64,000 nt of DNA from Mesorhizobium sp. B2-7-2. GTDB taxonomy: Bacteria; Pseudomonadota; Alphaproteobacteria; Rhizobiales; Rhizobiaceae. The position numbers and the translations under genes were made by a program. Positions 1-64,000 of the stretch are shown here, piece by piece; positions within the stretch are counted from its first letter, which is position 1; each line of letters begins with the position of its first letter. The notes beneath the pieces are model-generated. The model had not been told where the DNA came from. It searched no databases and saw nothing but the letters and a program-made list of their open reading frames with translations. The stretch spans positions 1-64,000 of the forward strand of contig NZ_VFTZ01000002.1 of the NCBI RefSeq assembly GCF_006440775.1, read 5' to 3'.

Positions 1-110
1 GGGCGGCTTCAACCAATCCCCGGCGGTTTGTGCTGGTTTCACGGAAATGAACGGAAAATCTTGCACCAAGACAAACGGCAACCTTTCAAAATCCCTGTGT
101 CGGAGAACTA
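1..110. repeat. Dispersed repeat family A, copy 1
   Basis: About 105 bases reappear in inverted orientation at 36782-36882. Both copies share the GGCGGCTTCAACC start, the TTTCACGGAAATGAACGG block, CTTGCACCAAGACAAAC and TTTCAAAATCCCTGTG, with a few substitutions and small indels. The copy starts at the window edge and could extend left. No coding frame is evident. Confidence 0.75.
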
Positions 111-161
111 ACGCGTTCCACCGTTTCACGAAGCGGCGAAACGCCCTATCTCTTCGCTTTG

Positions 162-232
162 ACGCAATTCCGGACGGAAAGCTACGGCGCGGGCGCCGAG
201 CCTAACCGCTCACACTTTTCCTGGAATTGCGC
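162..232. repeat. Dispersed palindromic repeat family C, copy 1 (71 bp)
   Basis: This 71-base unit is the reverse complement of a 71-base unit at 47598-47668, with roughly ten mismatches. Its ends are inverted (ACGCAATTCC at the left, GGAATTGCGC at the right), so it can fold back. It lies just upstream of glk, where it could be transcribed in the leader. It resembles rhizobial REP/RIME-type intergenic elements. Confidence 0.75.
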
Positions 233-324
233 TAAGGCGCAAGCGGGCTTCCCCTTTGCGGGGTCATGCGCTAGTCAATCGATTGAAACGGCGCAGCGGC
301 GCCGCAGCGAGGACGATCAAGAGC

Positions 325-1344
325 ATGGCAGGCGAAGACGAGAAGGGACTGCGGTTTCCGGTCCTGATCGGCGACATTGGCGGCACCAATGCGCGCTTCT
401 CGATCGTGCTCGACGCCAATTCGGAGGCCACCGAGCCGCAGATCGTCCAGACGGCGAATTTCAAGACCATCGACGAGGCGATCCAGGCGGCGGTGCTCGA
501 CCGCTCGTCCGTCCAGCCGAACTCGGCGGTGCTGGCGGTCGCCGGGCCGGTCGATGGCGACGAGATCCCGCTCACCAACTGCCCCTGGGTCGTGAGGCCC
601 CGGCAGATGCTTGCCAATCTGGGCTTGGGCGAGGTGGTCGTGCTCAACGATTTCGAGGCGCAGGCGCTGGCCGTGGTGGCGCTCGGCGAAGAGCACATGG
701 AAAAGATCGGCGGCGGCACCCCGGAACCCAATGCGAGCCGGGTCGTGCTCGGTCCCGGAACGGGTCTCGGCGTCGCCGGGCTGATTTATGCGCTCGACCA
801 TTGGATACCGGTGCCGGGCGAGGGCGGGCATATGGATATCGGCCCGCGCACGCCGCGCGACTTCGAAGTATTCCCGCATATCGACAAGCTCGAGGGCCGC
901 ATATCCGGCGAGCAGATCCTGTGCGGACGTGGGCTCGTCAACGTCTACCGCGCCGTGGCCAGGACGGACGGCAAGCCGACTCCCTTGACCTCGCCGGCCG
1001 AGGTCACCGCGGCGGCGCTTTCGAAGTCCGATCCGGTGGCCGAAGAGGCGCTGGCGCTGTTCGTCACCTGCCTTGGCCGCACCGCGGGCGACCTGGCGCT
1101 GGTGTTCATGGGCCGCGGCGGCGTGTTCCTGACCGGCGGCATCGCGCAAAAAATCGTGCCGGCGCTCAAAGCGGGCAATTTCCGCGCCGCCTTCGAGGAC
1201 AAGGCGCCGCACCGCGCGCTGATGCGCGAAATGCCGGTCTACGTCATAACCCATCCGCTGGCGGCGCTGCTCGGGCTTGCCGCCTATGCCAGGACGCCTT
1301 CGCTGTTCGGCGTGCGGACGGCGGGGCGGCACTGGCGGGCGTGA
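325..1344 (+). CDS. glk: Glucokinase
   Basis: ATP-dependent glucokinase of the bacterial Glk (ROK-related) family, phosphorylating glucose to glucose-6-phosphate in the cytosol. The N-terminus has the phosphate-binding motif [13 protein letters not shown]; further on are [11 protein letters not shown], the [12 protein letters not shown] loop and the [11 protein letters not shown] segment typical of Glk, and a C-terminal [10 protein letters not shown] motif. At 339 residues it is of normal family length. The ATG at 325 was chosen over the upstream in-frame ATG at 256 because homology begins with MAGEDEKG and a GAGGA sits about 12 bases before it. An ABC exporter follows after 70 bases in the same direction. 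Confidence 0.93.
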
Positions 1345-1413
1345 TCGCGCCGGCGCTCGGGACGGCGCGACGAAGTTTCGCCATAGGCAAGCCGTAGCCG
1401 GGGCGCTAAGAGG

Positions 1414-3336
1414 GTGCGAAAAAGGCGTCCTGACGTTTACGAGAACCCACGAAGCGCTTCCGATTTGACACTTCAAAATCCAAACAAGGCAAAAAGCCGG
1501 CCCGCCGAGGTCACGGCGGTGCTGCGCCGTATCGTCGCCGAAAACGGCTATGACCATCGCTGGTCCTATGCGGTCGTCATCGTCTGCTCGCTGCTGGTTT
1601 CGGGCGCGACCGCCTTCTCGGCCTGGGTCATGGCCCCGATGGTCAACGAGATCTTCTACGAACGGCGCGGCGACGCGATCGTGTGGATCTGCGCCGGCTT
1701 CATGGGCGCCTTTCTGGTGCGCGGCTTCGCCGGCTACGGCCAGGCGATAGCCCTGGCCACGATCGGCAACAATCTGGTGGCCCGCTACCAGAAGCGCATC
1801 TTCGACCATCTGATGAAGCTCGGCGTCGATTTCTTCAACGACACGCGTTCCGGCCGCCTGGCGGCGCAGATGGACGAGAATGTCGGCGGCATCCGTGATC
1901 TCTTGTCGCTGACGTTGATTTCCATCACCCGCGACGCGGTGACCCTGGTCGGCCTCGTCGGCCTGATGGTCTACCAGGATCCGGTGCTGTCGCTCAGCTC
2001 GCTGCTGATCGGGCCGCCGCTGATCTGGGCGGTCGTCTACATCACGCGCCGGGTGCGCAAGATCAACCGCGAATCCGTGCTGATCAACTCGCGGCTGAGC
2101 GGATCCGTGCAGGAGGCCACGCAAGGCATCGCCATCGTCAAGGCCTTCACCATGGAGGACGAGCTGGCGCGCCGCATCGGCATCATGGCCGACACCGCCG
2201 AGCAACGCAGCAACAAGATCGCCCGCGTCTCCGAACGGCTGTCGCCGATTTCGGACATGCTGGCCGGCCTCGCGGTTACCGCCGTCATCGCTTATTCCGG
2301 CTACCGGGCGCTGGTGCTGGGCCAGCCGCCCGGCGCGGTGTTTTCCTTCATCACCGCGCTGATTCTTGCCTACGATCCGGCGCGGCGCCTGGCGCGCATG
2401 CAGGTCACGATGGAACGCGCGCTGGTCAATGCGCGCATGATCTACGAGCTGCTCGACCTCGAGCCGAAGCAGGGCGACGCGCCCGACGCGGTCGAGGCCA
2501 GGATCACCACCGGTGAGGTGCGCTTCGACAATGTGACGTTCGGCTACAGCGCCGACATGCCGGTGCTGCGGGACCTGAGCTTCACCGCCGCCGCCGGCAA
2601 GGTGACGGCGATCGTCGGCGCCTCGGGCGCAGGCAAGTCGACGCTGGTGGCGCTGCTGCAGCGCTTCTACGACGTCGACCAGGGCTCGATCGAAGTCGAC
2701 GGCCAGGACATCTCGAAGGTGACGAAGCGGTCGCTGCGCCAATCGATCGCCTATGTCTCGCAGGCGCCTTATCTGTTCGAAGGCACGATCCGCGACAACA
2801 TCCGCTACGGCCGGCTCTCCGCCACCGACTCCGAGATCGAGCAGGCGGCGAAACAGGCTGCCGCCGACGATTTCATCCGCCAGCAGCCGCAAGGCTACGA
2901 CACGCCGGTCGGCGAGAACGGCGCGACGCTGTCGGGCGGCCAGCGCCAGCGCGTCTCGATCGCCCGCGCCATCGTGCGCCAGGCGCCCATCCTTTTGCTC
3001 GACGAAGCGACCTCGGCGCTCGACAACGAGGCGGAAGCGCGTGTGCAGGAAGCGCTGACCCATGTCATGGAAGGCCGCACCACCATCGTGATCGCACACC
3101 GGCTGTCGACCGTGGTCAATGCCGACCGTATCATCGTGCTGGAGGAGGGACGGCTGGCCGAGGAAGGCACGCATGCGACGCTGATGGCCGACCCGCACAG
3201 CATCTATGCCCGCTTCCACCGGATACAGGGCAAGAAGGGGCTGGGGCTTGTCGACGACGTCAAGGCAAGCCAGACTTCGGCCCAAACTCCCGCATCGCGC
3301 AGCCGCGCCAAGAAGACCGTCAGGAGAAGCGCATGA
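1414..3336 (+). CDS. ABC transporter, fused permease/ATPase (MsbA-like exporter)
   Basis: A half-size ABC exporter of about 640 residues. An N-terminal type-I exporter membrane domain (residues about 45-330, six hydrophobic segments) is followed by a nucleotide-binding domain carrying Walker [10 protein letters not shown], the Q-loop region YVSQAPYLF, signature LSGGQRQR, Walker [13 protein letters not shown] and switch IAHRLSTV. This layout suits lipid, glycan or drug export as a homodimer; the substrate cannot be read from the sequence. The start is uncertain: GTG at 1414 is used, and a TTG at 1465 would also keep all domains. The C-terminal tail is basic and alanine-rich. The stop overlaps the dapB start by four bases. 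Confidence 0.88.
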
Positions 3337-4154
3337 GTGAAGCCGGCGATATGGGCCTGGTGGTGGTGGGCGCCGCCGGCCGCATGGGCCAGACGCTGAT
3401 CCGCGCCATCCACACAATGCCCGGCACGCGCGTCGCCGCGGCGGTCGAGCGGCCGGACTCGGCCCATCTCGGCAAGGATGCCGGCGAGCTCGCCGGCATC
3501 GGCATCATCAACGTGCCGATCGTCGACGATCCGCTGCCGGCCTTCGCCAAGGCCGACGGCGTGCTCGATTTCACGGCACCCGCGGCAAGCGTCGAATTCG
3601 CCGGCTATGCCGCGCAGGCGCGCATCGTCCATATCATCGGCACCACCGGCTGCTCGGCCGACGACGATGCGAAAATCGCCGCCGCCGCGCGCCATGCCAC
3701 CATCGTCAAATCCGGCAATATGAGCCTCGGCGTCAATCTTCTGGCGGTGCTGGTCGAGCAGGCTGCGAAGGCGCTCGACGCCGACGATTTCGACATCGAG
3801 ATCCTGGAAATGCATCACCGGCACAAGGTCGACGCGCCGTCCGGCACGGCGCTGCTGCTCGGCGGGGCTGCTGCCAAAGGGCGCGGCATCGATCTTGCCG
3901 GCAACAGCGTGCGGGTGCGCGACGGCCATACCGGCGTGCGCAAGGCCGGCTCCATCGGCTTCGCCACGCTGCGCGGCGGCTCCGTCGTCGGCGACCACAG
4001 CGTGATCCTTGCCGGCACCGGCGAGCGCATCACGCTGTCCCACCATGCCGAGGACCGGGCGATCTTCGCCCGCGGCGCGGTGAAGGCCGCGCTTTGGGCC
4101 CGCGCGAAGAAGCCGGGGCTTTATTCCATGCGGGACGTGCTCGGCCTGAGCTGA
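3333..4154 (+). CDS. dapB: 4-hydroxy-tetrahydrodipicolinate reductase
   Basis: Lysine/diaminopimelate pathway enzyme that reduces hydroxy-tetrahydrodipicolinate with NAD(P)H. The nucleotide-binding loop [10 protein letters not shown] lies at residues 11-20. The conserved catalytic region [16 protein letters not shown] carries the His/Lys pair and the DAPSGTA signature. The 273-residue length is typical. The ATG overlaps the upstream exporter stop (ATGA), implying translational coupling, and gpmA follows after 30 bases, so exporter-dapB-gpmA probably form one transcript. Confidence 0.95.
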
Positions 4155-4184
4155 TCCCTATCCAAACATTCCATAGGAGCAAAC

Positions 4185-4805
4185 ATGTCGGGAACTCTCG
4201 TGCTCGTGCGCCACGGCCAGAGCGAATGGAACCTGAAGAACCTGTTCACCGGTTGGCGCGACGTCGGGCTGACCGAGCAGGGCACCGCCGAGGCGCTTGC
4301 CGCCGGCGAGAAGCTCAAGGCGCGCGGCCTGAAATTCGACATCGCCTACACGTCTGCCTTGAAGCGAGCGCAGGTGACCTGCCAGCACATCCTCGACATC
4401 GTCGGCCAGAGCGACCTGAAGACGATCCGCGACCAGGCGCTCAACGAGCGCGACTATGGCGACCTCTCCGGCCTCAACAAGGATGACGCGCGCAAGAAAT
4501 GGGGCGAGGAGCAGGTGCATATCTGGCGCCGCTCCTACGACATCGCGCCGCCCGGCGGCGAAAGCCTGAAGGATACCGGCGCGCGCGTATGGCCCTATTA
4601 CCTGCACGAGGTGCAGCCACATGTGCTGCGCGGCGAGACCGTGCTGGTCGCCGCGCACGGCAATTCGCTGCGCGCGCTGATCATGGCGCTGGACGGCAAG
4701 TCGGGCGAGGAGATCGTCAAGCTCGAGCTCGGCACCGGCGTGCCGGTCATCTACAAGCTCAATGCCGATTCAACCGTGGCAAAGAAGGACGTGCTGGAGG
4801 GCTGA
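4185..4805 (+). CDS. gpmA: 2,3-bisphosphoglycerate-dependent phosphoglycerate mutase
   Basis: Glycolytic enzyme interconverting 3- and 2-phosphoglycerate. The phosphohistidine motif [10 protein letters not shown] is at the N-terminus, followed by [14 protein letters not shown], then [12 protein letters not shown], and the second catalytic histidine in [11 protein letters not shown]. At 206 residues it is the short alphaproteobacterial form, lacking some C-terminal residues of the E. coli enzyme. An AGGAG sits ahead of the ATG. Clustering with dapB is common in Rhizobiales. Confidence 0.95.
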
Positions 4806-4842
4806 GGAGTTGCAAGAAGGGCGCCGGCGCCTCGGCCAGCCC

Positions 4843-5022
4843 TTTCTCCCCGTCACTATACGGGGAGAAATGCCCGGCAGGGCAATGAGGGGCAGCGCCG
4901 GCTTCGGCGATTAACTCGTCCGGGCTCAAAGCGAGAACCGGAACCCCACCCGACCAGCGCCAGCGCCGCCCCTCACCTGCCTGCCGGCATCCTCTCCCCG
5001 TATAGTGACGGGGAGAGGGAAG
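4843..5022. repeat. RIME-like palindromic intergenic element
   Basis: The left arm (4843-4899) and right arm (4966-5022) are inverted copies of each other over about 50 bases. Each contains a local hairpin, CTCCCCGT-loop-ACGGGGAG. The unit fills the gap between gpmA and tRNA-Leu. The architecture matches rhizobial intergenic mosaic elements; no coding potential is seen. Confidence 0.7.
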
Positions 5023-5103
5023 CTCCCGCCGCCGGTTTCGCCAATCGCCAGCGTTGCAAGAACGGCAATGAGAGGCAGCGCCAACGCTGACGAAAAAAGC
5101 GCG

Positions 5104-5132
5104 TTGACACATACCGTTTGCCCGCTTACATG
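5104..5132 (+). promoter_or_regulatory. Putative sigma-70 promoter of tRNA-Leu
   Basis: A perfect -35 hexamer TTGACA at 5104-5109 is followed, after 17 bases, by TACATG as a weaker -10. The predicted start would lie a few bases before the tRNA 5' end at 5144. Confidence 0.55.
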
Positions 5133-5143
5133 AGCGCCCACCA

Positions 5144-5228
5144 GCCCAGATGGCGGAATTGGTAGACGCGCACGGTTCAGGTCCGTGTTCCGCAAGGAGT
5201 GGAGGTTCGAGTCCTCTTCTGGGCACCA
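5144..5228 (+). tRNA. tRNA-Leu (anticodon CAG)
   Basis: An 85-base class II tRNA. The acceptor stem is GCCCAGA/TCTGGGC with discriminator A and an encoded CCA. The anticodon stem CACGG/CCGTG closes the loop TTCAGGT, giving anticodon CAG (reads CUG). A long variable arm and the T-arm GGAGG-TTCGAGT-CCTCT are present. Confidence 0.95.
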
Positions 5229-5229
5229 T

Positions 5230-5284
5230 CCTTCGCTCTTCGAGCTTCGGATGGCAGGCCATCCCGGAGCTCCGAGAGCGAAGG
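5230..5284. other. Long stem-loop directly after tRNA-Leu
   Basis: A 10-base outer stem CCTTCGCTCT/AGAGCGAAGG encloses further inverted segments (GAGCT/AGCTC and GGATGG/CCATCC) around a CAGG loop. The whole structure is about 55 bases and begins two bases after the tRNA CCA. There is no T tract, so it is not a classical intrinsic terminator. It may aid 3' processing or be another mobile repeat. Confidence 0.6.
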
Positions 5285-5358
5285 GGTCGCCATTTGATCC
5301 CGACTGCCAACGGGGTGCAAGTCTCAACGTTCGCGATTAGCCGTAAGCTTCCGAACTT

Positions 5359-5463
5359 CGTCATTCCAGGGCGGAGCAAGGAGCGAAGCGACGCGCGCAG
5401 ACCCTGGAATCCATGCCGTGACGTCGAGGCGTTGCAGCGGTCACAGAATTCTGCTCCGTTGCA
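5359..5463. repeat. Repeat family B, left half plus centre
   Basis: Starts CGTCATTCCAGGGCGGAGC, continues through GGAATCCATGCCGTGAC and ends in the central AGAATTCTGCTCCGTTGCA block. It matches the left arm of the complete elements at 36887-37068 and 43491-43671 and of the GIY-YIG element at 52106-52617. The right arm is missing here and gene-remnant sequence follows. Confidence 0.75.
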
Positions 5464-5493
5464 CTATATGACCCGCGTCTCGGCAGGATTCTC

Positions 5494-5791
5494 GTGTCAA
5501 GCCCGAGCCGGCAATGGCGACGTGCTGCGGCTTCAGGGTTTTCTGCGCCGCAGCGGGCTTCCCCATCTCGCTCTCGATTCCGAAACCGACGCTTGCGCGA
5601 AGACGCTGATCGAGCGCTTTCATGTCAACCCGCACCACCTGCCGATCGTGCTGTGCCATGCCACGCAGCATCCGATCATCGAGGGCTACGACCCGCCGGA
5701 AGGCTGGGGCTGGTGCTTTGTCGACGAGGTGTTCATCGATCTCGGCGAAGACACGACGCCGCAGAACGGCCCGATCCCGAAGTTTGTTTGA
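5494..5791 (+). pseudogene. Remnant: thioredoxin-reductase-like accessory region joined to UBP-type zinc-finger tail
   Basis: An uninterrupted frame encodes about 55 residues (RLQGFLRRSGLPH ... LIERF ... LPIVLC) resembling the thioredoxin-like part of the FAD-dependent oxidoreductases found in rhizobia. At about 5656 it switches to HATQHPIIEGYDPPEGWGW, the C-terminal end of UBP-type zinc-finger proteins, and runs to a stop. The zinc-finger cysteines and the FAD domain are absent and there is no convincing start, as the open frame continues back through a repeat and the tRNA. I read this as an internally deleted fossil of an oxidoreductase/zinc-finger gene or gene pair. Family assignments are from memory of conserved strings. 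Confidence 0.55.
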
Positions 5792-5854
5792 GAGTGCGGG
5801 CAAGCCGGCCGGCCCCTTCACTTTAAACGCTCGATCTTTTTTGCGAGCGATTCG

Positions 5855-6595
5855 CTATGCCTGGTTGCCTTCGCTGATCCGCAAGCTGGCCGCCCGAAGC
5901 CTGAGATCGAGGCGGGCAGCGACGCGCTGCGATGCGACATTGTCTCGGTCCGTGCTGTAGAACAAGGTGCGAGAACGGAGTGCTGGCAACCGGGACCATC
6001 CAGCTGTCGCGCAGGCGGCAAGGCCTCGCCCCCTGAAGGCTTTGACCGTCGCCAGGCCGAGTTCGGCGCCCGCGTCCGCCAGCCGGGCCGCAAAGGCGAT
6101 GGAAGCGACATCCCCGCCGACGAGAGCCGCACACCATGGCGCCCAAAAGTCCGCCACCTCGCGGAAGCCGAGTTCGAACAGGGCTTCCGGCACGCCTTCC
6201 GCCTTCCAGGAGCGGATTATAGCCTGGCCATCATCGGAGTCGCTGCCGACAAGCTGCACCCCGTTGGCATAGGGATGGTCGTGCGGCAGGTCGTAGATCA
6301 AACCAAAATTGTGCCGCGCATGGTCACCGCCGCCGAGGAGCGCTAGGTAGAGTTCAAAATGTCTTGGTGTTGCAGGATGCATGAACGGCGGCTCGGTGGC
6401 GAGGAGCCCCTCTAGCTCGCCCGCCAGGTCGTCGGGCAGATCGGCGTGCAATCCGAAGATGTTGCCGGAGGCGCAGCCCGCCAGCCAGAGCAGCGGCCCC
6501 GGTGAACATTCTGGATCGTTCTCGCCGGCAATCCGTCCGTCGCGGCCCAGTCGAAACAGCGTGCGATAGTCCGTACGGAGCCAGTCAGCGGTCAT
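5855..6595 (-). CDS. GNAT-family N-acetyltransferase
   Basis: A 246-residue protein with an acetyltransferase fold in the C-terminal half: IAFAARLADAGAELGLATVKAFRGRGLA (the beta4 and acetyl-CoA pyrophosphate-loop region) and a later STDRDNVASQRVAARL segment typical of GNAT motif B. The N-terminal 120 residues look like the variable substrate-binding part (WLAGCASGNIFGLHADLP). The substrate is unknown. It stands alone on the minus strand next to the gene remnant. Confidence 0.7.
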   Translation of the reverse strand: MTADWLRTDYRTLFRLGRDGRIAGENDPECSPGPLLWLAGCASGNIFGLHADLPDDLAGELEGLLATEPPFMHPATPRHFELYLALLGGGDHARHNFGLIYDLPHDHPYANGVQLVGSDSDDGQAIIRSWKAEGVPEALFELGFREVADFWAPWCAALVGGDVASIAFAARLADAGAELGLATVKAFRGRGLAACATAGWSRLPALRSRTLFYSTDRDNVASQRVAARLDLRLRAASLRISEGNQA

Positions 6596-6732
6596 CGGGC
6601 ACAGCTTAACGATTCGACGGCATTGGTCCAGCGTCGACTTTGAACGCGCGCACGATCCCGCGGAACACGCATGATCATGCCTTTGTTGAGCGAAAGCGTT
6701 TACCGGGTGAAAGCCGTCGATCAGCCGAACGG

Positions 6733-6915
6733 CTATTTCACCGAGCTCGTCACGGTCGGATCGACGGCATCGGGAACGGATTTGCGCTCATTGCCGGCCA
6801 AGATGCCGATGAGGAGAAGGCTGAGCACAACCGGCACAAACAGGATGGCGACGCGCGCCTGCACGTAAAAGATGGCGCGCCATTCGTTTCGCTTTTCAGG
6901 GCTGTCGTTCATCAT
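6733..6915 (-). CDS. Small single-pass membrane protein
   Basis: A 60-residue protein starting MMNDSPEKRNEW, with one hydrophobic helix (about residues 19-38, AILFVPVVLSLLLIGILAG) and a short polar tail. The internal ATG is preferred to a start 33 bases upstream because the extra residues look unlike a protein N-terminus. Function is unknown. It is isolated in an otherwise gene-poor stretch from 6600 to 7480. Confidence 0.5.
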   Translation of the reverse strand: MMNDSPEKRNEWRAIFYVQARVAILFVPVVLSLLLIGILAGNERKSVPDAVDPTVTSSVK

Positions 6916-7139
6916 GCTCGCTCTGTTGTGCCTCCCCGGGCCGGACATAGAGACGAAGCGTTAAACATCTCCTTCCGATTCGGTTAACGGACGACGATCT
7001 GCTGCATCGCAAAGGGCAGCGCTGCCCCCTCTCGTCCGCTGCGCGGTCAGCTCTCCCCACTTTGTCTAAGCTATGCACACATCTTCTGAGACTGGCGTGA
7101 CCGATCAGGCCAAGGCGTTGATTGCCAGGTGGTTCCCCC

Positions 7140-7300
7140 AATCCGTCGCTGCTTCGCAGCGCCACCTTTCCCCCCTCCGGAGGGAAAGGAGGGGAGCGTT
7201 GCTGGACTGGCATTGACGGCAAAAAGCTTGGCGCCTTTCCTCTACCCCGTCGATCGGGGAGAGGTGGCTCGGCGAAGCCGAGACGGAGTGGGGGTCGACC
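7140..7300. repeat. RIME-like intergenic hairpins
   Basis: Contains short self-complementary blocks, CCTCCGGAGG near 7177 and ACCCCGTCGATCGGGGAGAGG near 7245, and the GGCTCGGCGAAGCCGAG hairpin near 7267. These match the style of the 4843-5022 and 56890-57062 elements. The rest of the 6950-7487 gap shows no gene I can support. Confidence 0.45.
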
Positions 7301-7487
7301 AGCGCTACATAAGACAATGCATGCGCCAAGCTGACAAGCAGGCTATCGCCAAAGACCAGCCGCTTGGAAATGTGTGCATGCCGTAGCCCACTGCGTGGGG
7401 CGAGGAACGGCGCGCTGCCTCACGCATTGGCTTTTCCGCCGATTTCAGGCAAACCTCGTCGCCTGTAAACCGACACGGAGAAGCGTG

Positions 7488-8474
7488 ATGTTCCGATGGG
7501 GTGTTCTGTCGACGGCGAAGATCGGTCGCGAGCAGCTTTTGCCGGCAATCGTGGATTCGGAGAACGGCGTCCTGTCGGCGATCGCCAGCCGCGACCTGTC
7601 GAAAGCCAAGGCGCTGGGCGAGCGTTTCGGCGCCCGTCATGCCTTCGGCTCCTATGAGGAACTGCTCGCCTCCAAGGAGGTTGACGGCGTCTACATCCCG
7701 CTGCCCACCTCCCAGCATGTCGAATGGACGGCAAAAGCAATCGAGGCCGGAAAACATGTGCTGGTCGAGAAGCCGCTGGCGCTCGACGCCAAGGACATTC
7801 CGCCGCTGAGCAAGCTGCGCGATGAGAAGAAGGTGCTGGTCTGCGAGGCCTTCATGGTCGTCTATCACCCGCAATGGATCAAGGTGCGCGACCTGATCGC
7901 AAGCGGCGCCATCGGCCGGCTGCGCCATGTGCAGGGCGCGTTTTCCTATTACAATGTCGACCCCAACAACATGCGCAACCAGCTCGATCTCGGCGGCGGC
8001 GCGCTGCCTGACATAGGCGTCTATCCGACCGTGTCGACGCGCTTTTCGACCGGCAAGGAGCCGCTGCGGGTGCAGGCGACGATCGAGCGCGACAAGACTT
8101 TCGGCACCGACATCTATTCCTCGATCCGAGCCGATTTCGGCGATTTCGAGCTGTCCTTCTACCTGTCGACGCAGATGGCGGCGCGGCAGGTGATGGTGTT
8201 CCACGGCGAGAAGGGTTTCATCGAGGTTTTCGCCCCGTTCAATGCCGGTCTCTACGACCACCACCGCATCGAGCTGCACAACCAGAACCACAGCGAGGCG
8301 CAGGTATTCCGCTTCCCGGGCACGCAGCAATACCGGCTGGAATGCGAGGCCTTCGTGCGTGCCGCGCAAGGCGGCAAGGACCGCGTCTTCACGCTGGAGG
8401 AATCGGTGCTCAACCAGAAAGTCATCGACGCCATCTTCCGCGCCGGTGACAAAGACGGCTGGGAGCCCGTCTGA
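7488..8474 (+). CDS. Gfo/Idh/MocA family oxidoreductase
   Basis: A 328-residue NAD(P)-dependent sugar/cyclitol-type dehydrogenase. The Rossmann start [21 protein letters not shown] is followed by [19 protein letters not shown], then [31 protein letters not shown] with the conserved EKP motif, and the [12 protein letters not shown] segment of the substrate domain. ATG 7488 is supported by CGGAG eight bases upstream; the open frame extends further up without homology. A flavoprotein follows after 40 bases. The substrate cannot be told. Confidence 0.88.
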
Positions 8475-8513
8475 GGCTTTGCAATAAGTTGCCGGCTAGT
8501 TCTGGGAGGAAAA

Positions 8514-10169
8514 ATGGCTGACGCGGACGTGATCATTGTCGGCGCGGGGCTGGCCGGCCTCGTCGCCGCGACGGAGTTGGCAGAGGCCGGCAAGAAAATC
8601 ATCATCGTCGACCAGGAGCCGGAACAGTCGCTGGGCGGCCAGGCCTTCTGGTCGTTCGGCGGGTTGTTCCTGGTCGATTCGCCGGAGCAGCGGCGCATGC
8701 GCATCCGCGATTCCCACGACCTCGCGCTCGAGGACTGGATGGGCACGGCCGCCTTCGACAGGCCGGAGGATTTCTGGCCGCGCAAATGGGCGGAGGCCTA
8801 TGTCGGCTTCGCCGCCGGCGAGAAGCGCTCATGGCTGATCGAGCGGGGCATGAAATTCTTCCCCATCGTCGGCTGGGCCGAGCGCGGCGGCGGCAATGCC
8901 GTCGGCCACGGCAATTCGGTGCCGCGCTTCCACATCACCTGGGGCACCGGGCCCGGCGTGCTCGAGCCTTTCGTGTTGCGCGTGCGCGAGGCGCAGAAGC
9001 GCGGGCTGGTCGAGTTCAGGTTCCGTCACCGGGTCACCGAGATTGTCCGCGGCGGCGATACGGTCAGCGGCGTACGTGGCGACATCTTGCAGCAAAGCAC
9101 GGTGGAGCGCGGCCGCAAGAGTTCTCGTGACATGGCCGGCGATTTCGAGCTTCACGCGCAAGCGGTGATCGTCGCCTCCGGCGGCATCGGCGGCAACCAC
9201 GAGCTGGTGCGCCAGAACTGGCCGCAGCGGCTGGGCGCGCCGCCGAAGCGGATGATCACCGGCGTGCCGGACCATGTCGACGGCCGCATGCTGGCGATCA
9301 CCGAAGCGGCCGGCGGGTCGATCATCAATCGCGACCGCATGTGGCACTATGTCGAGGGCATCAGGAACTGGGCGCCGATCTGGACCGAGCACGCGATCCG
9401 CATCCTGCCCGGCCCCTCCTCGATCTGGCTCGATGCGCGCGGCAGAAGGCTGCCGGCGCCGCTCTATCCGGGCTTCGACACGCTGGGCACGCTCAGCCAC
9501 ATCATGAGCACCGGTTTCGACTATTCCTGGTTCATCCTGACCAAGAAGATCATCCAGAAGGAGTTCGCGCTGTCGGGCTCCGAGCAGAACCCCGACCTCA
9601 CCGGCAAAAGCTGGCGGCAGGTGCTGGGCCGCGCGACCTCAGGCATTCCCGGCCCGGTGAAGGCGTTCATGGAAAAGGGCGAGGATTTCATCGTCGAGGC
9701 CGATCTTGCGAAACTGGTGGCGCGCATGAACGCGCTGGCCGGCGGCGAGCCGCTGCTGGACGTCGCCCAGGTCGAGCGCGAGATTCGCGCCCGCGACATG
9801 CAGCTCGACAATCCGTTCTCCAAGGACGCTCAGGTCACCGCGCTGCGCGGCGCCCGCGCCTATCTCGGCGACAAGCTGATCCGCACGGCCAAGCCGCACA
9901 AGATGCTGGATCCGACGAACGGCCCGCTGATCGCGGTGCGCCTCAACATCCTGACCCGCAAGACGCTGGGCGGGCTGGAGACCGATCTCGACAGCCGCGT
10001 GCTGGACGCCGATGGGCAACCGGTGCCAGGGCTTTATGCGGTGGGCGAGGTCGCCGGCTTCGGCGGCGGCGGCGTGCATGGCTATGCGGCGCTGGAAGGC
10101 ACATTCCTCGGCGGCTGCATTTTTTCGGGGCGTAGTGCCGGGCGGGCGGCGGCGAAGGCGGTCGCCTGA
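8514..10169 (+). CDS. FAD-binding dehydrogenase (3-ketosteroid dehydrogenase-like)
   Basis: A 551-residue flavoprotein of the succinate dehydrogenase/fumarate reductase/KstD superfamily. The N-terminal dinucleotide motif VIIVGAGLAGLVAATELAEAG is followed by VASGGIGGNHELV, and a C-terminal GLYAVGEVAGFGGGGVHG closes the FAD site. It belongs to the group often annotated simply as FAD-binding dehydrogenase. A GGAGG lies just before the ATG. It probably shares a transcript with the upstream oxidoreductase. Its true substrate is unknown. Confidence 0.87.
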   Translation: MADADVIIVGAGLAGLVAATELAEAGKKIIIVDQEPEQSLGGQAFWSFGGLFLVDSPEQRRMRIRDSHDLALEDWMGTAAFDRPEDFWPRKWAEAYVGFAAGEKRSWLIERGMKFFPIVGWAERGGGNAVGHGNSVPRFHITWGTGPGVLEPFVLRVREAQKRGLVEFRFRHRVTEIVRGGDTVSGVRGDILQQSTVERGRKSSRDMAGDFELHAQAVIVASGGIGGNHELVRQNWPQRLGAPPKRMITGVPDHVDGRMLAITEAAGGSIINRDRMWHYVEGIRNWAPIWTEHAIRILPGPSSIWLDARGRRLPAPLYPGFDTLGTLSHIMSTGFDYSWFILTKKIIQKEFALSGSEQNPDLTGKSWRQVLGRATSGIPGPVKAFMEKGEDFIVEADLAKLVARMNALAGGEPLLDVAQVEREIRARDMQLDNPFSKDAQVTALRGARAYLGDKLIRTAKPHKMLDPTNGPLIAVRLNILTRKTLGGLETDLDSRVLDADGQPVPGLYAVGEVAGFGGGGVHGYAALEGTFLGGCIFSGRSAGRAAAKAVA

Positions 10170-10332
10170 GAAGAAGCTATGCCATAATTGAGATGCCGGC
10201 AGGACAGAGGAGGCGCGAAGGATCGCGGCGAACGCGTATTTTGCCCGCGTTTTCAAAAAAGATTTTTCGCGACCTGCGAATCCTTTTCACCCATCCGAAA
10301 CGTCTCCCTTTGACCAACCGAAGGAGACGACC

Positions 10333-10653
10333 ATGACCTACAATCTCATCCGCTACGGCGTGAAGGACGCCAGCATCGCCGAGAACCGGGCGCTGGTGGC
10401 AAAGGTGTTCGAGGCGCTGGATGAAACGAAGCCGCAATTCGTGCGCTATCTCGTGCTTGAGCTCGACAACGGCGAATTCGTCCACATCGTCGGTTATGAA
10501 GAAGACAGTTCGGCGCTGACCGGACTCGACGCTTTCAAGGCCTTCGGCGCCGATCACGCCGAGCGGCGCTCGACACCGCTGGTCCGGTCGCCGGCGAAGA
10601 TCGTCGGCAACTATCATATGCTGGCGAACGCCGACGAGACCGTGCCGGCCTGA
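10333..10653 (+). CDS. Hypothetical protein (possible ABM-like fold)
   Basis: A 106-residue soluble protein (MTYNLIRYGVKDASIAEN ... FVRYLVLELDNGEFVHIVGYEED) with alternating short strands and helices compatible with a dimeric alpha/beta barrel, but no certain family. AAGGAGA is placed six bases before the ATG. It lies 49 bases upstream of an ECF sigma gene in the same direction, so it may be its co-transcribed partner or target. Confidence 0.7.
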   Translation: MTYNLIRYGVKDASIAENRALVAKVFEALDETKPQFVRYLVLELDNGEFVHIVGYEEDSSALTGLDAFKAFGADHAERRSTPLVRSPAKIVGNYHMLANADETVPA

Positions 10654-10702
10654 CCGGGGCACGGTATCGCCCGGCGAGCCGCCGACTGAGAGAACGAGGA
10701 CG

Positions 10703-11599
10703 ATGATCACAGCGAAATTCGACCGCGCTGCGCTTGAGGCCATGCTTGTCGGCCTGCGGCCCAAATTGCACCGCTATGCCGCCCGCATGGCCGGCTCGGC
10801 AATCGAGGGCGAGGACATCATGCAGGAGGCGGTGGTGAAAGCGCTTGCTGCTCACGATGGCGGCGCCACGGTCGAGCGTCCCGAGCAGTGGCTGTTCCGC
10901 ATCGCCCATAATGCGGCGCAGGATCATCTGCGCCGCCGCCAACGGGAGCGCTCGCGCATGACCGAGGCCGACATGACCGAAATAGAAGATCTCTCCGCCG
11001 ACGCCGGGGCGAGACTGGCGGCGGCGGCAAGCCTGCGCAGCTTCATGCGGCTCACGCTGGCGCAGCGCAGCGCCGTGATCCTGGTCGATGTGCTCGGCCT
11101 CAGCTTGCATGAGACTTGCGAGGTGACGGGCGCGACTGTAGCCGCCACGAAGGCGGCACTGCATCGCGGCCGGGCGGAGCTGAAGGCGCTGGCCTCGGCA
11201 CCGGACGACGTGGCGGTGCCGAGGCTCGATCCCGAAGAAGAGCGCCGGCTGCGCCGCTACATCGACCTGTTCAATGAACGCGACTTCGACGGGGTCAGGA
11301 CGCTGATCGCCGAGGACATCCAGGTCGACGTCCTCAATCGCGCCCGCCTCAACGGCAAGAAGGAAGCCTCGACCTATTTCGGCAATTACGACCGCCTCGG
11401 CGACTGGGCCCTGTCGCTCGGCTTCGTCGACGGCCAGCCGGCGATCCTGATCGGCAACCCGCAGGCGCACGATGCGGTGCGCGGCTTCATGCTGATCGAT
11501 TGGCGCGGCGATGAGGTCGTGCGCATCCGCGATTTCCGGCACGTCCCTTATTGTGTCGCCGAGGCTGACATCCTGTTCGCCCCAGGCGAGCGGGCATGA
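10703..11599 (+). CDS. ECF sigma-70 factor with C-terminal SnoaL-like domain (ECF41/56-like)
   Basis: A 298-residue sigma factor. Region 2 spans about residues 10-75 (LRPKLHRYAARM ... GEDIMQEAVVKAL ... PEQWLFRIAHNAAQDHLR). Region 4 follows at about 110-165 (LRSFMRLTLAQRSAVILVDVLG, with an HTH LHETCEVTGATVAATKAALHRGR). Residues about 180-295 are a SnoaL/NTF2-like extension (LRRYIDLFNERDFDGVRTLIAED), which in ECF41-type sigmas acts in cis instead of a separate anti-sigma factor. The adjacent 106-residue gene replaces the usual CMD or oxidoreductase partner. Confidence 0.88.
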   Translation: MITAKFDRAALEAMLVGLRPKLHRYAARMAGSAIEGEDIMQEAVVKALAAHDGGATVERPEQWLFRIAHNAAQDHLRRRQRERSRMTEADMTEIEDLSADAGARLAAAASLRSFMRLTLAQRSAVILVDVLGLSLHETCEVTGATVAATKAALHRGRAELKALASAPDDVAVPRLDPEEERRLRRYIDLFNERDFDGVRTLIAEDIQVDVLNRARLNGKKEASTYFGNYDRLGDWALSLGFVDGQPAILIGNPQAHDAVRGFMLIDWRGDEVVRIRDFRHVPYCVAEADILFAPGERA

Positions 11600-11635
11600 C
11601 GCCGACACCGCGCTAACACTGCTTTTCTGTTCCCA

Positions 11636-11812
11636 CGACCGGACCGAGTTTCCCTCCGGCTCGAGCGGCTGTACGCGTTCTCGAACCGCGTGTTCGCCGT
11701 TCTCATCACCGTGCCGGAGCTTCGCCCGCCGGAAATCCCGACCTTCGCCGCGCCGCCCGGACTGTGGCCGACCTCATCCCGCGCTGTGGCAGGCCAGCTA
11801 CCGTCAACATAG
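11636..11812 (+). pseudogene. N-terminal remnant of a TMEM175/DUF1211 family channel
   Basis: One frame reads RLERLYAFSNRVFAVLITV then ELRPPEIPTFAA and LWPT before degenerating to a TAG at 11810. This matches the start of TMEM175-like potassium channels (first helix with the FS-D/N-x-V-F/I-A pattern). There is no start codon, the first helix has lost residues, and the remainder is missing. It is a decayed fragment of about 58 codons. Confidence 0.45.
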
Positions 11813-11859
11813 ATGTTTCAAACATCAATCCTTGACGATGGAACATTTTAATGTAGGCT
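11812..11859 (+). promoter_or_regulatory. Putative promoter/operator of the Ehr operon
   Basis: A perfect 15-base palindrome GATGTTT-C-AAACATC (11812-11826) is followed by TTGACG (11832-11837) and TAGGCT (11854-11859) spaced 16 bases apart as possible -35 and -10. A second inverted repeat ACATT-TT-AATGT (11843-11854) lies in the spacer. The arrangement suits repression by the HTH protein encoded immediately downstream. Confidence 0.45.
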
Positions 11860-11905
11860 ACAGCACCGACACCTCATATCTGAGAACTGAACGAGAGAGT
11901 CATCG

Positions 11906-12217
11906 GTGATAACCGCACCGCAATTGCGCGCCGCTCGGTCGCTGCTCGGCATCGATCAGCGCCGGCTTGCCGAATTGTCCGGACTGTCGGTGCCGACGAT
12001 CCAGCGCATGGAAGCGAGCGGCTCGATCATCCGGGGCAATGTCGATTCGCTGATGAAGCTGATCGCGGCGCTCGAGATCGCCGGCATCGAGCTGATTGGG
12101 GAAGGCGCGGTCAGCCAGGGCGGCGGACGCGGCGTGCGGCTGAAGGCCGGGTTCGATCCGGCCAAGGCATCCGAAGCCCATGGCGACGGGGCCGAACGAA
12201 GCGGGAGCCGGCCGTGA
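11906..12217 (+). CDS. XRE-family HTH transcriptional regulator of the Ehr operon
   Basis: A 103-residue protein with a helix-turn-helix in residues about 5-65 (LRAARSLLGIDQRRLAELSGLSVPTIQRME) and a short glycine-rich, basic tail. It starts with GTG at 11906. Its stop overlaps the GTG of hyfB (GTGA), so regulator and complex are translationally coupled, an unusual layout. Two palindromes lie upstream and could be its binding sites, implying autoregulation of the whole operon. Confidence 0.8.
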   Translation: MITAPQLRAARSLLGIDQRRLAELSGLSVPTIQRMEASGSIIRGNVDSLMKLIAALEIAGIELIGEGAVSQGGGRGVRLKAGFDPAKASEAHGDGAERSGSRP

Positions 12218-14232
12218 ATTCGACGGTCGCGCTTCTGCTGTGCGGCCCTGCCGCGCTTCTGACAACAGCTATACTGGGCGCAGCCGCCGGCCGGCACACT
12301 GCCGCGACGCGGCTGGTCTATGGCGCCGCGTTTGTCATTTCAGCTGCCGTGCTAGCGATCGTCGCCGGCCATCTCGCCAGCAACCCCGGCGAGGCGCCCG
12401 CCATCGCTTTGCCGCTCGGCCTGCCGTGGACGGGCGCCCGGTTCCGCCTCGACAGCCTGTCGGCGTTCTTCCTCGTCGTTGTCAATCTGGGCGGCGCCGT
12501 CACCAGCCTTTATGCTCTTGGCTACGGCCGGCACGAATCCGCGCCGCATCGCGTGCTGCCGTTCTATCCGGCGTTCCTGGCCGGCATGAACCTCGTCGTG
12601 CTGGCCGACGACGCCTTCAGCTTTCTGTTGTCCTGGGAATTCATGTCGCTCGCCTCCTGGGCGCTGGTCATGGCGCATCACCGCGACGAGGCCAACCGGC
12701 GCGCCGGCACCATCTACCTGGTGATGGCGAGCTTCGGCACGATGGCGCTGCTGCTTGCCTTCGGCCTACTGGCAGGACCGGCGGGGACCTATGCGTTCGA
12801 CGCGATGCGGGCTGCGCACCCAGGCCCGCTCGCGGCAGGCGCGGTGCTGGGTCTCATGCTGCTCGGCGCCGGCTCCAAGGCCGGCCTCGTGCCGCTGCAT
12901 GCCTGGCTGCCGCTTGCCCATCCGGCAGCACCCAGCCACGTCTCGGCGCTGATGAGCGGTATCATGACCAAAGTCGCCATCTATGGCTTCATCCGCGTGG
13001 TGTTCGACCTGCTTGGCGAACCGGCATGGTGGTCGGGCATTGCCGTGCTTCTCATCGGCGGCGCGACGGCGGTGCTGGGCATCCTCCACGCGCTGATGGA
13101 AAACGACCTGAAGCGGCTGCTCGCCTATTCGACCATCGAAAATATCGGCGTCATCTTCGCCAGCCTCGGGCTCGCGCTCGCCTTCAAGGCGAACGCCATG
13201 CCGTCGGCGGCGGCGCTGGCCCTCACGGCGGCGCTTTTCCATGTGCTCAACCATTCCTTCTTCAAGAGCCTGCTGTTCTTCGGCGCCGGCGCGGTGCTGA
13301 CGTCGACCGGCGAACGCGACATGGAAAAGCTCGGCGGCCTCATCCATCGCCTGCCGGTCACCAGCTTCGTCTTCCTCATCGGCTGCATCTCGATCTCGGC
13401 GCTGCCGCCTTTCAACGGCTTCGCCTCCGAATGGCTGGTCTTCCAGGCCATATTGCGCAGCCCCGAGCTGCCGCAATGGGGTCTGAAGGTCATCGTGCCC
13501 GCGGTCGGCGGCCTGCTGGCGCTTTCGGCGGCTTTGGCCGCGGCCTGCTTCGTCAAGGCATTCGGCATCACCTTCCTTGGCCGGGCGCGGTCGGCGGCGG
13601 TGGAACGGGCGCATGAGGTCGACCGCTGGTCACTGGCGGCGATGGCCGTGCTTGCCGCCTTCTGCCTGCTCGCAGGCATCCTGCCAGGCCTCGTCATCGA
13701 CGGCCTGTCATCGGTGACGCTTTCGCTTATCGGCGACCGCATGCCGGTGCAGGTGGCTGAGCTTTGGCTGTCGATCGTGCCGATCGCCGAGAGCCGCAGC
13801 TCCTATAATGGCCTGCTGGTGTTCGGCTTCATCGCCATTTCGGCGTCGCTCGCGGCCTTCTTCATTCACCGCTTCGCCTCGCATGCGCTGCGCCGGGGCA
13901 TTGCATGGGGGTGCGGTTTCGCGGATGCGGTGCCGGCGGCGCAATACACCGCCGTCAGCTTCGCGCAGCCCATTCGCCGCGTCTTCGGCAGCTTCGCGTT
14001 CCGCGCCCGCGAGACGGTGGAGATGCCGGCGCCGGGCTCCCTCGATCCGGCGCGCCTCAGGGTGGATATGCATGACGTGGCTTGGGAGATATTCTACCAG
14101 CCGATCGCCGGCGCGATCGATTTCGCCACCGAGCGGCTGAACCACCTGCAGTTCCTGACCATCCGCCGCTACCTGACGCTGGTCTTCCTCTACCTCGTCA
14201 TCCTGCTCCTGGTGCTCGCGCTATGGCCTTGA
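12214..14232 (+). CDS. hyfB: Hydrogenase-4 subunit B-like / NuoL-family antiporter-type membrane subunit
   Basis: A 672-residue polytopic membrane protein of the proton-conducting NuoL/M/N-MrpA family. The core has the conserved LLSWEFMSLASWALV segment (glutamate of TM5), GAGSKAGLVPLHAWLPLAHPAAPSHVSALMSG (TM7 lysine), and FHVLNHSFFKSLLFFGAG (TM8 region), followed by a C-terminal extension with a last helix near residue 655. It starts with GTG overlapping the HTH gene stop. In hydrogenase-4 and Ehr complexes this subunit couples redox change to ion translocation across the inner membrane. Confidence 0.85.
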   Translation: MNSTVALLLCGPAALLTTAILGAAAGRHTAATRLVYGAAFVISAAVLAIVAGHLASNPGEAPAIALPLGLPWTGARFRLDSLSAFFLVVVNLGGAVTSLYALGYGRHESAPHRVLPFYPAFLAGMNLVVLADDAFSFLLSWEFMSLASWALVMAHHRDEANRRAGTIYLVMASFGTMALLLAFGLLAGPAGTYAFDAMRAAHPGPLAAGAVLGLMLLGAGSKAGLVPLHAWLPLAHPAAPSHVSALMSGIMTKVAIYGFIRVVFDLLGEPAWWSGIAVLLIGGATAVLGILHALMENDLKRLLAYSTIENIGVIFASLGLALAFKANAMPSAAALALTAALFHVLNHSFFKSLLFFGAGAVLTSTGERDMEKLGGLIHRLPVTSFVFLIGCISISALPPFNGFASEWLVFQAILRSPELPQWGLKVIVPAVGGLLALSAALAAACFVKAFGITFLGRARSAAVERAHEVDRWSLAAMAVLAAFCLLAGILPGLVIDGLSSVTLSLIGDRMPVQVAELWLSIVPIAESRSSYNGLLVFGFIAISASLAAFFIHRFASHALRRGIAWGCGFADAVPAAQYTAVSFAQPIRRVFGSFAFRARETVEMPAPGSLDPARLRVDMHDVAWEIFYQPIAGAIDFATERLNHLQFLTIRRYLTLVFLYLVILLLVLALWP

Positions 14233-15179
14233 TGCTCGAGCTGGCCGTGCAGGGCGTGCAGATGTTTTCGGTGCTGTTGCTGGCGCCGCTGCTGATCGGC
14301 TTCGTGCGCAAGGTGAAGGCGAGGCTTGTGCGGCGGCAGGGACCCCCGGTGGTCCAACCCTATCGCGATCTCGTCAGGCTGATGCGCAAGGAGGTCGTGC
14401 TGGCCGACAACGCGTCCTGGCTGTTTCGCGTGACGCCCTATCTGATCTTCGCCGCCACCTGGGTCGCGGCGGCGCTGGTTCCGACCTTCGCCTCCGGTCT
14501 TGAGTTCAGCTGGGCCGCCGATCTCATCGCCATCGTGGCGCTGCTCGGCAGCGCGCGCTTCTTCCAGGCGCTGGCCGGAATGGATGTCGGCACCAGCTTC
14601 GGCGGCATCGGCGCCAGTCGCGAGGTGATGATCGCCTCGCTCGCCGAACCGGCGATGCTGCTCATCGTGTTCAGCCTGGCGCTGGTGGCCGGCGCGACGC
14701 AGCTTTCGACGGTCGCCGCCTTCATGGGTTCGCCTGAGGTCGGACTGCGGGTGTCGCTCGGCATGTCGCTGATCGCGCTGGTGATGGTGGCGATCGCCGA
14801 GAATGCGCGCATGCCGGTCGACAATCCCGCCACGCATCTGGAGCTCACCATGGTGCATGAGGCGATGATCCTGGAATATTCCGGCCGCCATCTGGCGATG
14901 ATCGAGCTCGCCAGCTTCATCAAGCTGCTGCTCTACATGTCGCTGATCGCCTGCGTCTTCCTGCCCTGGGGACTGGCGAACGCCGGGGCGGGGCCGCAAT
15001 CGCTGGCCATCGGCGCCGCCGCCTATCTCGGCAAGCTCGCGGTGCTGGCCCTCCTGCTTGCCGTGTTCGAGACGGCCGTCGCCAAGATGCGCGTCTTCCG
15101 CGTGCCGGATTTCCTGGGCGCAGCACTGATGCTGGCGCTGCTCGGCACGCTCCTGCTGTTCGTCTCGCGGAGCCTGTGA
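14223..15179 (+). CDS. hyfC: Hydrogenase-4 subunit C-like / NuoH-family membrane subunit
   Basis: A 318-residue membrane protein of the NuoH/HyfC family, which anchors the hydrophilic arm. It has about eight hydrophobic segments, the RRQGPPVVQPYRDLVRL loop characteristic of the family (compare GPN...QP in NuoH), and AENARMPVDNPATHLELTMVHEAM, the conserved acidic loop near the quinone/junction site. The start at ATG 14223 overlaps hyfB; an alternative ATG at 14232 would use a TGATG junction. Confidence 0.85.
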   Translation: MALMLELAVQGVQMFSVLLLAPLLIGFVRKVKARLVRRQGPPVVQPYRDLVRLMRKEVVLADNASWLFRVTPYLIFAATWVAAALVPTFASGLEFSWAADLIAIVALLGSARFFQALAGMDVGTSFGGIGASREVMIASLAEPAMLLIVFSLALVAGATQLSTVAAFMGSPEVGLRVSLGMSLIALVMVAIAENARMPVDNPATHLELTMVHEAMILEYSGRHLAMIELASFIKLLLYMSLIACVFLPWGLANAGAGPQSLAIGAAAYLGKLAVLALLLAVFETAVAKMRVFRVPDFLGAALMLALLGTLLLFVSRSL

Positions 15180-15841
15180 TGAGCGGGATCACCTTCGACA
15201 TCGCCCATCTGCTCGCCGGCAGCCTGGTGCTGATCTCCTTCATGATGCTCTACCAGGACCGGCTGTTCGCGCTGATCAACGTCTTTGCCCTGCACGCGGT
15301 CGTGCTCGCGCTGTCGGTGGCATGGCAGGCCTATATCCAGGACGCGCACCACCTCTACATCACCGCGGCGATCGCGCTGGTCTTCAAGGCGATTGTCATT
15401 CCCGTCGGGCTGCACCGCATCATCCAGCGGCTCGGCATCCATCGCGACATCGAGACCGCCGTCGGCATCGGCCCGACCATGCTCGCCGGCATCGGGCTGG
15501 TGACGCTTTCCATGGTGCTGATGCTGAGGGTGACGCCCGAGGCCGACCCGCTCGCCCGCGAGGATCTCGCCTTCGCGCTGTCGATCATCCTGCTGGGGCT
15601 GCTGGTGATGGTGACGAGGCGCAACGCCGTCAGCCAGGTCGTCGGCTTCATGTCGCTGGAGAACGGCCTGGTGCTCGCCGCCACCGGCGCCAAGGGCATG
15701 CCGCTGGTGGTCGAGATCAGCGTCGCCTTCTCGATCCTCATCGCCTTCATCGTCATCGGCGTCTTCCTGTTCCGCATCCGGGAGCGGTTCGATACGGTCG
15801 ATGTCGGCGCGCTCGACGACTACCGGGGAGAACGCCGGTGA
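15179..15841 (+). CDS. hyfE: Hydrogenase-4 component E-like membrane subunit
   Basis: A 220-residue integral membrane protein of the HyfE family (NuoK-related): helices around LLAGSLVLISFMMLYQD, AIALVFKAIVIPVGLHRII and FALSIILLGLLVMVTRRNAVSQVVGFMSLENGLVLAA. The last segment carries the conserved glutamate in SLENG. The ATG overlaps the hyfC stop by one base; a GTG lies one codon before. Its stop overlaps the next gene start. Confidence 0.82.
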   Translation: MSGITFDIAHLLAGSLVLISFMMLYQDRLFALINVFALHAVVLALSVAWQAYIQDAHHLYITAAIALVFKAIVIPVGLHRIIQRLGIHRDIETAVGIGPTMLAGIGLVTLSMVLMLRVTPEADPLAREDLAFALSIILLGLLVMVTRRNAVSQVVGFMSLENGLVLAATGAKGMPLVVEISVAFSILIAFIVIGVFLFRIRERFDTVDVGALDDYRGERR

Positions 15842-17289
15842 GCGGGTTTTCCTTCGACGCCGTGGCCGCGATCCTTTTCATTCCGGCGGGCGCCGCGGCC
15901 ATTCTGGCGGCATTTCCGAACTACCGCATGACGGCGATCGTCAACATGATAGCGAGCCTGCTCACCTTGCTCGCCGCGCTGTCGCTGTTCGTCACCGACC
16001 GGCCGGCGCCGGGGCAATATCTCATCGTCGACGATCTCAACATCGTCTTCATCGTGCTCAACACATTCGTCGGCTTCACCACCAGCGTGTTCAGCGCCTC
16101 CTATATCGCGCATGAGCTGGAGACCGGCCGGCTGACCGCGCCGAACCTCAGGTTCTACCACGCGATGTACCAGATCATGATGTTCGGCATGAACCTCGCC
16201 TTCGTGTCGAACAACATCGGCCTGATGTGGGTCGCGGTGGAGCTCGCCACGCTGACCACCGTGCTGATGGTCGGCATCTATCGCACGCATGAGGCGCTGG
16301 AAGCGGCGTGGAAATATTTCATCCTCGGCAGCGTCGGCATCGCGCTTGCCCTGTTCGGCACCATCCTCGTCTACATGGCCGCCCAGCCGGTCGTCGGCGA
16401 GGGCACCAACGCCATGGTCTGGTCGGTGCTGATCGAGAAGGCGGCGCATTTCGATCCCGCGCTGCTCAGTGTAGCCTTCATCTTCCTGCTGCTCGGCTAT
16501 GGCACCAAGGTCGGCCTTGCCCCCTTGCACGCCTGGCTGCCCGACGCGCATGCCGAGGGCCCGACGCCGATCTCGGCGGTGCTGTCGGGCCTGCTGCTCA
16601 ACGTCGCGCTCTATGCCGTGCTGCGCTTCAAGCTCCTGCTCGCGGCGAGCCCGCAGGCGATCGGCCCCGGACCGCTGATGGTCACGATGGGGCTGACCTC
16701 GCTGATCTTCGCGGCCTTCATGCTCTACCGCCGCCGCGACATCAAACGCCTGTTCGCTTATTCCTCGATCGAGCATATGGGCATCATCGTCTTCGCCTTC
16801 GGCATGGGCGGCCCGCTCGCCAACTTCGCCGGCCTGCTGCACATGGTCATGCACAGCCTGACCAAGTCGGCGATCTTCTTCGCCGTCGGCCATATCGCGC
16901 AGGTCAAGGGCACGCAGCGTATCTCCGAGATCAGGGGCTTGACCGAAAGCCATCCGGGGCTTGGCTGGGCGCTCGTCATCGGCGTCGTAGCGATAGCCGG
17001 CCTGCCGCCGCTCGGCATCTTCATGAGCGAGTTCCTGGTCGTCAGCTCGACCTTCGCCAGGCATCCGTGGCTGGCTATCCCGCTGGTGCTGGGGCTGCTG
17101 ATCGCCTTCGGGGCGCTGCTGCTGCGGCTGACGGGGCTTGCCTTCGGCGAGCCGCGCGGCGGCATGGCGCCGGTCGAGGCGTCCTACGTGCCGATGTACT
17201 CGCACCTCGCCCTGGTGTTCGCTGCCGGCATCTATCTGCCGGGGCCGCTGGTCGCATGGTTCCAGCACGTCGCCGGGATATTGGGGTGA
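15838..17289 (+). CDS. hyfF: Hydrogenase-4 subunit F-like / NuoN-M-family antiporter-type subunit
   Basis: A 483-residue second antiporter-like subunit with about 14 predicted helices. Conserved elements are MWVAVELATLTTVLMVGIYR (TM5 glutamate), GYGTKVGLAPLHAWLPDAHAEGPTPISAVLSGLLLN (TM7 lysine), FAYSSIEHMG, and MHSLTKSAIFFAVGHIAQ (TM8 lysine). It starts at GTG 15838, overlapping the hyfE stop by four bases. With HyfB it gives the complex two potential ion channels. Confidence 0.87.
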   Translation: MSGFSFDAVAAILFIPAGAAAILAAFPNYRMTAIVNMIASLLTLLAALSLFVTDRPAPGQYLIVDDLNIVFIVLNTFVGFTTSVFSASYIAHELETGRLTAPNLRFYHAMYQIMMFGMNLAFVSNNIGLMWVAVELATLTTVLMVGIYRTHEALEAAWKYFILGSVGIALALFGTILVYMAAQPVVGEGTNAMVWSVLIEKAAHFDPALLSVAFIFLLLGYGTKVGLAPLHAWLPDAHAEGPTPISAVLSGLLLNVALYAVLRFKLLLAASPQAIGPGPLMVTMGLTSLIFAAFMLYRRRDIKRLFAYSSIEHMGIIVFAFGMGGPLANFAGLLHMVMHSLTKSAIFFAVGHIAQVKGTQRISEIRGLTESHPGLGWALVIGVVAIAGLPPLGIFMSEFLVVSSTFARHPWLAIPLVLGLLIAFGALLLRLTGLAFGEPRGGMAPVEASYVPMYSHLALVFAAGIYLPGPLVAWFQHVAGILG

Positions 17290-18833
17290 TGCGCATGGCG
17301 AGGAAGAACATGCCCGCGCTCGCCGACCTCATCGAGGCCGATCGCCGGATCGAGCATCACGTCCCCTGGCCGCGCGCCGTGGTGGCCCCGAAAGTCTGGA
17401 ACCTCGCCGTCGAGCAACTCGCCAATGGCCGCTGGAGCCTGCTCGGCCTGTGGGGAGAGCCGGACAAGGTGCACATGGCGCTTCTCGACGAGGCGCTCGA
17501 CATCGGCGTCATCAGCCTGGATTGCCGCGGCGGCCGCTGCCCGTCGGTCGGCCAATATCATCCGCCCGCCTTGCGGCTGGAACGCGCCGCCGCTGACCTG
17601 TTCGGGCTGGCGCCGCAAGGCCTGCCCGACACCCGTCGCTGGCTCGACCACGGCCAATGGGGCGTCTCGCATCCGCTGGCGGCGCAGCCCGGCGCGCCGG
17701 CGGCCTCCGCCTCCTATCGGTTCCTCGCGGCGGAAGGCGAGAGCCTGCACCAGATCGCGGTCGGGCCGGTGCATGCCGGCATCATCGAGCCGGGGCATTT
17801 CCGCTTCACGGCCGGCGGCGAAACGGTGGTGCGGCTGGAAGAGCGGCTGGGCTATGCGCACAAGGGCATCGAAGGCCTGATGGCCGGCGCATCTGTGGAT
17901 CGCGCGGCCGGGCTGGCGGGCCGGACCTCGGGCGACAGCACGGTGGCCTACTCGCTGGCCTTCGCCCGCGCCGTCGAAGCCGCGCTCGGCATCACGCCGC
18001 CGCCGCGCGCGATATGGCTGCGCGCGCTGATGGCCGAGCTGGAGCGCCTCGCCAATCACCTCGGCGACATCGGCGCCATCTGCAACGACGCCGCCTTCGC
18101 GATCATGCACGCCCATTGCGGCGTGCTGCGCGAACGCGTGCTGCGCGCCGCCGACGCCGCCTTCGGCCATCGCCTGATGCGCGACCGCATCGTGCCCGGC
18201 GGCACGGCAAGCGATCTGAGCGAGGCGGGGGCGAGCGCCATCCGGTCCCTGGTCGCGGAGATCAGGCAGCGCTTCCCGCATCTGGTCGAGCTCTACGACA
18301 ACACCGCCTCGCTGCAGGACCGCACGGTGGCGACCGGCCGGCTCACGGTCGAGCTCGCCCGCCAATATGCCGCCGGCGGCTATGTCGGACGCGCGTCGGG
18401 CCGCGATTTCGATGCGCGACGCAGCCCAGGCTATGCGCCTTACGACCAGCTCGCCTTCGATGTGCCGGTGCTGCAGGAGGGCGACGTCAACGCGCGCGTC
18501 TGGATCCGCGTGCGCGAAGTCGAGCAGAGTCTATCGCTGGTCGAGCAAATTCTCGGGCGACTTCCCGGCGGTCCGATCCGAGTCGACATCGACACGGCCG
18601 ACAATGCCGCGCTTGGACCGCGCGAGGGCATGGCGCTGGTCGAGGGTTTCCGCGGCGACATCCTTGCCTGGCTGCGCATCGGCGAGGGCGGCTGGGTCGA
18701 GCGCTGCCACCTGCGCGACCCGTCATGGTTCCAGTGGCCGCTGCTCGAAGCGGCGGTCGAGGGCAACATCGTCGCCGACTTCCCGATCTGCAACAAATCG
18801 TTCAACTGCTCCTATTCCGGCCACGACCTCTAG
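17289..18833 (+). CDS. hyfG: Hydrogenase-4/Ehr large subunit, NuoCD-like, lacking most NiFe ligands
   Basis: A 514-residue fusion of a NuoC-like domain (residues about 10-130, ending ERAAADLFGLAPQGLPDTRRW) and a NuoD/hydrogenase large-subunit domain. The L1 motif, RxCGxC in group 4 hydrogenases, here reads GRTSGDST after YAHKGIEGLMAG, so both cysteines are serines. The L2 end reads FNCSYSGHD in place of DPCxxC, keeping one cysteine by my alignment. No NiFe site can therefore form in the usual way. This places it among energy-converting hydrogenase-related (Ehr) complexes of unknown reaction. The ATG overlaps the hyfF stop by one base. Confidence 0.82.
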   Translation: MRMARKNMPALADLIEADRRIEHHVPWPRAVVAPKVWNLAVEQLANGRWSLLGLWGEPDKVHMALLDEALDIGVISLDCRGGRCPSVGQYHPPALRLERAAADLFGLAPQGLPDTRRWLDHGQWGVSHPLAAQPGAPAASASYRFLAAEGESLHQIAVGPVHAGIIEPGHFRFTAGGETVVRLEERLGYAHKGIEGLMAGASVDRAAGLAGRTSGDSTVAYSLAFARAVEAALGITPPPRAIWLRALMAELERLANHLGDIGAICNDAAFAIMHAHCGVLRERVLRAADAAFGHRLMRDRIVPGGTASDLSEAGASAIRSLVAEIRQRFPHLVELYDNTASLQDRTVATGRLTVELARQYAAGGYVGRASGRDFDARRSPGYAPYDQLAFDVPVLQEGDVNARVWIRVREVEQSLSLVEQILGRLPGGPIRVDIDTADNAALGPREGMALVEGFRGDILAWLRIGEGGWVERCHLRDPSWFQWPLLEAAVEGNIVADFPICNKSFNCSYSGHDL

Positions 18834-18837
18834 AACC

Positions 18838-19377
18838 ATGCGCAAGCTGCTCTTCGAAAGCCTGATCCGTCCGCCCCTGACCGAGCGACCGCCGCAAGTC
18901 AGCGACGCGGCGGTCGACGAGCTGGCGCGCGCTCTCGACGGCACGGCCCGCAGGCGGCTCGGCAGGAGCCTGTCGATCCGCGCGGTCGACGCCGGTTCCT
19001 GCAATGGCTGCGAGCTCGAGATGCATGCGCTCAACAACGCCTTCTACGACATCGAGCGCTTCGGCTTCCGCTTCGTCGCCTCGCCGCGCCATGCCGACGT
19101 GCTGATGGTCACCGGGCCGGTCACCAAGAACATGCGCGAGGCGCTGAAGCGGACCTTCGACGCAATGCCTAGCCCGAAATGGGTGGTGGCGCTCGGCGGC
19201 TGCGCCAAGGACGGCGGCTGTTTTGCCGGCAGCTACGCGGTCGTCGGCGGCGTGTCGGACGTGGTGCCGGTCGACCTGCACATTCCAGGCTGCCCGCCGC
19301 CGCCAATCGAGATCCTCAAGGGATTGATCGCCTTGCTCGACGGCGCCAACGGAAGGGCGGGCCTCGCCAAGAGCTGA
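18838..19377 (+). CDS. hyfI: Ehr small subunit, NuoB/HyfI-like Fe-S protein
   Basis: A 179-residue NuoB-like subunit. The cysteines for the proximal 4Fe-4S cluster are retained: SCNGCE, GGCAKDGGC and the IPGCPPPP motif. The N-terminal 55 residues are a charged extension. It starts four bases after the large-subunit stop and ends the operon. With a cluster-bearing small subunit but no polyferredoxin (HyfA/HyfH) gene and no maturation genes nearby, the electron partner is unknown. Confidence 0.85.
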   Translation: MRKLLFESLIRPPLTERPPQVSDAAVDELARALDGTARRRLGRSLSIRAVDAGSCNGCELEMHALNNAFYDIERFGFRFVASPRHADVLMVTGPVTKNMREALKRTFDAMPSPKWVVALGGCAKDGGCFAGSYAVVGGVSDVVPVDLHIPGCPPPPIEILKGLIALLDGANGRAGLAKS

Positions 19378-19453
19378 GAAGCAGGCAGCGCGGCCGCGTT
19401 ACGCATTGTGCGCAAGCTTGCCCATCCGCGTTTGGATCGGACAGGTGCCGATC

Positions 19454-19864
19454 TCACGAGAAGAGTTCGCCGGCCTTCTCAAACAGCGAATCGAGCTCGT
19501 CCGACGCCTGCGAATCGAACAGTGTATCAAGCGTTTCACGAACCATACGGCTTTCCTCGATCAAGCGCTCGATTTCCCGCGCGTCGAGAAGCCGATTGAA
19601 GCGACAGCTGACAGTGTCCGCCGTACGATTCACGGTGTAACAACCGATTAGTTCCGCCGCATCTTGTCCCAACTGAAGGTAAAAAAAATCCGGCGTCGCG
19701 ATACTGCCCACAAAGAGGGACGCCCCGCCCTCGGAAATATCGCGCAAATCGAAAGTCGCTTCCGTCACCTCCTTTAGCCCGTGTGTCGGGAAGACCATCC
19801 GGACCGCGAGACTGATGCTCCGCCTGGCCCATCGCCGCCTTTCTGCTCCGGCCGGATCGTTCAT
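19454..19864 (-). CDS. PilZ-domain protein
   Basis: A 136-residue single PilZ-like protein. The N-terminal RRRWARRS corresponds to the RxxxR c-di-GMP arm and FDLRDISEGGASLFVGS to the D/NxSxxG element. The C-terminal 40 residues are acidic and helical. The ATG at 19864 is preceded by GGAAGG and overlaps the stop of a 42-residue membrane protein gene (ATGA), so the two are co-translated. It probably acts as a c-di-GMP receptor; the target process is unknown. Confidence 0.75.
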   Translation of the reverse strand: MNDPAGAERRRWARRSISLAVRMVFPTHGLKEVTEATFDLRDISEGGASLFVGSIATPDFFYLQLGQDAAELIGCYTVNRTADTVSCRFNRLLDAREIERLIEESRMVRETLDTLFDSQASDELDSLFEKAGELFS

Positions 19865-19989
19865 GGGCAGTCCTTCCAATGATGGACCAGACGCCAGATG
19901 GTGACCGTACCTAGGATTGCAAGCAACGCGACGAATGCTGAAATGTTCAGCACGACCTTGAAATGCATCGGTAACGGGGCGCGCCGCAT
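19861..19989 (-). CDS. 42-residue single-pass membrane protein coupled to PilZ gene
   Basis: The frame encodes MRRAPLPMHFKVVLNISAF followed by a hydrophobic run VALLAILGTVTIW and a short basic end HHWKDCP. A perfect GGAGG lies five bases before the ATG, and the stop overlaps the PilZ start by four bases. Strong ribosome binding site plus coupling make this a likely real gene despite its size. It could tether or modulate the PilZ protein at the membrane, which is inference. Confidence 0.6.
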   Translation of the reverse strand: MRRAPLPMHFKVVLNISAFVALLAILGTVTIWRLVHHWKDCP

Positions 19990-20347
19990 GCAATCCTCCA
20001 AGACCTGGCTGGACTGCAGATGTGGCGGCACATGCCGAGGTCCAGGTCCGTAACGATTCTATAGAGCATATAGCTATCAGGGAGTCTTTAAAGATTTCCT
20101 AGTGTTCACCAAGACTTCAACCCGAGAAGAGGACACGGTTCGCTGAACCGCATCGCGCGAGTAAGTAGTCGATTTTAATGCCGAGACAAAGCATCAGGCT
20201 CAGGCCGGCAAGATACGCGCCGGCCCCAGCCTGAGAACAGGAGTTGTGCTGCTGTCTCCGCCAAGATCGGCAACACAGGCGTAACAATAGCAGGCCAGGG
20301 GAGGGCCATTTTTACGGAGATCATCACAATCTCTCACGCCAAGAACC

Positions 20348-20605
20348 ATGACTTCGAGTGGCGGAACGAGAGCTCACGTCTGTCAGGCGATCCCCGTGCT
20401 TGGCGGCGAACGCGTTGACCTCGACAGATTCTGGAACGGATTCGCGGGGACGCCGGCAGAATTCGACGAGGCGACCCGTCAGCACTACGCGATCTTTATG
20501 CAACGGCCTGGAGCCATGCGCGCTGACATCGCTCAGTTCGGCAGGCGCGGCGCCAATCATCGGCTAGCGAGAACGTTCGGGCTTGTCACGGCAGCGGCGC
20601 CTTGA
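20348..20605 (+). pseudogene. Possible alpha/beta-hydrolase fragment
   Basis: An open frame contains DLDRFWNGFAGTPAEFDEATRQHYAIFMQRPGAMRADIAQF split over two stretches, recalling the cap-domain region of epoxide-hydrolase-like alpha/beta hydrolases (ATRxHYAxxYxxPGAMRAGFAQF). There is no nucleophile elbow and similarity ends abruptly around 20545. It looks like a decayed fragment. The remainder of the 19990-20756 gap shows nothing I can name. Confidence 0.35.
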
Positions 20606-20756
20606 AAAAGGCGGCACGCCTCCAAGCGGCGGCATCAAAGTGCGGCGCATCTCAAATCCGCCGCAAAGGCAAATCAACTGGCCCATCATCGTCAGCCAAT
20701 TGTCTTTTCGCCAATCACGGCATAGTGCGAGCCGTCACGAGCTCGTGGGTCCTCCA

Positions 20757-24823
<4,067 letters not shown>

Positions 24824-24827
<4 letters not shown>

Positions 24828-25303
24828 AACGTTCCGCCCAAGCGCGGACTGGCGACCGCCCGGTCGTCCTGCGGCCCGTCGGCGAGGACAACCGGGCGGC
24901 GATCCTGGCGCTCGAGCTGACGCCCGAGCAGCAGGGCCTCGTCGCCTCGAATGCAGACTCGCTGCAAGAGGCCGGGGAGGATGACGAGGCTCTCGCACGC
25001 GCTGTAGTCGCGGCCGGGCGCGTCGTCGGATTCCTGATGTACAGCGCTCCGGAGGACGATGACGAGGCGATCATCTATCGTTTCATGATCGACCGCCGCG
25101 AACAGGGCAAGGGCCTCGGCAGTGCCGCGGTTGCCGGGGCACTGGAGGAGATCGCGCAGCTCGGCCACATACGCCGCGTCTCGATCTGCTACGAACCGGA
25201 CAACGAGGCGGCGCGCCGGCTCTATGCCGGCTTCGGTTTCGTCGAGACGGGACTGGACGAGGATGGCGAGATGATTGCCGTGCTCGAATTGAGCAGCAAG
25301 TGA
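24824..25303 (+). CDS. GNAT-family N-acetyltransferase in the synthetase cassette
   Basis: A 159-residue GNAT protein. The beta4/pyrophosphate-loop segment IYRFMIDRREQGKGLGSAAV and the C-terminal NEAARRLYAGFGFVETG are textbook motif A and B features. It starts at GTG 24824, overlapping the synthetase stop (GTGA), and its own stop overlaps the next gene. The N-terminus (VVLRPVGEDNRAAILALELTPEQQ) resembles the spermidine/spermine and diamine acetyltransferase group. It could acetylate the basic monomer or the product, for modification or self-protection; this is inferred from context. Confidence 0.82.
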
Positions 25304-25950
25304 TCACACGGCCGGACGACGCGCGACCGGACATCGAGAGCGCCGTCGAGCAGGCGCTGGCCGGCCTCGCGCCGCCCGGCCTCGTCACCGGCTGCCGTCT
25401 CGTTCGTGCCGGCGACGAACAATACCTACTGCCGGCGGAAGGCGCTTCCATCGCCACGCGCGAACAAAGGGCGCGTGCCGCCACTGGAGCGGGCCGTCGG
25501 GTCGCGCACGAATTGCTGCGGCGGCTGAGATGTGCGGATCTCGCCGTCTTGCGGGGCCAATTGGGAAACCCGATCTGGCCTGGAGGTATCGTCGGTTCAA
25601 TCGCGCATGACGACGAGCTTGCCGTGGCGGTCGCCGCGCGATCCGACGCGATGAGAAGCGTGGGCGTCGACATCGAGCCTGCCCTGCCTTTGCCGCACGA
25701 CCTCCGAGACATGGTGGCAACGCCGCAAGACTGCCTGGGCGATCTTGATTCCCGCCTGGGCAGCCGCATTCTGTTCGCGATCAAGGAAGCGGTCTACAAG
25801 GCCTCGTTTCCGCTCGACGGCCGGGTGCTGGGCTTTGAGGACATCGCCGTCGATCTCACCTCGGGCGAGGCGGTCACTTCATCCGGCAATCGGTTGACCG
25901 TGCGCTTCACCATCTCGCCCAGAATCCTGGCGCTGGCTTATGCGGAATAG
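25300..25950 (+). CDS. 4'-phosphopantetheinyl transferase (EntD-like)
   Basis: A 216-residue EntD/Sfp-type transferase that converts apo carrier proteins to holo form using coenzyme A. Signature motifs are GSIAHDDELAVAV, VGVDIEPA (Mg-binding aspartate) and FAIKEAVYKASF with the conserved FxxKEAxYK. It starts at GTG 25300 overlapping the GNAT stop. Its coupling to the synthetase strongly suggests it activates the carrier serine of that protein, making the cassette self-sufficient. Confidence 0.88.
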   Translation: MITRPDDARPDIESAVEQALAGLAPPGLVTGCRLVRAGDEQYLLPAEGASIATREQRARAATGAGRRVAHELLRRLRCADLAVLRGQLGNPIWPGGIVGSIAHDDELAVAVAARSDAMRSVGVDIEPALPLPHDLRDMVATPQDCLGDLDSRLGSRILFAIKEAVYKASFPLDGRVLGFEDIAVDLTSGEAVTSSGNRLTVRFTISPRILALAYAE

Positions 25951-25995
25951 GCGCGCCGAGCCCTGCCCCGACCATTCAGAGTGGACGTTGAACAC

Positions 25996-26055
25996 GAATG
26001 GCGCCCGAAGATTCGAACTGAACTGCGAGCCTCGGATAAGCAGTCTGGTGCAGCA
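25996..26055 (-). pseudogene. tRNA-Arg-like remnant (3' half)
   Basis: GAATGGCGC-CCGAAG-ATTCGAACT (25996-26019) matches the 3' end and T-arm of tRNA-Arg(ACG) at 31594-31621 apart from two 2-base deletions, and CAGTCTGGTGC (26041-26051) matches its anticodon-stem flank. It lies in the same orientation as the intact tRNA. The stems no longer pair properly. It may be an old attachment-site copy. Confidence 0.5.
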
Positions 26056-26073
26056 CCAGAGGACGTCGCGAGA

Positions 26074-26604
26074 TCAGGTAGGAACGTAGGTCAACCTGAT
26101 CACATCCTCGCCGATCCGATCATGAGCGATCAGGCGCAGCGGCGGCCGGGGCCCGGCGAAATAGGGCTTGCCGTGAGCAAGCACCACGGGGTGCAGGTAG
26201 ATCCGATATTCATCGATCAAGCCCAGTTCGGTGAGGCTTCGCGCCAAATCCGGGCCGGCGACTTCGATCTCGCCGTCGCGCTCGGCTTTCAGCTTGCGGA
26301 TAGCGCCTTCAAGATCACCCTCGACAAGACTGGCCTTGGGCCCGACAGACTTCAACGAGCGCGAGACGACCCATTTCGGCTGGTTCCGCCACGCCGCCGC
26401 ATAGGCAAGTCGCTCGGCATCCCATTCAGGATGCTCGTCGTCCCAGTAGCGCATGATCTCATACATGCGGCGACCGTAGATGCTGCCCGCCTGACGCTCG
26501 GCCTCCTCGATGAAATGGCGGAAGAGCGCGGGGCTCGGCCCGAAGGCCGTGTGATCGACGTAGCCGTCCAGCGACTGGTTCATTCCGAACACGAGCTTGG
26601 CCAT
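26074..26604 (-). CDS. Dihydrofolate reductase family protein (RibD C-terminal-like)
   Basis: A 176-residue protein of the RibD_C/DHFR-like family. It begins KLVFGMNQSLDGYVD, the typical SxDGYxA first strand; IYGRRMYEIMRYW and the C-terminal IEVAGPDLARSLTELGLIDEYRIYLHPVVLAHGKPYF are characteristic. Such proteins bind NADPH; the real substrate is rarely known. It ends about 20 bases from the tRNA remnant. The 320 bases upstream (26605-26924) show no supported gene. Confidence 0.85.
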   Translation of the reverse strand: MAKLVFGMNQSLDGYVDHTAFGPSPALFRHFIEEAERQAGSIYGRRMYEIMRYWDDEHPEWDAERLAYAAAWRNQPKWVVSRSLKSVGPKASLVEGDLEGAIRKLKAERDGEIEVAGPDLARSLTELGLIDEYRIYLHPVVLAHGKPYFAGPRPPLRLIAHDRIGEDVIRLTYVPT

Positions 26605-26924
26605 TGCCTGTTCCTGATATGCATTCGCGCGATCTGCTTGCGTTGTGCAATCGGTTCAGGTTAGGCCGACCGATTTTATTTTGCAATTGGTTTTTGAGAT
26701 GCATATCTGCCGGGTACTCCGACCTCCCCGGCGGGCCTGGCTGTCAAGCGAGGCTCGGCCGACACGTGGACTTCCACGCTGCGCCCCCGGTGCAGAACAA
26801 TTGATTGGGCGCACCGGAAGGTGAAGATGGGCGCTGCTGCTCGTCGCAGGGCTATGACATTGGCTCCCGTGCTTCCCACCGCACACAAAATGGCCTGGCT
26901 ACTCAATACAGCGCAACGCCAAGA

Positions 26925-27806
26925 TCACGGATGCAGGTGCAGGCGCTTCACGCTGGCTGCCGCGAAGGTGATGAACTTTTTGACACGCGCCGGAACAAAC
27001 TTCTGGGCGGGGTAGGCGAAATAGAGTCCGGTCAGGGGCGAATGCAGGGCCGGCAACACGCGCACCAGCCGTTGCTGGTCCGCGAAAAAAGCCGGCAGGA
27101 ACCCGATGCCGAGCCCCATGGCGACAAAGGTTCTGACCGTCAACAGGTCATCGCAGGTCAGCTCGCCCGATAGATCAACGCCGATCTTCCGGCTGCCCAT
27201 CAGCAGCGGCAGCGGGTGGGCCCAAGGCTTGCCGAATCCAATCAGGTCGTGGTGCTTGAGATCGTCGACATGAACGGGGACACCGCGCCGGTCGAGATAG
27301 TGCTGGCTTGCGAACAATCCCGACGGCCCCGTGACGGAAGACCTGGTCACCAGACTCGAATCGCGCAGCGGGCCGACGCGGATGGCGAGGTCGACGCCTT
27401 CCGCGATCATGTCGACGATCCGGTCCGTCACGATCAGCTCGATTTTCACCATCGGGAACGTTTCGCGAAACGCGCCGATGATGGGCGGCAGCAGGCTTTG
27501 CGCGATGTCGACGGCCGCCGTGAGCCGAAGCAGGCCGTTCAGGCTTCTTGCCCCCGACATGATCGCGGCCTCGGCTGCCTCGATCTCACGAAGCCCGGCG
27601 CGGCACCGTTCGAAATAGGCCTGGCCCGCAGGCGTGACGCGGAGCTTACGGGTCGTCCGCTGGATCAGGCCGGTACCGAGGCGCTGTTCCAGCGCCGCCA
27701 CCTTGGCGCTCACGGTGCTGGCGGGCATGCGCAGCCTGCGGGCAGCCGCGGCAAAACTGCCTGCCTCCAGCACCTGGACAAAGACGCTGATCTCGTCGAC
27801 GCGCAT
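26925..27806 (-). CDS. LysR-family transcriptional regulator
   Basis: A 293-residue LTTR with winged HTH at residues about 3-60 (ISVFVQVLEAGSFAAAARRLRMPASTVSAKVAALEQRLG) and a substrate-binding effector domain (LLRLTAAVDIAQSLLPPIIGAFRETFPMVKIELIVTDR). It is divergent from the VOC gene across a 112-base gap holding a perfect 19-base inverted repeat, so it probably controls that gene and itself. Confidence 0.88.
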   Translation of the reverse strand: MRVDEISVFVQVLEAGSFAAAARRLRMPASTVSAKVAALEQRLGTGLIQRTTRKLRVTPAGQAYFERCRAGLREIEAAEAAIMSGARSLNGLLRLTAAVDIAQSLLPPIIGAFRETFPMVKIELIVTDRIVDMIAEGVDLAIRVGPLRDSSLVTRSSVTGPSGLFASQHYLDRRGVPVHVDDLKHHDLIGFGKPWAHPLPLLMGSRKIGVDLSGELTCDDLLTVRTFVAMGLGIGFLPAFFADQQRLVRVLPALHSPLTGLYFAYPAQKFVPARVKKFITFAAASVKRLHLHP

Positions 27807-27821
27807 GCCAACTATTATGCA

Positions 27822-27840
27822 GAATCATGCATGATGATTC
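27822..27840. promoter_or_regulatory. Candidate LysR operator (perfect inverted repeat)
   Basis: GAATCAT-GCATG-ATGATTC is a perfect 7-5-7 inverted repeat, with a nested 12-base palindrome, 16 bases from the LysR start codon and between the divergent genes. Position and symmetry suit an LTTR recognition or autoregulatory site. Confidence 0.55.
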
Positions 27841-27918
27841 CAGATTGTGCCGTCTTGTGGCGAAACAGTTTCCGCAATCTGCTTTCGATATCGGAAGACA
27901 GCGCCAGGGAGCTGAACA

Positions 27919-28449
27919 ATGAGAGGGCCGATCAATGCCGACAGCGAACCGATCGACCCGCGCGTCCGCGTCGGGCATGTTCATCTGAAGGTCGCCGATC
28001 TTGAGCGATCGCTCGCTTTCTATTGCGGTGTGCTTGGCTTTGGCCTGCAAGGGCTGCTTGAAGACGAGGCCGCGTTCCTCGCGGCCGGCGGCTATCACCA
28101 TCACCTCGCGATCAACACTTGGGAAAGCCGGGGCGGTTCGCCGCCGCCCGAAGGATCGACCGGCCTCCATCACATTGCCTTCGTCTATCCGACGCGAGCC
28201 GCGCTCGGCCGCGCGTTCCGCCGCCTTCGCGCCGCGGGCGTGCAACTCATCGGCGCCAGCGACCACGGTGGCACGGAGGCGATCTATCTCCGCGATCCGG
28301 ACGATAACGGCGTCGAGCTCTACTGGGATAGGCCCGAGAAGGAATGGCCGCGCAACGCCGATGGCTCGTTGAAGATCGTCAACAGTCCCCTCGATGTCGA
28401 GAATCTGGCCAGCGAGGGATCGTCCGTGCCGCCGGAGGGGGAAAGATAA
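27919..28449 (+). CDS. VOC-family protein (catechol-2,3-dioxygenase/glyoxalase-like)
   Basis: A 176-residue vicinal-oxygen-chelate protein close to the N-terminal module of CatE-like dioxygenases. VGHVHLKVADLERSLAFYCGVLGFGL opens the first module, HHHLAINTWESRGG supplies a likely metal histidine, GLHHIAFVYP a second, and DPDDNGVELYWDRP contains the third ligand glutamate. It is divergent from a LysR regulator. Positions 28078-28480 are duplicated, degenerately, at 31056-31450. The substrate is unknown. Confidence 0.85.
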   Translation: MRGPINADSEPIDPRVRVGHVHLKVADLERSLAFYCGVLGFGLQGLLEDEAAFLAAGGYHHHLAINTWESRGGSPPPEGSTGLHHIAFVYPTRAALGRAFRRLRAAGVQLIGASDHGGTEAIYLRDPDDNGVELYWDRPEKEWPRNADGSLKIVNSPLDVENLASEGSSVPPEGER

Positions 28450-28518
28450 GTCTGCGGCTTGTCGTGCCGAGAGGCTGGCGCGGCGCAACGAAGGTCCGCT
28501 TTGCGCCGCCAGGAGCGG

Positions 28519-29397
28519 TTATCGAAGCTCGGCTCCCAGGCTCTTCAACGCAGGCGCAGCACACCGGACGAGCGTGGATATGTGTCCTTCGGGCTGCATG
28601 AACAATGTTCCGTGACGTAGGCCCGCGGCAAGAGCCCGCGCGGCCTCGGCAGGCATAATCTGGTCGTGCGCGCCGTGATAAATGCGGACGGGAAGGTCGA
28701 TTTGGTCCAGGTCAAAGCCCCACGGATGCGCCAGGGCGATGGCCTGGTCCTGGTTGGCGCGTGGCCCCTGAACGTAGCCTTCGGCGACGGCAGCGGCAAA
28801 GGCCCGGCGCACCGCCTCATCCTGCAGCGCAGCGCGGTCGCCGACGCCGAGTCGCTCGGCATTGTGGGCGAGCATGTCCGCCAGTTGAGCAGGACGCGCA
28901 TGAGCGATGCCACGCAGGCTGAACGAAAGAAGCGGGCACAAGAGAGCATCAGGCGTAATCTGAAGGATCTGCCATGCGAGCCGCGTGATGCCGGTATTGG
29001 CAGTTGCAAGAACGGTCGCCGGCGCCACCGGCGAGATCAGCACACAGCGCACCACCTGGTCGGGTGTCGCTGCGGCGCAAGCGAGTGCAAATGCCGCGCC
29101 GGCGGAAAACCCAAGAACCGAATAGCGCCGGATCGCCATCATATCGGCAACCTCGTCGACTGTTGCCGGCCATTGCATGATCCCGAAGCGGTGCACAGGC
29201 GAGGACTTGCCGATACCGGGCCGGTCGAGCGCGATGAGCCGCACGCCTGCTTCGGCGGCCTGATCCTCGATCAGCTTCACTTCCAGGCGACTCGAGGGAA
29301 ACCCATGCATGTAGAACACGGCTGAACCGTTGGGCTTCCCTGTCTCGAAAACTCCCACGCGTCGCCCTGATGCGAGTTGCAGAACCTGCTCAGTCAT
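28519..29397 (-). CDS. Alpha/beta hydrolase
   Basis: A 292-residue alpha/beta-fold hydrolase. The oxyanion segment FYMHGFPSSRLEV, the nucleophile elbow LGFSAGAAF (serine in GxSxG), the acid region PVRIYHGAHDQIMP, and a late histidine in EGHISTL form the expected triad layout. The start at ATG 29397 (MTEQVLQLASGRR) was chosen because upstream codons lack homology; it lies just after the end of the CDF-like gene, implying co-transcription. The substrate is unknown. Confidence 0.85.
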   Translation of the reverse strand: MTEQVLQLASGRRVGVFETGKPNGSAVFYMHGFPSSRLEVKLIEDQAAEAGVRLIALDRPGIGKSSPVHRFGIMQWPATVDEVADMMAIRRYSVLGFSAGAAFALACAAATPDQVVRCVLISPVAPATVLATANTGITRLAWQILQITPDALLCPLLSFSLRGIAHARPAQLADMLAHNAERLGVGDRAALQDEAVRRAFAAAVAEGYVQGPRANQDQAIALAHPWGFDLDQIDLPVRIYHGAHDQIMPAEAARALAAGLRHGTLFMQPEGHISTLVRCAAPALKSLGAELR

Positions 29398-29399
29398 CG

Positions 29400-29987
29400 C
29401 TAGGCCTCGGCCGCGTGTTCCTCGCGCGCAGCCTCCCAGACCTCGCGGGCGGCATCCGCGTTCATGACGCCGATCGCGAGCCCGACGATCGCGTCGGGCC
29501 AGACGGAGCCCGTCCACGCCGTAACAAACCCAGTGATGATGATAGCAACATTGGCGACCGCGTCGTTGCGGGCGGAAAGGAACGCCGCCTTGGTGAGACT
29601 CCCCTTGTGATGGCGGAAACGGACAAGAATGAACGCGCATGCCAGATTGACGATAAGAGCGCCCGAGCCGGCAAGCGAGAGGGGCACGGGCTCGGGCGGA
29701 ACGGGATGCGAGAATTTGAGCCAGATCGCCCACAGCGTCGTCAGCGCAGGTATCATCAGCACGATGGCCAGACCCATGCCAAGGCGCGCGCGGGACCTGA
29801 GGCTCCAGGCCGTGCCGAGGAAGATCAGGAGGTTGACCGACGTGTCCTCAAGGAAGTCGATGCTGTCGGCGAACAGGGAGACGGAACCGATCGACAGCGC
29901 AACTGCGAACTCGACTCCGAAATACGCAAGATTGAGGAGCGCCACGATCAGCACGGCGCGCCGGAGATGGCTGTCCATCATCTCCAT
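29400..29987 (-). CDS. CDF-like cation transporter (short form)
   Basis: A 195-residue membrane protein resembling the transmembrane domain of cation diffusion facilitators: LNLAYFGVEFAVALSIGSVSLFADSIDFLEDTSVN (TM1-TM2) and FLSARNDAVANVAIIITGFVTAWTGSVWPDAIVGLAIG (TM5-TM6). The usual HxxxD of TM2 is altered and the cytosolic C-terminal domain is absent, so it belongs to the short CDF variants. Metal specificity cannot be given. It precedes the alpha/beta hydrolase gene by two bases on the same strand. Confidence 0.78.
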   Translation of the reverse strand: MEMMDSHLRRAVLIVALLNLAYFGVEFAVALSIGSVSLFADSIDFLEDTSVNLLIFLGTAWSLRSRARLGMGLAIVLMIPALTTLWAIWLKFSHPVPPEPVPLSLAGSGALIVNLACAFILVRFRHHKGSLTKAAFLSARNDAVANVAIIITGFVTAWTGSVWPDAIVGLAIGVMNADAAREVWEAAREEHAAEA

Positions 29988-30293
29988 CGAAAGCCGTGAT
30001 ACGCCGGGCGCAAGCTTGAGCCCGCTCCTGCAGGCGAGTGCCTGATCGTGTCACGTCCGTGAGCGGGACTGGTCAACATCGGCGACTTCCAGCTTTTGAT
30101 GCCCCAGCGGATGGAGCAGCTAACCAGCATATTCACTCGGGAGACGCGGCGCGTTCACCGGATCGGAAAATACCGGAAAGTCAGCGCCCAGCACCGAAAT
30201 GACTGGGACTGCCGTTATTTCGCGCCGGCGGCCGAGATATATGCCGTTGCTCAAGAGACCCGCCCGGGGCCTAATCCAGCCCAAGGCGACCCG

Positions 30294-30818
30294 CTAAACC
30301 GCAGGTTCTTCCAACCCGCTTCTCTGGTGCGACTTCCAAAGATAATAGCCGAGCACTGAACCGAAAAAGAAAGTATGTGCGATGAACTGCACCAGCGGGC
30401 TCGATTGCAGGAACCACGGGAACAAGGTCGGCGCTATCACATAGAAGTTGATCAGCCAGAGGGCGAGGCCGAAGAGGCTGGCTGCGCCGATAATGGCGAC
30501 CGGCCCTCGCAACATTGCTGCAATTTCACCGAAGATCATCCCGTAGATGATCGCGAGCACCATATGGACAATGACGCCGGCGACACTTGCCGTCACGAGC
30601 GAATAGCCGGGATCGAGCGCGCCCGGTCCCAGCGCGATAGCGCCGATCATGCGCAAAGGCATGAAGAACGCCCCTGCCCCCATCATCATCGCGGTGACGA
30701 TCATTTCGAAGGCAGCAAACACGATACCTGCGACCACGCCTGCGATTGCGCCCTGCCGAAGGCCCCAACGCATGTCGCGTGGTGTCATAGGCGTGTGGAT
30801 GTGTTCCCGATAAGCCAT
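30294..30818 (-). CDS. Polytopic membrane protein, unknown function
   Basis: A 174-residue protein with four or five hydrophobic helices (GAIAGVVAGIVFAAFEMIVTAMMMG, SLVTASVAGVIVHMVLAIIYGMIFG, VAIIGAASLFGLALWLINFYVIAP, AHTFFFGSVLGYYLW). It looks like conserved integral membrane proteins of unknown function. The ATG at 30818 has AGGAGTG upstream; the longer open frame lacks membrane character. The 300 bases on its 3' side (29988-30293) hold no recognisable gene. Confidence 0.7.
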   Translation of the reverse strand: MAYREHIHTPMTPRDMRWGLRQGAIAGVVAGIVFAAFEMIVTAMMMGAGAFFMPLRMIGAIALGPGALDPGYSLVTASVAGVIVHMVLAIIYGMIFGEIAAMLRGPVAIIGAASLFGLALWLINFYVIAPTLFPWFLQSSPLVQFIAHTFFFGSVLGYYLWKSHQRSGLEEPAV

Positions 30819-31055
30819 GACTGTCACTCCTGTTTGGGGGCAACATTGGTCGAAGCAAACGGGGCAGACGCGTAGATGTTCCCGGGGAATCGCAAAATTG
30901 ACTGGCTGCTGACAGAATATCTGAGCATGCGGCGTGAAGGTCTTCATCGTGATCCGCTCTGCCTTCGCACCGTTGCCTGCCTGACGTCATCGCCCGTGCG
31001 GTGTGGTTGTATTTCCGCTTTCCGCCTGTGTCGCGCACCTCGCGATCTGCCGCCC

Positions 31056-31417
31056 TCCTCGCGGCCGGCGGCTATCACCATCACCTCGCGATCAACACTT
31101 GGGAAAGCCGGGGCGGTTCGCCACCGCCCGAAGGATCGACCCGGCCCCCATCACATTGCCTTCGTCTATCCGACGCGAGCCGCGCTCCGCCGCCTTCGCG
31201 CCGCGGGCGTGCAACTCATCGGCGCCAGCGATCACGGTGGTGCGGAAGCGATCTATCTCCGCGATCCGGACGATAACGGCGTCGAGCTCTACTGGGATAG
31301 GCCCGAGAAGGAATGGCCGCGCAACGCCGTGGCTCGTTGAAGATCGTCAACTGTCACCTCAATGTCGAGAACCTGGCCAGCGATGGATCGTCCGTGCCGC
31401 CGGATGGGAAAGGATAG
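31056..31417 (+). pseudogene. Duplicated, frameshifted fragment of the VOC gene
   Basis: Near-identical to 28078-28449 of the intact VOC gene (over 90 percent by eye), but lacking the first third, with small indels around 31140 and a 12-base deletion near 31183, plus a one-base deletion near 31329 that causes a premature stop. The similarity continues about 30 bases past the old stop codon. It lies in direct orientation 2.98 kb from the parent copy. Confidence 0.85.
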
Positions 31418-31597
31418 ATTTGTGGCTTGTCATGCCGAGAGGTATGGCGCTGGCGCACCCAGGCAGTGATCGAGCGTTGCCCGTCTAAGACAATCTATGG
31501 CCAAGCTGCGGATAAATCGGGAAATTCATCCAGCTGCGATCAAGAGCCGGTCGTTCGGCAACACATCCGGGAAGCGGGAGATGAAACTTGATAGGAA

Positions 31598-31674
31598 TGG
31601 CGCGCCCGAAGAGATTCGAACTCCTGACCCCCAGATTCGTAGTCTGGTGCTCTATCCAGCTGAGCTACGGGCGC
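31598..31674 (-). tRNA. tRNA-Arg (anticodon ACG)
   Basis: A 77-base tRNA on the minus strand. The acceptor stem is GCGCCCG/CGGGCGC with discriminator G and encoded CCA. The anticodon stem CCAGA/TCTGG closes the loop CTACGAA, giving anticodon ACG. The T-arm contains GTTCGAATC. Its 3' end faces the accessory region to the left. Confidence 0.95.
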
Positions 31675-31859
31675 GCAACAGGCCGTGCATGACACAGGCC
31701 CCGCGATCCGGTCGAGAAGGCCGGCCGCGATGTGGAGTGTTCCCTAACGACTGAATTTGCGAAAAGCAAGCCGATCCGGCAAAAGTTTTGTCGCAGGTGG
31801 TTTTGCCGGCTTTGATCGAGGCGCGCTACCGACAAGCGGCTCCGCAGGCGGTGGTGGGC

Positions 31860-33353
31860 TCAAGCCGGGCGGCGCAAACCGTTGCGGGCCTGGTCGAGCC
31901 GCACCGGCTGGTCGGGAATGGTGACGGCGAAGACGGTGCGGCCGCCGATCGATTCGACCAATTCAACCGTGCCGCCATGCGCGCGGATCAGCTCGTGCGC
32001 GATCGCCAGGCCAAGCCCGGTGCCGCCGCTGCGCGCCGAGCCGCGGAAGGCGGCGAACAGGTTCTCGCGCGCCTTGGGCGGCAGGCCGGGGCCGGTGTCG
32101 GTGACGGTGATGCGGCTGACGCTGCCCTGGCGCTCGGCCGCGACCGCCAGCCGGCGCACCACCGCGCTTTCGGTGTCGGCGGCCATCGCCTGAACGGAGT
32201 TGCGGCAGAGATTGGTGAGCACCCGGAACAGTTGGTCGGAATCGGCATCGACCTCGAAGGCGTGCTCGATGGCGTTGATGAACTCGATGCCGTCCTCGAT
32301 GTCGAGCAGGCCGTGCACATCGTCGACCAGCTGGCGCAGCCGCACGCGGCGGCGCGACGGCGCCGGCTCCTGCGTGCGGCCGTAGTGAAGCACACCTTCG
32401 GAATAGGAGACGGCGCGGTCGAGGGCGCGCAGAAGTTTCGGCGCGAAGGCCTGCACGGTTGGGTCCTTCACCTGGCGCAGGCGATCCGACATCAGTTGCG
32501 CGGACGCCAGGATGTTGCGCATGTCGTGGTTTATCTTGGAGACGGCCAGGCCGAGGTCCGCGAGATGCTTCTGCTCCGACAGCATCTTCTGCAGCCGGTC
32601 CTGCATCTGCGACAGCTCGCGTTCGGCGACCCCTATCTCGTCGGCGCGGTCGGCGGGGCGGATGACGCGGCCGGGATCGTCGGGCGCCTCGGAGAAGGCC
32701 AGGATCGAACGCGTCATGGTGCGGATCGGCCCGATCATGATCAGGTCGATCGCGGCATAGACCAGCATGGCGGTGAACAGCGAGATGAGCAGCGAGACGA
32801 CGGCGACGTTGCGCGAGTATCGGAGCATAGCGTCGCGTAAACGGTAGTCCGGCATGATCAGCTCGAATTCCTTGTCGCTGTCGCCGACCGGCCCGAAGAC
32901 GCGCAGCATGCGCTTGCCGCCGAAGAACAGCGTGTCGAGCGCGCCGGTCATGCCGTTGATCAGGCCGACATTGGCGATGTCGATGTGCGCGTCGACCTGT
33001 GGCGGCATGTCGGCGACCACCAGAAGCCGCGAGACGCCGCCGTCGCGCACGGCGATCGCCTTGGCGCCGATCGCCATCAGCACATCGTTCTGGGCGTTGT
33101 GCGACAGCGAGTTGGGCTCGCCCTGCAACAGCACGATCGACACGGCGGCGGCCGTGCTCAGGCGCTCCTTCAGCCAGTTGACCCGGTAGCTGGCGATCCA
33201 GGGCAGGAAGATCAGGATTTCAGCCAGAAGCACGAAGGCGATGGTGAGTAAAAGCAGCTTGGTCGACAGACCGCGCGACAACGGCACCCGGCGCGACGAA
33301 TTCGCCGCCGCCGGCTGTGCCTTCTCGTTCATGGGCAGAGTTTCACTCGTCAT
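31860..33353 (-). CDS. Membrane sensor histidine kinase
   Basis: A 497-residue orphan kinase. TM1 (about 34-55) and TM2 (about 192-212) flank a periplasmic sensor region; a HAMP-like linker leads to the dimerisation helix with the phospho-acceptor in INHDMRNILAS. The ATPase domain has the N-box NLCRNSVQAM, G1 VTDTGPGLPP and G2 GGTGLGLAIAHELIRAHGG. No response regulator is adjacent, so its partner lies elsewhere. It is divergent from rpmH. A second ATG 21 bases in is possible. Confidence 0.88.
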   Translation of the reverse strand: MTSETLPMNEKAQPAAANSSRRVPLSRGLSTKLLLLTIAFVLLAEILIFLPWIASYRVNWLKERLSTAAAVSIVLLQGEPNSLSHNAQNDVLMAIGAKAIAVRDGGVSRLLVVADMPPQVDAHIDIANVGLINGMTGALDTLFFGGKRMLRVFGPVGDSDKEFELIMPDYRLRDAMLRYSRNVAVVSLLISLFTAMLVYAAIDLIMIGPIRTMTRSILAFSEAPDDPGRVIRPADRADEIGVAERELSQMQDRLQKMLSEQKHLADLGLAVSKINHDMRNILASAQLMSDRLRQVKDPTVQAFAPKLLRALDRAVSYSEGVLHYGRTQEPAPSRRRVRLRQLVDDVHGLLDIEDGIEFINAIEHAFEVDADSDQLFRVLTNLCRNSVQAMAADTESAVVRRLAVAAERQGSVSRITVTDTGPGLPPKARENLFAAFRGSARSGGTGLGLAIAHELIRAHGGTVELVESIGGRTVFAVTIPDQPVRLDQARNGLRRPA

Positions 33354-33457
33354 TGACGCGCGTTCACAAAGGCTTGATCGGCCAAGATTATGCGATTTGC
33401 GGCTTTTTTGCCAATTTCATCGTCGGCTCGGCGAAAAATGCCTCGCGGCGGGGCGGA

Positions 33458-33486
33458 TTGACTTCCAAAGACCTTCTTTCTATAAG
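33458..33486 (+). promoter_or_regulatory. Sigma-70 promoter of rpmH-rnpA-yidC
   Basis: TTGACT (33458-33463), a 17-base spacer, then TATAAG (33481-33486). The near-consensus match and optimal spacing, about 120 bases before rpmH, make this the likely main promoter, with a leader of roughly 115 bases. Confidence 0.7.
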
Positions 33487-33607
33487 CCCGCTCACGCTCG
33501 GGCCATTCGTCCCGGCGCGGTTTCGATCGCGCCTAGGCCGGCCCGGCAAAGCTCCTGTTACACAGTGACAGAATCAAGAAGGGCCGCACCCCGCGGTATT
33601 AAAACAA

Positions 33608-33742
33608 ATGAAGCGTACCTACCAACCGTCCAAGCTCGTGCGTAAGCGCCGGCATGGTTTCCGTGCCCGCATGGCCACCAAGGGTGGCCGTGGCGTCGTT
33701 GCCGCCCGCCGCAATCGCGGCCGCAAGCGGCTCAGCGCCTGA
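33608..33742 (+). CDS. rpmH: 50S ribosomal protein L34
   Basis: A 44-residue highly basic protein starting [20 protein letters not shown] and ending [11 protein letters not shown], the invariant L34 pattern. It is placed directly before rnpA and yidC, the standard bacterial order. Confidence 0.98.
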
Positions 33743-33758
33743 ACGAAAGACGAGATCG

Positions 33759-34112
33759 TTGCCCGCACCCGGCAAGCCACAGGGGAAAACTCCCGGGCGG
33801 CTTCTGAAACGCGCGGAATTCCTTGCTGTGCGCGGCGGCGAGAAACGCCGCGGACGGCTTTTTCTCGTTGAAGTTCTCGACCGCGGCGATGACCTTGCGC
33901 CGCGCGTCGGCTACACCGTCACCAAGAAGGTCGGCAATGCCGTGGTGCGCAACCGCGTCCGGCGGCGGCTGAGGGAAGCCGTGCGCGTTCATGCCGCCGA
34001 TGACATGGCGCCCGGCAATGACTATGTCATCGTCGGGCGTGAAGACGTGCTTGCCATTCCGTTCGGCCAGTTGAAGGCCGAGCTCTCCCGCCGGCTGCGC
34101 GGAACACGATAG
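33759..34112 (+). CDS. rnpA: Ribonuclease P protein component
   Basis: The protein subunit of RNase P, which matures tRNA 5' ends with the RnpB RNA. Motifs: [35 protein letters not shown] (the RNR signature). The start is taken as TTG 33759, 16 bases after rpmH, giving 117 residues; an upstream in-frame ATG would lie inside rpmH and add non-homologous residues. yidC follows after 13 bases. Confidence 0.92.
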
Positions 34113-34125
34113 GCCAAAGGCTTCG

Positions 34126-35955
34126 ATGGAAAACAACCGCAATTTCTTCATCACCATCGCGCTGTCGGTGCTGATCCTGACGCTCTGGCAGGTGTTCTAC
34201 ATGAACCCGCGCATGGAACAGCAGCGCGAGCAGGCCCGCGTCGAGCAACAGCGCGCCGAGGCGCAAAAGAAGGAAGCGCAGGGCACCAATCCAAGCGCGG
34301 CCGGAACGCCGGCCCCGACCGCCGGCGCCATCCCCAGCGCGCCCGGCAGCGATAGCGTGACCGCGGCCAGCCGCGACCAGGCGATTGCCGCCACCAAGCG
34401 CGTCAAGATCGACACGCCCAGCCTCGAGGGTTCGATCAACCTGACCGGCGCGCGCCTCGACGACCTGAGGCTCAAGCACTACACCGAGACGGTCGACAAG
34501 AACTCGCCCGAGATCGAGCTGCTCAACCCGTCGTCGCTGCCCAATGGCTATTTCGCCGAGATCGGCTTCGTCGGCAACGACACCACCGGCACTGTGCCCG
34601 GCGCGGATACGGTGTGGAGCGTCGACGGCAATCCGACGCTGACGCCCTCGACGCCGGTGACGCTGACCTTCACCAACGACAAGGGCCTGACGTTCAAGCG
34701 CACCATCTCGATCGACAACGAATACATGTTCACCGTTTCCGACACGGTGCAGAATTCGGGAACGGCCGCCGTCTCGCTCTACAATTACGGGCGCGTCACC
34801 CGTTTCGACAAGCCGGCCGTCGCCAGCACCTATGTGCTGCATGAGGGCCTGATCGGCGTGACCGGCAGCGAGGGGCTGCAGGAATACAAATACGCCAAGA
34901 TCGAGAAGGACAAGGAATACACGCCCAGCAAGTCGACCAATGGCTGGCTCGGCATCACCGACAAATACTGGGCCGTGACGCTCATCCCGACGGAGAAGCA
35001 GCCCTTCCAGCCGAAATTCTCCTATTTCGAGTTCAAGGACGGGCCGCACAGCCACAGCTACCAGTCCGACTACCTGTCCGACGCGATCAGCGTCGCGCCC
35101 GGCCAGTCGACGACGGTCGAATCCGAAATCTTCGCCGGCGCCAAGGAAGTCTCGACCATCAACGCCTATGCGAAGGACCGGCAGATCCGCCAGTTCGACC
35201 TTTTGATCGACTGGGGCTGGTTCTATTTCATCACCAAGCCGATGTTCTGGCTCATCGACACGCTCTACAAATTCTTCGGCAATTTCGGCTTGGCGATCCT
35301 CGCCACCACCGTCGTCGTCAAGGCCATCTTCTTCCCCCTGGCCAACAAGTCCTATGCCTCGATGGCGAATATGAAGAAGGTGCAGCCGAAGATGGTCGAG
35401 ATCCGCGAGAAATACGCGGACGACAAGATGAAGCAGCAGCAGGCGATGATGGAGCTCTACAAGACCGAGAAGATCAATCCGCTGGCCGGCTGCTGGCCGG
35501 TGGCGCTGCAGATCCCGGTCTTCTTCTCGCTCTACAAGGTGCTCTACATCACCATCGAGATGCGGCACGCGCCGTTCTTCGGCTGGATCCACGACCTCGC
35601 GGCGCCCGATCCGACGTCGATCTTCAACCTGTTCGGCCTGCTGCCCTTCGCGGCGCCCGCCTTCCTGCCGCATATGGGCGCCTGGGCGGTGGTCATGGGC
35701 ATCACCATGTTCCTGCAGATGCGCATGAACCCGGCACCGCCGGACCCGACGCAGGCGGCGATCTTCACCTGGATGCCGGTGATCTTCACCTTCATGATGG
35801 GCAGCTTCCCGGCCGGCCTCGTCATCTATTGGGCCTGGAACAACACGCTGTCGATCCTGCAGCAGGGCGTGATCATGAAGCGCCAGGGCGCCAAGATCGA
35901 ATTGTGGGACAATCTGACATCGATTTTCCGCAAGAAACCATCGCCGGCTGAATAG
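34126..35955 (+). CDS. yidC: Membrane protein insertase YidC
   Basis: A 609-residue gram-negative form. The N-terminal helix (FFITIALSVLILTLWQVFYM) is followed by a charged, alanine/proline-rich linker, a large periplasmic beta-sandwich domain (about 85-355), and the conserved 60-kDa inner-membrane core (about 370-590) containing FGLAILATTVVVKAIFFPLA, CWPVALQIPVFFSLYKVLY and PAGLVIYWAWNNTLSILQQ. It inserts membrane proteins alone or with Sec. It is the last gene of the rpmH transcript; a strong bidirectional terminator follows. Confidence 0.97.
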   Translation: MENNRNFFITIALSVLILTLWQVFYMNPRMEQQREQARVEQQRAEAQKKEAQGTNPSAAGTPAPTAGAIPSAPGSDSVTAASRDQAIAATKRVKIDTPSLEGSINLTGARLDDLRLKHYTETVDKNSPEIELLNPSSLPNGYFAEIGFVGNDTTGTVPGADTVWSVDGNPTLTPSTPVTLTFTNDKGLTFKRTISIDNEYMFTVSDTVQNSGTAAVSLYNYGRVTRFDKPAVASTYVLHEGLIGVTGSEGLQEYKYAKIEKDKEYTPSKSTNGWLGITDKYWAVTLIPTEKQPFQPKFSYFEFKDGPHSHSYQSDYLSDAISVAPGQSTTVESEIFAGAKEVSTINAYAKDRQIRQFDLLIDWGWFYFITKPMFWLIDTLYKFFGNFGLAILATTVVVKAIFFPLANKSYASMANMKKVQPKMVEIREKYADDKMKQQQAMMELYKTEKINPLAGCWPVALQIPVFFSLYKVLYITIEMRHAPFFGWIHDLAAPDPTSIFNLFGLLPFAAPAFLPHMGAWAVVMGITMFLQMRMNPAPPDPTQAAIFTWMPVIFTFMMGSFPAGLVIYWAWNNTLSILQQGVIMKRQGAKIELWDNLTSIFRKKPSPAE

Positions 35956-35978
35956 ACGGCTCCTGAACTGCTAAGACG

Positions 35979-36016
35979 AAAAAAACCCCGGCATCGTTTT
36001 GTCCGGGGTTTTTTGT
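35979..36016 (+). terminator. Bidirectional intrinsic terminator after yidC
   Basis: AAAAAAACCCCGG, an 11-base loop and CCGGGGTTTTTTG form a GC stem flanked by A and T tracts, so it can end transcription from yidC and, in reverse, from the opposite strand. Confidence 0.9.
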
Positions 36017-36101
36017 TGATCAGGCTCAGCGAGCAGCCGTCAACCTTCGAGATTGGCCGTGGCCATGTTCCCGGCGTCATTCCAGGGCGGAGCAAGCAGC
36101 G

Positions 36102-36132
36102 AAAAAAAGCCCGGCGCGAAGCCGGGCTTTCG
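36102..36132 (-). terminator. Intrinsic terminator of secB
   Basis: Read on the minus strand, AAAGCCCGGC, loop TTCGC and GCCGGGCTTT are followed by a T-rich run, 20 bases past the secB stop codon. A truncated family B repeat start (CGTCATTCCAGGGCGGAGC) abuts it at 36078. Confidence 0.85.
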
Positions 36133-36154
36133 ATAGGGTGTAGCGCTGTTCGCC

Positions 36155-36658
36155 TCAGCTCACCTGGACCTTGTCAGCCGCAGCCTGGTCCTCGGCGATG
36201 CGCTGCTGGAACATCTGCGCGAAATCGATCGGATCGAGCATCAGCGGCGGGAAGCCGCCATTGCGGGTGGCGTCGGCGACGATCTGGCGGGCGAAGGGGA
36301 ACAGAAGCCGCGGACATTCGATGAACAGCAGCGGCAGCATGTGCTCCTGCGGGAAGCCGCTGATGGCGAAGACGCCGCCATAGACCAGCTCGACATTGAA
36401 CAGCACTTCCTGGTCGAAGGAGGCCTTGGCGTTCAGCGTCAAATTGACGTCGAACTGCTTGTCCGAGAGCGGGTTGGCGTTGACGTTGACATTGATTGCG
36501 ATGCCCGGAGCCTTGTCGCGGCCGCGCAGCGAATTCGGCGCGCCGGGGCTTTCGAAGGACAGGTCCTTCACATATTGCGCAAGCACATTGAGCGAGGGCT
36601 GGCTTTGGGTGCCGTTGCCGTTGGCGGCGCCGGTCGCGGCGTCATCGTTGCTGGCCAT
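36155..36658 (-). CDS. secB: Protein-export chaperone SecB
   Basis: A 167-residue chaperone that keeps preproteins unfolded and hands them to SecA. Conserved strings: [17 protein letters not shown], the central beta-sheet region, and [41 protein letters not shown]. The length suits the alphaproteobacterial form. It has its own terminator; upstream on the same strand is repeat-rich DNA. Confidence 0.97.
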
Positions 36659-36781
36659 GAGCCTTTAAGTCCTTTTGCCTGGGCAGCATTGCTGACCGGA
36701 TTGAAATCGCGGGTTCGCTACCATGCTCGGCCGGACAAAACAAGTTTTGCCGCCTCTGTCGGGCGATAGGTCCGGGACTGG

Positions 36782-36882
36782 TTCCCCGTCACAGGGATTT
36801 TGAAAGGTTGCGGTTTGTCTTGGTGCAAGATTTTCCGTTCATTTCCGTGAAATCAGCGCAAACGACAGGTTGAAGCCGCCCC
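36782..36882. repeat. Dispersed repeat family A, copy 2 (inverted)
   Basis: Reverse complement of window positions 1-110 with few mismatches. It sits just upstream of secB and abuts a complete family B element, giving a composite 290-base repeat region. Confidence 0.75.
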
Positions 36883-36886
36883 AACC

Positions 36887-37068
36887 TCGTCATTCTATGG
36901 CGGAGCAAGGAGCGAAGCGACGCGCGCAGACCATGGAATCCATTCCGTGACTTCGAAGCGCCGCCACGGTGCAGAATTCTGCTCCGTTGCACGCCTTCGC
37001 GAAGGTAACGGCATGGATTCCAGGGTCTTCGCGACGGAGCTTCGCTCCTGCTCCGCCCTGGAATGACG
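36887..37068. repeat. Family B palindromic element, complete (about 180 bp, MITE-like)
   Basis: The left arm starts CGTCATTCTATGGCGGAGC; the right arm ends GCTCCGCCCTGGAATGACG in inverted orientation. The centre contains GCCGCCACGGTGCAGAATTCTGCTCCGTTGCA. Structure and length equal the copy at 43491-43671. It has no coding capacity; the same arms bracket the GIY-YIG gene at 52106-52617. Confidence 0.85.
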
Positions 37069-37145
37069 ATCGCGATGGGGCGTTTCGGCCAATCTCCAAG
37101 GCATGCCGCCTGCCAGAGCCGACCGGGCAAAATCCCCGTCCGGGA

Positions 37146-37640
37146 CTAATCGTTCTTCAGCCGCCGCCAGGGCGAATTGTGGTCCGGCCGGTCCGGATAA
37201 TCGTCGCGAGAATAGTCGCTGTCGTCGAGGTCGATGACGTGATCGCGGCGGCGCGCCGAAAAGCCGCGGCTGAAGCTGGTCGCCATGACGATGCGGTTCT
37301 TGAGCAGGCGCCAGGCGAAGTCGCGCACCGGCGGCAACAGGAGTAGAATGGCGAAGAAATCGGTGATGAAGCCCGGGATGATCAAAAGGATCGCCGCCAG
37401 CACGATCATCGCCCCATGCGCGAGCTGCCGGCTGGGGTCGCGCCCGGCATCCATCTCCGTGCGCACCCGCGCCATGACGCCAAAACCCTGAAGCCTCAGC
37501 AGCAGGCTGCCCGCGACGCTGGAAAGGATGACCAGCCCGACCGTCGCCAAAGCCCCGATCTCGCGGCCGACGACGACGAAGCCGGCGATCTCCAGCAGCG
37601 GCAGCAGGAGCAGGAACAGCGGGATGAACGAAATGCGCAA
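37146..37640 (-). CDS. fxsA: FxsA-family cytoplasmic-membrane protein
   Basis: A 164-residue protein with three or four membrane helices. Typical FxsA features: the N-terminal ISFIPLFLLLLPLLEIAGFVVVG, then VGLVILSSVAGSLLLRLQGF with the LLRxQG motif, and IPGFITDFFAILLLLPPVR. The hydrophilic C-terminal tail is Asp/Arg-rich. In E. coli FxsA counters F-exclusion of phage T7; the general role is unclear. It is divergent from the tim44-like gene. Confidence 0.9.
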   Translation of the reverse strand: MRISFIPLFLLLLPLLEIAGFVVVGREIGALATVGLVILSSVAGSLLLRLQGFGVMARVRTEMDAGRDPSRQLAHGAMIVLAAILLIIPGFITDFFAILLLLPPVRDFAWRLLKNRIVMATSFSRGFSARRRDHVIDLDDSDYSRDDYPDRPDHNSPWRRLKND

Positions 37641-37841
37641 GTCTTGACCGATCGCTTTCTTCTTTTGCGGCGCTGGCGGACAATCGCCGCTGGCCTTGGC
37701 GCCTTTAGATAGGTATGGCTGCCTTTGATTTGAATGATTGCGCCTGCCGTTCTATATGCTTTGGGTGTTGAACGCTATGCGACCGCGGTCCCCAGGGGTT
37801 ACGCCGGTCCGGCACGGACAGGGATCGAGTTGGCGGAAAAT

Positions 37842-38549
37842 ATGGGTTTCTTCGACTTCGGCACGATTTTCTTTCTGATTGCGGCGGTTGTGATCTTTTT
37901 CCAGCTGCGCAACGTGCTTGGACGTCGCACCGGAAATGAGCGCCCGCCCTTCGATCCTTATTCGGCGAGCCGCACGCGCGAGGCCGATGCGGCGCAAAAG
38001 CCTGAAAATGTGGTGTCGCTGCCGCGTAAGCGCGCGCCGGGCGAAACCGCGCCCGAGATCTATGCCGATATCGACGCCTTCGCCAAGCCCGACACCGATC
38101 TCAACAAGGGCCTGCGCTCCATCAAGGACAATGATGCGTCCTTCGAGCCGAAGGGCTTCGTCGACGGCGCCAAGATGGCCTATGAGATGATCGTCATGGC
38201 CTATGCCGACGGCGACCGTAAGACGCTGAAGAACCTTTTGTCGCGCGAAGTCTATGACGGTTTCGTCGCCGCGATCGGCGACCGCGAGGCCAAATCGGAG
38301 AAGATCCAGTCCTCCTTCGTCGGCATCGACAAGGCCGACATCGTCGCCGCCGAAATGAAGGGCTCGGAAGCGCATATCACGCTGCGCGTCGTCTCCGAGC
38401 TCATCTCGGCGACCCGCGACAAGGCCGGCGCCGTCATCGACGGCGACCCTGAAACGGTGGCCGAGGTCAAGGATGTCTGGACCTTCGCCCGCGACACCCG
38501 CTCGCGCGACCCGAATTGGAAGCTTGTCGCCACCGAAGAAGAAGATTGA
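37842..38549 (+). CDS. Tim44-domain protein
   Basis: A 235-residue protein with a single N-terminal helix (FGTIFFLIAAVVIFFQL), a charged linker (about 30-80), and a C-terminal Tim44-like domain (about 90-230: KGFVDGAKMAYEMIVMAYADGDRKTLKNLLS ... WTFARDTRSRDPNWKLV). Bacterial Tim44/TimA proteins are inner-membrane proteins of alphaproteobacteria, related to the mitochondrial import subunit. ATG 37842 was chosen; a TTG four codons upstream is possible. mltA follows. Confidence 0.9.
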   Translation: MGFFDFGTIFFLIAAVVIFFQLRNVLGRRTGNERPPFDPYSASRTREADAAQKPENVVSLPRKRAPGETAPEIYADIDAFAKPDTDLNKGLRSIKDNDASFEPKGFVDGAKMAYEMIVMAYADGDRKTLKNLLSREVYDGFVAAIGDREAKSEKIQSSFVGIDKADIVAAEMKGSEAHITLRVVSELISATRDKAGAVIDGDPETVAEVKDVWTFARDTRSRDPNWKLVATEEED

Positions 38550-38572
38550 GATCAAGCGGCGGGGCCCCAGTC

Positions 38573-39676
38573 GTGCCGCTCTCTTCCGCATTCGGCATAA
38601 AATCCTTCAGCGACCTTCCGGGCTGGGGCGAAGATGACCATGCTGCGGCCTTCGCCGCATTTCGCCGCTCGGCCTGCCACGCGCCGATAAAATCTTACCG
38701 CACCGGATCGCTCGGCGTCGATTTCAATGCTTTTGCCGATGCCTATGCCGAGGCGCGTGCCGTTTCGGCGCCGAGCACGTCCGAGGCGCGATCCTTCTTC
38801 GAACGGCATTTCGTGCCGATGCTGGTGCAGCCCGAAAACGGCTCGGGTCTCGTCACCGGCTTCTACGAACCCGAGGTCGAAGCCTCGCCGGTCAGGACCG
38901 GGCGGTTCACCGTGCCGCTGCTGTCGCGCCCCGCCGACCTCATCGACATCGACGACGGCAACCGTCCGGCCGGCATGGATTCCTATCTGGCGTTCGCCCG
39001 CCGGACCGATGGTGTTCCGGTTGAATATTTCGATCGTGGCGAAATCGAGCGCGGCGCGCTCGCCGGCCGAAATCTCGAAATCGCCTGGCTCGCCGAGAAG
39101 GTCGATGCGTTTTTCATCCACGTGCAGGGCGCGGCACGTCTGAAGATGACCGACGGCAGGCTCGCCCGCGTCACCTATGCCGCAAAGTCCGGCCAGCGCT
39201 TCACCGGCCCAGGCAAGATCTTGAGCGATCTCGGCGAGATCCCGCTGGAAAAGGTAACGATGCAGTCGATCCGCGCCTGGTTCAAGGCGCATCCCGATCG
39301 GGTCGACGAGATCCTGTGGCGGAACCGCTCCTATATCTTCTTCCGCGAAGCCGCGGTCGATGATGCCGCGCTCGGCCCGATCGCCGCCGCCAAGGTGCCG
39401 CTGACGCCGGGTCGCTCGGTCGCGGTCGACCGGCTGCTTCACACATTCGGCACGCCCTTCTATATCGATGCGCCGACGCTCACCGCCTTCGACGAAAAAC
39501 CGTTCCAGCGGCTGATGATCGCGCAGGACACCGGCTCGGCCATCACCGGTCCGGTGCGCGGCGATCTCTTCGCCGGCTCAGGCGACGCCGCCGGCGAGGT
39601 CGCCGGCGTGGTCCGCAACGCGGCCGATTTCTATGCGCTGGTGCCGCGTGCGCTTCTGGACGGAGCGACCCCGTGA
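38573..39676 (+). CDS. mltA: Membrane-bound lytic murein transglycosylase A
   Basis: A 367-residue MltA homologue that cleaves peptidoglycan glycan strands to 1,6-anhydro products. The central MltA domain spans about 90-250 (GLVTGFYEPEVEAS, AWLAEKVDAFFIHVQGAARL) and the C-terminal 3D domain has MIAQDTGSAITGPVRGDLFAGSG with the catalytic aspartates. The GTG at 38573 is used; no clear lipobox or signal peptide follows, so the start or export route is uncertain. The stop overlaps the smr gene. Confidence 0.9.
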   Translation: MPLSSAFGIKSFSDLPGWGEDDHAAAFAAFRRSACHAPIKSYRTGSLGVDFNAFADAYAEARAVSAPSTSEARSFFERHFVPMLVQPENGSGLVTGFYEPEVEASPVRTGRFTVPLLSRPADLIDIDDGNRPAGMDSYLAFARRTDGVPVEYFDRGEIERGALAGRNLEIAWLAEKVDAFFIHVQGAARLKMTDGRLARVTYAAKSGQRFTGPGKILSDLGEIPLEKVTMQSIRAWFKAHPDRVDEILWRNRSYIFFREAAVDDAALGPIAAAKVPLTPGRSVAVDRLLHTFGTPFYIDAPTLTAFDEKPFQRLMIAQDTGSAITGPVRGDLFAGSGDAAGEVAGVVRNAADFYALVPRALLDGATP

Positions 39677-40197
39677 GCCGCCGCGACGATCATCTCAGCG
39701 ACGACGACCGTATCCTGTGGAACCTGGTGGCGCGCTCGGCGCGGCCGCTGAAGGGCAAAACCGCCGTCGAGATCCCCGACATCGTCGAGCCCAAGCCCGA
39801 GACGCCCCGGCCCGCCGCCAATGGCGTAGCGGCCGTGGCCGCCAAGCCGAAGGCGCCGCATGTGGCGCATTCGCTCGACGACCAGACGTTGCACAAGCTG
39901 AAGAAAGGCCGGCTGCCGATCGAAGGCCGCGTCGACCTGCACGGCATGACGCAGGGCGAGGCCTATTCGCTGCTGCTCACCTTCCTCAACCGCGCGCATG
40001 CCGGCGGCATCCGTTACGTGCTAATCATCACCGGCAAGGGTTCGTCCTCGGGCGGCGACGGCATATTGCGCCGCGCCGTGCCGGCCTGGCTGTCAACGCC
40101 GGCCTTCCGGCATCTGGTGTCCAGCCACGATCATGCTGCCCGCAACCATGGCGGCTCGGGCGCGCTCTATGTGCGGCTGCGGCGGATACGGTCATGA
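39673..40197 (+). CDS. Smr/MutS2-domain endonuclease-like protein
   Basis: A 174-residue protein with a C-terminal Smr domain (about 85-170): GRVDLHGMTQGEAYSLLLTFL contains the DLHG motif, IRYVLIITGKG the GxG motif, and HGGSGALYVRLRR the end. The N-terminal 80 residues are charged and probably disordered. It starts with GTG overlapping the mltA stop (GTGA). Smr domains nick branched DNA or RNA; the specific role here is unknown. Confidence 0.9.
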   Translation: MSRRDDHLSDDDRILWNLVARSARPLKGKTAVEIPDIVEPKPETPRPAANGVAAVAAKPKAPHVAHSLDDQTLHKLKKGRLPIEGRVDLHGMTQGEAYSLLLTFLNRAHAGGIRYVLIITGKGSSSGGDGILRRAVPAWLSTPAFRHLVSSHDHAARNHGGSGALYVRLRRIRS

Positions 40198-40221
40198 GGA
40201 TTCGGCGATGAGCCAGCCGAC

Positions 40222-40584
40222 ATGACCCCGTTCGGCGAGAAGCTCAGGACGCTGCGCGCCGAGCGCGGCGTCAGCCAGAAGGCGATGGCCAAGGCCATCG
40301 GCGTCAGCGCCGCCTATCTTTCGGCGCTCGAGCACGGCCGCCGCGGCGCGCCGACCTGGACACTGATCCAGAAGATCATCGGCTATTTCAACATCATCTG
40401 GGACGACGCCGAGGATCTTGCCCGCCTCGCCGAAAGCTCGCATCCGAGGGTCAGGATCGACACATCCGGCCTGTCGCCGGCGGCCACCGAGCTGGCCAAC
40501 CTTTTGGCCGAGAGCATCGAGCGGCTCGATGAGGCGGAGCTGAGGAAGATCACGGCATTGGTCCGAGCTGCGCTGAGGGGATAG
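40222..40584 (+). CDS. XRE-family transcriptional regulator
   Basis: A 120-residue protein with an N-terminal HTH (FGEKLRTLRAERGVSQKAMAKAIGVSAAYLSALEHGRRG) and a helical C-terminal part (ATELANLLAESIERLDEAELRKITALV). It follows the smr gene by 24 bases; in rhizobia the mltA-smr-xre order is conserved near gyrB. The target is unknown. Confidence 0.9.
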   Translation: MTPFGEKLRTLRAERGVSQKAMAKAIGVSAAYLSALEHGRRGAPTWTLIQKIIGYFNIIWDDAEDLARLAESSHPRVRIDTSGLSPAATELANLLAESIERLDEAELRKITALVRAALRG

Positions 40585-40628
40585 TTTGCCCGGATGAAAC
40601 GGGTGCGGCTAGCCGACGCCGCCCGAAC

Positions 40629-40742
40629 TTCGTCATCCACGGGCGGAGCGGGAGCGAAGCGGACGCGCAGGCCCGAGGATCCATTCCGCGGTTTCGCGCG
40701 AAGGGCAAGGCGGCGCAGAACAGAGATCGTTCTGCGCCGCGG
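40629..40742. repeat. Diverged family B half-copy plus 12-bp hairpin
   Basis: CGTCATCCACGGGCGGAGCGGG through GAGGATCCATTCCG is a diverged left arm of family B. It is followed by a perfect hairpin GCGGCGCAGAAC-AGAGATC-GTTCTGCGCCGC (about 40711-40741). The hairpin has no T tract. Together they separate the xre gene from the convergent secreted-protein gene. Confidence 0.6.
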
Positions 40743-40804
40743 TGACGTTCAGCGAGGGCCACGGCTTCCGTGTGCTAGGCCGCGGACAGCCCTTATTCCT
40801 GAAA

Positions 40805-41044
40805 TCACTGCTTGCCGACGCCGGCGCCGTTCGTGCTACCGCGTCCGCCATTGTTGTTGTGATCGCGGCCACCGTTACCACCACCCAGACAAGCCGAAGA
40901 GTTGACGCCGCAGCAGCGGCCGCTCCACAGCTCGTTGAGATTGGTCTTGGCGCAGCTTTTGGTGGTCTCGTCCGCCAGGGCCGATCCGGTCAGGGCCGAC
41001 ACCGCGATGGCGGCAAGCAAGGTGTTTCGCAGGAAAGCAGTCAT
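40805..41044 (-). CDS. Small secreted cysteine- and glycine-rich protein
   Basis: A 79-residue protein with a Sec signal peptide (FLRNTLLAAIAVSALTGSALA, cleavage likely after ALA). The mature part is about 55 residues with cysteines in SCAKTN, RCCGVN and ACLGG, then an Asn/Gly-rich tail (GGNGGRDHNNNGGRGS). The even cysteine number suggests disulfides in the periplasm or outside. No family is recognised. Confidence 0.65.
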   Translation of the reverse strand: MTAFLRNTLLAAIAVSALTGSALADETTKSCAKTNLNELWSGRCCGVNSSACLGGGNGGRDHNNNGGRGSTNGAGVGKQ

Positions 41045-41160
41045 TGAAATTCTCCATGGTTGGGTTTGTCGTTCACGGCTGTGTGTCGCCGGCCGGACGG
41101 AAAAGGTTCATGGAGAGATGCGCAATAATGTCTTCGAGAGAGCGAAGCCCTCAGCTCTGC

Positions 41161-41778
41161 CTACTGCACCGAGCCCACAAGCACAGGCTGGCCGTCGCGG
41201 ATCGAGACCCAGCGCCCGGTGTTGTCGATCGCCTGTCGCTTGAGGAAGCGGTAGCCGGTCGCGTCCCAGGCTTTGACCTTGTCGGTCAGGTTGTCGAGCA
41301 CATAGTCGCCCTTGTCGGTGCGCACCGTCAGCACCGAATGGCCTTCGCCGTCCGGCTTGCGCACGACGGTGATCAAAAGGTCGGCCAGCGACATGCCCAG
41401 GCGGTAGAGCTGGCGGCGCTTTTCCAGCACGTAGTCCTCGCAGTCGCCATAGCCGTCGTCCGGATAGGCCCAGACTTCGTCCTTGCCGTAGTGATCGAGG
41501 TCGCTCAGCGGCTTGACGGCGGCATTGACCTTGGCGCTGACGCTGACCAGTCTGCGCCATAGGCCGTCCGTCATCATGGCCGGCCCGAGATTGACCGGGC
41601 GGATGTTGCATTCGCTCGGACGCGATTTGCAGAAATCATAGTGGCCGATCGGCTGCGACGTCAGGCCGCCCGTGGCCATCGCGCCCGCCGCCCAGGCCGG
41701 CACCGCCCAATGCGCAGAGATCGCCAATCCTGCGGCTGCACACAAGCGCAGAATCCGCGTCATCGCTGAGGAAGTCAT
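41161..41778 (-). CDS. Transglutaminase-like cysteine peptidase (BTLCP)
   Basis: A 205-residue exported protein with an N-terminal signal peptide (ending PAWAAG). The catalytic triad of the bacterial transglutaminase-like cysteine proteinases can be read: Cys in GYGDCEDYVLEKR, His in GEGHSVLTVRT, Asp in YVLDNLTD. In other proteobacteria (LapG) such enzymes cleave surface adhesins under c-di-GMP control; a LapD-type partner is not in this window. Confidence 0.88.
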   Translation of the reverse strand: MTSSAMTRILRLCAAAGLAISAHWAVPAWAAGAMATGGLTSQPIGHYDFCKSRPSECNIRPVNLGPAMMTDGLWRRLVSVSAKVNAAVKPLSDLDHYGKDEVWAYPDDGYGDCEDYVLEKRRQLYRLGMSLADLLITVVRKPDGEGHSVLTVRTDKGDYVLDNLTDKVKAWDATGYRFLKRQAIDNTGRWVSIRDGQPVLVGSVQ

Positions 41779-41964
41779 TGTCCCCGCCCTGTTCTTTATT
41801 AACGAAACGTTAAAGGCGATTTACAGTCCGTGTCAATTGGAGACGACGGTCAGTTTGGCGGGATGGTTACCTGCGCGATCCCGTAGCGGCACTTTCGCAA
41901 CAGAAGCGCGGTTGCAACACGCTGGCCGCCAGGTGGCGGCAAGGCTGATGATGGGCTCCGGAGT

Positions 41965-43242
41965 TCAGCTTTTGGCGGAGCGGACCAGTCTCGGCTTCGC
42001 CGCCACCCGGTGCTGGCGGCCATAGCTGGAAATGAAGTCGACGATGCGCGGCACGATCTCGGAGCGGAAGCGCGAGCCGTTGAAGACGCCGTAATGGCCG
42101 ACGGCCGGTTGCACGTAATGCGCATGCCTGTCGGCCGGGATGTTGACGCACAAATCATGCGCGGCCTGGGTCTGGCCGAGGCCGGAAATGTCGTCGTTCT
42201 CGCCCTCGATGGTCAGCAGCGCGACGTTGCGGATCGCCTTCGGATCGACCGGCTCGCCGCGATGCGTCATCTCGCCCTTCGGCAGAGCGTGGCGCACGAA
42301 CACGGTGTCGACCGTCTGCAGGTAGAATTCCGCCGTCAGGTCCATCACCGCCAGATACTCGTCATAGAAGTCGCGGTGCTTTTCGGCGCTGTCGCCGTCA
42401 TGCTTCACAAGGTGCATGAAGAAGTCCTTGTGCGCGATGATGTGGCGGTCGAGGTTCATGCTCATGAAGCCCGAGAGCTGCAGGAAGCCGGGATAGACCG
42501 GGCGGCCGAAGCCCGGCACCGGCCACGGCGCCGGCATGACGACATTGTCGCGGAACCAGTCGATGCCCTTTTCCTTGGCCAGAAGATTGACCGCGGTCGG
42601 GTTGCGGCGCGTATCGACCGGTCCGCCCATCAGCGTCATGGTGGAGGGCACGAAGGGATCGCCGCGCTTTTCCATCAGCGCCACCGCCGCCAGCACCGGC
42701 ACGGAGGGCTGGCATACCGCCATCACATGCGTGTCGGGGCCGAGCGCGTGGAACATCTCGATGATGTAGTCGACATAGTCGTCGAGATCGAAGCTGCCTT
42801 GCGCTGCCGGCACCATGCGGGCATCGACCCAGTCGGTGATGTGCACGTCGGCGTGGGGCAGCATCGCCTCGACCGTGCCGCGCAGCAGCGTCGCGTAATG
42901 GCCCGACATCGGCGCCACGATCAAAAGCTTCGGGTCGGGCTTGCGGCCGGCGGGCAGCGCGCGCTCGAAACGGATCAGGTCGCAGAACGGCTTCGACCAG
43001 ACCGTCTTTTCGGTGACGCCGACGCTTTTCCAGTCGACCACGGCCTTGTCCAGGCCGAACTGCGGTTTGCCATAGCGACGGGTGGTCCGCTCGAAGAGCT
43101 CCGCGGTCGCCGCGACCGAGCGGCCGAAGGGGGTGTGGGAAACCGGATTGAGCGGGTTGGAGTAGAAGAGCCGCACCGCGTCGGCATAGAAGCGGGCCGG
43201 CTGCAACGCCGCATGGTTCATTTCGTAGAGCTGGTAGAACAT
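41965..43242 (-). CDS. phaZ: Intracellular polyhydroxyalkanoate depolymerase
   Basis: A 425-residue PhaZ of the intracellular short-chain PHA (PHB) type. The N-terminal MFYQLYEMNHAALQPARFYAD is diagnostic. The catalytic cysteine lies in MAVCQPSVPVLAA (Cys replaces Ser of the lipase box), with NDDISGLGQT and GHYGVFNGSRF providing the Asp and His region. It mobilises storage polymer granules. The gap at 43243-43490 shows no gene. Confidence 0.95.
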   Translation of the reverse strand: MFYQLYEMNHAALQPARFYADAVRLFYSNPLNPVSHTPFGRSVAATAELFERTTRRYGKPQFGLDKAVVDWKSVGVTEKTVWSKPFCDLIRFERALPAGRKPDPKLLIVAPMSGHYATLLRGTVEAMLPHADVHITDWVDARMVPAAQGSFDLDDYVDYIIEMFHALGPDTHVMAVCQPSVPVLAAVALMEKRGDPFVPSTMTLMGGPVDTRRNPTAVNLLAKEKGIDWFRDNVVMPAPWPVPGFGRPVYPGFLQLSGFMSMNLDRHIIAHKDFFMHLVKHDGDSAEKHRDFYDEYLAVMDLTAEFYLQTVDTVFVRHALPKGEMTHRGEPVDPKAIRNVALLTIEGENDDISGLGQTQAAHDLCVNIPADRHAHYVQPAVGHYGVFNGSRFRSEIVPRIVDFISSYGRQHRVAAKPRLVRSAKS

Positions 43243-43490
43243 CGCGAACCCCGCTGCCGTCCGACGACCAAAAGGACGACGAACTGCGCCGAGCCTTGAA
43301 TGTCTCCTGGCGAGGTTAACAAGATATTGTTGCGATGCAATACGTCATTTTGTCTGACGAATGCATCTTTCGTTCAACCTGTTGAAAACCGGCCTTTAAG
43401 CGGGCGAGCCGGCTCAATGTGCGCTGCCGAAATGTGAAGGATATGTGTCCGGCCCCTCATGCCGGGGATTGGTCGAAACCGTCCAAATCT

Positions 43491-43671
43491 CGTCATTCTA
43501 TGGCGGAGCAAGAGCGAAGCGACGCGGCGCAGACCATGGAATCCATGCCGTGACTTGGAAGCGCCGCCACGGTGCGGAATTTTGCTCCGTTGCACGCCTT
43601 GGCGAAGGTAACGGCATGGATTCCAGGGTCTTCGCGACGGAACTTCGCTCCTGCTCCGCCCTGGAATGACG
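43491..43671. repeat. Family B palindromic element, complete (about 180 bp, MITE-like)
   Basis: Same organisation as 36887-37068, with roughly ten differences: CGTCATTCTATGGCGG left end, central GCCGCCACGGTGCGGAATTTTGCTCCGTTGCA, and inverted right end CCGCCCTGGAATGACG. It lies immediately downstream of the rlpA-like gene. Confidence 0.85.
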
Positions 43672-43680
43672 AAGAGCGGC

Positions 43681-44043
43681 TCAGACGCGCGCCATGCAGA
43701 CGGCGGTATGGCCCGAACCGATGAAGCCCAGCTGGCCGGCGGCGCCGCGGGAGAGATCGAGCATGCGTCCCTTCACGAACGGACCGCGATCGTTGATGCG
43801 CACGACGACGCTGCGGCCGTTGTTCTTGTTGGTGACCCGAAGCTTGGTGCCGAAGGGCAAGGAGCGATGGGCTGCAGTCAGTGCCGCGGGGTTCATGCGT
43901 TCCCCTGAGGCGGTTCTGGAATGCAGCGCATACCAGGAAGCGCGGCCGCACTGCGCGGCGGCGGAGGAGGCGGATGAGGCGCCGGCCATCAGGCCAGCCG
44001 CGATCGTTACCGCGACAAGCGCAGTCTGGTTGGTTTTCTTCAT
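43681..44043 (-). CDS. RlpA-like septal ring lytic transglycosylase / DPBB protein
   Basis: A 120-residue exported protein with a signal peptide (residues 1-30, ending SSAAA) and a compact double-psi beta-barrel domain: [66 protein letters not shown]. RlpA-family proteins act on denuded peptidoglycan; this short version lacks the SPOR domain, so septal targeting is not expected. Confidence 0.88.
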
Positions 44044-44353
44044 GCTTTGGGGATGGCTCCGTTAGAGATACGCCCCGCCGATATGTGCCGAATGAGGCGG
44101 GAAATGCGGCATTGATCTGGCAGTTCCATGGCGGCAGCACACGTTTGGAGTCGCCGCGAAACAGTTTGTCATGATATTCACAGCCCCGTTAAGGCGTATT
44201 CTCAATGAATATCGGGCCGGCATACGGGACATTCTGGGCAAGATCGGCCCACAAGATTTGAAGTACTGAGGGACGGAACTGCTTCGGTTCCTCAACGTCT
44301 TTTATTGTGTCCCCATTGCCGTTCAGGATCGACTTCCGGAGAGGGTCCAGCCG

Positions 44354-44539
44354 ATGCGATTGATCAGGTTTGTGCTGGCGCTGATTGTGCTAGGGCTGGG
44401 TGCGCTGTGGTCGCTGCAAGGCCTCGGTCTCATCAAGGGCAGTTTCATGACCGGGCAGACGCAATGGCTCTATATCGGCCTCGTCACCATGCTGGTCGGC
44501 GTGGTCGGCCTCCGCTGGGCGACCCGCTCGCGCACATGA
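44354..44539 (+). CDS. Small two-helix membrane protein
   Basis: A 61-residue protein with two hydrophobic segments (LIRFVLALIVLGLGALWSLQGLG and WLYIGLVTMLVGVVGLRWA) joined by KGSFMTGQTQ. Similar short inner-membrane proteins are widespread in Rhizobiales with unknown function. GGAGAGGG lies ahead of the ATG. Confidence 0.7.
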   Translation: MRLIRFVLALIVLGLGALWSLQGLGLIKGSFMTGQTQWLYIGLVTMLVGVVGLRWATRSRT

Positions 44540-44698
44540 CCTTGCCGGTCGGGGCGGAGACGGCTGGCGAAAGAGTCTGCGACCCGACCATTGCGACCAG
44601 TGCTGCTAGGCCCAGTAGAAGCTCCCGTCGCGCGGCGGCAGGCGGTCGCGTTCGCCGGCAAGCAGCACCCTTGCGCGTTGGCTGAGCGTCTCTTCTGT

Positions 44699-44753
44699 CG
44701 TCATTCTGAGGTCTACGCTCTGCTTCGCGTCGCTCCGCCCTGGATGACGAAGG
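44699..44753. repeat. Diverged family B half-copy
   Basis: CGTCATTCTGAGG...CGTCGCTCCGCCCTGGATGACG keeps the CGTCAT/ATGACG ends and the CTCCGCCCTGG block of family B but has lost most of the interior. The remainder of the 44540-45016 gap holds only a candidate short peptide. Confidence 0.45.
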
Positions 44754-44907
44754 AGTGCAAGGCGCCGGGTGCCGATCGAACAAGAAATCCGCCTGTCATC
44801 CCATCTGAGCAAATCCATGCTTCATAAGATGGCCGAATTGGAACCCGGGTTTCGTGCTTGGCACGGTTAGTATAGTAATCTTATCAACATTGGGAGGTGA
44901 GAGAACG

Positions 44908-44988
44908 ATGCGCGACCCTCTGAAGACCGTTCTGGCGATCGTTCGTGGCTTGCGGCTGAGGCCGCCCGCGGCGTTCGCCCCGCGCTGA
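44908..44988 (+). CDS. Candidate 26-residue peptide
   Basis: A short frame, MRDPLKTVLAIVRGLRLRP then PAAFAPR, follows an excellent ribosome binding site (GGGAGGTGAG, seven bases before the ATG). It lies 28 bases upstream of the NAD/FAD-binding protein gene and could be a leader peptide or a small amphipathic protein. There is no homology evidence. Confidence 0.35.
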   Translation: MRDPLKTVLAIVRGLRLRPPAAFAPR

Positions 44989-45016
44989 TCGCTCCGTCAC
45001 GTTTCGGCTAGCGGTC

Positions 45017-46357
45017 ATGGTTGGACGCGGCAACTCCATCATCATTGTCGGCGGCGGCGCAAGCGGCGTCGTGCTGGCCGCGCATCTGTTGAAGTCGCCC
45101 AATCCGGACCTGCGCGTCACGCTGATCGAGAAGCGGCCGCATTTCGGCCAGGGCATGGCTTACTCGACGCTGCTTTCGGCGCATGTGCTCAACGTCAACG
45201 CCTCCGGCATGAGCGCCTATGCCGACGACCCGACCCATTTCGCGCGCTGGGTGCTGGAACGCGGCCTCGCCAGACCGGACCAGGGACCGTTCTATGCGCC
45301 GCGCAGCCTCTATGCCCGCTATCTGCAGGATGTGCTCGAGGGCTTGGAGGAACGTGAGCGGGACACCGGTCGTCTGCGGTTGATCCGCGAGGAGAGCCTG
45401 TCGACCGCGCCGACCTCGTCGGGCGTCGAAGTCGCACTCGCCAACGGCACCAGCGTCGTCGCGCATCTTGCCGTCCTGGCCACCGGTCACGACGAGCAGC
45501 CCGGCGCCTTCCAGGGTCATGCCGTCCGGATGGGGACGGAGGCCGACACCGCGCTCGATCCTGAAGCCCAGGTGCTGCTGCTCGGCACCGGCCTGAGCAT
45601 GGTCGACGCTTTCCTGTCGCTGGAGCAGCGCGGCCATCGCGGTTCGATCGTCGCGGTGTCGCGGCGCGGCCTGCTGCCGTCGCCGCACCGCAAGGGCAAT
45701 CCGATCAAGCTCGATATCGCCGATATTCCGCTCGGCACCCAGCTTTCCTATTTCGTCGGCTGGTTCCGCAACCTGATCCGCGAGACCCAGAAAGCCGGCG
45801 GCGACTGGCGCGACGTCGTCGATGGTCTCAGACCCTTCAACCAGACGATCTGGCAGAATTGGCCGTCCTCGGCCAAACGCCGCTTCGTCGAGCACACCAA
45901 GGCCTGGTGGGACATCCACCGCCACCGCATGGCGCCGGAAGTCTATGCGCGCGTCACCGAGGCGGTCGCCTCAGGCCGCATCCGTCTCGTCGCCGGTAGG
46001 GTGGTAGACATAGAACCGAACGGCGGCTTTATCGTGAAGATCCAGCCGCGCGGCACGCAGGACGTCGAGACCCTGGACGTCGTCCGCCTCTATGATTGCA
46101 TGGGCATTGTCCGCGACATTTCGCGGACGTCGAACGGTGTCGTGCGGTCGCTGGTCGAGCGCGGCCTGGCGCGTCCCGATCCGCTGCGCCTCGGCCTCGA
46201 TGTCACCGCGAAATGCGAGCTGATCGCGGCCGACGGCACGGTGTCGTCGAAGCTGCTCGCCATCGGACCGTTGACGCGCGGCACCTTCTTCGAGATCGAC
46301 GCCATTCCCGACATCCGCGTGCAATGCGCGAAGCTGGGCAAGCAACTGCTCGGATAA
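45017..46357 (+). CDS. FAD/NAD(P)-binding protein (NAD_binding_9 type)
   Basis: A 446-residue protein. The dinucleotide-binding motif IIIVGGGASGVVLAAHLL is at the N-terminus, followed by FGQGMAYSTLLSAHVLNVNASGMSAYADD, the usual HLNVPA-like region of this family, and a second motif VLLLGTGLSMVDAFLSLEQRGHRG. Related proteins include HcpX/YdhS-like and ornithine-monooxygenase-like folds; the reaction is unknown. It is convergent with the DJ-1/PfpI gene, four bases apart. Confidence 0.87.
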   Translation: MVGRGNSIIIVGGGASGVVLAAHLLKSPNPDLRVTLIEKRPHFGQGMAYSTLLSAHVLNVNASGMSAYADDPTHFARWVLERGLARPDQGPFYAPRSLYARYLQDVLEGLEERERDTGRLRLIREESLSTAPTSSGVEVALANGTSVVAHLAVLATGHDEQPGAFQGHAVRMGTEADTALDPEAQVLLLGTGLSMVDAFLSLEQRGHRGSIVAVSRRGLLPSPHRKGNPIKLDIADIPLGTQLSYFVGWFRNLIRETQKAGGDWRDVVDGLRPFNQTIWQNWPSSAKRRFVEHTKAWWDIHRHRMAPEVYARVTEAVASGRIRLVAGRVVDIEPNGGFIVKIQPRGTQDVETLDVVRLYDCMGIVRDISRTSNGVVRSLVERGLARPDPLRLGLDVTAKCELIAADGTVSSKLLAIGPLTRGTFFEIDAIPDIRVQCAKLGKQLLG

Positions 46358-46361
46358 GGCT

Positions 46362-47132
46362 CTAGCCGCCAAGCGCCTCGATGACGACGCGGGCGGTTTC
46401 GGCGCCGGAAAAATTCTGCTGCCCGGTGATCAGGTTGCCGTCGCGCACGGCAAAGCCGCGCCACAACCCGGCCTGGATATAATTGGCGCCGATCGCCTTG
46501 AGCTCGTCCTCGATCCGCCACGGCATCAAATGCTTGCCGCGTTCGAGCGCCCCCATTGCCCAGGTGGCGTTGTCGGCGAAATCCTCCTCGAGATTGGCAA
46601 AGCCGGTCACCGTCTTGCCTGCGGCAAGCAGCGATCCGTCGGCGCGCCTGGCATAGCGCAGGATGGCGGTGCCGTGGCAGAGCGCGGCGGCCACCTTGCC
46701 GGCCTCGTGGAAAGCGACGAAGGTTTGCTGGAGACCGGTCGCGCGTTCATAGGTGAACATCGGCGACTGGCCGCCGGCGACGACGATGGCGTCGAAGCGA
46801 GCGACATCGATCTCGGCCACCGGCCGTGTGTCGTCGACCAGCGCCTGGAGCTTCGGGTTCGAAATGAAACCGAGCGAGATGAGATCGGTCTCCGAATAGC
46901 CCGACGGATCGCGCGGGTCGCTCAGCGCATCGGCTTCGCACTTGCCGCCGTCGGGCGAAAAGATCTCGACCTCGTAGCCGCGCTCGGTGAAGGCGAACCA
47001 GGGATGGGTGAGCTCGCTCCACCAGAAGCCGACCGGCCACCCCGTTGTGGTGGAGACGGCCGGATTTGCGATCACGATCGCCACCCGCTTCGGCTTTCGT
47101 GCATTGACCGGATTGGGGTCCCGAACACTCAT
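46362..47132 (-). CDS. DJ-1/PfpI-family type 1 glutamine amidotransferase-like protein
   Basis: A 256-residue class I glutamine amidotransferase-like protein. FAFTERGYEVEIFSPDGG, DAIVVAGGQSPMFTYE, and the nucleophile region KVAAALCHGTAILRYA (Cys in CHG) match the Hsp31/PfpI group, including putative glyoxalase-III or chaperone types. It is divergent from an HxlR regulator across 112 bases, which probably controls it. Confidence 0.87.
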   Translation of the reverse strand: MSVRDPNPVNARKPKRVAIVIANPAVSTTTGWPVGFWWSELTHPWFAFTERGYEVEIFSPDGGKCEADALSDPRDPSGYSETDLISLGFISNPKLQALVDDTRPVAEIDVARFDAIVVAGGQSPMFTYERATGLQQTFVAFHEAGKVAAALCHGTAILRYARRADGSLLAAGKTVTGFANLEEDFADNATWAMGALERGKHLMPWRIEDELKAIGANYIQAGLWRGFAVRDGNLITGQQNFSGAETARVVIEALGG

Positions 47133-47244
47133 TTTGCTCTCCCTTTTATGAAGTCGTCGCCGACAAAGCCGGGCTCGGCAATCTGGCCATATGGCGGGGT
47201 AAATTCCGCTTTTGCCGCGCGCGGCCCTTGCCTAGGATCGGCGC

Positions 47245-47598
47245 ATGACACAACGCGGTAGACTCTATGGCTGCCCGGTCGAGTTCGCGCTCGACGCGCT
47301 CGGCGGCAAATGGAAGACGGTGATCATCGCGCGGATCAAGCAAGGACCGCTGCGCTATTCCGAACTGCGCCGGCTGATTCCTTCGCTTTCCGACAAGATG
47401 CTGACGCAGCGCCTGGCCGATCTTGTCGAGATCGGCTTCGTCACGCTCGAAACCTCGCCGGATGGCAAGGCGCGCTACGCGCTGACCGAGCGCGGCCGCG
47501 ACCTCGCAGCGGCGCTGCAGGCACTCTACGACTGGGGCATCCTGCATGGCCGCGCCGAGGGCGTGCGCTTCCGCACCGACATCGAAGCAGCGGCCTAG
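47245..47598 (+). CDS. HxlR-family transcriptional regulator
   Basis: A 117-residue winged-helix regulator. CPVEFALDALGGKWKTVIIARIKQGPLRYSELRRLIPSLSDKMLTQRL is the full HxlR pattern, including the N-terminal cysteine that senses electrophiles in some members. The divergent DJ-1/PfpI gene suggests a reactive-carbonyl response module, which is inference. Confidence 0.9.
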   Translation: MTQRGRLYGCPVEFALDALGGKWKTVIIARIKQGPLRYSELRRLIPSLSDKMLTQRLADLVEIGFVTLETSPDGKARYALTERGRDLAAALQALYDWGILHGRAEGVRFRTDIEAAA

Positions 47599-47668
47599 CG
47601 CAATTCCAGGAAAATGCGTAGCGGTTAGGCTCGGCGACTTCGCCGTAGCCTTCCGTCCGCAATTGCGT
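47598..47668. repeat. Dispersed palindromic repeat family C, copy 2 (71 bp)
   Basis: Reverse complement of 162-232 over the full 71 bases, with inverted ends GCGCAATTCC and GCAATTGCGT. It begins at the last base of the HxlR stop codon, so it could serve as a 3' stem-loop of that transcript. Confidence 0.75.
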
Positions 47669-47692
47669 AGAAACAAGGCCTCTGGCCTGAGA

Positions 47693-48340
47693 TCAAGCGG
47701 CATCGGCAAGCGCGCCGCAGAAGCCCGCGACATCGGTGACGACGGCTTCGCCAAGAAAGCGCAGCGTCGCCATCGAGCGGTCGCGCGCTTCGCTGTTGCC
47801 GAAGCCGCAGGCGTCCTCGATCACGACGGCGACGAAACCGTTGTCGGTCGCCTGGCGCGCGGTCGGCTCGATGCCGATCTCCATGGCGATGCCGGCGAGC
47901 GCCACCGCGCGAACGCCGCAGTCACGCAGCGCAAAGCCGAGCGAGGTGGAATCGAAGGCCGACATGGTCAGCTTGTCGAACACCGCCTCGTCCGCGCGCG
48001 GGGCGAGTTCCGGCACGATCCGCGTCGCTTCGGCATCGCGCAGGAACCATGGCTGGACCGCGTCGGGGCTATCGCGCCGCTGCCAGGCCATGGCGGTGCG
48101 CAGCTGCGTGGCGCCCATCCATTTTTTCGGCAGCGACAAATGACGCGTGAATGCCACCCGCATGCCGGCCGAGCGCGCCGCTTCCAATGCCGTGCCGGTG
48201 CGTTCGACGATCGCCGCGGCGCCTTCGACCTGGCGGCAGATGCCGACCTGCATGTCGTAGACGATCAGCGCCATGCGGCGCGGATCGCACCATTCGGCCA
48301 GGCGCTGCGGAATCTCGATGCCTTCGCCAGAGCGGATCAT
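47693..48340 (-). CDS. Isochorismatase-like cysteine hydrolase
   Basis: A 215-residue protein of the isochorismatase-like hydrolase family: MALIVYDMQVGICRQ provides the catalytic aspartate, SAFDSTSLGFALRDCGVRAVALAGIAMEIGIEPTARQATDNGF corresponds to the conserved nucleophile helix, although the usual Cys in the G-x-x-x-x-x-C position appears as Met/Ala (GIAMEIGI). The nearby cysteine is in RDCGVRA, so activity may be altered. The ATG overlaps the stop of the upstream 109-residue gene (ATGA). Confidence 0.82.
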   Translation of the reverse strand: MIRSGEGIEIPQRLAEWCDPRRMALIVYDMQVGICRQVEGAAAIVERTGTALEAARSAGMRVAFTRHLSLPKKWMGATQLRTAMAWQRRDSPDAVQPWFLRDAEATRIVPELAPRADEAVFDKLTMSAFDSTSLGFALRDCGVRAVALAGIAMEIGIEPTARQATDNGFVAVVIEDACGFGNSEARDRSMATLRFLGEAVVTDVAGFCGALADAA

Positions 48341-48666
48341 GCCGCCGTCCGATCCCAGGGTTTGGCGATATCGACTGTTGGGTCGAACAGGAATTCCAGC
48401 GGCAGCGGCGCGTCGAAAGCGATGAAATGCCATTCCAGCAGCCCGGCTTTGGAGAGCGGGAAATCATCGGTATAGCGCATGGCCTGCTCGACGCTGTCGA
48501 GCTCGAAAACGATGATGACGCCGCCGACATCGGCGCGTGCATAGTTCTCGCGCACGATGCCTTGCTTCCACAGCCGCCATACATTCGAGACCTCGTCGCG
48601 CAGATAGGGCCTGAGATCGTCAAGCGTGACGCCGGGCTTGAAATTGTCATAGGCAAGAATCTTCAT
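48337..48666 (-). CDS. Hypothetical ABM-like protein coupled to isochorismatase-like gene
   Basis: A 109-residue protein (MKILAYDNFKPGVTLDDLRPYL ... ADVGGVIIVFELDSVEQAMRYTDDFPL) with the alternating pattern of dimeric alpha/beta-barrel proteins such as muconolactone-isomerase-like ones. It starts at ATG 48666, after a GGAGCGG-like site. Its stop overlaps the next gene, so the pair is translated together. Function is unknown. Confidence 0.72.
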   Translation of the reverse strand: MKILAYDNFKPGVTLDDLRPYLRDEVSNVWRLWKQGIVRENYARADVGGVIIVFELDSVEQAMRYTDDFPLSKAGLLEWHFIAFDAPLPLEFLFDPTVDIAKPWDRTAA

Positions 48667-48836
48667 CGGCCGCTCCTTGGCACGCGCTGTTCGTCCCGCG
48701 CTTCGTTCGGCTAGCATGATGGAAAAGGCATCGGCAACGAACGACATGGTGCGTTGAACAAGCCCTCAAGCTGGGCCTCCGTGTCGCTTTATTGAGGCAA
48801 AATGCGGCCGGTCATTGCCGGCATGGAGGAACGAGA

Positions 48837-49235
48837 ATGACCATCGAAAGGTTGAACCCGCAAGGCATGCACAGCAACCCCGCCTATTCGCAAGGCGTGT
48901 CGCTGCCTGCTTCCGCGCGCATCGTGCTGGTCGGAGGGCAGAACGGCGTCGATGCCGAAGGCAACATCGTCGGCAAGGGCGACCTCGCTGCGCAGACGAC
49001 GCAGGCGCTGGCCAATCTGGCCAAGGTTCTGCAAGCTGGCGGAGCGACGCTGGAGAATCTCGTCAGCCTGTCGGTCTATATCGTTGGCGACCAGGATATC
49101 GCTCCGGGCTTTGGCGCCTGGATGGCGTTCTGGGCCAACCGTGCTCCGCCGCCCATCATCAAGGCGCTGCGTGTTGTCGGCCTCGGCAATCCGGACTTCC
49201 TGATCGAGATCGAGGGCCAGGCGGCGATTGCGTAG
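48837..49235 (+). CDS. RidA-family protein
   Basis: A 132-residue RidA/YjgF-like protein. LNPQGMHSNPAYSQGVSLPASARIVLVGGQNGVDAEGNIVGKGDLAAQTTQALANLAKVL is the family pattern; near the C-terminus RAPPPIIKALRVVGLGNPDFLIEIEG replaces the canonical R-x-x-x-x-x-x-LP-x-x-x-x-VE-x-E, so the imine-deaminase arginine is uncertain. GGAGGAACGAG precedes the ATG. Confidence 0.85.
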   Translation: MTIERLNPQGMHSNPAYSQGVSLPASARIVLVGGQNGVDAEGNIVGKGDLAAQTTQALANLAKVLQAGGATLENLVSLSVYIVGDQDIAPGFGAWMAFWANRAPPPIIKALRVVGLGNPDFLIEIEGQAAIA

Positions 49236-49437
49236 ACTCCCGCTTGAAGGGACACACTACGCGGCCGTGAAATTCCATTCCTCCACTCGCCGCTGGATTG
49301 GCACGATCTATCTTCTTTCCTGATGAAAAGGGCTGGACAAGACAGGGCGCGCGATCCGCGAAACCGGAATGGATTCCCGCGGCCCACGCGCGGGATTGCC
49401 GACATCCGCCTCGAACTGCTTCGATGGAGCACTCAAG

Positions 49438-50874
49438 ATGAGCGAGCAGACAAAAGCGGCGCCGAAGGGCGCGCACATCAACCTGTCGAGATTGCGTCCG
49501 CCTTACGCTTCGGTGCTCGACCTGATCGGCCAGACGCCGGTCGTCGAGCTGACCAAATTCGACACCGGCAAATGCCGCCTGTTCATCAAGCTCGAAAGCC
49601 AGAATCCTGGCGGCTCGATCAAGGACCGCATCGCGCTCTCGATGATCGCGGCGGCGGAGAAGGAGGGACGCCTGAAGCGCGGTGGCACCATCGTCGAGGC
49701 GACCGCCGGCAACACCGGCCTCGGCCTCGCCCAGGTCGGCATCCCGAAAGGCTACCGCATCGTCCTCGTCGTGCCCGACAAGATGTCGCGCGAGAAGATC
49801 CAGCATCTGCGCGCTTTGGGCGCCGAGGTGCGCATGACCCGCTCCGATGTCGGCAAGGGCCATCCCGAATACTACCAGGACATGGCCGAGAAGATCGCCG
49901 CCGAGCTGCCCGGCGCTTTCTATGCCAACCAGTTTGCCAACCCGGCCAACCCGCTGGCGCATGAGACCACCACCGGCCCGGAAATCTTTGCGCAGCTCGA
50001 TGGCGATGTCGACGCGGTAGTGGTCGGCGTCGGCTCCGGCGGCACGCTCACCGGCCTCGGCCGCTTTTTTGCGAAACACTCGCCCAAGACCGAGATGGTG
50101 CTCGCCGACCCGGTCGGCTCGGTGCTGGCGCCGCTGATCAAGACCGGCAAGATGGAGGAGGCCGGCAGCTGGACGGTCGAAGGCATCGGCGAGGATTTCG
50201 TGCCGCCCAATGCCGATCTGTCGCTGGTGAAAAAGGCCTATTCGATTCCCGACAAGCAGAGCATGCTGGCGGTGCGCGATCTGTTGTCCAGGGAAGGCAT
50301 CCTGGCTGGCTCGTCCTCCGGCACGCTGCTGTCGGCAGCGCTTCGCTACTGTCGCGAGCAGACGTCGCCAAAACGCGTCGTCACCTTGGTCTGCGACAGC
50401 GGCAACAAGTATCTGTCGAAAGTCTTCGACGATATCTGGCTGGCCGAGCAGGGCCTTGCCGACCAGGAACAGCATGGCGATTTGCGCGACCTGGTCATGC
50501 GCTCGCCGCGCACCGGCGACATTGTGACCGTTGGCCCGGAGGAAACCCTGCTCAACGCCTATGGCCGCATGCGCCGCTCCGACGTTTCGCAGCTGCCGGT
50601 GCTGGACGAAGGCAGGCTGGTCGGCATCGTCGACGAGAGCGATATTTTAGCCAAGGTCGATGGACCCTATGACGGCCGCTGGGACCGTTTCAACGCGCCG
50701 GTGCGCACGGCCATGACCTCCAACCTGCACACGCTGCAGGCCAATCAGACGCTCGACGCGCTGCTGCCTGTCTTCGACCGCAACGAGGTCGCCATCGTCT
50801 TCGATGGCGAAGAGTTCATCGGCCTGATAACTCGTATAGACCTGATCAACCATCTGAGGCGCCGCGCAACATGA
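49438..50874 (+). CDS. Cystathionine beta-synthase with C-terminal CBS pair
   Basis: A 478-residue PLP enzyme combining serine (or O-acetylserine) and homocysteine to cystathionine. SQNPGGSIKDRIALSMI contains the PLP lysine, EATAGNTGLGLA the phosphate-proximal TxGNTG loop, and GVGSGGTLTGLGRFF the glycine-rich cofactor loop. Residues about 350-478 form two CBS domains (DIVTVGPEETLLNAYGRMR; AMTSNLHTLQANQTLDALL) for regulation. It lacks the N-terminal haem domain of animal enzymes. The ATG overlap downstream links it to the lyase gene. Confidence 0.92.
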   Translation: MSEQTKAAPKGAHINLSRLRPPYASVLDLIGQTPVVELTKFDTGKCRLFIKLESQNPGGSIKDRIALSMIAAAEKEGRLKRGGTIVEATAGNTGLGLAQVGIPKGYRIVLVVPDKMSREKIQHLRALGAEVRMTRSDVGKGHPEYYQDMAEKIAAELPGAFYANQFANPANPLAHETTTGPEIFAQLDGDVDAVVVGVGSGGTLTGLGRFFAKHSPKTEMVLADPVGSVLAPLIKTGKMEEAGSWTVEGIGEDFVPPNADLSLVKKAYSIPDKQSMLAVRDLLSREGILAGSSSGTLLSAALRYCREQTSPKRVVTLVCDSGNKYLSKVFDDIWLAEQGLADQEQHGDLRDLVMRSPRTGDIVTVGPEETLLNAYGRMRRSDVSQLPVLDEGRLVGIVDESDILAKVDGPYDGRWDRFNAPVRTAMTSNLHTLQANQTLDALLPVFDRNEVAIVFDGEEFIGLITRIDLINHLRRRAT

Positions 50875-52040
50875 CTTCGAACGGCAAGAACCGCCTGGCC
50901 TTTTCCACCCGCGCCATCCATGGCGGCCAGAGCCACGATCCGCTGACCGGCGCCGTGATGGTGCCGATCTACGCCACCTCCACCTACGGCCAGCAGTCGC
51001 CCGGCGTGCACAAGGGTTTTGAATACGCCCGCAGCCAGAACCCGACGCGCTTCGCCTTCGAGCGTGCCGTGGCCGACCTCGAAAGCGGCTCGGCCGCCTT
51101 CGCCTTTGCCTCCGGCCTGGCGGCGATCGGCACGGTGCTCGAGCTCCTCGATGCCGGCGCCCATATCGTCGCCACCGACGACATCTATGGCGGTTCGTTC
51201 CGCTTGATGGAGCGGGTGCGCAAGCGCTCCGCCGGCCTTGAGGTGAGTTTTGCCGACTTCACCGACCTCGCCGCGATCGAGGCGGCGATCCGCCCGGACA
51301 CGAAGCTGCTCTGGGTCGAGACGCCGACCAACCCGCTGCTGCGCATCGTCGACCTCGAAGCGATCGCCGCGCTTGCTAGGTGCAAGGGGCTGCTCACCGT
51401 CGCCGACAACACCTTCTGCAGCCCCTATATCCAGCGCCCGCTGGAGCTCGGCATCGACATCGTCGTGCACTCGACGACGAAATATCTCAATGGCCATTCC
51501 GACATGGTCGGCGGCGTGGCGGTCGTCGGCGATAACAAGGACCTCGCCGCCCAGCTGAAATTCCTGCAGAACGCCATCGGCGCCATTTCCGGCCCGTTCG
51601 ACAGTTTTCTGGCGCTGCGCGGTATAAAAACCCTGGCGCTCAGGATGGAGCGTCACTCGTCCAACGGCCTGAAAATAGCGCAATGGCTGGAAACGCGAAA
51701 AGATGTCCGCCGGGTCATCTATCCCGGCCTCGCCAGCCACCCGCAGCATTCCATCGCCGTCCAGCAGATGCACGCCTTCGGCGGCATGATCTCGGTCGAC
51801 CTCGACCGCGACCTGGCGGGAACAAAACGCTTCCTCGAACGCACCCAGCTCTTCACTTTGGCCGAAAGCCTGGGCGGCGTCGAAAGCCTGATCGAGCACC
51901 CGGCGCTGATGACGCACGGATCGATCCCGGCGGAAAAGCGTGGGGCGATAGGCATCACCGATTCGCTGGTGCGGCTGTCGTGTGGGATCGAGGACGGCGA
52001 TGATCTGATCGCGGATCTCGAGCAGGCGTTGCAGACCTGA
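50871..52040 (+). CDS. Cystathionine gamma-lyase/synthase family PLP enzyme
   Basis: A 389-residue Cys/Met metabolism PLP enzyme. STRAIHGGQSHDPLTGAVMVPIY begins the fold; YSRSQNPTR-like ARSQNPTRFAFE, TLWVETPTNPLL-like LLWVETPTNPLLRIVD, and the PLP lysine in VHSTTKYLNGHSDMVGG are all present. The start overlaps the synthase stop (ATGA). The pair CBS plus gamma-lyase is the reverse transsulfuration route from homocysteine to cysteine. Confidence 0.92.
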   Translation: MTSNGKNRLAFSTRAIHGGQSHDPLTGAVMVPIYATSTYGQQSPGVHKGFEYARSQNPTRFAFERAVADLESGSAAFAFASGLAAIGTVLELLDAGAHIVATDDIYGGSFRLMERVRKRSAGLEVSFADFTDLAAIEAAIRPDTKLLWVETPTNPLLRIVDLEAIAALARCKGLLTVADNTFCSPYIQRPLELGIDIVVHSTTKYLNGHSDMVGGVAVVGDNKDLAAQLKFLQNAIGAISGPFDSFLALRGIKTLALRMERHSSNGLKIAQWLETRKDVRRVIYPGLASHPQHSIAVQQMHAFGGMISVDLDRDLAGTKRFLERTQLFTLAESLGGVESLIEHPALMTHGSIPAEKRGAIGITDSLVRLSCGIEDGDDLIADLEQALQT

Positions 52041-52105
52041 GAACTCGCAGATACCACGTCATCGTGGTAATCCTTCGCGCCCCCTCTGGCCTGCCAGCCT
52101 TGTCC

Positions 52106-52617
52106 TTCGTCATTCTAGGGCGGAGCAAGGAGCGAAGCGACGCGCGCAGACCCTAGAATCCATGCCGTGACGGTTGAGAGCCGCCACGGTTTAGAACGGT
52201 TCACCAGCCGATCCCGCGAAACAGCTCGAACCATTCCGGATTGGTCTTCTCGATCAGCTCGATCTTCCACCGGCGTGGCCAACGTTTCAATGACGTCTCA
52301 CGCTGGATGGCATCGGCGATGTCGAAGTATTCCTCGTACCAGACCAGACGCTGCACACCGTAGCGGCTGGTGAAGCTGGAGCCTTGGCCAGTCTTGTGCT
52401 CCGGCATCCGGCGAGCAAGGTCGTTGGTGACACCGATATAGATCGTGCCGCCTTTCTGGCTTGCGGTCATGTAGACGTAGCCTGTCATGTGGGGATCTTA
52501 GCTGGCGCCATTACCACCCGCTATTCTGGACCGTTGCATTCTATGGCCAATGTCACGGCATGGATTCTAGGGTCTGCGCGCGTCGCTTCGCTCCTTGCTC
52601 CGCCCTAGAATGACGAA
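52106..52617. mobile_element. Putative GIY-YIG element bounded by perfect 66-bp inverted repeats (family B)
   Basis: Positions 52106-52171 and 52552-52617 are exact reverse complements over 66 bases. They are the family B arms (CGTCATTCTAGGGCGGAGC...). Between them lie arm-proximal family B sequence (GCCGCCACGG at left, CCGTTGCA at right) and a GIY-YIG nuclease gene. The element is about 512 bp; the gene-less 180-bp copies at 36887 and 43491 have the same arms and centre, as expected for deletion derivatives. No target-site duplication was identified. Confidence 0.65.
52201..52488 (-). CDS. GIY-YIG nuclease family protein
   Basis: A 95-residue single-domain nuclease. GYVYMTASQKGGTIYIGVTNDLARRMPEH provides the two tyrosine-containing strands (VYM and IYIG) and the catalytic-type arginine, RYGVQRLVWYEEY the second strand pair, and IQRETSLKRWPRRWK the metal-binding glutamate. 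It belongs to the short, stand-alone UPF0213-like group abundant in Rhizobiales. It sits inside inverted repeats also found gene-less elsewhere in the window, suggesting a role in moving or maintaining those repeats. Confidence 0.9.
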   Translation of the reverse strand: MTGYVYMTASQKGGTIYIGVTNDLARRMPEHKTGQGSSFTSRYGVQRLVWYEEYFDIADAIQRETSLKRWPRRWKIELIEKTNPEWFELFRGIGW

Positions 52618-52740
52618 GCGCCATTTGCGATCGTCCTGCCCGCGAGAGACGCGCTGTCCCGCTGACCTCTCGGTATGTGTGCCATTGCACGCCGCCATCC
52701 ACGCTCTAAACTGCCCCCAACTGCGATCTCCGGAGGCGCC

Positions 52741-53982
52741 ATGCGCGTGGTCGTGTTGGGTGGCGGCGTGGTCGGCGTCACCACGGCCTATCAGCTGCAG
52801 AAGGACGGGCACCAGGTCGTCATCCTCGAGCGCCAGCAACAGGTCGCTGCGGAGACCAGCTGGGGCAATGCCGGCATGATCGCGCCGGGGCATTCTTTTG
52901 TCTGGTCGTCGCCCAAGGCGCCGATGATCCTCTTGAAATCGCTGGTGCTGAAAGACCAGGCGCTGCGCTTCAGGCTTTCGGCCGATCCGCGGCTCTACAG
53001 CTGGTCGTGGCTGTTCCTGATGGAATGCACGGCCGGGAAGGCCAGGCGCAACACGCTACTCAAGCATCGGCTGGCGGTCTATTCGCAATCGGTCCTGCAC
53101 GAGGTCGTCGCCGACGAGGCGATCGACTACGACCGCAATGATCGCGGCATCCTTTATTTCTATCGCAGCCAGCAGGCGCTCGACAAAGGCGTCGAGCATA
53201 TGAAGCTGCTCGAATCCGACGGCCAGCTGATCAAGGTGCTCGACTGCGACGCCATCGTCGCCCTCGATCCGTCGTTGGCTTCCGCCAAGGAAAAAATCGC
53301 CGGCGGCATCCATTGCCCGACCGACGAGACCGGCGATCCGGCGAAATTCACCCGGGCGTTGGCCGCGAAGGTGGCCGAGCGCGGTGGCGAGATCCGCACC
53401 GGCACGACCATCACCGGCATCGAGACGTCCGGCGACGATGTCTCCCGGGTGCTGACCGACAAGGGAAGCATCAAGGGCGATGCCTATGTGCTGGCGCTCG
53501 GCTCCTACAGCCCGCTGATCGCGAGCACCGTCGGCATCAGCCTGCCGATCTATCCGATCAAGGGCTATTCGCTGACCATTCCGATCGGCAACCGTCCGGC
53601 GCCGCCCACCATCGCCGCGATCGACGAGCACAATCTGGTCGCCGTGTCGCGCTTCGGCGATCGGCTGCGCGTCACCGCTACGGCCGAGTTCGCCGGCTAC
53701 GACACCAGCCACAAACCGGCCGATTTCGCCTTCATGAAAGGGGTGACCGAGGAGCTCTATCCCGAAGGCGCCGATTACGACCGCGCCGAGATGTGGGCGG
53801 GCCTGCGGCCGATGACGCCCAACAATCTGCCCGAATTCGGCCGGCGCCGCCTCAGCAACCTCTACCTCAACACCGGGCACGGCCATATCGGCTGGACCAT
53901 GTCGCATGGTTCGGCCCGCATCACTGCCGACCTGATCGCCGGCCGCAAGCCGGCGATCTCGATGGACGGAATTTTGAACTGA
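52741..53982 (+). CDS. D-amino-acid dehydrogenase-like FAD oxidoreductase
   Basis: A 413-residue DAO/DadA-type flavoprotein. The FAD motif VVVLGGGVVGVTTAYQLQKDGH, AETSWGNAGMIAPGHSFVWSSP (DadA-like), YPIKGYSLTIPI, and the C-terminal GLRPMTPNNLPEFG and NTGHGHIGWTMSHGSARITADLIAG are characteristic. It oxidises D-amino acids to keto acids with membrane electron transfer. The ATG at 52741 is preceded by GGAGG. An Asp/Glu racemase gene follows 41 bases downstream, so together they may convert and oxidise a D/L amino acid. Confidence 0.9.
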   Translation: MRVVVLGGGVVGVTTAYQLQKDGHQVVILERQQQVAAETSWGNAGMIAPGHSFVWSSPKAPMILLKSLVLKDQALRFRLSADPRLYSWSWLFLMECTAGKARRNTLLKHRLAVYSQSVLHEVVADEAIDYDRNDRGILYFYRSQQALDKGVEHMKLLESDGQLIKVLDCDAIVALDPSLASAKEKIAGGIHCPTDETGDPAKFTRALAAKVAERGGEIRTGTTITGIETSGDDVSRVLTDKGSIKGDAYVLALGSYSPLIASTVGISLPIYPIKGYSLTIPIGNRPAPPTIAAIDEHNLVAVSRFGDRLRVTATAEFAGYDTSHKPADFAFMKGVTEELYPEGADYDRAEMWAGLRPMTPNNLPEFGRRRLSNLYLNTGHGHIGWTMSHGSARITADLIAGRKPAISMDGILN

Positions 53983-54023
53983 GAGCATGATCCCGGAGGG
54001 GATCGACCAGGAAAGGGAATGCC

Positions 54024-54824
54024 ATGTCTGTCAGCGCGGCCGCTACCCGCCCTCAATCGCCAGGGCCGATCGATTTGGGCGTCCTTCCGTCGGAGATCGA
54101 CGGCGGCCTCGCCTCGCGCGCGGCGATCGGGCTCGCGATCCTCGCCACCGACCAGACGCTGGAGCATGAGTTCCGCGCCCTGATCCGCATTCCGGGCGTC
54201 GCCTTCTACGAGGCCCGCCTCTTCAACGACAACGACATCACGCCCGATACTTTGCGCGCCATCGGCCCGCGCATCGCGCCCACCGTCGACCTCATCCTGC
54301 CCAGCATCCCGCTCGATGTCGTCGGCTTCGGCTGCACCTCGGCCACCATGACGCTCGGCGAGGACGCCGTCTTCGCCGAGATCCGCAAGGCGCGGCCGGG
54401 CGTCGCCTGCACCACCCCGGTCACCGGCGCTTTGGCCGCCTTCAAGGCGCTCGGCGCCAGGGGCATCGGCCTGCTCACGCCCTATGCGCCGGAGATCAAC
54501 CAGGGCCTGGTCCGCTACTTCACCGGCCGCGGCCTCGACATATCAGCCGTCGCCACTTTCGACCGGCGCGACGACCGCGAGGCGGCCCGCATCTCGCTGG
54601 CCTCGATCGAGGCGGCGGCCGAGCGCATGGCCGCCGTGCCGGGCGTGGAAGCGATCTTCATCTCCTGCACCAGCCTGCGCGTCGCCGAAGCGGTCGCCGA
54701 GCTGGAGCGGCGCATCGGCATTCCCGTCACCTCCTCCAACCACGCCATGGCCTGGCACTGCCTGCGGCTTGCCGGCATCGATGACGTCGTGCCGGCCGGC
54801 GGACGGTTGTTTGCGCTACCGTAG
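54024..54824 (+). CDS. Asp/Glu racemase / maleate isomerase superfamily protein
   Basis: A 266-residue protein of the Asp/Glu racemase superfamily, closest in pattern to maleate cis-trans isomerase and arylmalonate decarboxylase relatives. Two catalytic-type cysteines can be placed: VVGFGCTSATMTLG and AIFISCTSLRVAEAV. ALKALGARGIGLLTPYAPEIN is a family segment. It is co-directional with the DadA-like gene. The true substrate is undecided. Confidence 0.85.
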   Translation: MSVSAAATRPQSPGPIDLGVLPSEIDGGLASRAAIGLAILATDQTLEHEFRALIRIPGVAFYEARLFNDNDITPDTLRAIGPRIAPTVDLILPSIPLDVVGFGCTSATMTLGEDAVFAEIRKARPGVACTTPVTGALAAFKALGARGIGLLTPYAPEINQGLVRYFTGRGLDISAVATFDRRDDREAARISLASIEAAAERMAAVPGVEAIFISCTSLRVAEAVAELERRIGIPVTSSNHAMAWHCLRLAGIDDVVPAGGRLFALP

Positions 54825-54869
54825 CGGCCGGAATGGGACTGGCGCTGCCGCCCGCCCACTTGAGGGTGG

Positions 54870-55760
54870 CTACCCGCTCACCTTGAAGAAATCCACGAAC
54901 GCCCTGAGCGCCGGCCGCATCTGCCGGCGGCTCGGATAATAGACGAAGAAGCCGTCGAAGGACGGGCACCAGTCCTCCAGCACGCGGATCAACCTGCCCT
55001 CGGCGAGCGGCGCCTTGACATAATCCTCGAAGACGAAGGCAAGCCCGGCGCCGTCGACTGCCGCTTGGGCGATAAGATGGTCCTCGTCGAGGATCAGCGG
55101 TCCTTCCACCGCGATCTCGATTTCCTCGCCGTTCTTCTCGAACTCCCAGCGGTAGAGGATGCCGCTGGAGAAACGGAAGCGGATGCAACGATGGCCTGCG
55201 AGATCGCGCGGATGACCGGGCTTCGGCATGGAAGCGAAATAGGACGGCGCGGCGACCGCCGCGCCGCGGATGTCGGGCCCGATGCGCACCGCGATCATGT
55301 CGCGCTGCAGGCTTTCGCCGAGCCTGACGCCTGCGTCGAAGCCGCCTTCGACCACATCGGTGAAGCGATCCTCGATGACGATCTCCAGCACGATGTCGGG
55401 ATAGGCGGCGGCGAAGGCGCCGAGCCGCGGCGTCAACACCAGATGCGCAGCGGTGCGCGGCACGCTGAGCCTGAGATTGCCGGCCGGCCGGTCGCGCGCC
55501 TCGACCGCCGTTTCCAGCGCGAGGTCGATCTCGGACAGGGCCGGGCGCAGCCGTTCCAGAAGCTGCGCGCCTTCCTCGGTCGGCGCGACGCTGCGCGTGC
55601 TGCGCGCCAGCAGCCGCACGCCGAGCCGTGCTTCCAGGCTCGACACCGCATGGCTGACCGCGGAAGGCGCGATGCCGAGTTCGCGGGCGGCGCCGCGGAA
55701 GCTGGCACATTGGGCAACCGCGGCCAGCACGGCGAGTTGCGAGAGGTTCGTCCGATTCAT
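54870..55760 (-). CDS. LysR-family transcriptional regulator
   Basis: A 296-residue LTTR with HTH at residues about 5-60 (LSQLAVLAAVAQCASFRGAARELGIAPSAVSHAVSSLEARLG) and an effector domain (NLRLSVPRTAAHLVLTPRLGAFAAAYPDIVLEIVIEDRF). It is divergent from an aldo/keto reductase gene across 96 bases, the usual arrangement for an LTTR and its target. Confidence 0.9.
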   Translation of the reverse strand: MNRTNLSQLAVLAAVAQCASFRGAARELGIAPSAVSHAVSSLEARLGVRLLARSTRSVAPTEEGAQLLERLRPALSEIDLALETAVEARDRPAGNLRLSVPRTAAHLVLTPRLGAFAAAYPDIVLEIVIEDRFTDVVEGGFDAGVRLGESLQRDMIAVRIGPDIRGAAVAAPSYFASMPKPGHPRDLAGHRCIRFRFSSGILYRWEFEKNGEEIEIAVEGPLILDEDHLIAQAAVDGAGLAFVFEDYVKAPLAEGRLIRVLEDWCPSFDGFFVYYPSRRQMRPALRAFVDFFKVSG

Positions 55761-55856
55761 CGTTCTATTTTATAGAGCAACCCGTACAAAAGAGAAAGAA
55801 TTATCGAACGCATTGCGAGGCGCTATCTCTCCCCCATCGCAACAAGGAGATGCGCC

Positions 55857-56852
<996 letters not shown>

Positions 56853-56889
56853 TAGTTGAAAGGGGCGCTTCGGCGCCCCCTTGAAGGGT

Positions 56890-57062
56890 CGGCGCGAGGC
56901 CCCCTCTCTGTCCTGCCGGACATCTCCCCCTCAAGGGGGGAGATTGGCAGCTTGGGCGCCTGCGCCCTTCCTGCCTCGATTATTAGCGAAAGCGGACGCG
57001 ACATCGATCTCCCCCCTTGAGGGGGAGATGGCCGGCAGGCCAGAGAGGGGGGCCTCGCGCCG
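56890..57062. repeat. RIME-like palindromic intergenic element
   Basis: The left arm (about 56890-56943, CGCGAGGCCCCCTCTCTG...ATCTCCCCCTC) is inverted at about 57003-57062 (GATCTCCCCCCTTGAGG...AGAGAGGGGGGCCTCGCG). Each arm carries a local CTCCCCC/GGGGGAG hairpin. It fills the gap between convergent genes. Confidence 0.7.
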
Positions 57063-57083
57063 CCGTATCTTATCCCTGCACCC

Positions 57084-57686
57084 CTACCAAGCCACCACAC
57101 TAATCTCCGGCCAATACTCCTGCGCCCTTCTCCCCTTCGCTTCGTGCGTCCGCTGATTATCCGGCCCCCGGTTCGGCGTGATGCGAAACGAAAAAAGATC
57201 GTCGAGCCCGAACGGTGCCACCAGCTCCAAGGCTCCGTCGGCGCCGTACCGCACCCCCACCGCATGCGTCTTCGACGCAAAATAGCTCACCGACTGGCTC
57301 GCGCTGGCATAGCGCGGGCACTCCTGCCCGAACTTTGCCGGATACCATAGATGCACCCGCGCCTGATTGCGCACCTCGACCGGCAGCGCCAACCCAGCGA
57401 AATGCTCTGCTGCCCGGCGGATCACGGCATCCTCGGCCTCGTAGGACAAGTCGGCGTCGTCGAAGTAGAACAGGTCGACATCTTTGATGCCGTAGCCCGG
57501 CGGCTTGCCGGTCAGATGGTTCCAGACGCTGTTGTAGAGCGCGCCGGAAACCACCAGCCAATCCGGTAGCGCGAGTTGGCGCACACGCGCCAGCGTCTCA
57601 TCCAGCAGCGGATCGGCCGCGATGATGGCCAGGAAGGCAGCGCGCTGTTCCTCGAAGGGAAGGCCGGAATAGCGGAGATAGTGCAT
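57084..57686 (-). CDS. Nucleotidyltransferase family protein (PF06042-like)
   Basis: A 200-residue protein: DWLVVSGALYNSVWNHLTGKPPGYGIKDVDLFYFDDADLSYEAED matches the nucleotidyltransferase family once called DUF925, with the GALxNxVWNxLTG and KDxDLxYFD motifs in the polymerase-beta-like active site. The substrate is unknown. It lies 39 bases downstream of pheT on the same strand. Confidence 0.88.
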   Translation of the reverse strand: MHYLRYSGLPFEEQRAAFLAIIAADPLLDETLARVRQLALPDWLVVSGALYNSVWNHLTGKPPGYGIKDVDLFYFDDADLSYEAEDAVIRRAAEHFAGLALPVEVRNQARVHLWYPAKFGQECPRYASASQSVSYFASKTHAVGVRYGADGALELVAPFGLDDLFSFRITPNRGPDNQRTHEAKGRRAQEYWPEISVVAW

Positions 57687-57725
57687 CGCCCTTTGGAGAG
57701 CGATTCGCCATCGCTGCGCAATGCC

Positions 57726-60134
57726 TTACGCCCTCAGCACGCCGCCGGTCTGCTTGTTGACGTTCTCGACGATGCGTTTTGCGAGCGCCTCGAAATCCTC
57801 GTCGGTCAGCGTCTTTTCGACCGGCTGGATCGAGACCTCGATGGCAATCGACTTCTTGGCCGCCCCCAGCGAAGCGCCTTCGAACACGTCGAACACCGAA
57901 ACGCCGGTGACCAGCTTCTTGTCGGCGGCCAAAGCCGCCCGTACCAGCGTGCCGGCCTCGACCGTCTTGTCGACGACGAAGGCGAAGTCGCGCTTCACCG
58001 CCTGGAAGGGCGAGAGCTCGAGCTTCGGCTTGGTGCGCGTCGGCTTGGCCTTCGGCTCCGGCACGGCGTCGACGAAAACCTCGAAGCCGCAGATCGGACC
58101 TGACGCGTCCACGCCGTCCAGCGTCCTCGGATGGAACTCGCCGAACGTGCCGAGCACCGTCTTGGGGCCGAGCTTGATCGTGCCCGAGCGCCCGGGATGA
58201 TACCAGGCTGGGCCGCCGGGCTCGATCTGCAGCCGGTCGACCGGCGCGCCGCAGGCTTCGAGCGCGGCGATCGCGTCCGCCTTGGCGTCGAACACCCCGA
58301 CCGGCCCGGCATTGCCGGACCAGCTGCGGCCCGAGCCGTCGAGCTTGGCCGTGCCGCGCCGCACGCCGGCGGCGACGCGCCGCTGCTGGTCGGCGCCATC
58401 GCCCTCATAGGTGCCCGAGACTTCGAACAGCGCCACATCGCCGATGCCGCGGTCGGCATTGCGCTGCGCGGCCGCGATCAGCCCCGGCAGCAGCGACGGC
58501 CGCATGTCGGACATGTCTGCGGCGATCGGGTTGGCGAGCTTGAGCGCCGTCTGGCCGCCGCCGAACAGCTCGGCGTGTCTTGCGGGGATGAACGACCAAG
58601 TGACGGCCTCCATCATGCCGCGCACGGCGAGCGCGCGCTTGGCGGCGCGGGTACGCACCTGCAGCGTGGTCAGGATCTTGCCGTTGACCGCGTCATGCGA
58701 GGTAAGCGGCTGGGCCAAGATGTTGTCGACGCCATGGATGCGCATCACCTCCTCGACCAGGTCGGCCTTGCCGTCGACATCCGGCCGCCAGGACGGCACC
58801 TCCACCTTGACGACGTCGCTCAGTCCTTTCGGCTCGAAGCCGAGCCGGGTCAGGATGCCAAGGGCTTCCTCTCTCGGCACCTCGATGCCGGTCAGCCGTT
58901 TCACTTCCGACAGCGGGAAGGAGACGATCTTCGGCTTGTGGCCGGCATAGCCGGCAACCTCGATTTCAGAAGGCGTGCCGCCGCAGAAATCGAGCACCAG
59001 CTTGATTGCCAGCTCGACGCCCGGCACCATGAACTCGGGATCGACGCCGCGCTCGAAGCGGTAGCGCGCGTCGGTGATGATGCCGAGCGCGCGGCCGGTG
59101 CGGGCCGTGGCGATCGGATCCCAGAGCGCCGATTCGACCAGCACGTCGGTGGTGTTCTCGTCGCAGCCCGAATGCTCGCCGCCCATGATGCCGGCGATCG
59201 ATTCCACGCCATTGTCGTCGGCGATCACGCACATTTCCGGCGTCAGCGTGTATTCGCGGCCGTCCAGCGCCAGCACCTTCTCGCCGTCCTTGGCGCGCCG
59301 CACCACGAGGTTGCCGGCGACCTTGGCGGCATCGAAGACATGCAGAGGCCGCCCGCGGTCGAAGGTGACATAGTTGGTGATGTCGACCAGCGCGCTGATC
59401 GGCCTGAGCCCGATGGCGATCAGCCGCTGCTGCAGCCATTTCGGCGACGGGCCGTTCTTGACGCCCTTCACCAGCGTCAGCGCGAAGCCGGGGCAGAGCT
59501 CGGGCGCCTCGATCGTGACCTTGACCGGGCACAGGCCTTCGCCGGCATGCGGCATGATCCCGCCGCCGGTGAGCCGGCCAAGCCCGCTCGCCGCGAGGTC
59601 GCGCGCGATGCCGTAGACGCTGGTCGCATCCGGGCGGTTCGGCGTCAGATTGATCTCGATGACCGGATCGTCGAGATGCGCGTAGGCGGCGAAGCTGGTG
59701 CCGACCGGCGCATCCTCAGGCAAATCGATGATCCCGTTATGCTCGTCTGAGATTTCCAGCTCGCGCTCCGAGCACATCATGCCGTGGCTTTCGACGCCGC
59801 GGATCTTGCCCACCGAGAGCGTCACGTCGATGCCGGGAACATAGGTGCCCGGCGCCGCGAAAGCGCCGATCAGGCCCGCGCGGGCATTGGGCGCGCCACA
59901 TACGACTTGAACAGGCGGCTTGCCGTCGCCGGTGTCGACGGTCAGCACGCGCAGCCGGTCCGCATCGGGATGCTGCACGGCGGTCAGCACCTTGGCGATG
60001 ACGAAGGGTTTAAGGCCGGCCTTGTCGTCGACATGCTCGACTTCAAGGCCGATCGCCGTCAGCCGCTCGACGATCTCGGCAAGCGAGGCGTCGGTCTCGA
60101 GATGGTCCTTGAGCCAGGAGAGGGTGAATTTCAT
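57726..60134 (-). CDS. pheT: Phenylalanyl-tRNA synthetase beta subunit
   Basis: An 802-residue subunit. The N-terminal tRNA-binding OB domain (about 40-150: [42 protein letters not shown]), the B3/4 domain, B5 (about 400-475: [22 protein letters not shown]), the catalytic-like core, and the C-terminal ferredoxin-fold anticodon-binding domain (about 708-801: [19 protein letters not shown]). It forms the alpha2-beta2 enzyme with PheS. Unusually, a GFA-family gene separates the two, with four-base overlaps on both sides. Confidence 0.97.
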
Positions 60135-60568
60135 GCTTCTGTTCCGTTCGGTCCTTGCCCATCAGGTCTGGGCACGCTGGTCTTCAGCTCGCGCGGCAGC
60201 GCGTCGGGCATGTGCAGGAAGGGCAGTTGCTCGCGCACATGCGCATGCACGGTCGGCCTGAAATAGGCCGGCATGTCCATGGCGCCGAGCATGAAATAGA
60301 TCTGGTTGTCGAGCCGCTGATCGAGATAGGCGATCGGCGAGCCGCAGATGCCGCAGAACGTGCGCTCCACCGGGCCGTTGCGATAGCTTTTCAGCGATTT
60401 GCCGTTGAGCGCGACCTGATCGGCCATGAAGCCGACAAAGGCAGACACCGGCGCGCCGCTGGCGCGCCGGCAATCGCCGCAATGGCAATAGCTGATGTGG
60501 TGCGGCTCGGCCGAGGCCTCGAACCGCACCGCGCCGCAGCGACAGCCCCCGGTGTGGAGTGCGGTCAT
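60131..60568 (-). CDS. GFA-family protein (glutathione-dependent formaldehyde-activating-like), inside pheS-pheT
   Basis: A 145-residue zinc-binding protein of the GFA/CENP-V family. Zinc cysteines appear in [27 protein letters not shown], and [14 protein letters not shown]. The start overlaps the pheS stop by four bases and the stop overlaps the pheT start by four, so it is locked into the pheST translational chain. Its substrate is unknown; a link to phenylalanyl-tRNA synthesis is not suggested by the family. Confidence 0.9.
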
Positions 60569-61662
60569 GTCGACAGCCCCCCGAACAGCGTCGGCAGGTC
60601 GAGCGGCCGGAAGCCGTAATGCGACAGCCAGCGCACGTCGGCGTCGAAGAAGGCGCGCAGGTCCGGCATGCCGTATTTCAGCATGGCGATGCGGTCGATG
60701 CCCATGCCCCAGGCAAAGCCCTGATATTCGTCGGGATCGAGCCCGCCGGCGCGCAGCACGTTGGGATGCACCATGCCGCAGCCCAGTATCTCCATCCAGT
60801 CCGAGCCTTCGCCGAAGCGCACTTCACCCGGACGCGAGCGGTCGCACTGGATGTCGACCTCGAGACTGGGCTCGGTGAACGGGAAGAAGGACGGACGAAA
60901 GCGCATCTTGACCGACGGCACTTCGAAGAAGGCCTTGCAGAACTCCTCCAGCACCCACTTCATGTTGGCGACATTGGCTGATTTGTCGACCACCAGCCCC
61001 TCGACCTGATGGAACATCGGCGAGTGCGTAGCGTCCGAATCCTGCCGGTAGGTCTTGCCGGGGATGACGATGCGGATCGGCGGCTTCTGCTTCTCCATGG
61101 TGCGGATCTGCACGGGCGAGGTGTGCGTGCGCAACAGCTTGCGCTCACCCTTCTCGTCCGGCTGGAAGAAGAAGGTGTCGTGCATCTCGCGCGCCGGATG
61201 TCCCTCAGGAAAATTCAGCGCCGTGAAATTGTAATAGTCGGTCTCGATATCCGGGCCTTCGGCGATGGCGAAGCCGAGGTCGCCGAAGATCGCCGCGATC
61301 TCGTCGACCACCTGGCTGATCGGATGGATGCGGCCGCGCTCGGCCGGCGACTGGCGAACGGGAAGCGTGACATCGACCTTCTCAGCCGCGAGCCGGGCCG
61401 CGATCGCCACATCCTTCAGTTCCGCCTTGCGCTGGGTGAGCGCTTCGGTGACGCGGTTCTTCAGGCCGTTGATCGCCGGCCCCTTCACCTGGCGCTCCTC
61501 GGCGCTCATCGCGCCCAGCGTCTTCAGCATTTCGGAGACCGAACCTTTCTTGCCCAGCGCAGAGACGCGCACCGCCTCGATCGCGGCCTCGTCCGCCGCC
61601 GCCGCGATTTCGGCGAGCAACGAGCCTTCCAGGGCTTCAAGATTTCCAGCAGTGGCGTTCAC
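60565..61662 (-). CDS. pheS: Phenylalanyl-tRNA synthetase alpha subunit
   Basis: The catalytic class II subunit that charges tRNA-Phe. The N-terminal coiled coil (about 1-100, [22 protein letters not shown]) is followed by the catalytic core: [39 protein letters not shown] (motif 2), [17 protein letters not shown] and [25 protein letters not shown] (motif 3). The GTG at 61662 gives 365 residues, the usual length, and has GAGAGAG upstream; an ATG at 61716 would add 18 residues without a clear ribosome binding site. Confidence 0.95.
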
Positions 61663-61736
61663 GGCGAAGCTCTCTCGGTCGGGCGACTGCCACCATTTCG
61701 GTTTCGTCGTCGCCATTTTTGGTTACATCAGACATA

Positions 61737-61770
61737 AGAAAAACCCGCGCCAGCCGTGCCAGCGCGGGTT
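61737..61770 (-). terminator. Intrinsic terminator of rpmI-rplT
   Basis: On the minus strand AACCCGCGC, loop TGGCACGGCTG and GCGCGGGTT are followed by TTTTCTT. It lies about 40 bases past the rplT stop and just before pheS, so some read-through may reach pheS. Confidence 0.9.
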
Positions 61771-61808
61771 CCCCAAATCAGAATTGCGTATGCTTGGGAA
61801 GCGCTGGC

Positions 61809-62210
61809 TTAGGCGACAGCGCTCTCAAAAGCATTCGGCGTGGTGTTCTTCAGATATTCGAGCGCGACCTTGGCCTTGGCGACCAGCGCGGCAAAAGCCT
61901 GCGGCTCGTGGATGGCCATGTCCGAAAGGACCTTGCGATCGATTTCGATGCCGGCCTTGTTGAGGCCGTCGATGAAACGGCCATAGGTCAGGCCATGCTC
62001 GTGGGTCGCGGCGTTGATGCGCTGGATCCACAGCGCGCGGAACGAGCGCTTGCGGTTCTTGCGGTCGCGGTAGGCGTATTGCAGCGACTTCTCCAGCGCC
62101 TGCTTGGCGATGCGAATGGTGTTCTTGCGGCGGCCGTAGAAGCCCTTGGCGGCCTTCAAGACCTTCTTGTGCTTGGCGTGGGCGGTAACGCCTCTCTTTA
62201 CGCGTGCCAT
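61809..62210 (-). CDS. rplT: 50S ribosomal protein L20
   Basis: A 133-residue basic protein: [83 protein letters not shown], a textbook L20. It follows rpmI by 37 bases. L20 commonly autoregulates this operon in other bacteria; no such site was sought here. Confidence 0.98.
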
Positions 62211-62247
62211 GTCATGATCTCCTTAAACGCTGTCCAGACCGAAATGC

Positions 62248-62451
62248 TCAGAGGCCGTTCGGCAGAAAATTCTTGATGACCTTCTTGCCGTCCGGTTCAG
62301 CCAGAACCATCGTGCCGCGGGCATCGCGAATGAACTTGTTGGAACGCTTGATCATGCCGTGGCGCTTGCCGGCGGCAGCCGACAGCACCTTGCCGGTGGC
62401 AGTAATCTTGAACCGCTTCTTGGCGGCCGATTTGGTCTTCATCTTGGGCAT
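62248..62451 (-). CDS. rpmI: 50S ribosomal protein L35
   Basis: A 67-residue protein, [22 protein letters not shown] ... [23 protein letters not shown], typical of L35. The ATG at 62451 was chosen; the frame is open another 29 codons upstream without homology. Cotranscribed with rplT. Confidence 0.97.
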
Positions 62452-62644
62452 TTTGCTACTCCGTATTGGTGGCGCACCATCGCGCTTCTTGTCTCGCTTC
62501 GGGCCGACCAAAGCCCGAAAAGCAAATGAAACCGCCACGGCATGCCCTGCCGGGCGGTTTTCTTGGAACGGCGGTCCTATAGATCAAAGATGGCCGGCGT
62601 GCAACACCTCAACTAACGCGCCGTTCCGTTTGCCGATCCGCCGG

Positions 62645-62789
62645 TAGGGTGGCCGAGATTCAGGTCAGGCCGAGCCGAGAACGGCGAATTCCGAGAACCG
62701 GAGCGGAGCGTACGTTCAAGTACGTGAGCACCGGAAGCGTAGGAAGCGCTGTTCGCAGGCCGGCCTCACCTGAATATCGGCCACCCTAA
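62645..62789. repeat. Palindromic repeat with 25-bp inverted ends
   Basis: TAGGGTGGCCGA-ATTCAGGT-AGGCC at the left (62645-62671) is inverted at the right (about 62757-62789, GGCC-ACCTGAAT-TCGGCCACCCTA). The interior has the CGTAC-GTTCAA-GTACG hairpin. The right end supplies the stop codon of the ICMT-like gene, showing insertion at or into its 3' end. Confidence 0.7.
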
Positions 62790-63433
62790 GGCAGCGTGAA
62801 CCACACCGGCAGCATCCCCGACTGCTGCATGCCATCGATCAACTCAAAGGCGGGCAGCGCCACCAGGAACACCAGGCCGTCGAGCAGCGTGTTCAAGAGC
62901 AGGCGCGGCCTGAAGCTGCCGGTATCGCCTTCCTGGTAGAGCGCAAGGTTCGGGAAGAAGCGCGGCACCTTGGCCAGATAGCCCTGGTAGGGCGCGCCGA
63001 GCAGTTCCTTCAGGTAACGCTCCTCGCGCAGGATGACGATGTGGAAGGCGCCGGCGCACAGAAGCGAAAACAGGATTATGCCGCTGAACGAGCCGATCTG
63101 CGCGCCGACGCCGGCGGCAGCCAAGGTCGAGAACAGATAGAGCGGGTTGCGGGTGATCGAATAGGGGCCGCCGGTGACCACCTCGGCCGATTTGCGCCCG
63201 CCGATATAGAGCGTCGACCACAGCCGCCCGACAATGCCGAGCAAGATCAAGAGCACGCCGAACATCTCGATCGACTCATGCATCAAGGTCTCGGGTGGGA
63301 AGCTCGATTGGCCGAACAGCAATGCGCAGAACAGCACTACGATCAGTACCGCCAGCACGATCCGGCGCATGTGCTGATAGCCGCCAAGGCTTTCTGTTTG
63401 CCCCGCGGGCTCGGACTTCGCTTCATCGGTCAT
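62786..63433 (-). CDS. Isoprenylcysteine carboxyl methyltransferase-like membrane protein
   Basis: A 215-residue polytopic protein with about five helices. VVTGGPYSITRNPLYLFSTLAAAGVGAQIGS and ILREERYLKELLGAPYQGYLAKVPRFFPNL are the SAM-binding ICMT/PEMT (NnrU-like) pattern with the invariant HxxxxxxRNP-type and E-x-x-L motifs. ATG 63433 was chosen over a TTG two codons earlier. The C-terminal end and stop overlap a dispersed repeat, so the last residues may be repeat-derived. The methyl acceptor is unknown. Confidence 0.82.
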   Translation of the reverse strand: MTDEAKSEPAGQTESLGGYQHMRRIVLAVLIVVLFCALLFGQSSFPPETLMHESIEMFGVLLILLGIVGRLWSTLYIGGRKSAEVVTGGPYSITRNPLYLFSTLAAAGVGAQIGSFSGIILFSLLCAGAFHIVILREERYLKELLGAPYQGYLAKVPRFFPNLALYQEGDTGSFRPRLLLNTLLDGLVFLVALPAFELIDGMQQSGMLPVWFTLP

Positions 63434-63505
63434 GACCAAACCCGATCGTCGATTTGCTCGCGATCGGCTACCCGATCGTCGAGTTTGAGAGCGATCGGAT
63501 AGAAA

Positions 63506-63536
63506 ACAGGCGCCCCGCCGATCGTCGGGACGCCTT
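63506..63536 (-). terminator. Intrinsic terminator of infC
   Basis: On the minus strand AGGCGTCCCG, loop ACGATCGG and CGGGGCGCCT are followed by GTTTTCTAT. It is placed 20 bases past the infC stop. Confidence 0.8.
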
Positions 63537-63557
63537 GCACCCTAATTTTGGCGGGAT

Positions 63558-64000
63558 TTAGCGCGGCGCCAGAACCATCATCATCTGACGGCCTTCGAGC
63601 TTCGGCTCCGCCTCGACCTTGGCGATCGTCGCAACTTCCTCGCGCACCTTGTTCAGAAGCTGCATGCCGAGCTCCATATGCGCCATCTCGCGGCCGCGGA
63701 AGCGCAGCGTCAGCTTGACCTTGTCGCCTTCCTCGAAGAAGCGCCGCACGGCCTTCATCTTGGTCTCGTAGTCATGGCTGTCGATGTTCGGGCGCATCTT
63801 GATCTCCTTGATCTCGATGACCTTCTGGTTCTTGCGCGCTTCGGCCGCCTTCTTCTGGTTGGCGTATTTCAGCTTGCCGAGATCGAGGATCTTGACGACG
63901 GGCGGCACCGCGTTGGGCGATATCTCGACGAGATCGAGCCCGGCCTCTTCGGCCAGCAGCAACGCGTCGTTGATGGAAACATCGCCTCGGTTCTGGCCGT
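63558..64000 (-). CDS. infC: Translation initiation factor IF-3 (5' end beyond window)
   Basis: The visible part reads [45 protein letters not shown] and continues through [45 protein letters not shown]-like IF-3 sequence to the stop. It includes the N-terminal domain end, the linker helix and the full C-terminal domain. IF-3 governs initiator selection and subunit dissociation. The start codon lies past 64000; in other bacteria it is often AUU. It is upstream of the ICMT-like gene rather than adjacent to rpmI. Confidence 0.95.

Follow-up and report, generated by a model that had tools for sequence, protein, structure and literature searches.

A gene encoding a 95-aa GIY-YIG nuclease lies between two exactly complementary inverted repeats in Mesorhizobium sp. 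B2-7-2, within a stretch of 64,000 nucleotides that was analyzed as a whole and is referred to here as the window (contig NZ_VFTZ01000002.1, positions 1 to 64,000). The gene and its two arms, which are inverted CGTC-REPs, likely constitute one mobile, autonomous, 'REPtron-like' element, with the GIY-YIG protein acting as a nuclease dedicated to moving the CGTC-REP family to which its arms belong. Gene-less palindromes of the same kind, namely dimers, single arms and solo hairpins, greatly outnumber it and are probably non-autonomous relatives of the gene element and would be served in trans. The mobility of the element and cleavage by its nuclease are what we infer, the direct observation being polymorphism in presence and absence.

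Organization of the element and its relatives in the genome

The initial annotation had placed the gene inside perfect inverted repeats, and this description holds: the arms measure 67 nt each, are 100% complementary and are separated by a spacer of 380 nt, with the element spanning positions 52108-52615 from CGTC to GACG (Table 1). The inverted-repeat score of its flanks was 67, compared with a 99th percentile of 21 in a scan of 410 window positions, whose few top positions overlap the element itself. The window arm reads CGTC-ATTCTAGGG-(30 nt)-CCCTAGAAT-CCA. An Rfam search of the window assigned no family to the element, the two matches at the gathering score being tRNAs.

Table 1. Positions of the gene element, its parts and the gene-less relatives in the window
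Feature	Position	Strand	Description
Left arm	52105..52171	+	CGTC-tagged REP: CGTC, stem ATTCTAGGG ... CCCTAGAAT and tail CCA, plus inner spacer
Left arm CGTC tag	starts 52108		outward-facing
Central palindrome, left half GCCGCCACGGTTTAGAAC	52180..52197	+	adjoins the 3' end of the gene
GIY-YIG single-domain nuclease gene	52201..52488	-	95 aa, stop included in coordinates
Central palindrome, right half TATTCTGGACCGTTGCATT	52522..52540	+	upstream of the gene
Right arm	52552..52618	-	exact reverse complement of left arm; outward CGTC tag ends at 52615
Gene-less short relative 1	36888..37068	.	two inverted CGTC-REPs round palindromic centre ACGGTGCAGAATTCTGCTCCGT
Gene-less short relative 2	43491..43671	.	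centre is a slightly altered version of ACGGTGCAGAATTCTGCTCCGT
Single arm	5359..5423	+	
Truncated arm	36078..36093 (end approximate)	+	
Single arm, CATCCACGGG type	40631..40690 (end approximate)	+	
Solo hairpin CGTC...GACG	44699..44749	.	like the scar form in relatives at site E3

The two gene-less relatives reported earlier are real. Many short copies consist of two REPs round a palindrome such as ACGGTGCAGAATTCTGCTCCGT, and the gene copies carry the gene at the middle of a palindrome of this type, with one palindrome half on either side, so that the gene of the long copy does occupy the place of the short copies' centre, as had been proposed. As single-stranded DNA, the short copy at 36887-37068 was predicted to fold into one long hairpin (-74.1 kcal/mol vs. 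-34.0 for shuffled sequences, z -12.4). Four further positions had been described as half-copies; this applies to those at 5359 and about 40631, which are single arms, while the arm near 36078 is truncated and the copy at 44699-44749 has the form of a solo hairpin.

At the level of the whole genome, the GIY-YIG gene was found four times, three times intact and once as a remnant, and in every case inverted arms enclose it. At least 61 arm matches were identified (40 of 183 candidates scored), and a looser arm pattern gave 164 matches, vs. none for the reversed pattern. Among the 61 arm matches, 25 inverted pairs lay no more than 2 kb apart, comprising 21 short and four long pairs, and the four long pairs are the four gene copies.

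Other repeat structures were also observed. An outer inverted repeat of the GATTGGCCGAAGC ... GCTTCGGCCAATC type encloses some REP dimers or gene elements, both in the window (36860-36887 and 37069-37100) and at loci L034, L348 and L056, and the elements thus seem to be nested inside one another. Additionally, the window contains a duplication (28069-28474 vs. 31049-31442, about 3 kb apart) whose pieces are 88-97% identical; these are probably coding sequence, glyoxalase-like by look.

The nuclease and the class of its arms

The window protein matches PF01541 with 60.2 bits, which places it in the GIY-YIG superfamily. Y17, G19, R27, E64 and N83 were invariant in 51 sequences and Y6 nearly so, and we take these residues to be catalytic. 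The available text of PMC1564403 describes the GIY, YIG, Arg and Glu elements as catalytic in GIY-YIG enzymes. The genus loci examined numbered 52, and their 46 intact genes gave a median dN/dS of 0.067 over 476 (non-independent) pairs; the gene is therefore under strong purifying selection. An AlphaFold2 model (pLDDT 92.3) consists of a bare GIY-YIG domain and no further domain. The closest solved folds were the UPF0213 protein BH0048 (E 7e-5), Slx1-Slx4 (E 0.014, 2.4 A over 72 columns) and the GIY-YIG domain of UvrC (E 0.06), and the only match of the protein in an NCBIfam search was a sub-threshold one to a group I intron endonuclease.

Slx1 is a branched-DNA nuclease, and a hairpin or cruciform would therefore be a reasonable substrate for the window nuclease. 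The fold and the branched-DNA nuclease activity of Slx1 form the shared ground of this comparison; in contrast to Slx1, the 95 aa include neither a RING domain nor an Slx4 partner, and the choice of substrate is suggested by analogy. UPF0213 proteins (BH0048, EF2693), presumably the YhbQ group, share the same single-domain fold and provided the best match among solved structures. They differ in context, as 30 weaker homologues were not REP-flanked (1/30 and 0/30 by two measures), with the likeness to UPF0213 seen in one of them, L190. BH0048 matched this weak homologue at E 2.6e-15 and the window protein at E 1.8e-6, values that express match strength and not position in a tree. Ten weak homologues gave no match over the cut-off against NCBIfam, so the UPF0213 label derives from the one of 30 compared with solved structures (L190).

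A very unlikely explanation is that the nuclease is a domesticated processing factor that resolves REP hairpins or trims them on the host's behalf, serving genome stability or RNA ends, and lies near REPs without driving their spread. The strong purifying selection and the structural likeness to the branched-DNA nuclease Slx1 would agree with such a role, but the gene is patchily present (65 of 101 genomes with a match), occurs in multiple copies (up to 11 matches per genome, fragments included), is found as a remnant inside intact arms (L004) and is polymorphic by site, all of which argue against it and leave a mobility nuclease as the preferred reading.

The placement of the arms in a known class, the CGTC-REPs, is an addition to the initial annotation. 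According to the available text of Di Nocera et al. 2013 (PMC3733652), this class is defined by an unpaired CGTC tag, a stem of 8-9 bp starting with AT, a CCA tail and mostly inverted (HH) dimers. The window arms likewise have the unpaired CGTC tag, an AT-starting stem, the CCA tail and inverted dimers, with 164 pattern matches in the genome. In tag, stem, tail and HH dimers they resemble the published CGTC-REPs, although the Mesorhizobium loop is about 30 nt long, compared with 4-5 nt, with some exceptions, in the text of that paper. The same text includes Neisseria dRS3 and Rickettsia RPE-4/6 among CGTC-REPs and states that the super-family 'apparently lack a dedicated transposase'; no associated transposase gene is given there, whereas in Mesorhizobium there is an associated GIY-YIG gene (PMC3733652).

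The analogy to RAYT/REP systems drawn in the initial annotation is apt. Like RAYT REPtrons and REPINs, which combine GTAG-REPs with the HUH-Y1 transposase TnpA_REP, the window element is a small one-gene unit between inverted palindromic REPs, accompanied by many gene-less dimers of the same REPs, a patchy presence and a match between enzyme type and repeat type. In contrast to these systems, the enclosed gene belongs to PF01541 and encodes a GIY-YIG enzyme, not an HUH-Y1 transposase, and the tag is CGTC, not GTAG. The profile PF01797 (Y1/RAYT) had no match in the genome of strain B2-7-2, which rules out a RAYT as the mover there, and matched in seven of 61 genus genomes.

No publication linking GIY-YIG genes with REPs appeared among the literature matches listed, a search that lay outside preprints and most subscription papers, so a report elsewhere is possible. 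The terms 'GIY-YIG' and 'dRS3' did not occur together in the literature searched, and the available text of PMC9465073 has a table entry for a GIY-YIG gene and refers to a RAYT paper, with no link between the two.

Association of gene and repeats across genomes

The initial annotation had asked whether such arms flank other genes of this kind, and they do so at all four copies in the genome, at 30 of 33 genus loci and at 48 of 83 loci outside the genus. The 33 genus loci comprise the best one per relative and the four copies of strain B2-7-2, and 30 of them scored 20 or more for inverted repeats in their flanks. The three exceptions were L045 (score 19, cut by a contig end), L065 and L066; the latter two are without flanking arms, and in each a CGTC-REP dimer lies to one side of the gene. 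No arm of the CGTC-REP kind seen in the window accompanies L354 and L355, distant copies from the genus that share 49% identity with the query.

Across Pseudomonadota, 209 of 398 genomes had a gene match at E<=1e-6, ranging from strong to weak. The 83 loci outside the genus come from 81 genomes (two each in G100 and G411), all with E values of 1.5e-33 or better among the matches listed; five same-genus loci, L162 (flank too short) and the existing intermediate matches between 1e-15 and 1e-30 stand apart from this set. A score of at least 20 was reached by 48 of these 83 strong loci; it was also reached by 3 of the 966 sliding positions taken from these stretches and by one of 30 weak homologues. 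When tagged hairpins within 300 bp were counted, 34 of the 83 loci had them on both sides, 21 on one side and 28 on neither. The corresponding controls gave one position with both sides and 90 with one side among 1081 sliding positions, and none with both and one with one side among the 30 weak homologues. The latter (E 1.4e-13 to 5.2e-9) are 30 loci from 50 hand-picked genomes, all 50 outside the class of the window genome, and the contrast with them is therefore partly taxonomic. In an intergenic-matched control, gaps adjoining the gene held a hairpin in 47 of 95 cases and the remaining gaps in 15 of 115 (2.8 vs. 0.95 per kb), a contrast smaller than that with sliding positions, yet clear.

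A second set, drawn from named loci of GTDB genomes, gave 50 of 79 loci vs. one of 216 in the control. It consists of the best 80 of 568 after removal of L250 (flank too short) and includes seven Mesorhizobium loci; L209 is the same as locus L064 and L207 the same as L353, and other overlap with the first set is possible. Likewise, 11 of 15 plasmid-collection loci, chosen from 41 records, scored at least 23, compared with shuffled maxima of 11 to 14.5. Two weak cases were L078 of Planktothrix (17.5) and L085 of Spirosoma (17), and L079 of Photobacterium and L082 of Rhizobium tumorigenes were at the shuffled level. In Neisseria gonorrhoeae (L072), dRS3-type repeats lie on both sides of the gene; this case is given little weight because such motifs are dense in that stretch (20 GTCAT[TC]C motifs in 4.3 kb). 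Arm sequence varies by host, with the CGTC-REP plan mostly kept, and the link between the gene and flanking repeats is general.

Some individual loci showed further features. The contig of L122 (G366:C23) carries a tandem pair of GIY-YIG copies separated by about 0.9 kb. In L078, on a Planktothrix agardhii plasmid, the homologue is situated between an MmeI-type restriction gene and the DISARM gene drmA, and the flanking inverted repeats are weak. The 'plasmid' records NZ_CP119140.1, NZ_AP026896.1 and NZ_CP069303.1, of 2.2 to 4.9 Mb, are chromosome-like by size.

Copy numbers followed the gene. With kinship ignored, the median number of arms in the genus was 31 in the 29 genomes with an intact gene and 13 in the 32 without (p 0.003), and arm count correlated with the number of gene matches (Spearman 0.50); genomes without an intact gene held up to 61 arms. 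Both the intact-gene and the strong-gene genome sets were compiled by hand from the match lists. The initial annotation had named homologues lying outside such repeats, with no correlation in copy number, as evidence that would speak against its reading. This outcome was not seen in the genus, given the kinship-blind correlation above, yet L065, L066, L354 and L355 and 28 of the 83 outside loci lie outside such arms. Across the 398 genomes, also with kinship ignored, the co-occurrence of one REP type with the gene gave odds ratios of 4.5-5.6; for example, at least one match to the CCCGCG-stem REP was found in 54 of 96 strong-gene genomes vs. 67 of 302 others (odds ratio 4.5). Among non-alphaproteobacterial genomes of 100% completeness, at least four matches to this REP occurred in 6 of 17 with a strong gene vs. 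4 of 122, kinship again being ignored. At least 10 copies of the CCCGCG-stem REP were present in 27 genomes with no strong gene match, some of which are incomplete assemblies.

The type of the gene corresponds to the type of its arms. In Mesorhizobium, the arm types TTCTAGGG, TCCTAGGG and TCCACGGG each occur with their own gene type, and genome G026 bears one gene of each of the three. Gene identity and arm identity were correlated (Mantel r 0.64, with none of 2000 permutations as high), and when arms were shuffled among same-genome paralogues only, none of 5000 permutations reached the observed value; 47 of 54 elements had both arms parsed and entered these tests. The gene and its arms thus stay together as a unit. 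Type matching alone is no proof that the enzyme recognizes the arms, and co-inheritance of linked DNA could account for it.

These data also bear on the idea that the REPs are spread by something else and that the gene tends to land beside them or is carried between two of them. In the available text of PMC5082802, REPs of other bacteria are described as targets of insertion sequences, and the one-sided tagged hairpins at 21 of the 83 outside loci would be expected from such a passenger. Against it, most Mesorhizobium loci have paired inverted arms whose spacing from the gene is comparable, types match within one genome, arms are absent at empty sites, and no PF01797 match exists in the genome of strain B2-7-2. 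We consider this explanation quite improbable and retain the autonomous element as the better account.

Occupied and empty sites and the proposed route of spread

The comparison of orthologous sites in relatives, as suggested in the initial annotation, indicated that sites missing the gene also miss the arms at E1 (the window element), E2, E3, E4 and one Azospirillum site, except that three relatives keep a solo hairpin at E3. At E1, 18 of 30 loci were read: four were filled (G000, G058, G047 and G035), nine had neither gene nor arms, three carried unrelated inserts and were armless, and two (G003 and G042) were unreadable because their anchors failed. Site E2 was empty in the three relatives read (G024, G015 and G004). 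Of six relatives read at E3, G058 was filled, G004, G046 and G486 carried a solo hairpin CGTC...GACG, and G011 and G026 had neither gene nor arms. Site E4, where the copy of strain B2-7-2 is the decayed one, was filled in G058, G033 and G026 and empty in G504 and G044 (five relatives read). Around the short copy D1, ten relatives were read; G058 had a different dimer, G046 a solo hairpin, and the other eight no dimer. In Azospirillum lipoferum 4B (L074, plasmid AZO_p3), a unit composed of REP dimer, gene and REP dimer occupies 617 bp between sufB and sufC, inside the Fe-S cluster operon and on the same strand as the operon, and in all four other Azospirillum read this gap measures 55-129 bp and contains neither gene nor REP.

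The solo hairpins, with the form CGTC-stem-loop-stem-GACG, were found at L326, L327 and L330 (site E3) and at 44699-44749 in the window. They resemble a solo-LTR scar, and recombination of one arm's stem with that of the other could produce them. Overall, the three states seen at these sites, empty, filled and solo, are reminiscent of an element that arrives whole and disappears through recombination between its ends.

Another explanation, which we regard as unlikely, is that a free-standing homing endonuclease makes its cut in the middle of gene-less REP dimers and enters them by gene conversion, with the arms as its home and not as part of a moving unit. The position of the gene at the centre of the short-copy palindrome is consistent with this, as are identical arms combined with diverged genes, which fit conversion, and the inclusion of homing enzymes in the GIY-YIG superfamily (available text of PMC1564403). 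However, the catalytic domain shared with homing endonucleases such as I-TevI and the seg genes is accompanied here by differences: the 95-aa model contains no further domain, no intron was seen, and the empty sites read have no flanking arms. A pre-existing intact target allele, which homing presupposes, was not encountered, as gene-less relatives at E1, E2, E4 and sufB-sufC were armless too, and E3 had solo hairpins in three relatives and neither component in two. At sites that hold a gene copy in one genome, none of the loci read showed an intact dimer devoid of the gene. Because sites miss arms and gene together, homing into ready-made dimers is weakened relative to the gain of arms and gene as one element.

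The reading of the locus as an autonomous element, put forward in the initial annotation, is retained for the unity of arms and gene, with gene-less sites armless, for the general association and for the matched types. The short copies may be internally deleted derivatives, as the initial annotation proposed, or the gene may have entered a short palindrome. Its further argument on age, that exact arm identity implies recent movement, had to be given up. The E1 and E2 genes differ by a dS of 0.29 (dN 0.009) and their arms are identical over 67 nt, so the likeness of the arms is due to conversion or constraint and is no sign of recent movement.

Target-site duplications had also been proposed for inspection, and none was seen at the E1-E4 and D1 junctions read; these junctions have diverged, so an old duplication could be lost. 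The element shares with MITEs and their DDE insertion sequences the combination of an autonomous copy with shorter inverted-repeat relatives, and differs from them in that its sole enclosed gene is a GIY-YIG gene and that the junctions read showed no target duplication. Where E1 is filled, a palindromic repeat already resident there has been partly replaced, and the insertion boundaries are unclean. A second Mesorhizobium palindromic family (CCCCCTCTGNCCTGCCGG...ATCTCCCCC...GGGGGAGATGGCCGGCAGG...CTGTCCCGCC) was observed in intergenic position at site E1 in L290, L291, L294, L295, L296 and L303, and seems to be partly replaced in genomes holding the gene element. In the 70-bp flanks of 44 gene elements (49 tried), a CTGCC/CTGTCCCGC-type motif occurred in 17 and a GATTGGC-type motif in 10, compared with 11.1% and 0.85%, respectively, of random 140-bp stretches of the window. 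The motifs were picked after viewing the flanks, and a possible target preference is therefore a lead only.

To our knowledge, GIY-YIG enzymes hydrolyse DNA and do not join strands. In the route that we propose, the palindrome, as a cruciform or a single-stranded hairpin, would be cut by the Slx1-like nuclease, and ligation or recombination by the host would then copy or re-insert the unit of arms and gene. Re-insertion would often take place at another palindromic repeat and leave no target duplication, and loss would proceed through recombination between arm stems, yielding a solo hairpin.

Alphaproteobacteria are the main hosts of CGTC-REPs, which also occur in Neisseria, Rickettsia and other phyla, and according to the available text of PMC3733652 the source of their mobility has been open since they were named. 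On balance, we lean slightly towards the view that the element represents an unrecognised class of bacterial mobile elements, in which the missing dedicated mobility enzyme of CGTC-REPs, perhaps of the dRS3 type too, is a minimal GIY-YIG nuclease that is structure-selective, has cognate terminal palindromes and spreads both autonomous and gene-less palindromes by hairpin cutting and host repair, in place of a strand-transferring transposase. A type-matched nuclease located amid the repeats makes the question of CGTC-REP mobility directly testable. If this view is correct, we know of no earlier short-repeat system in bacteria whose driver is a hydrolytic GIY-YIG enzyme instead of a transposase, and this one would provide many natural enzyme-hairpin pairs for comparison.
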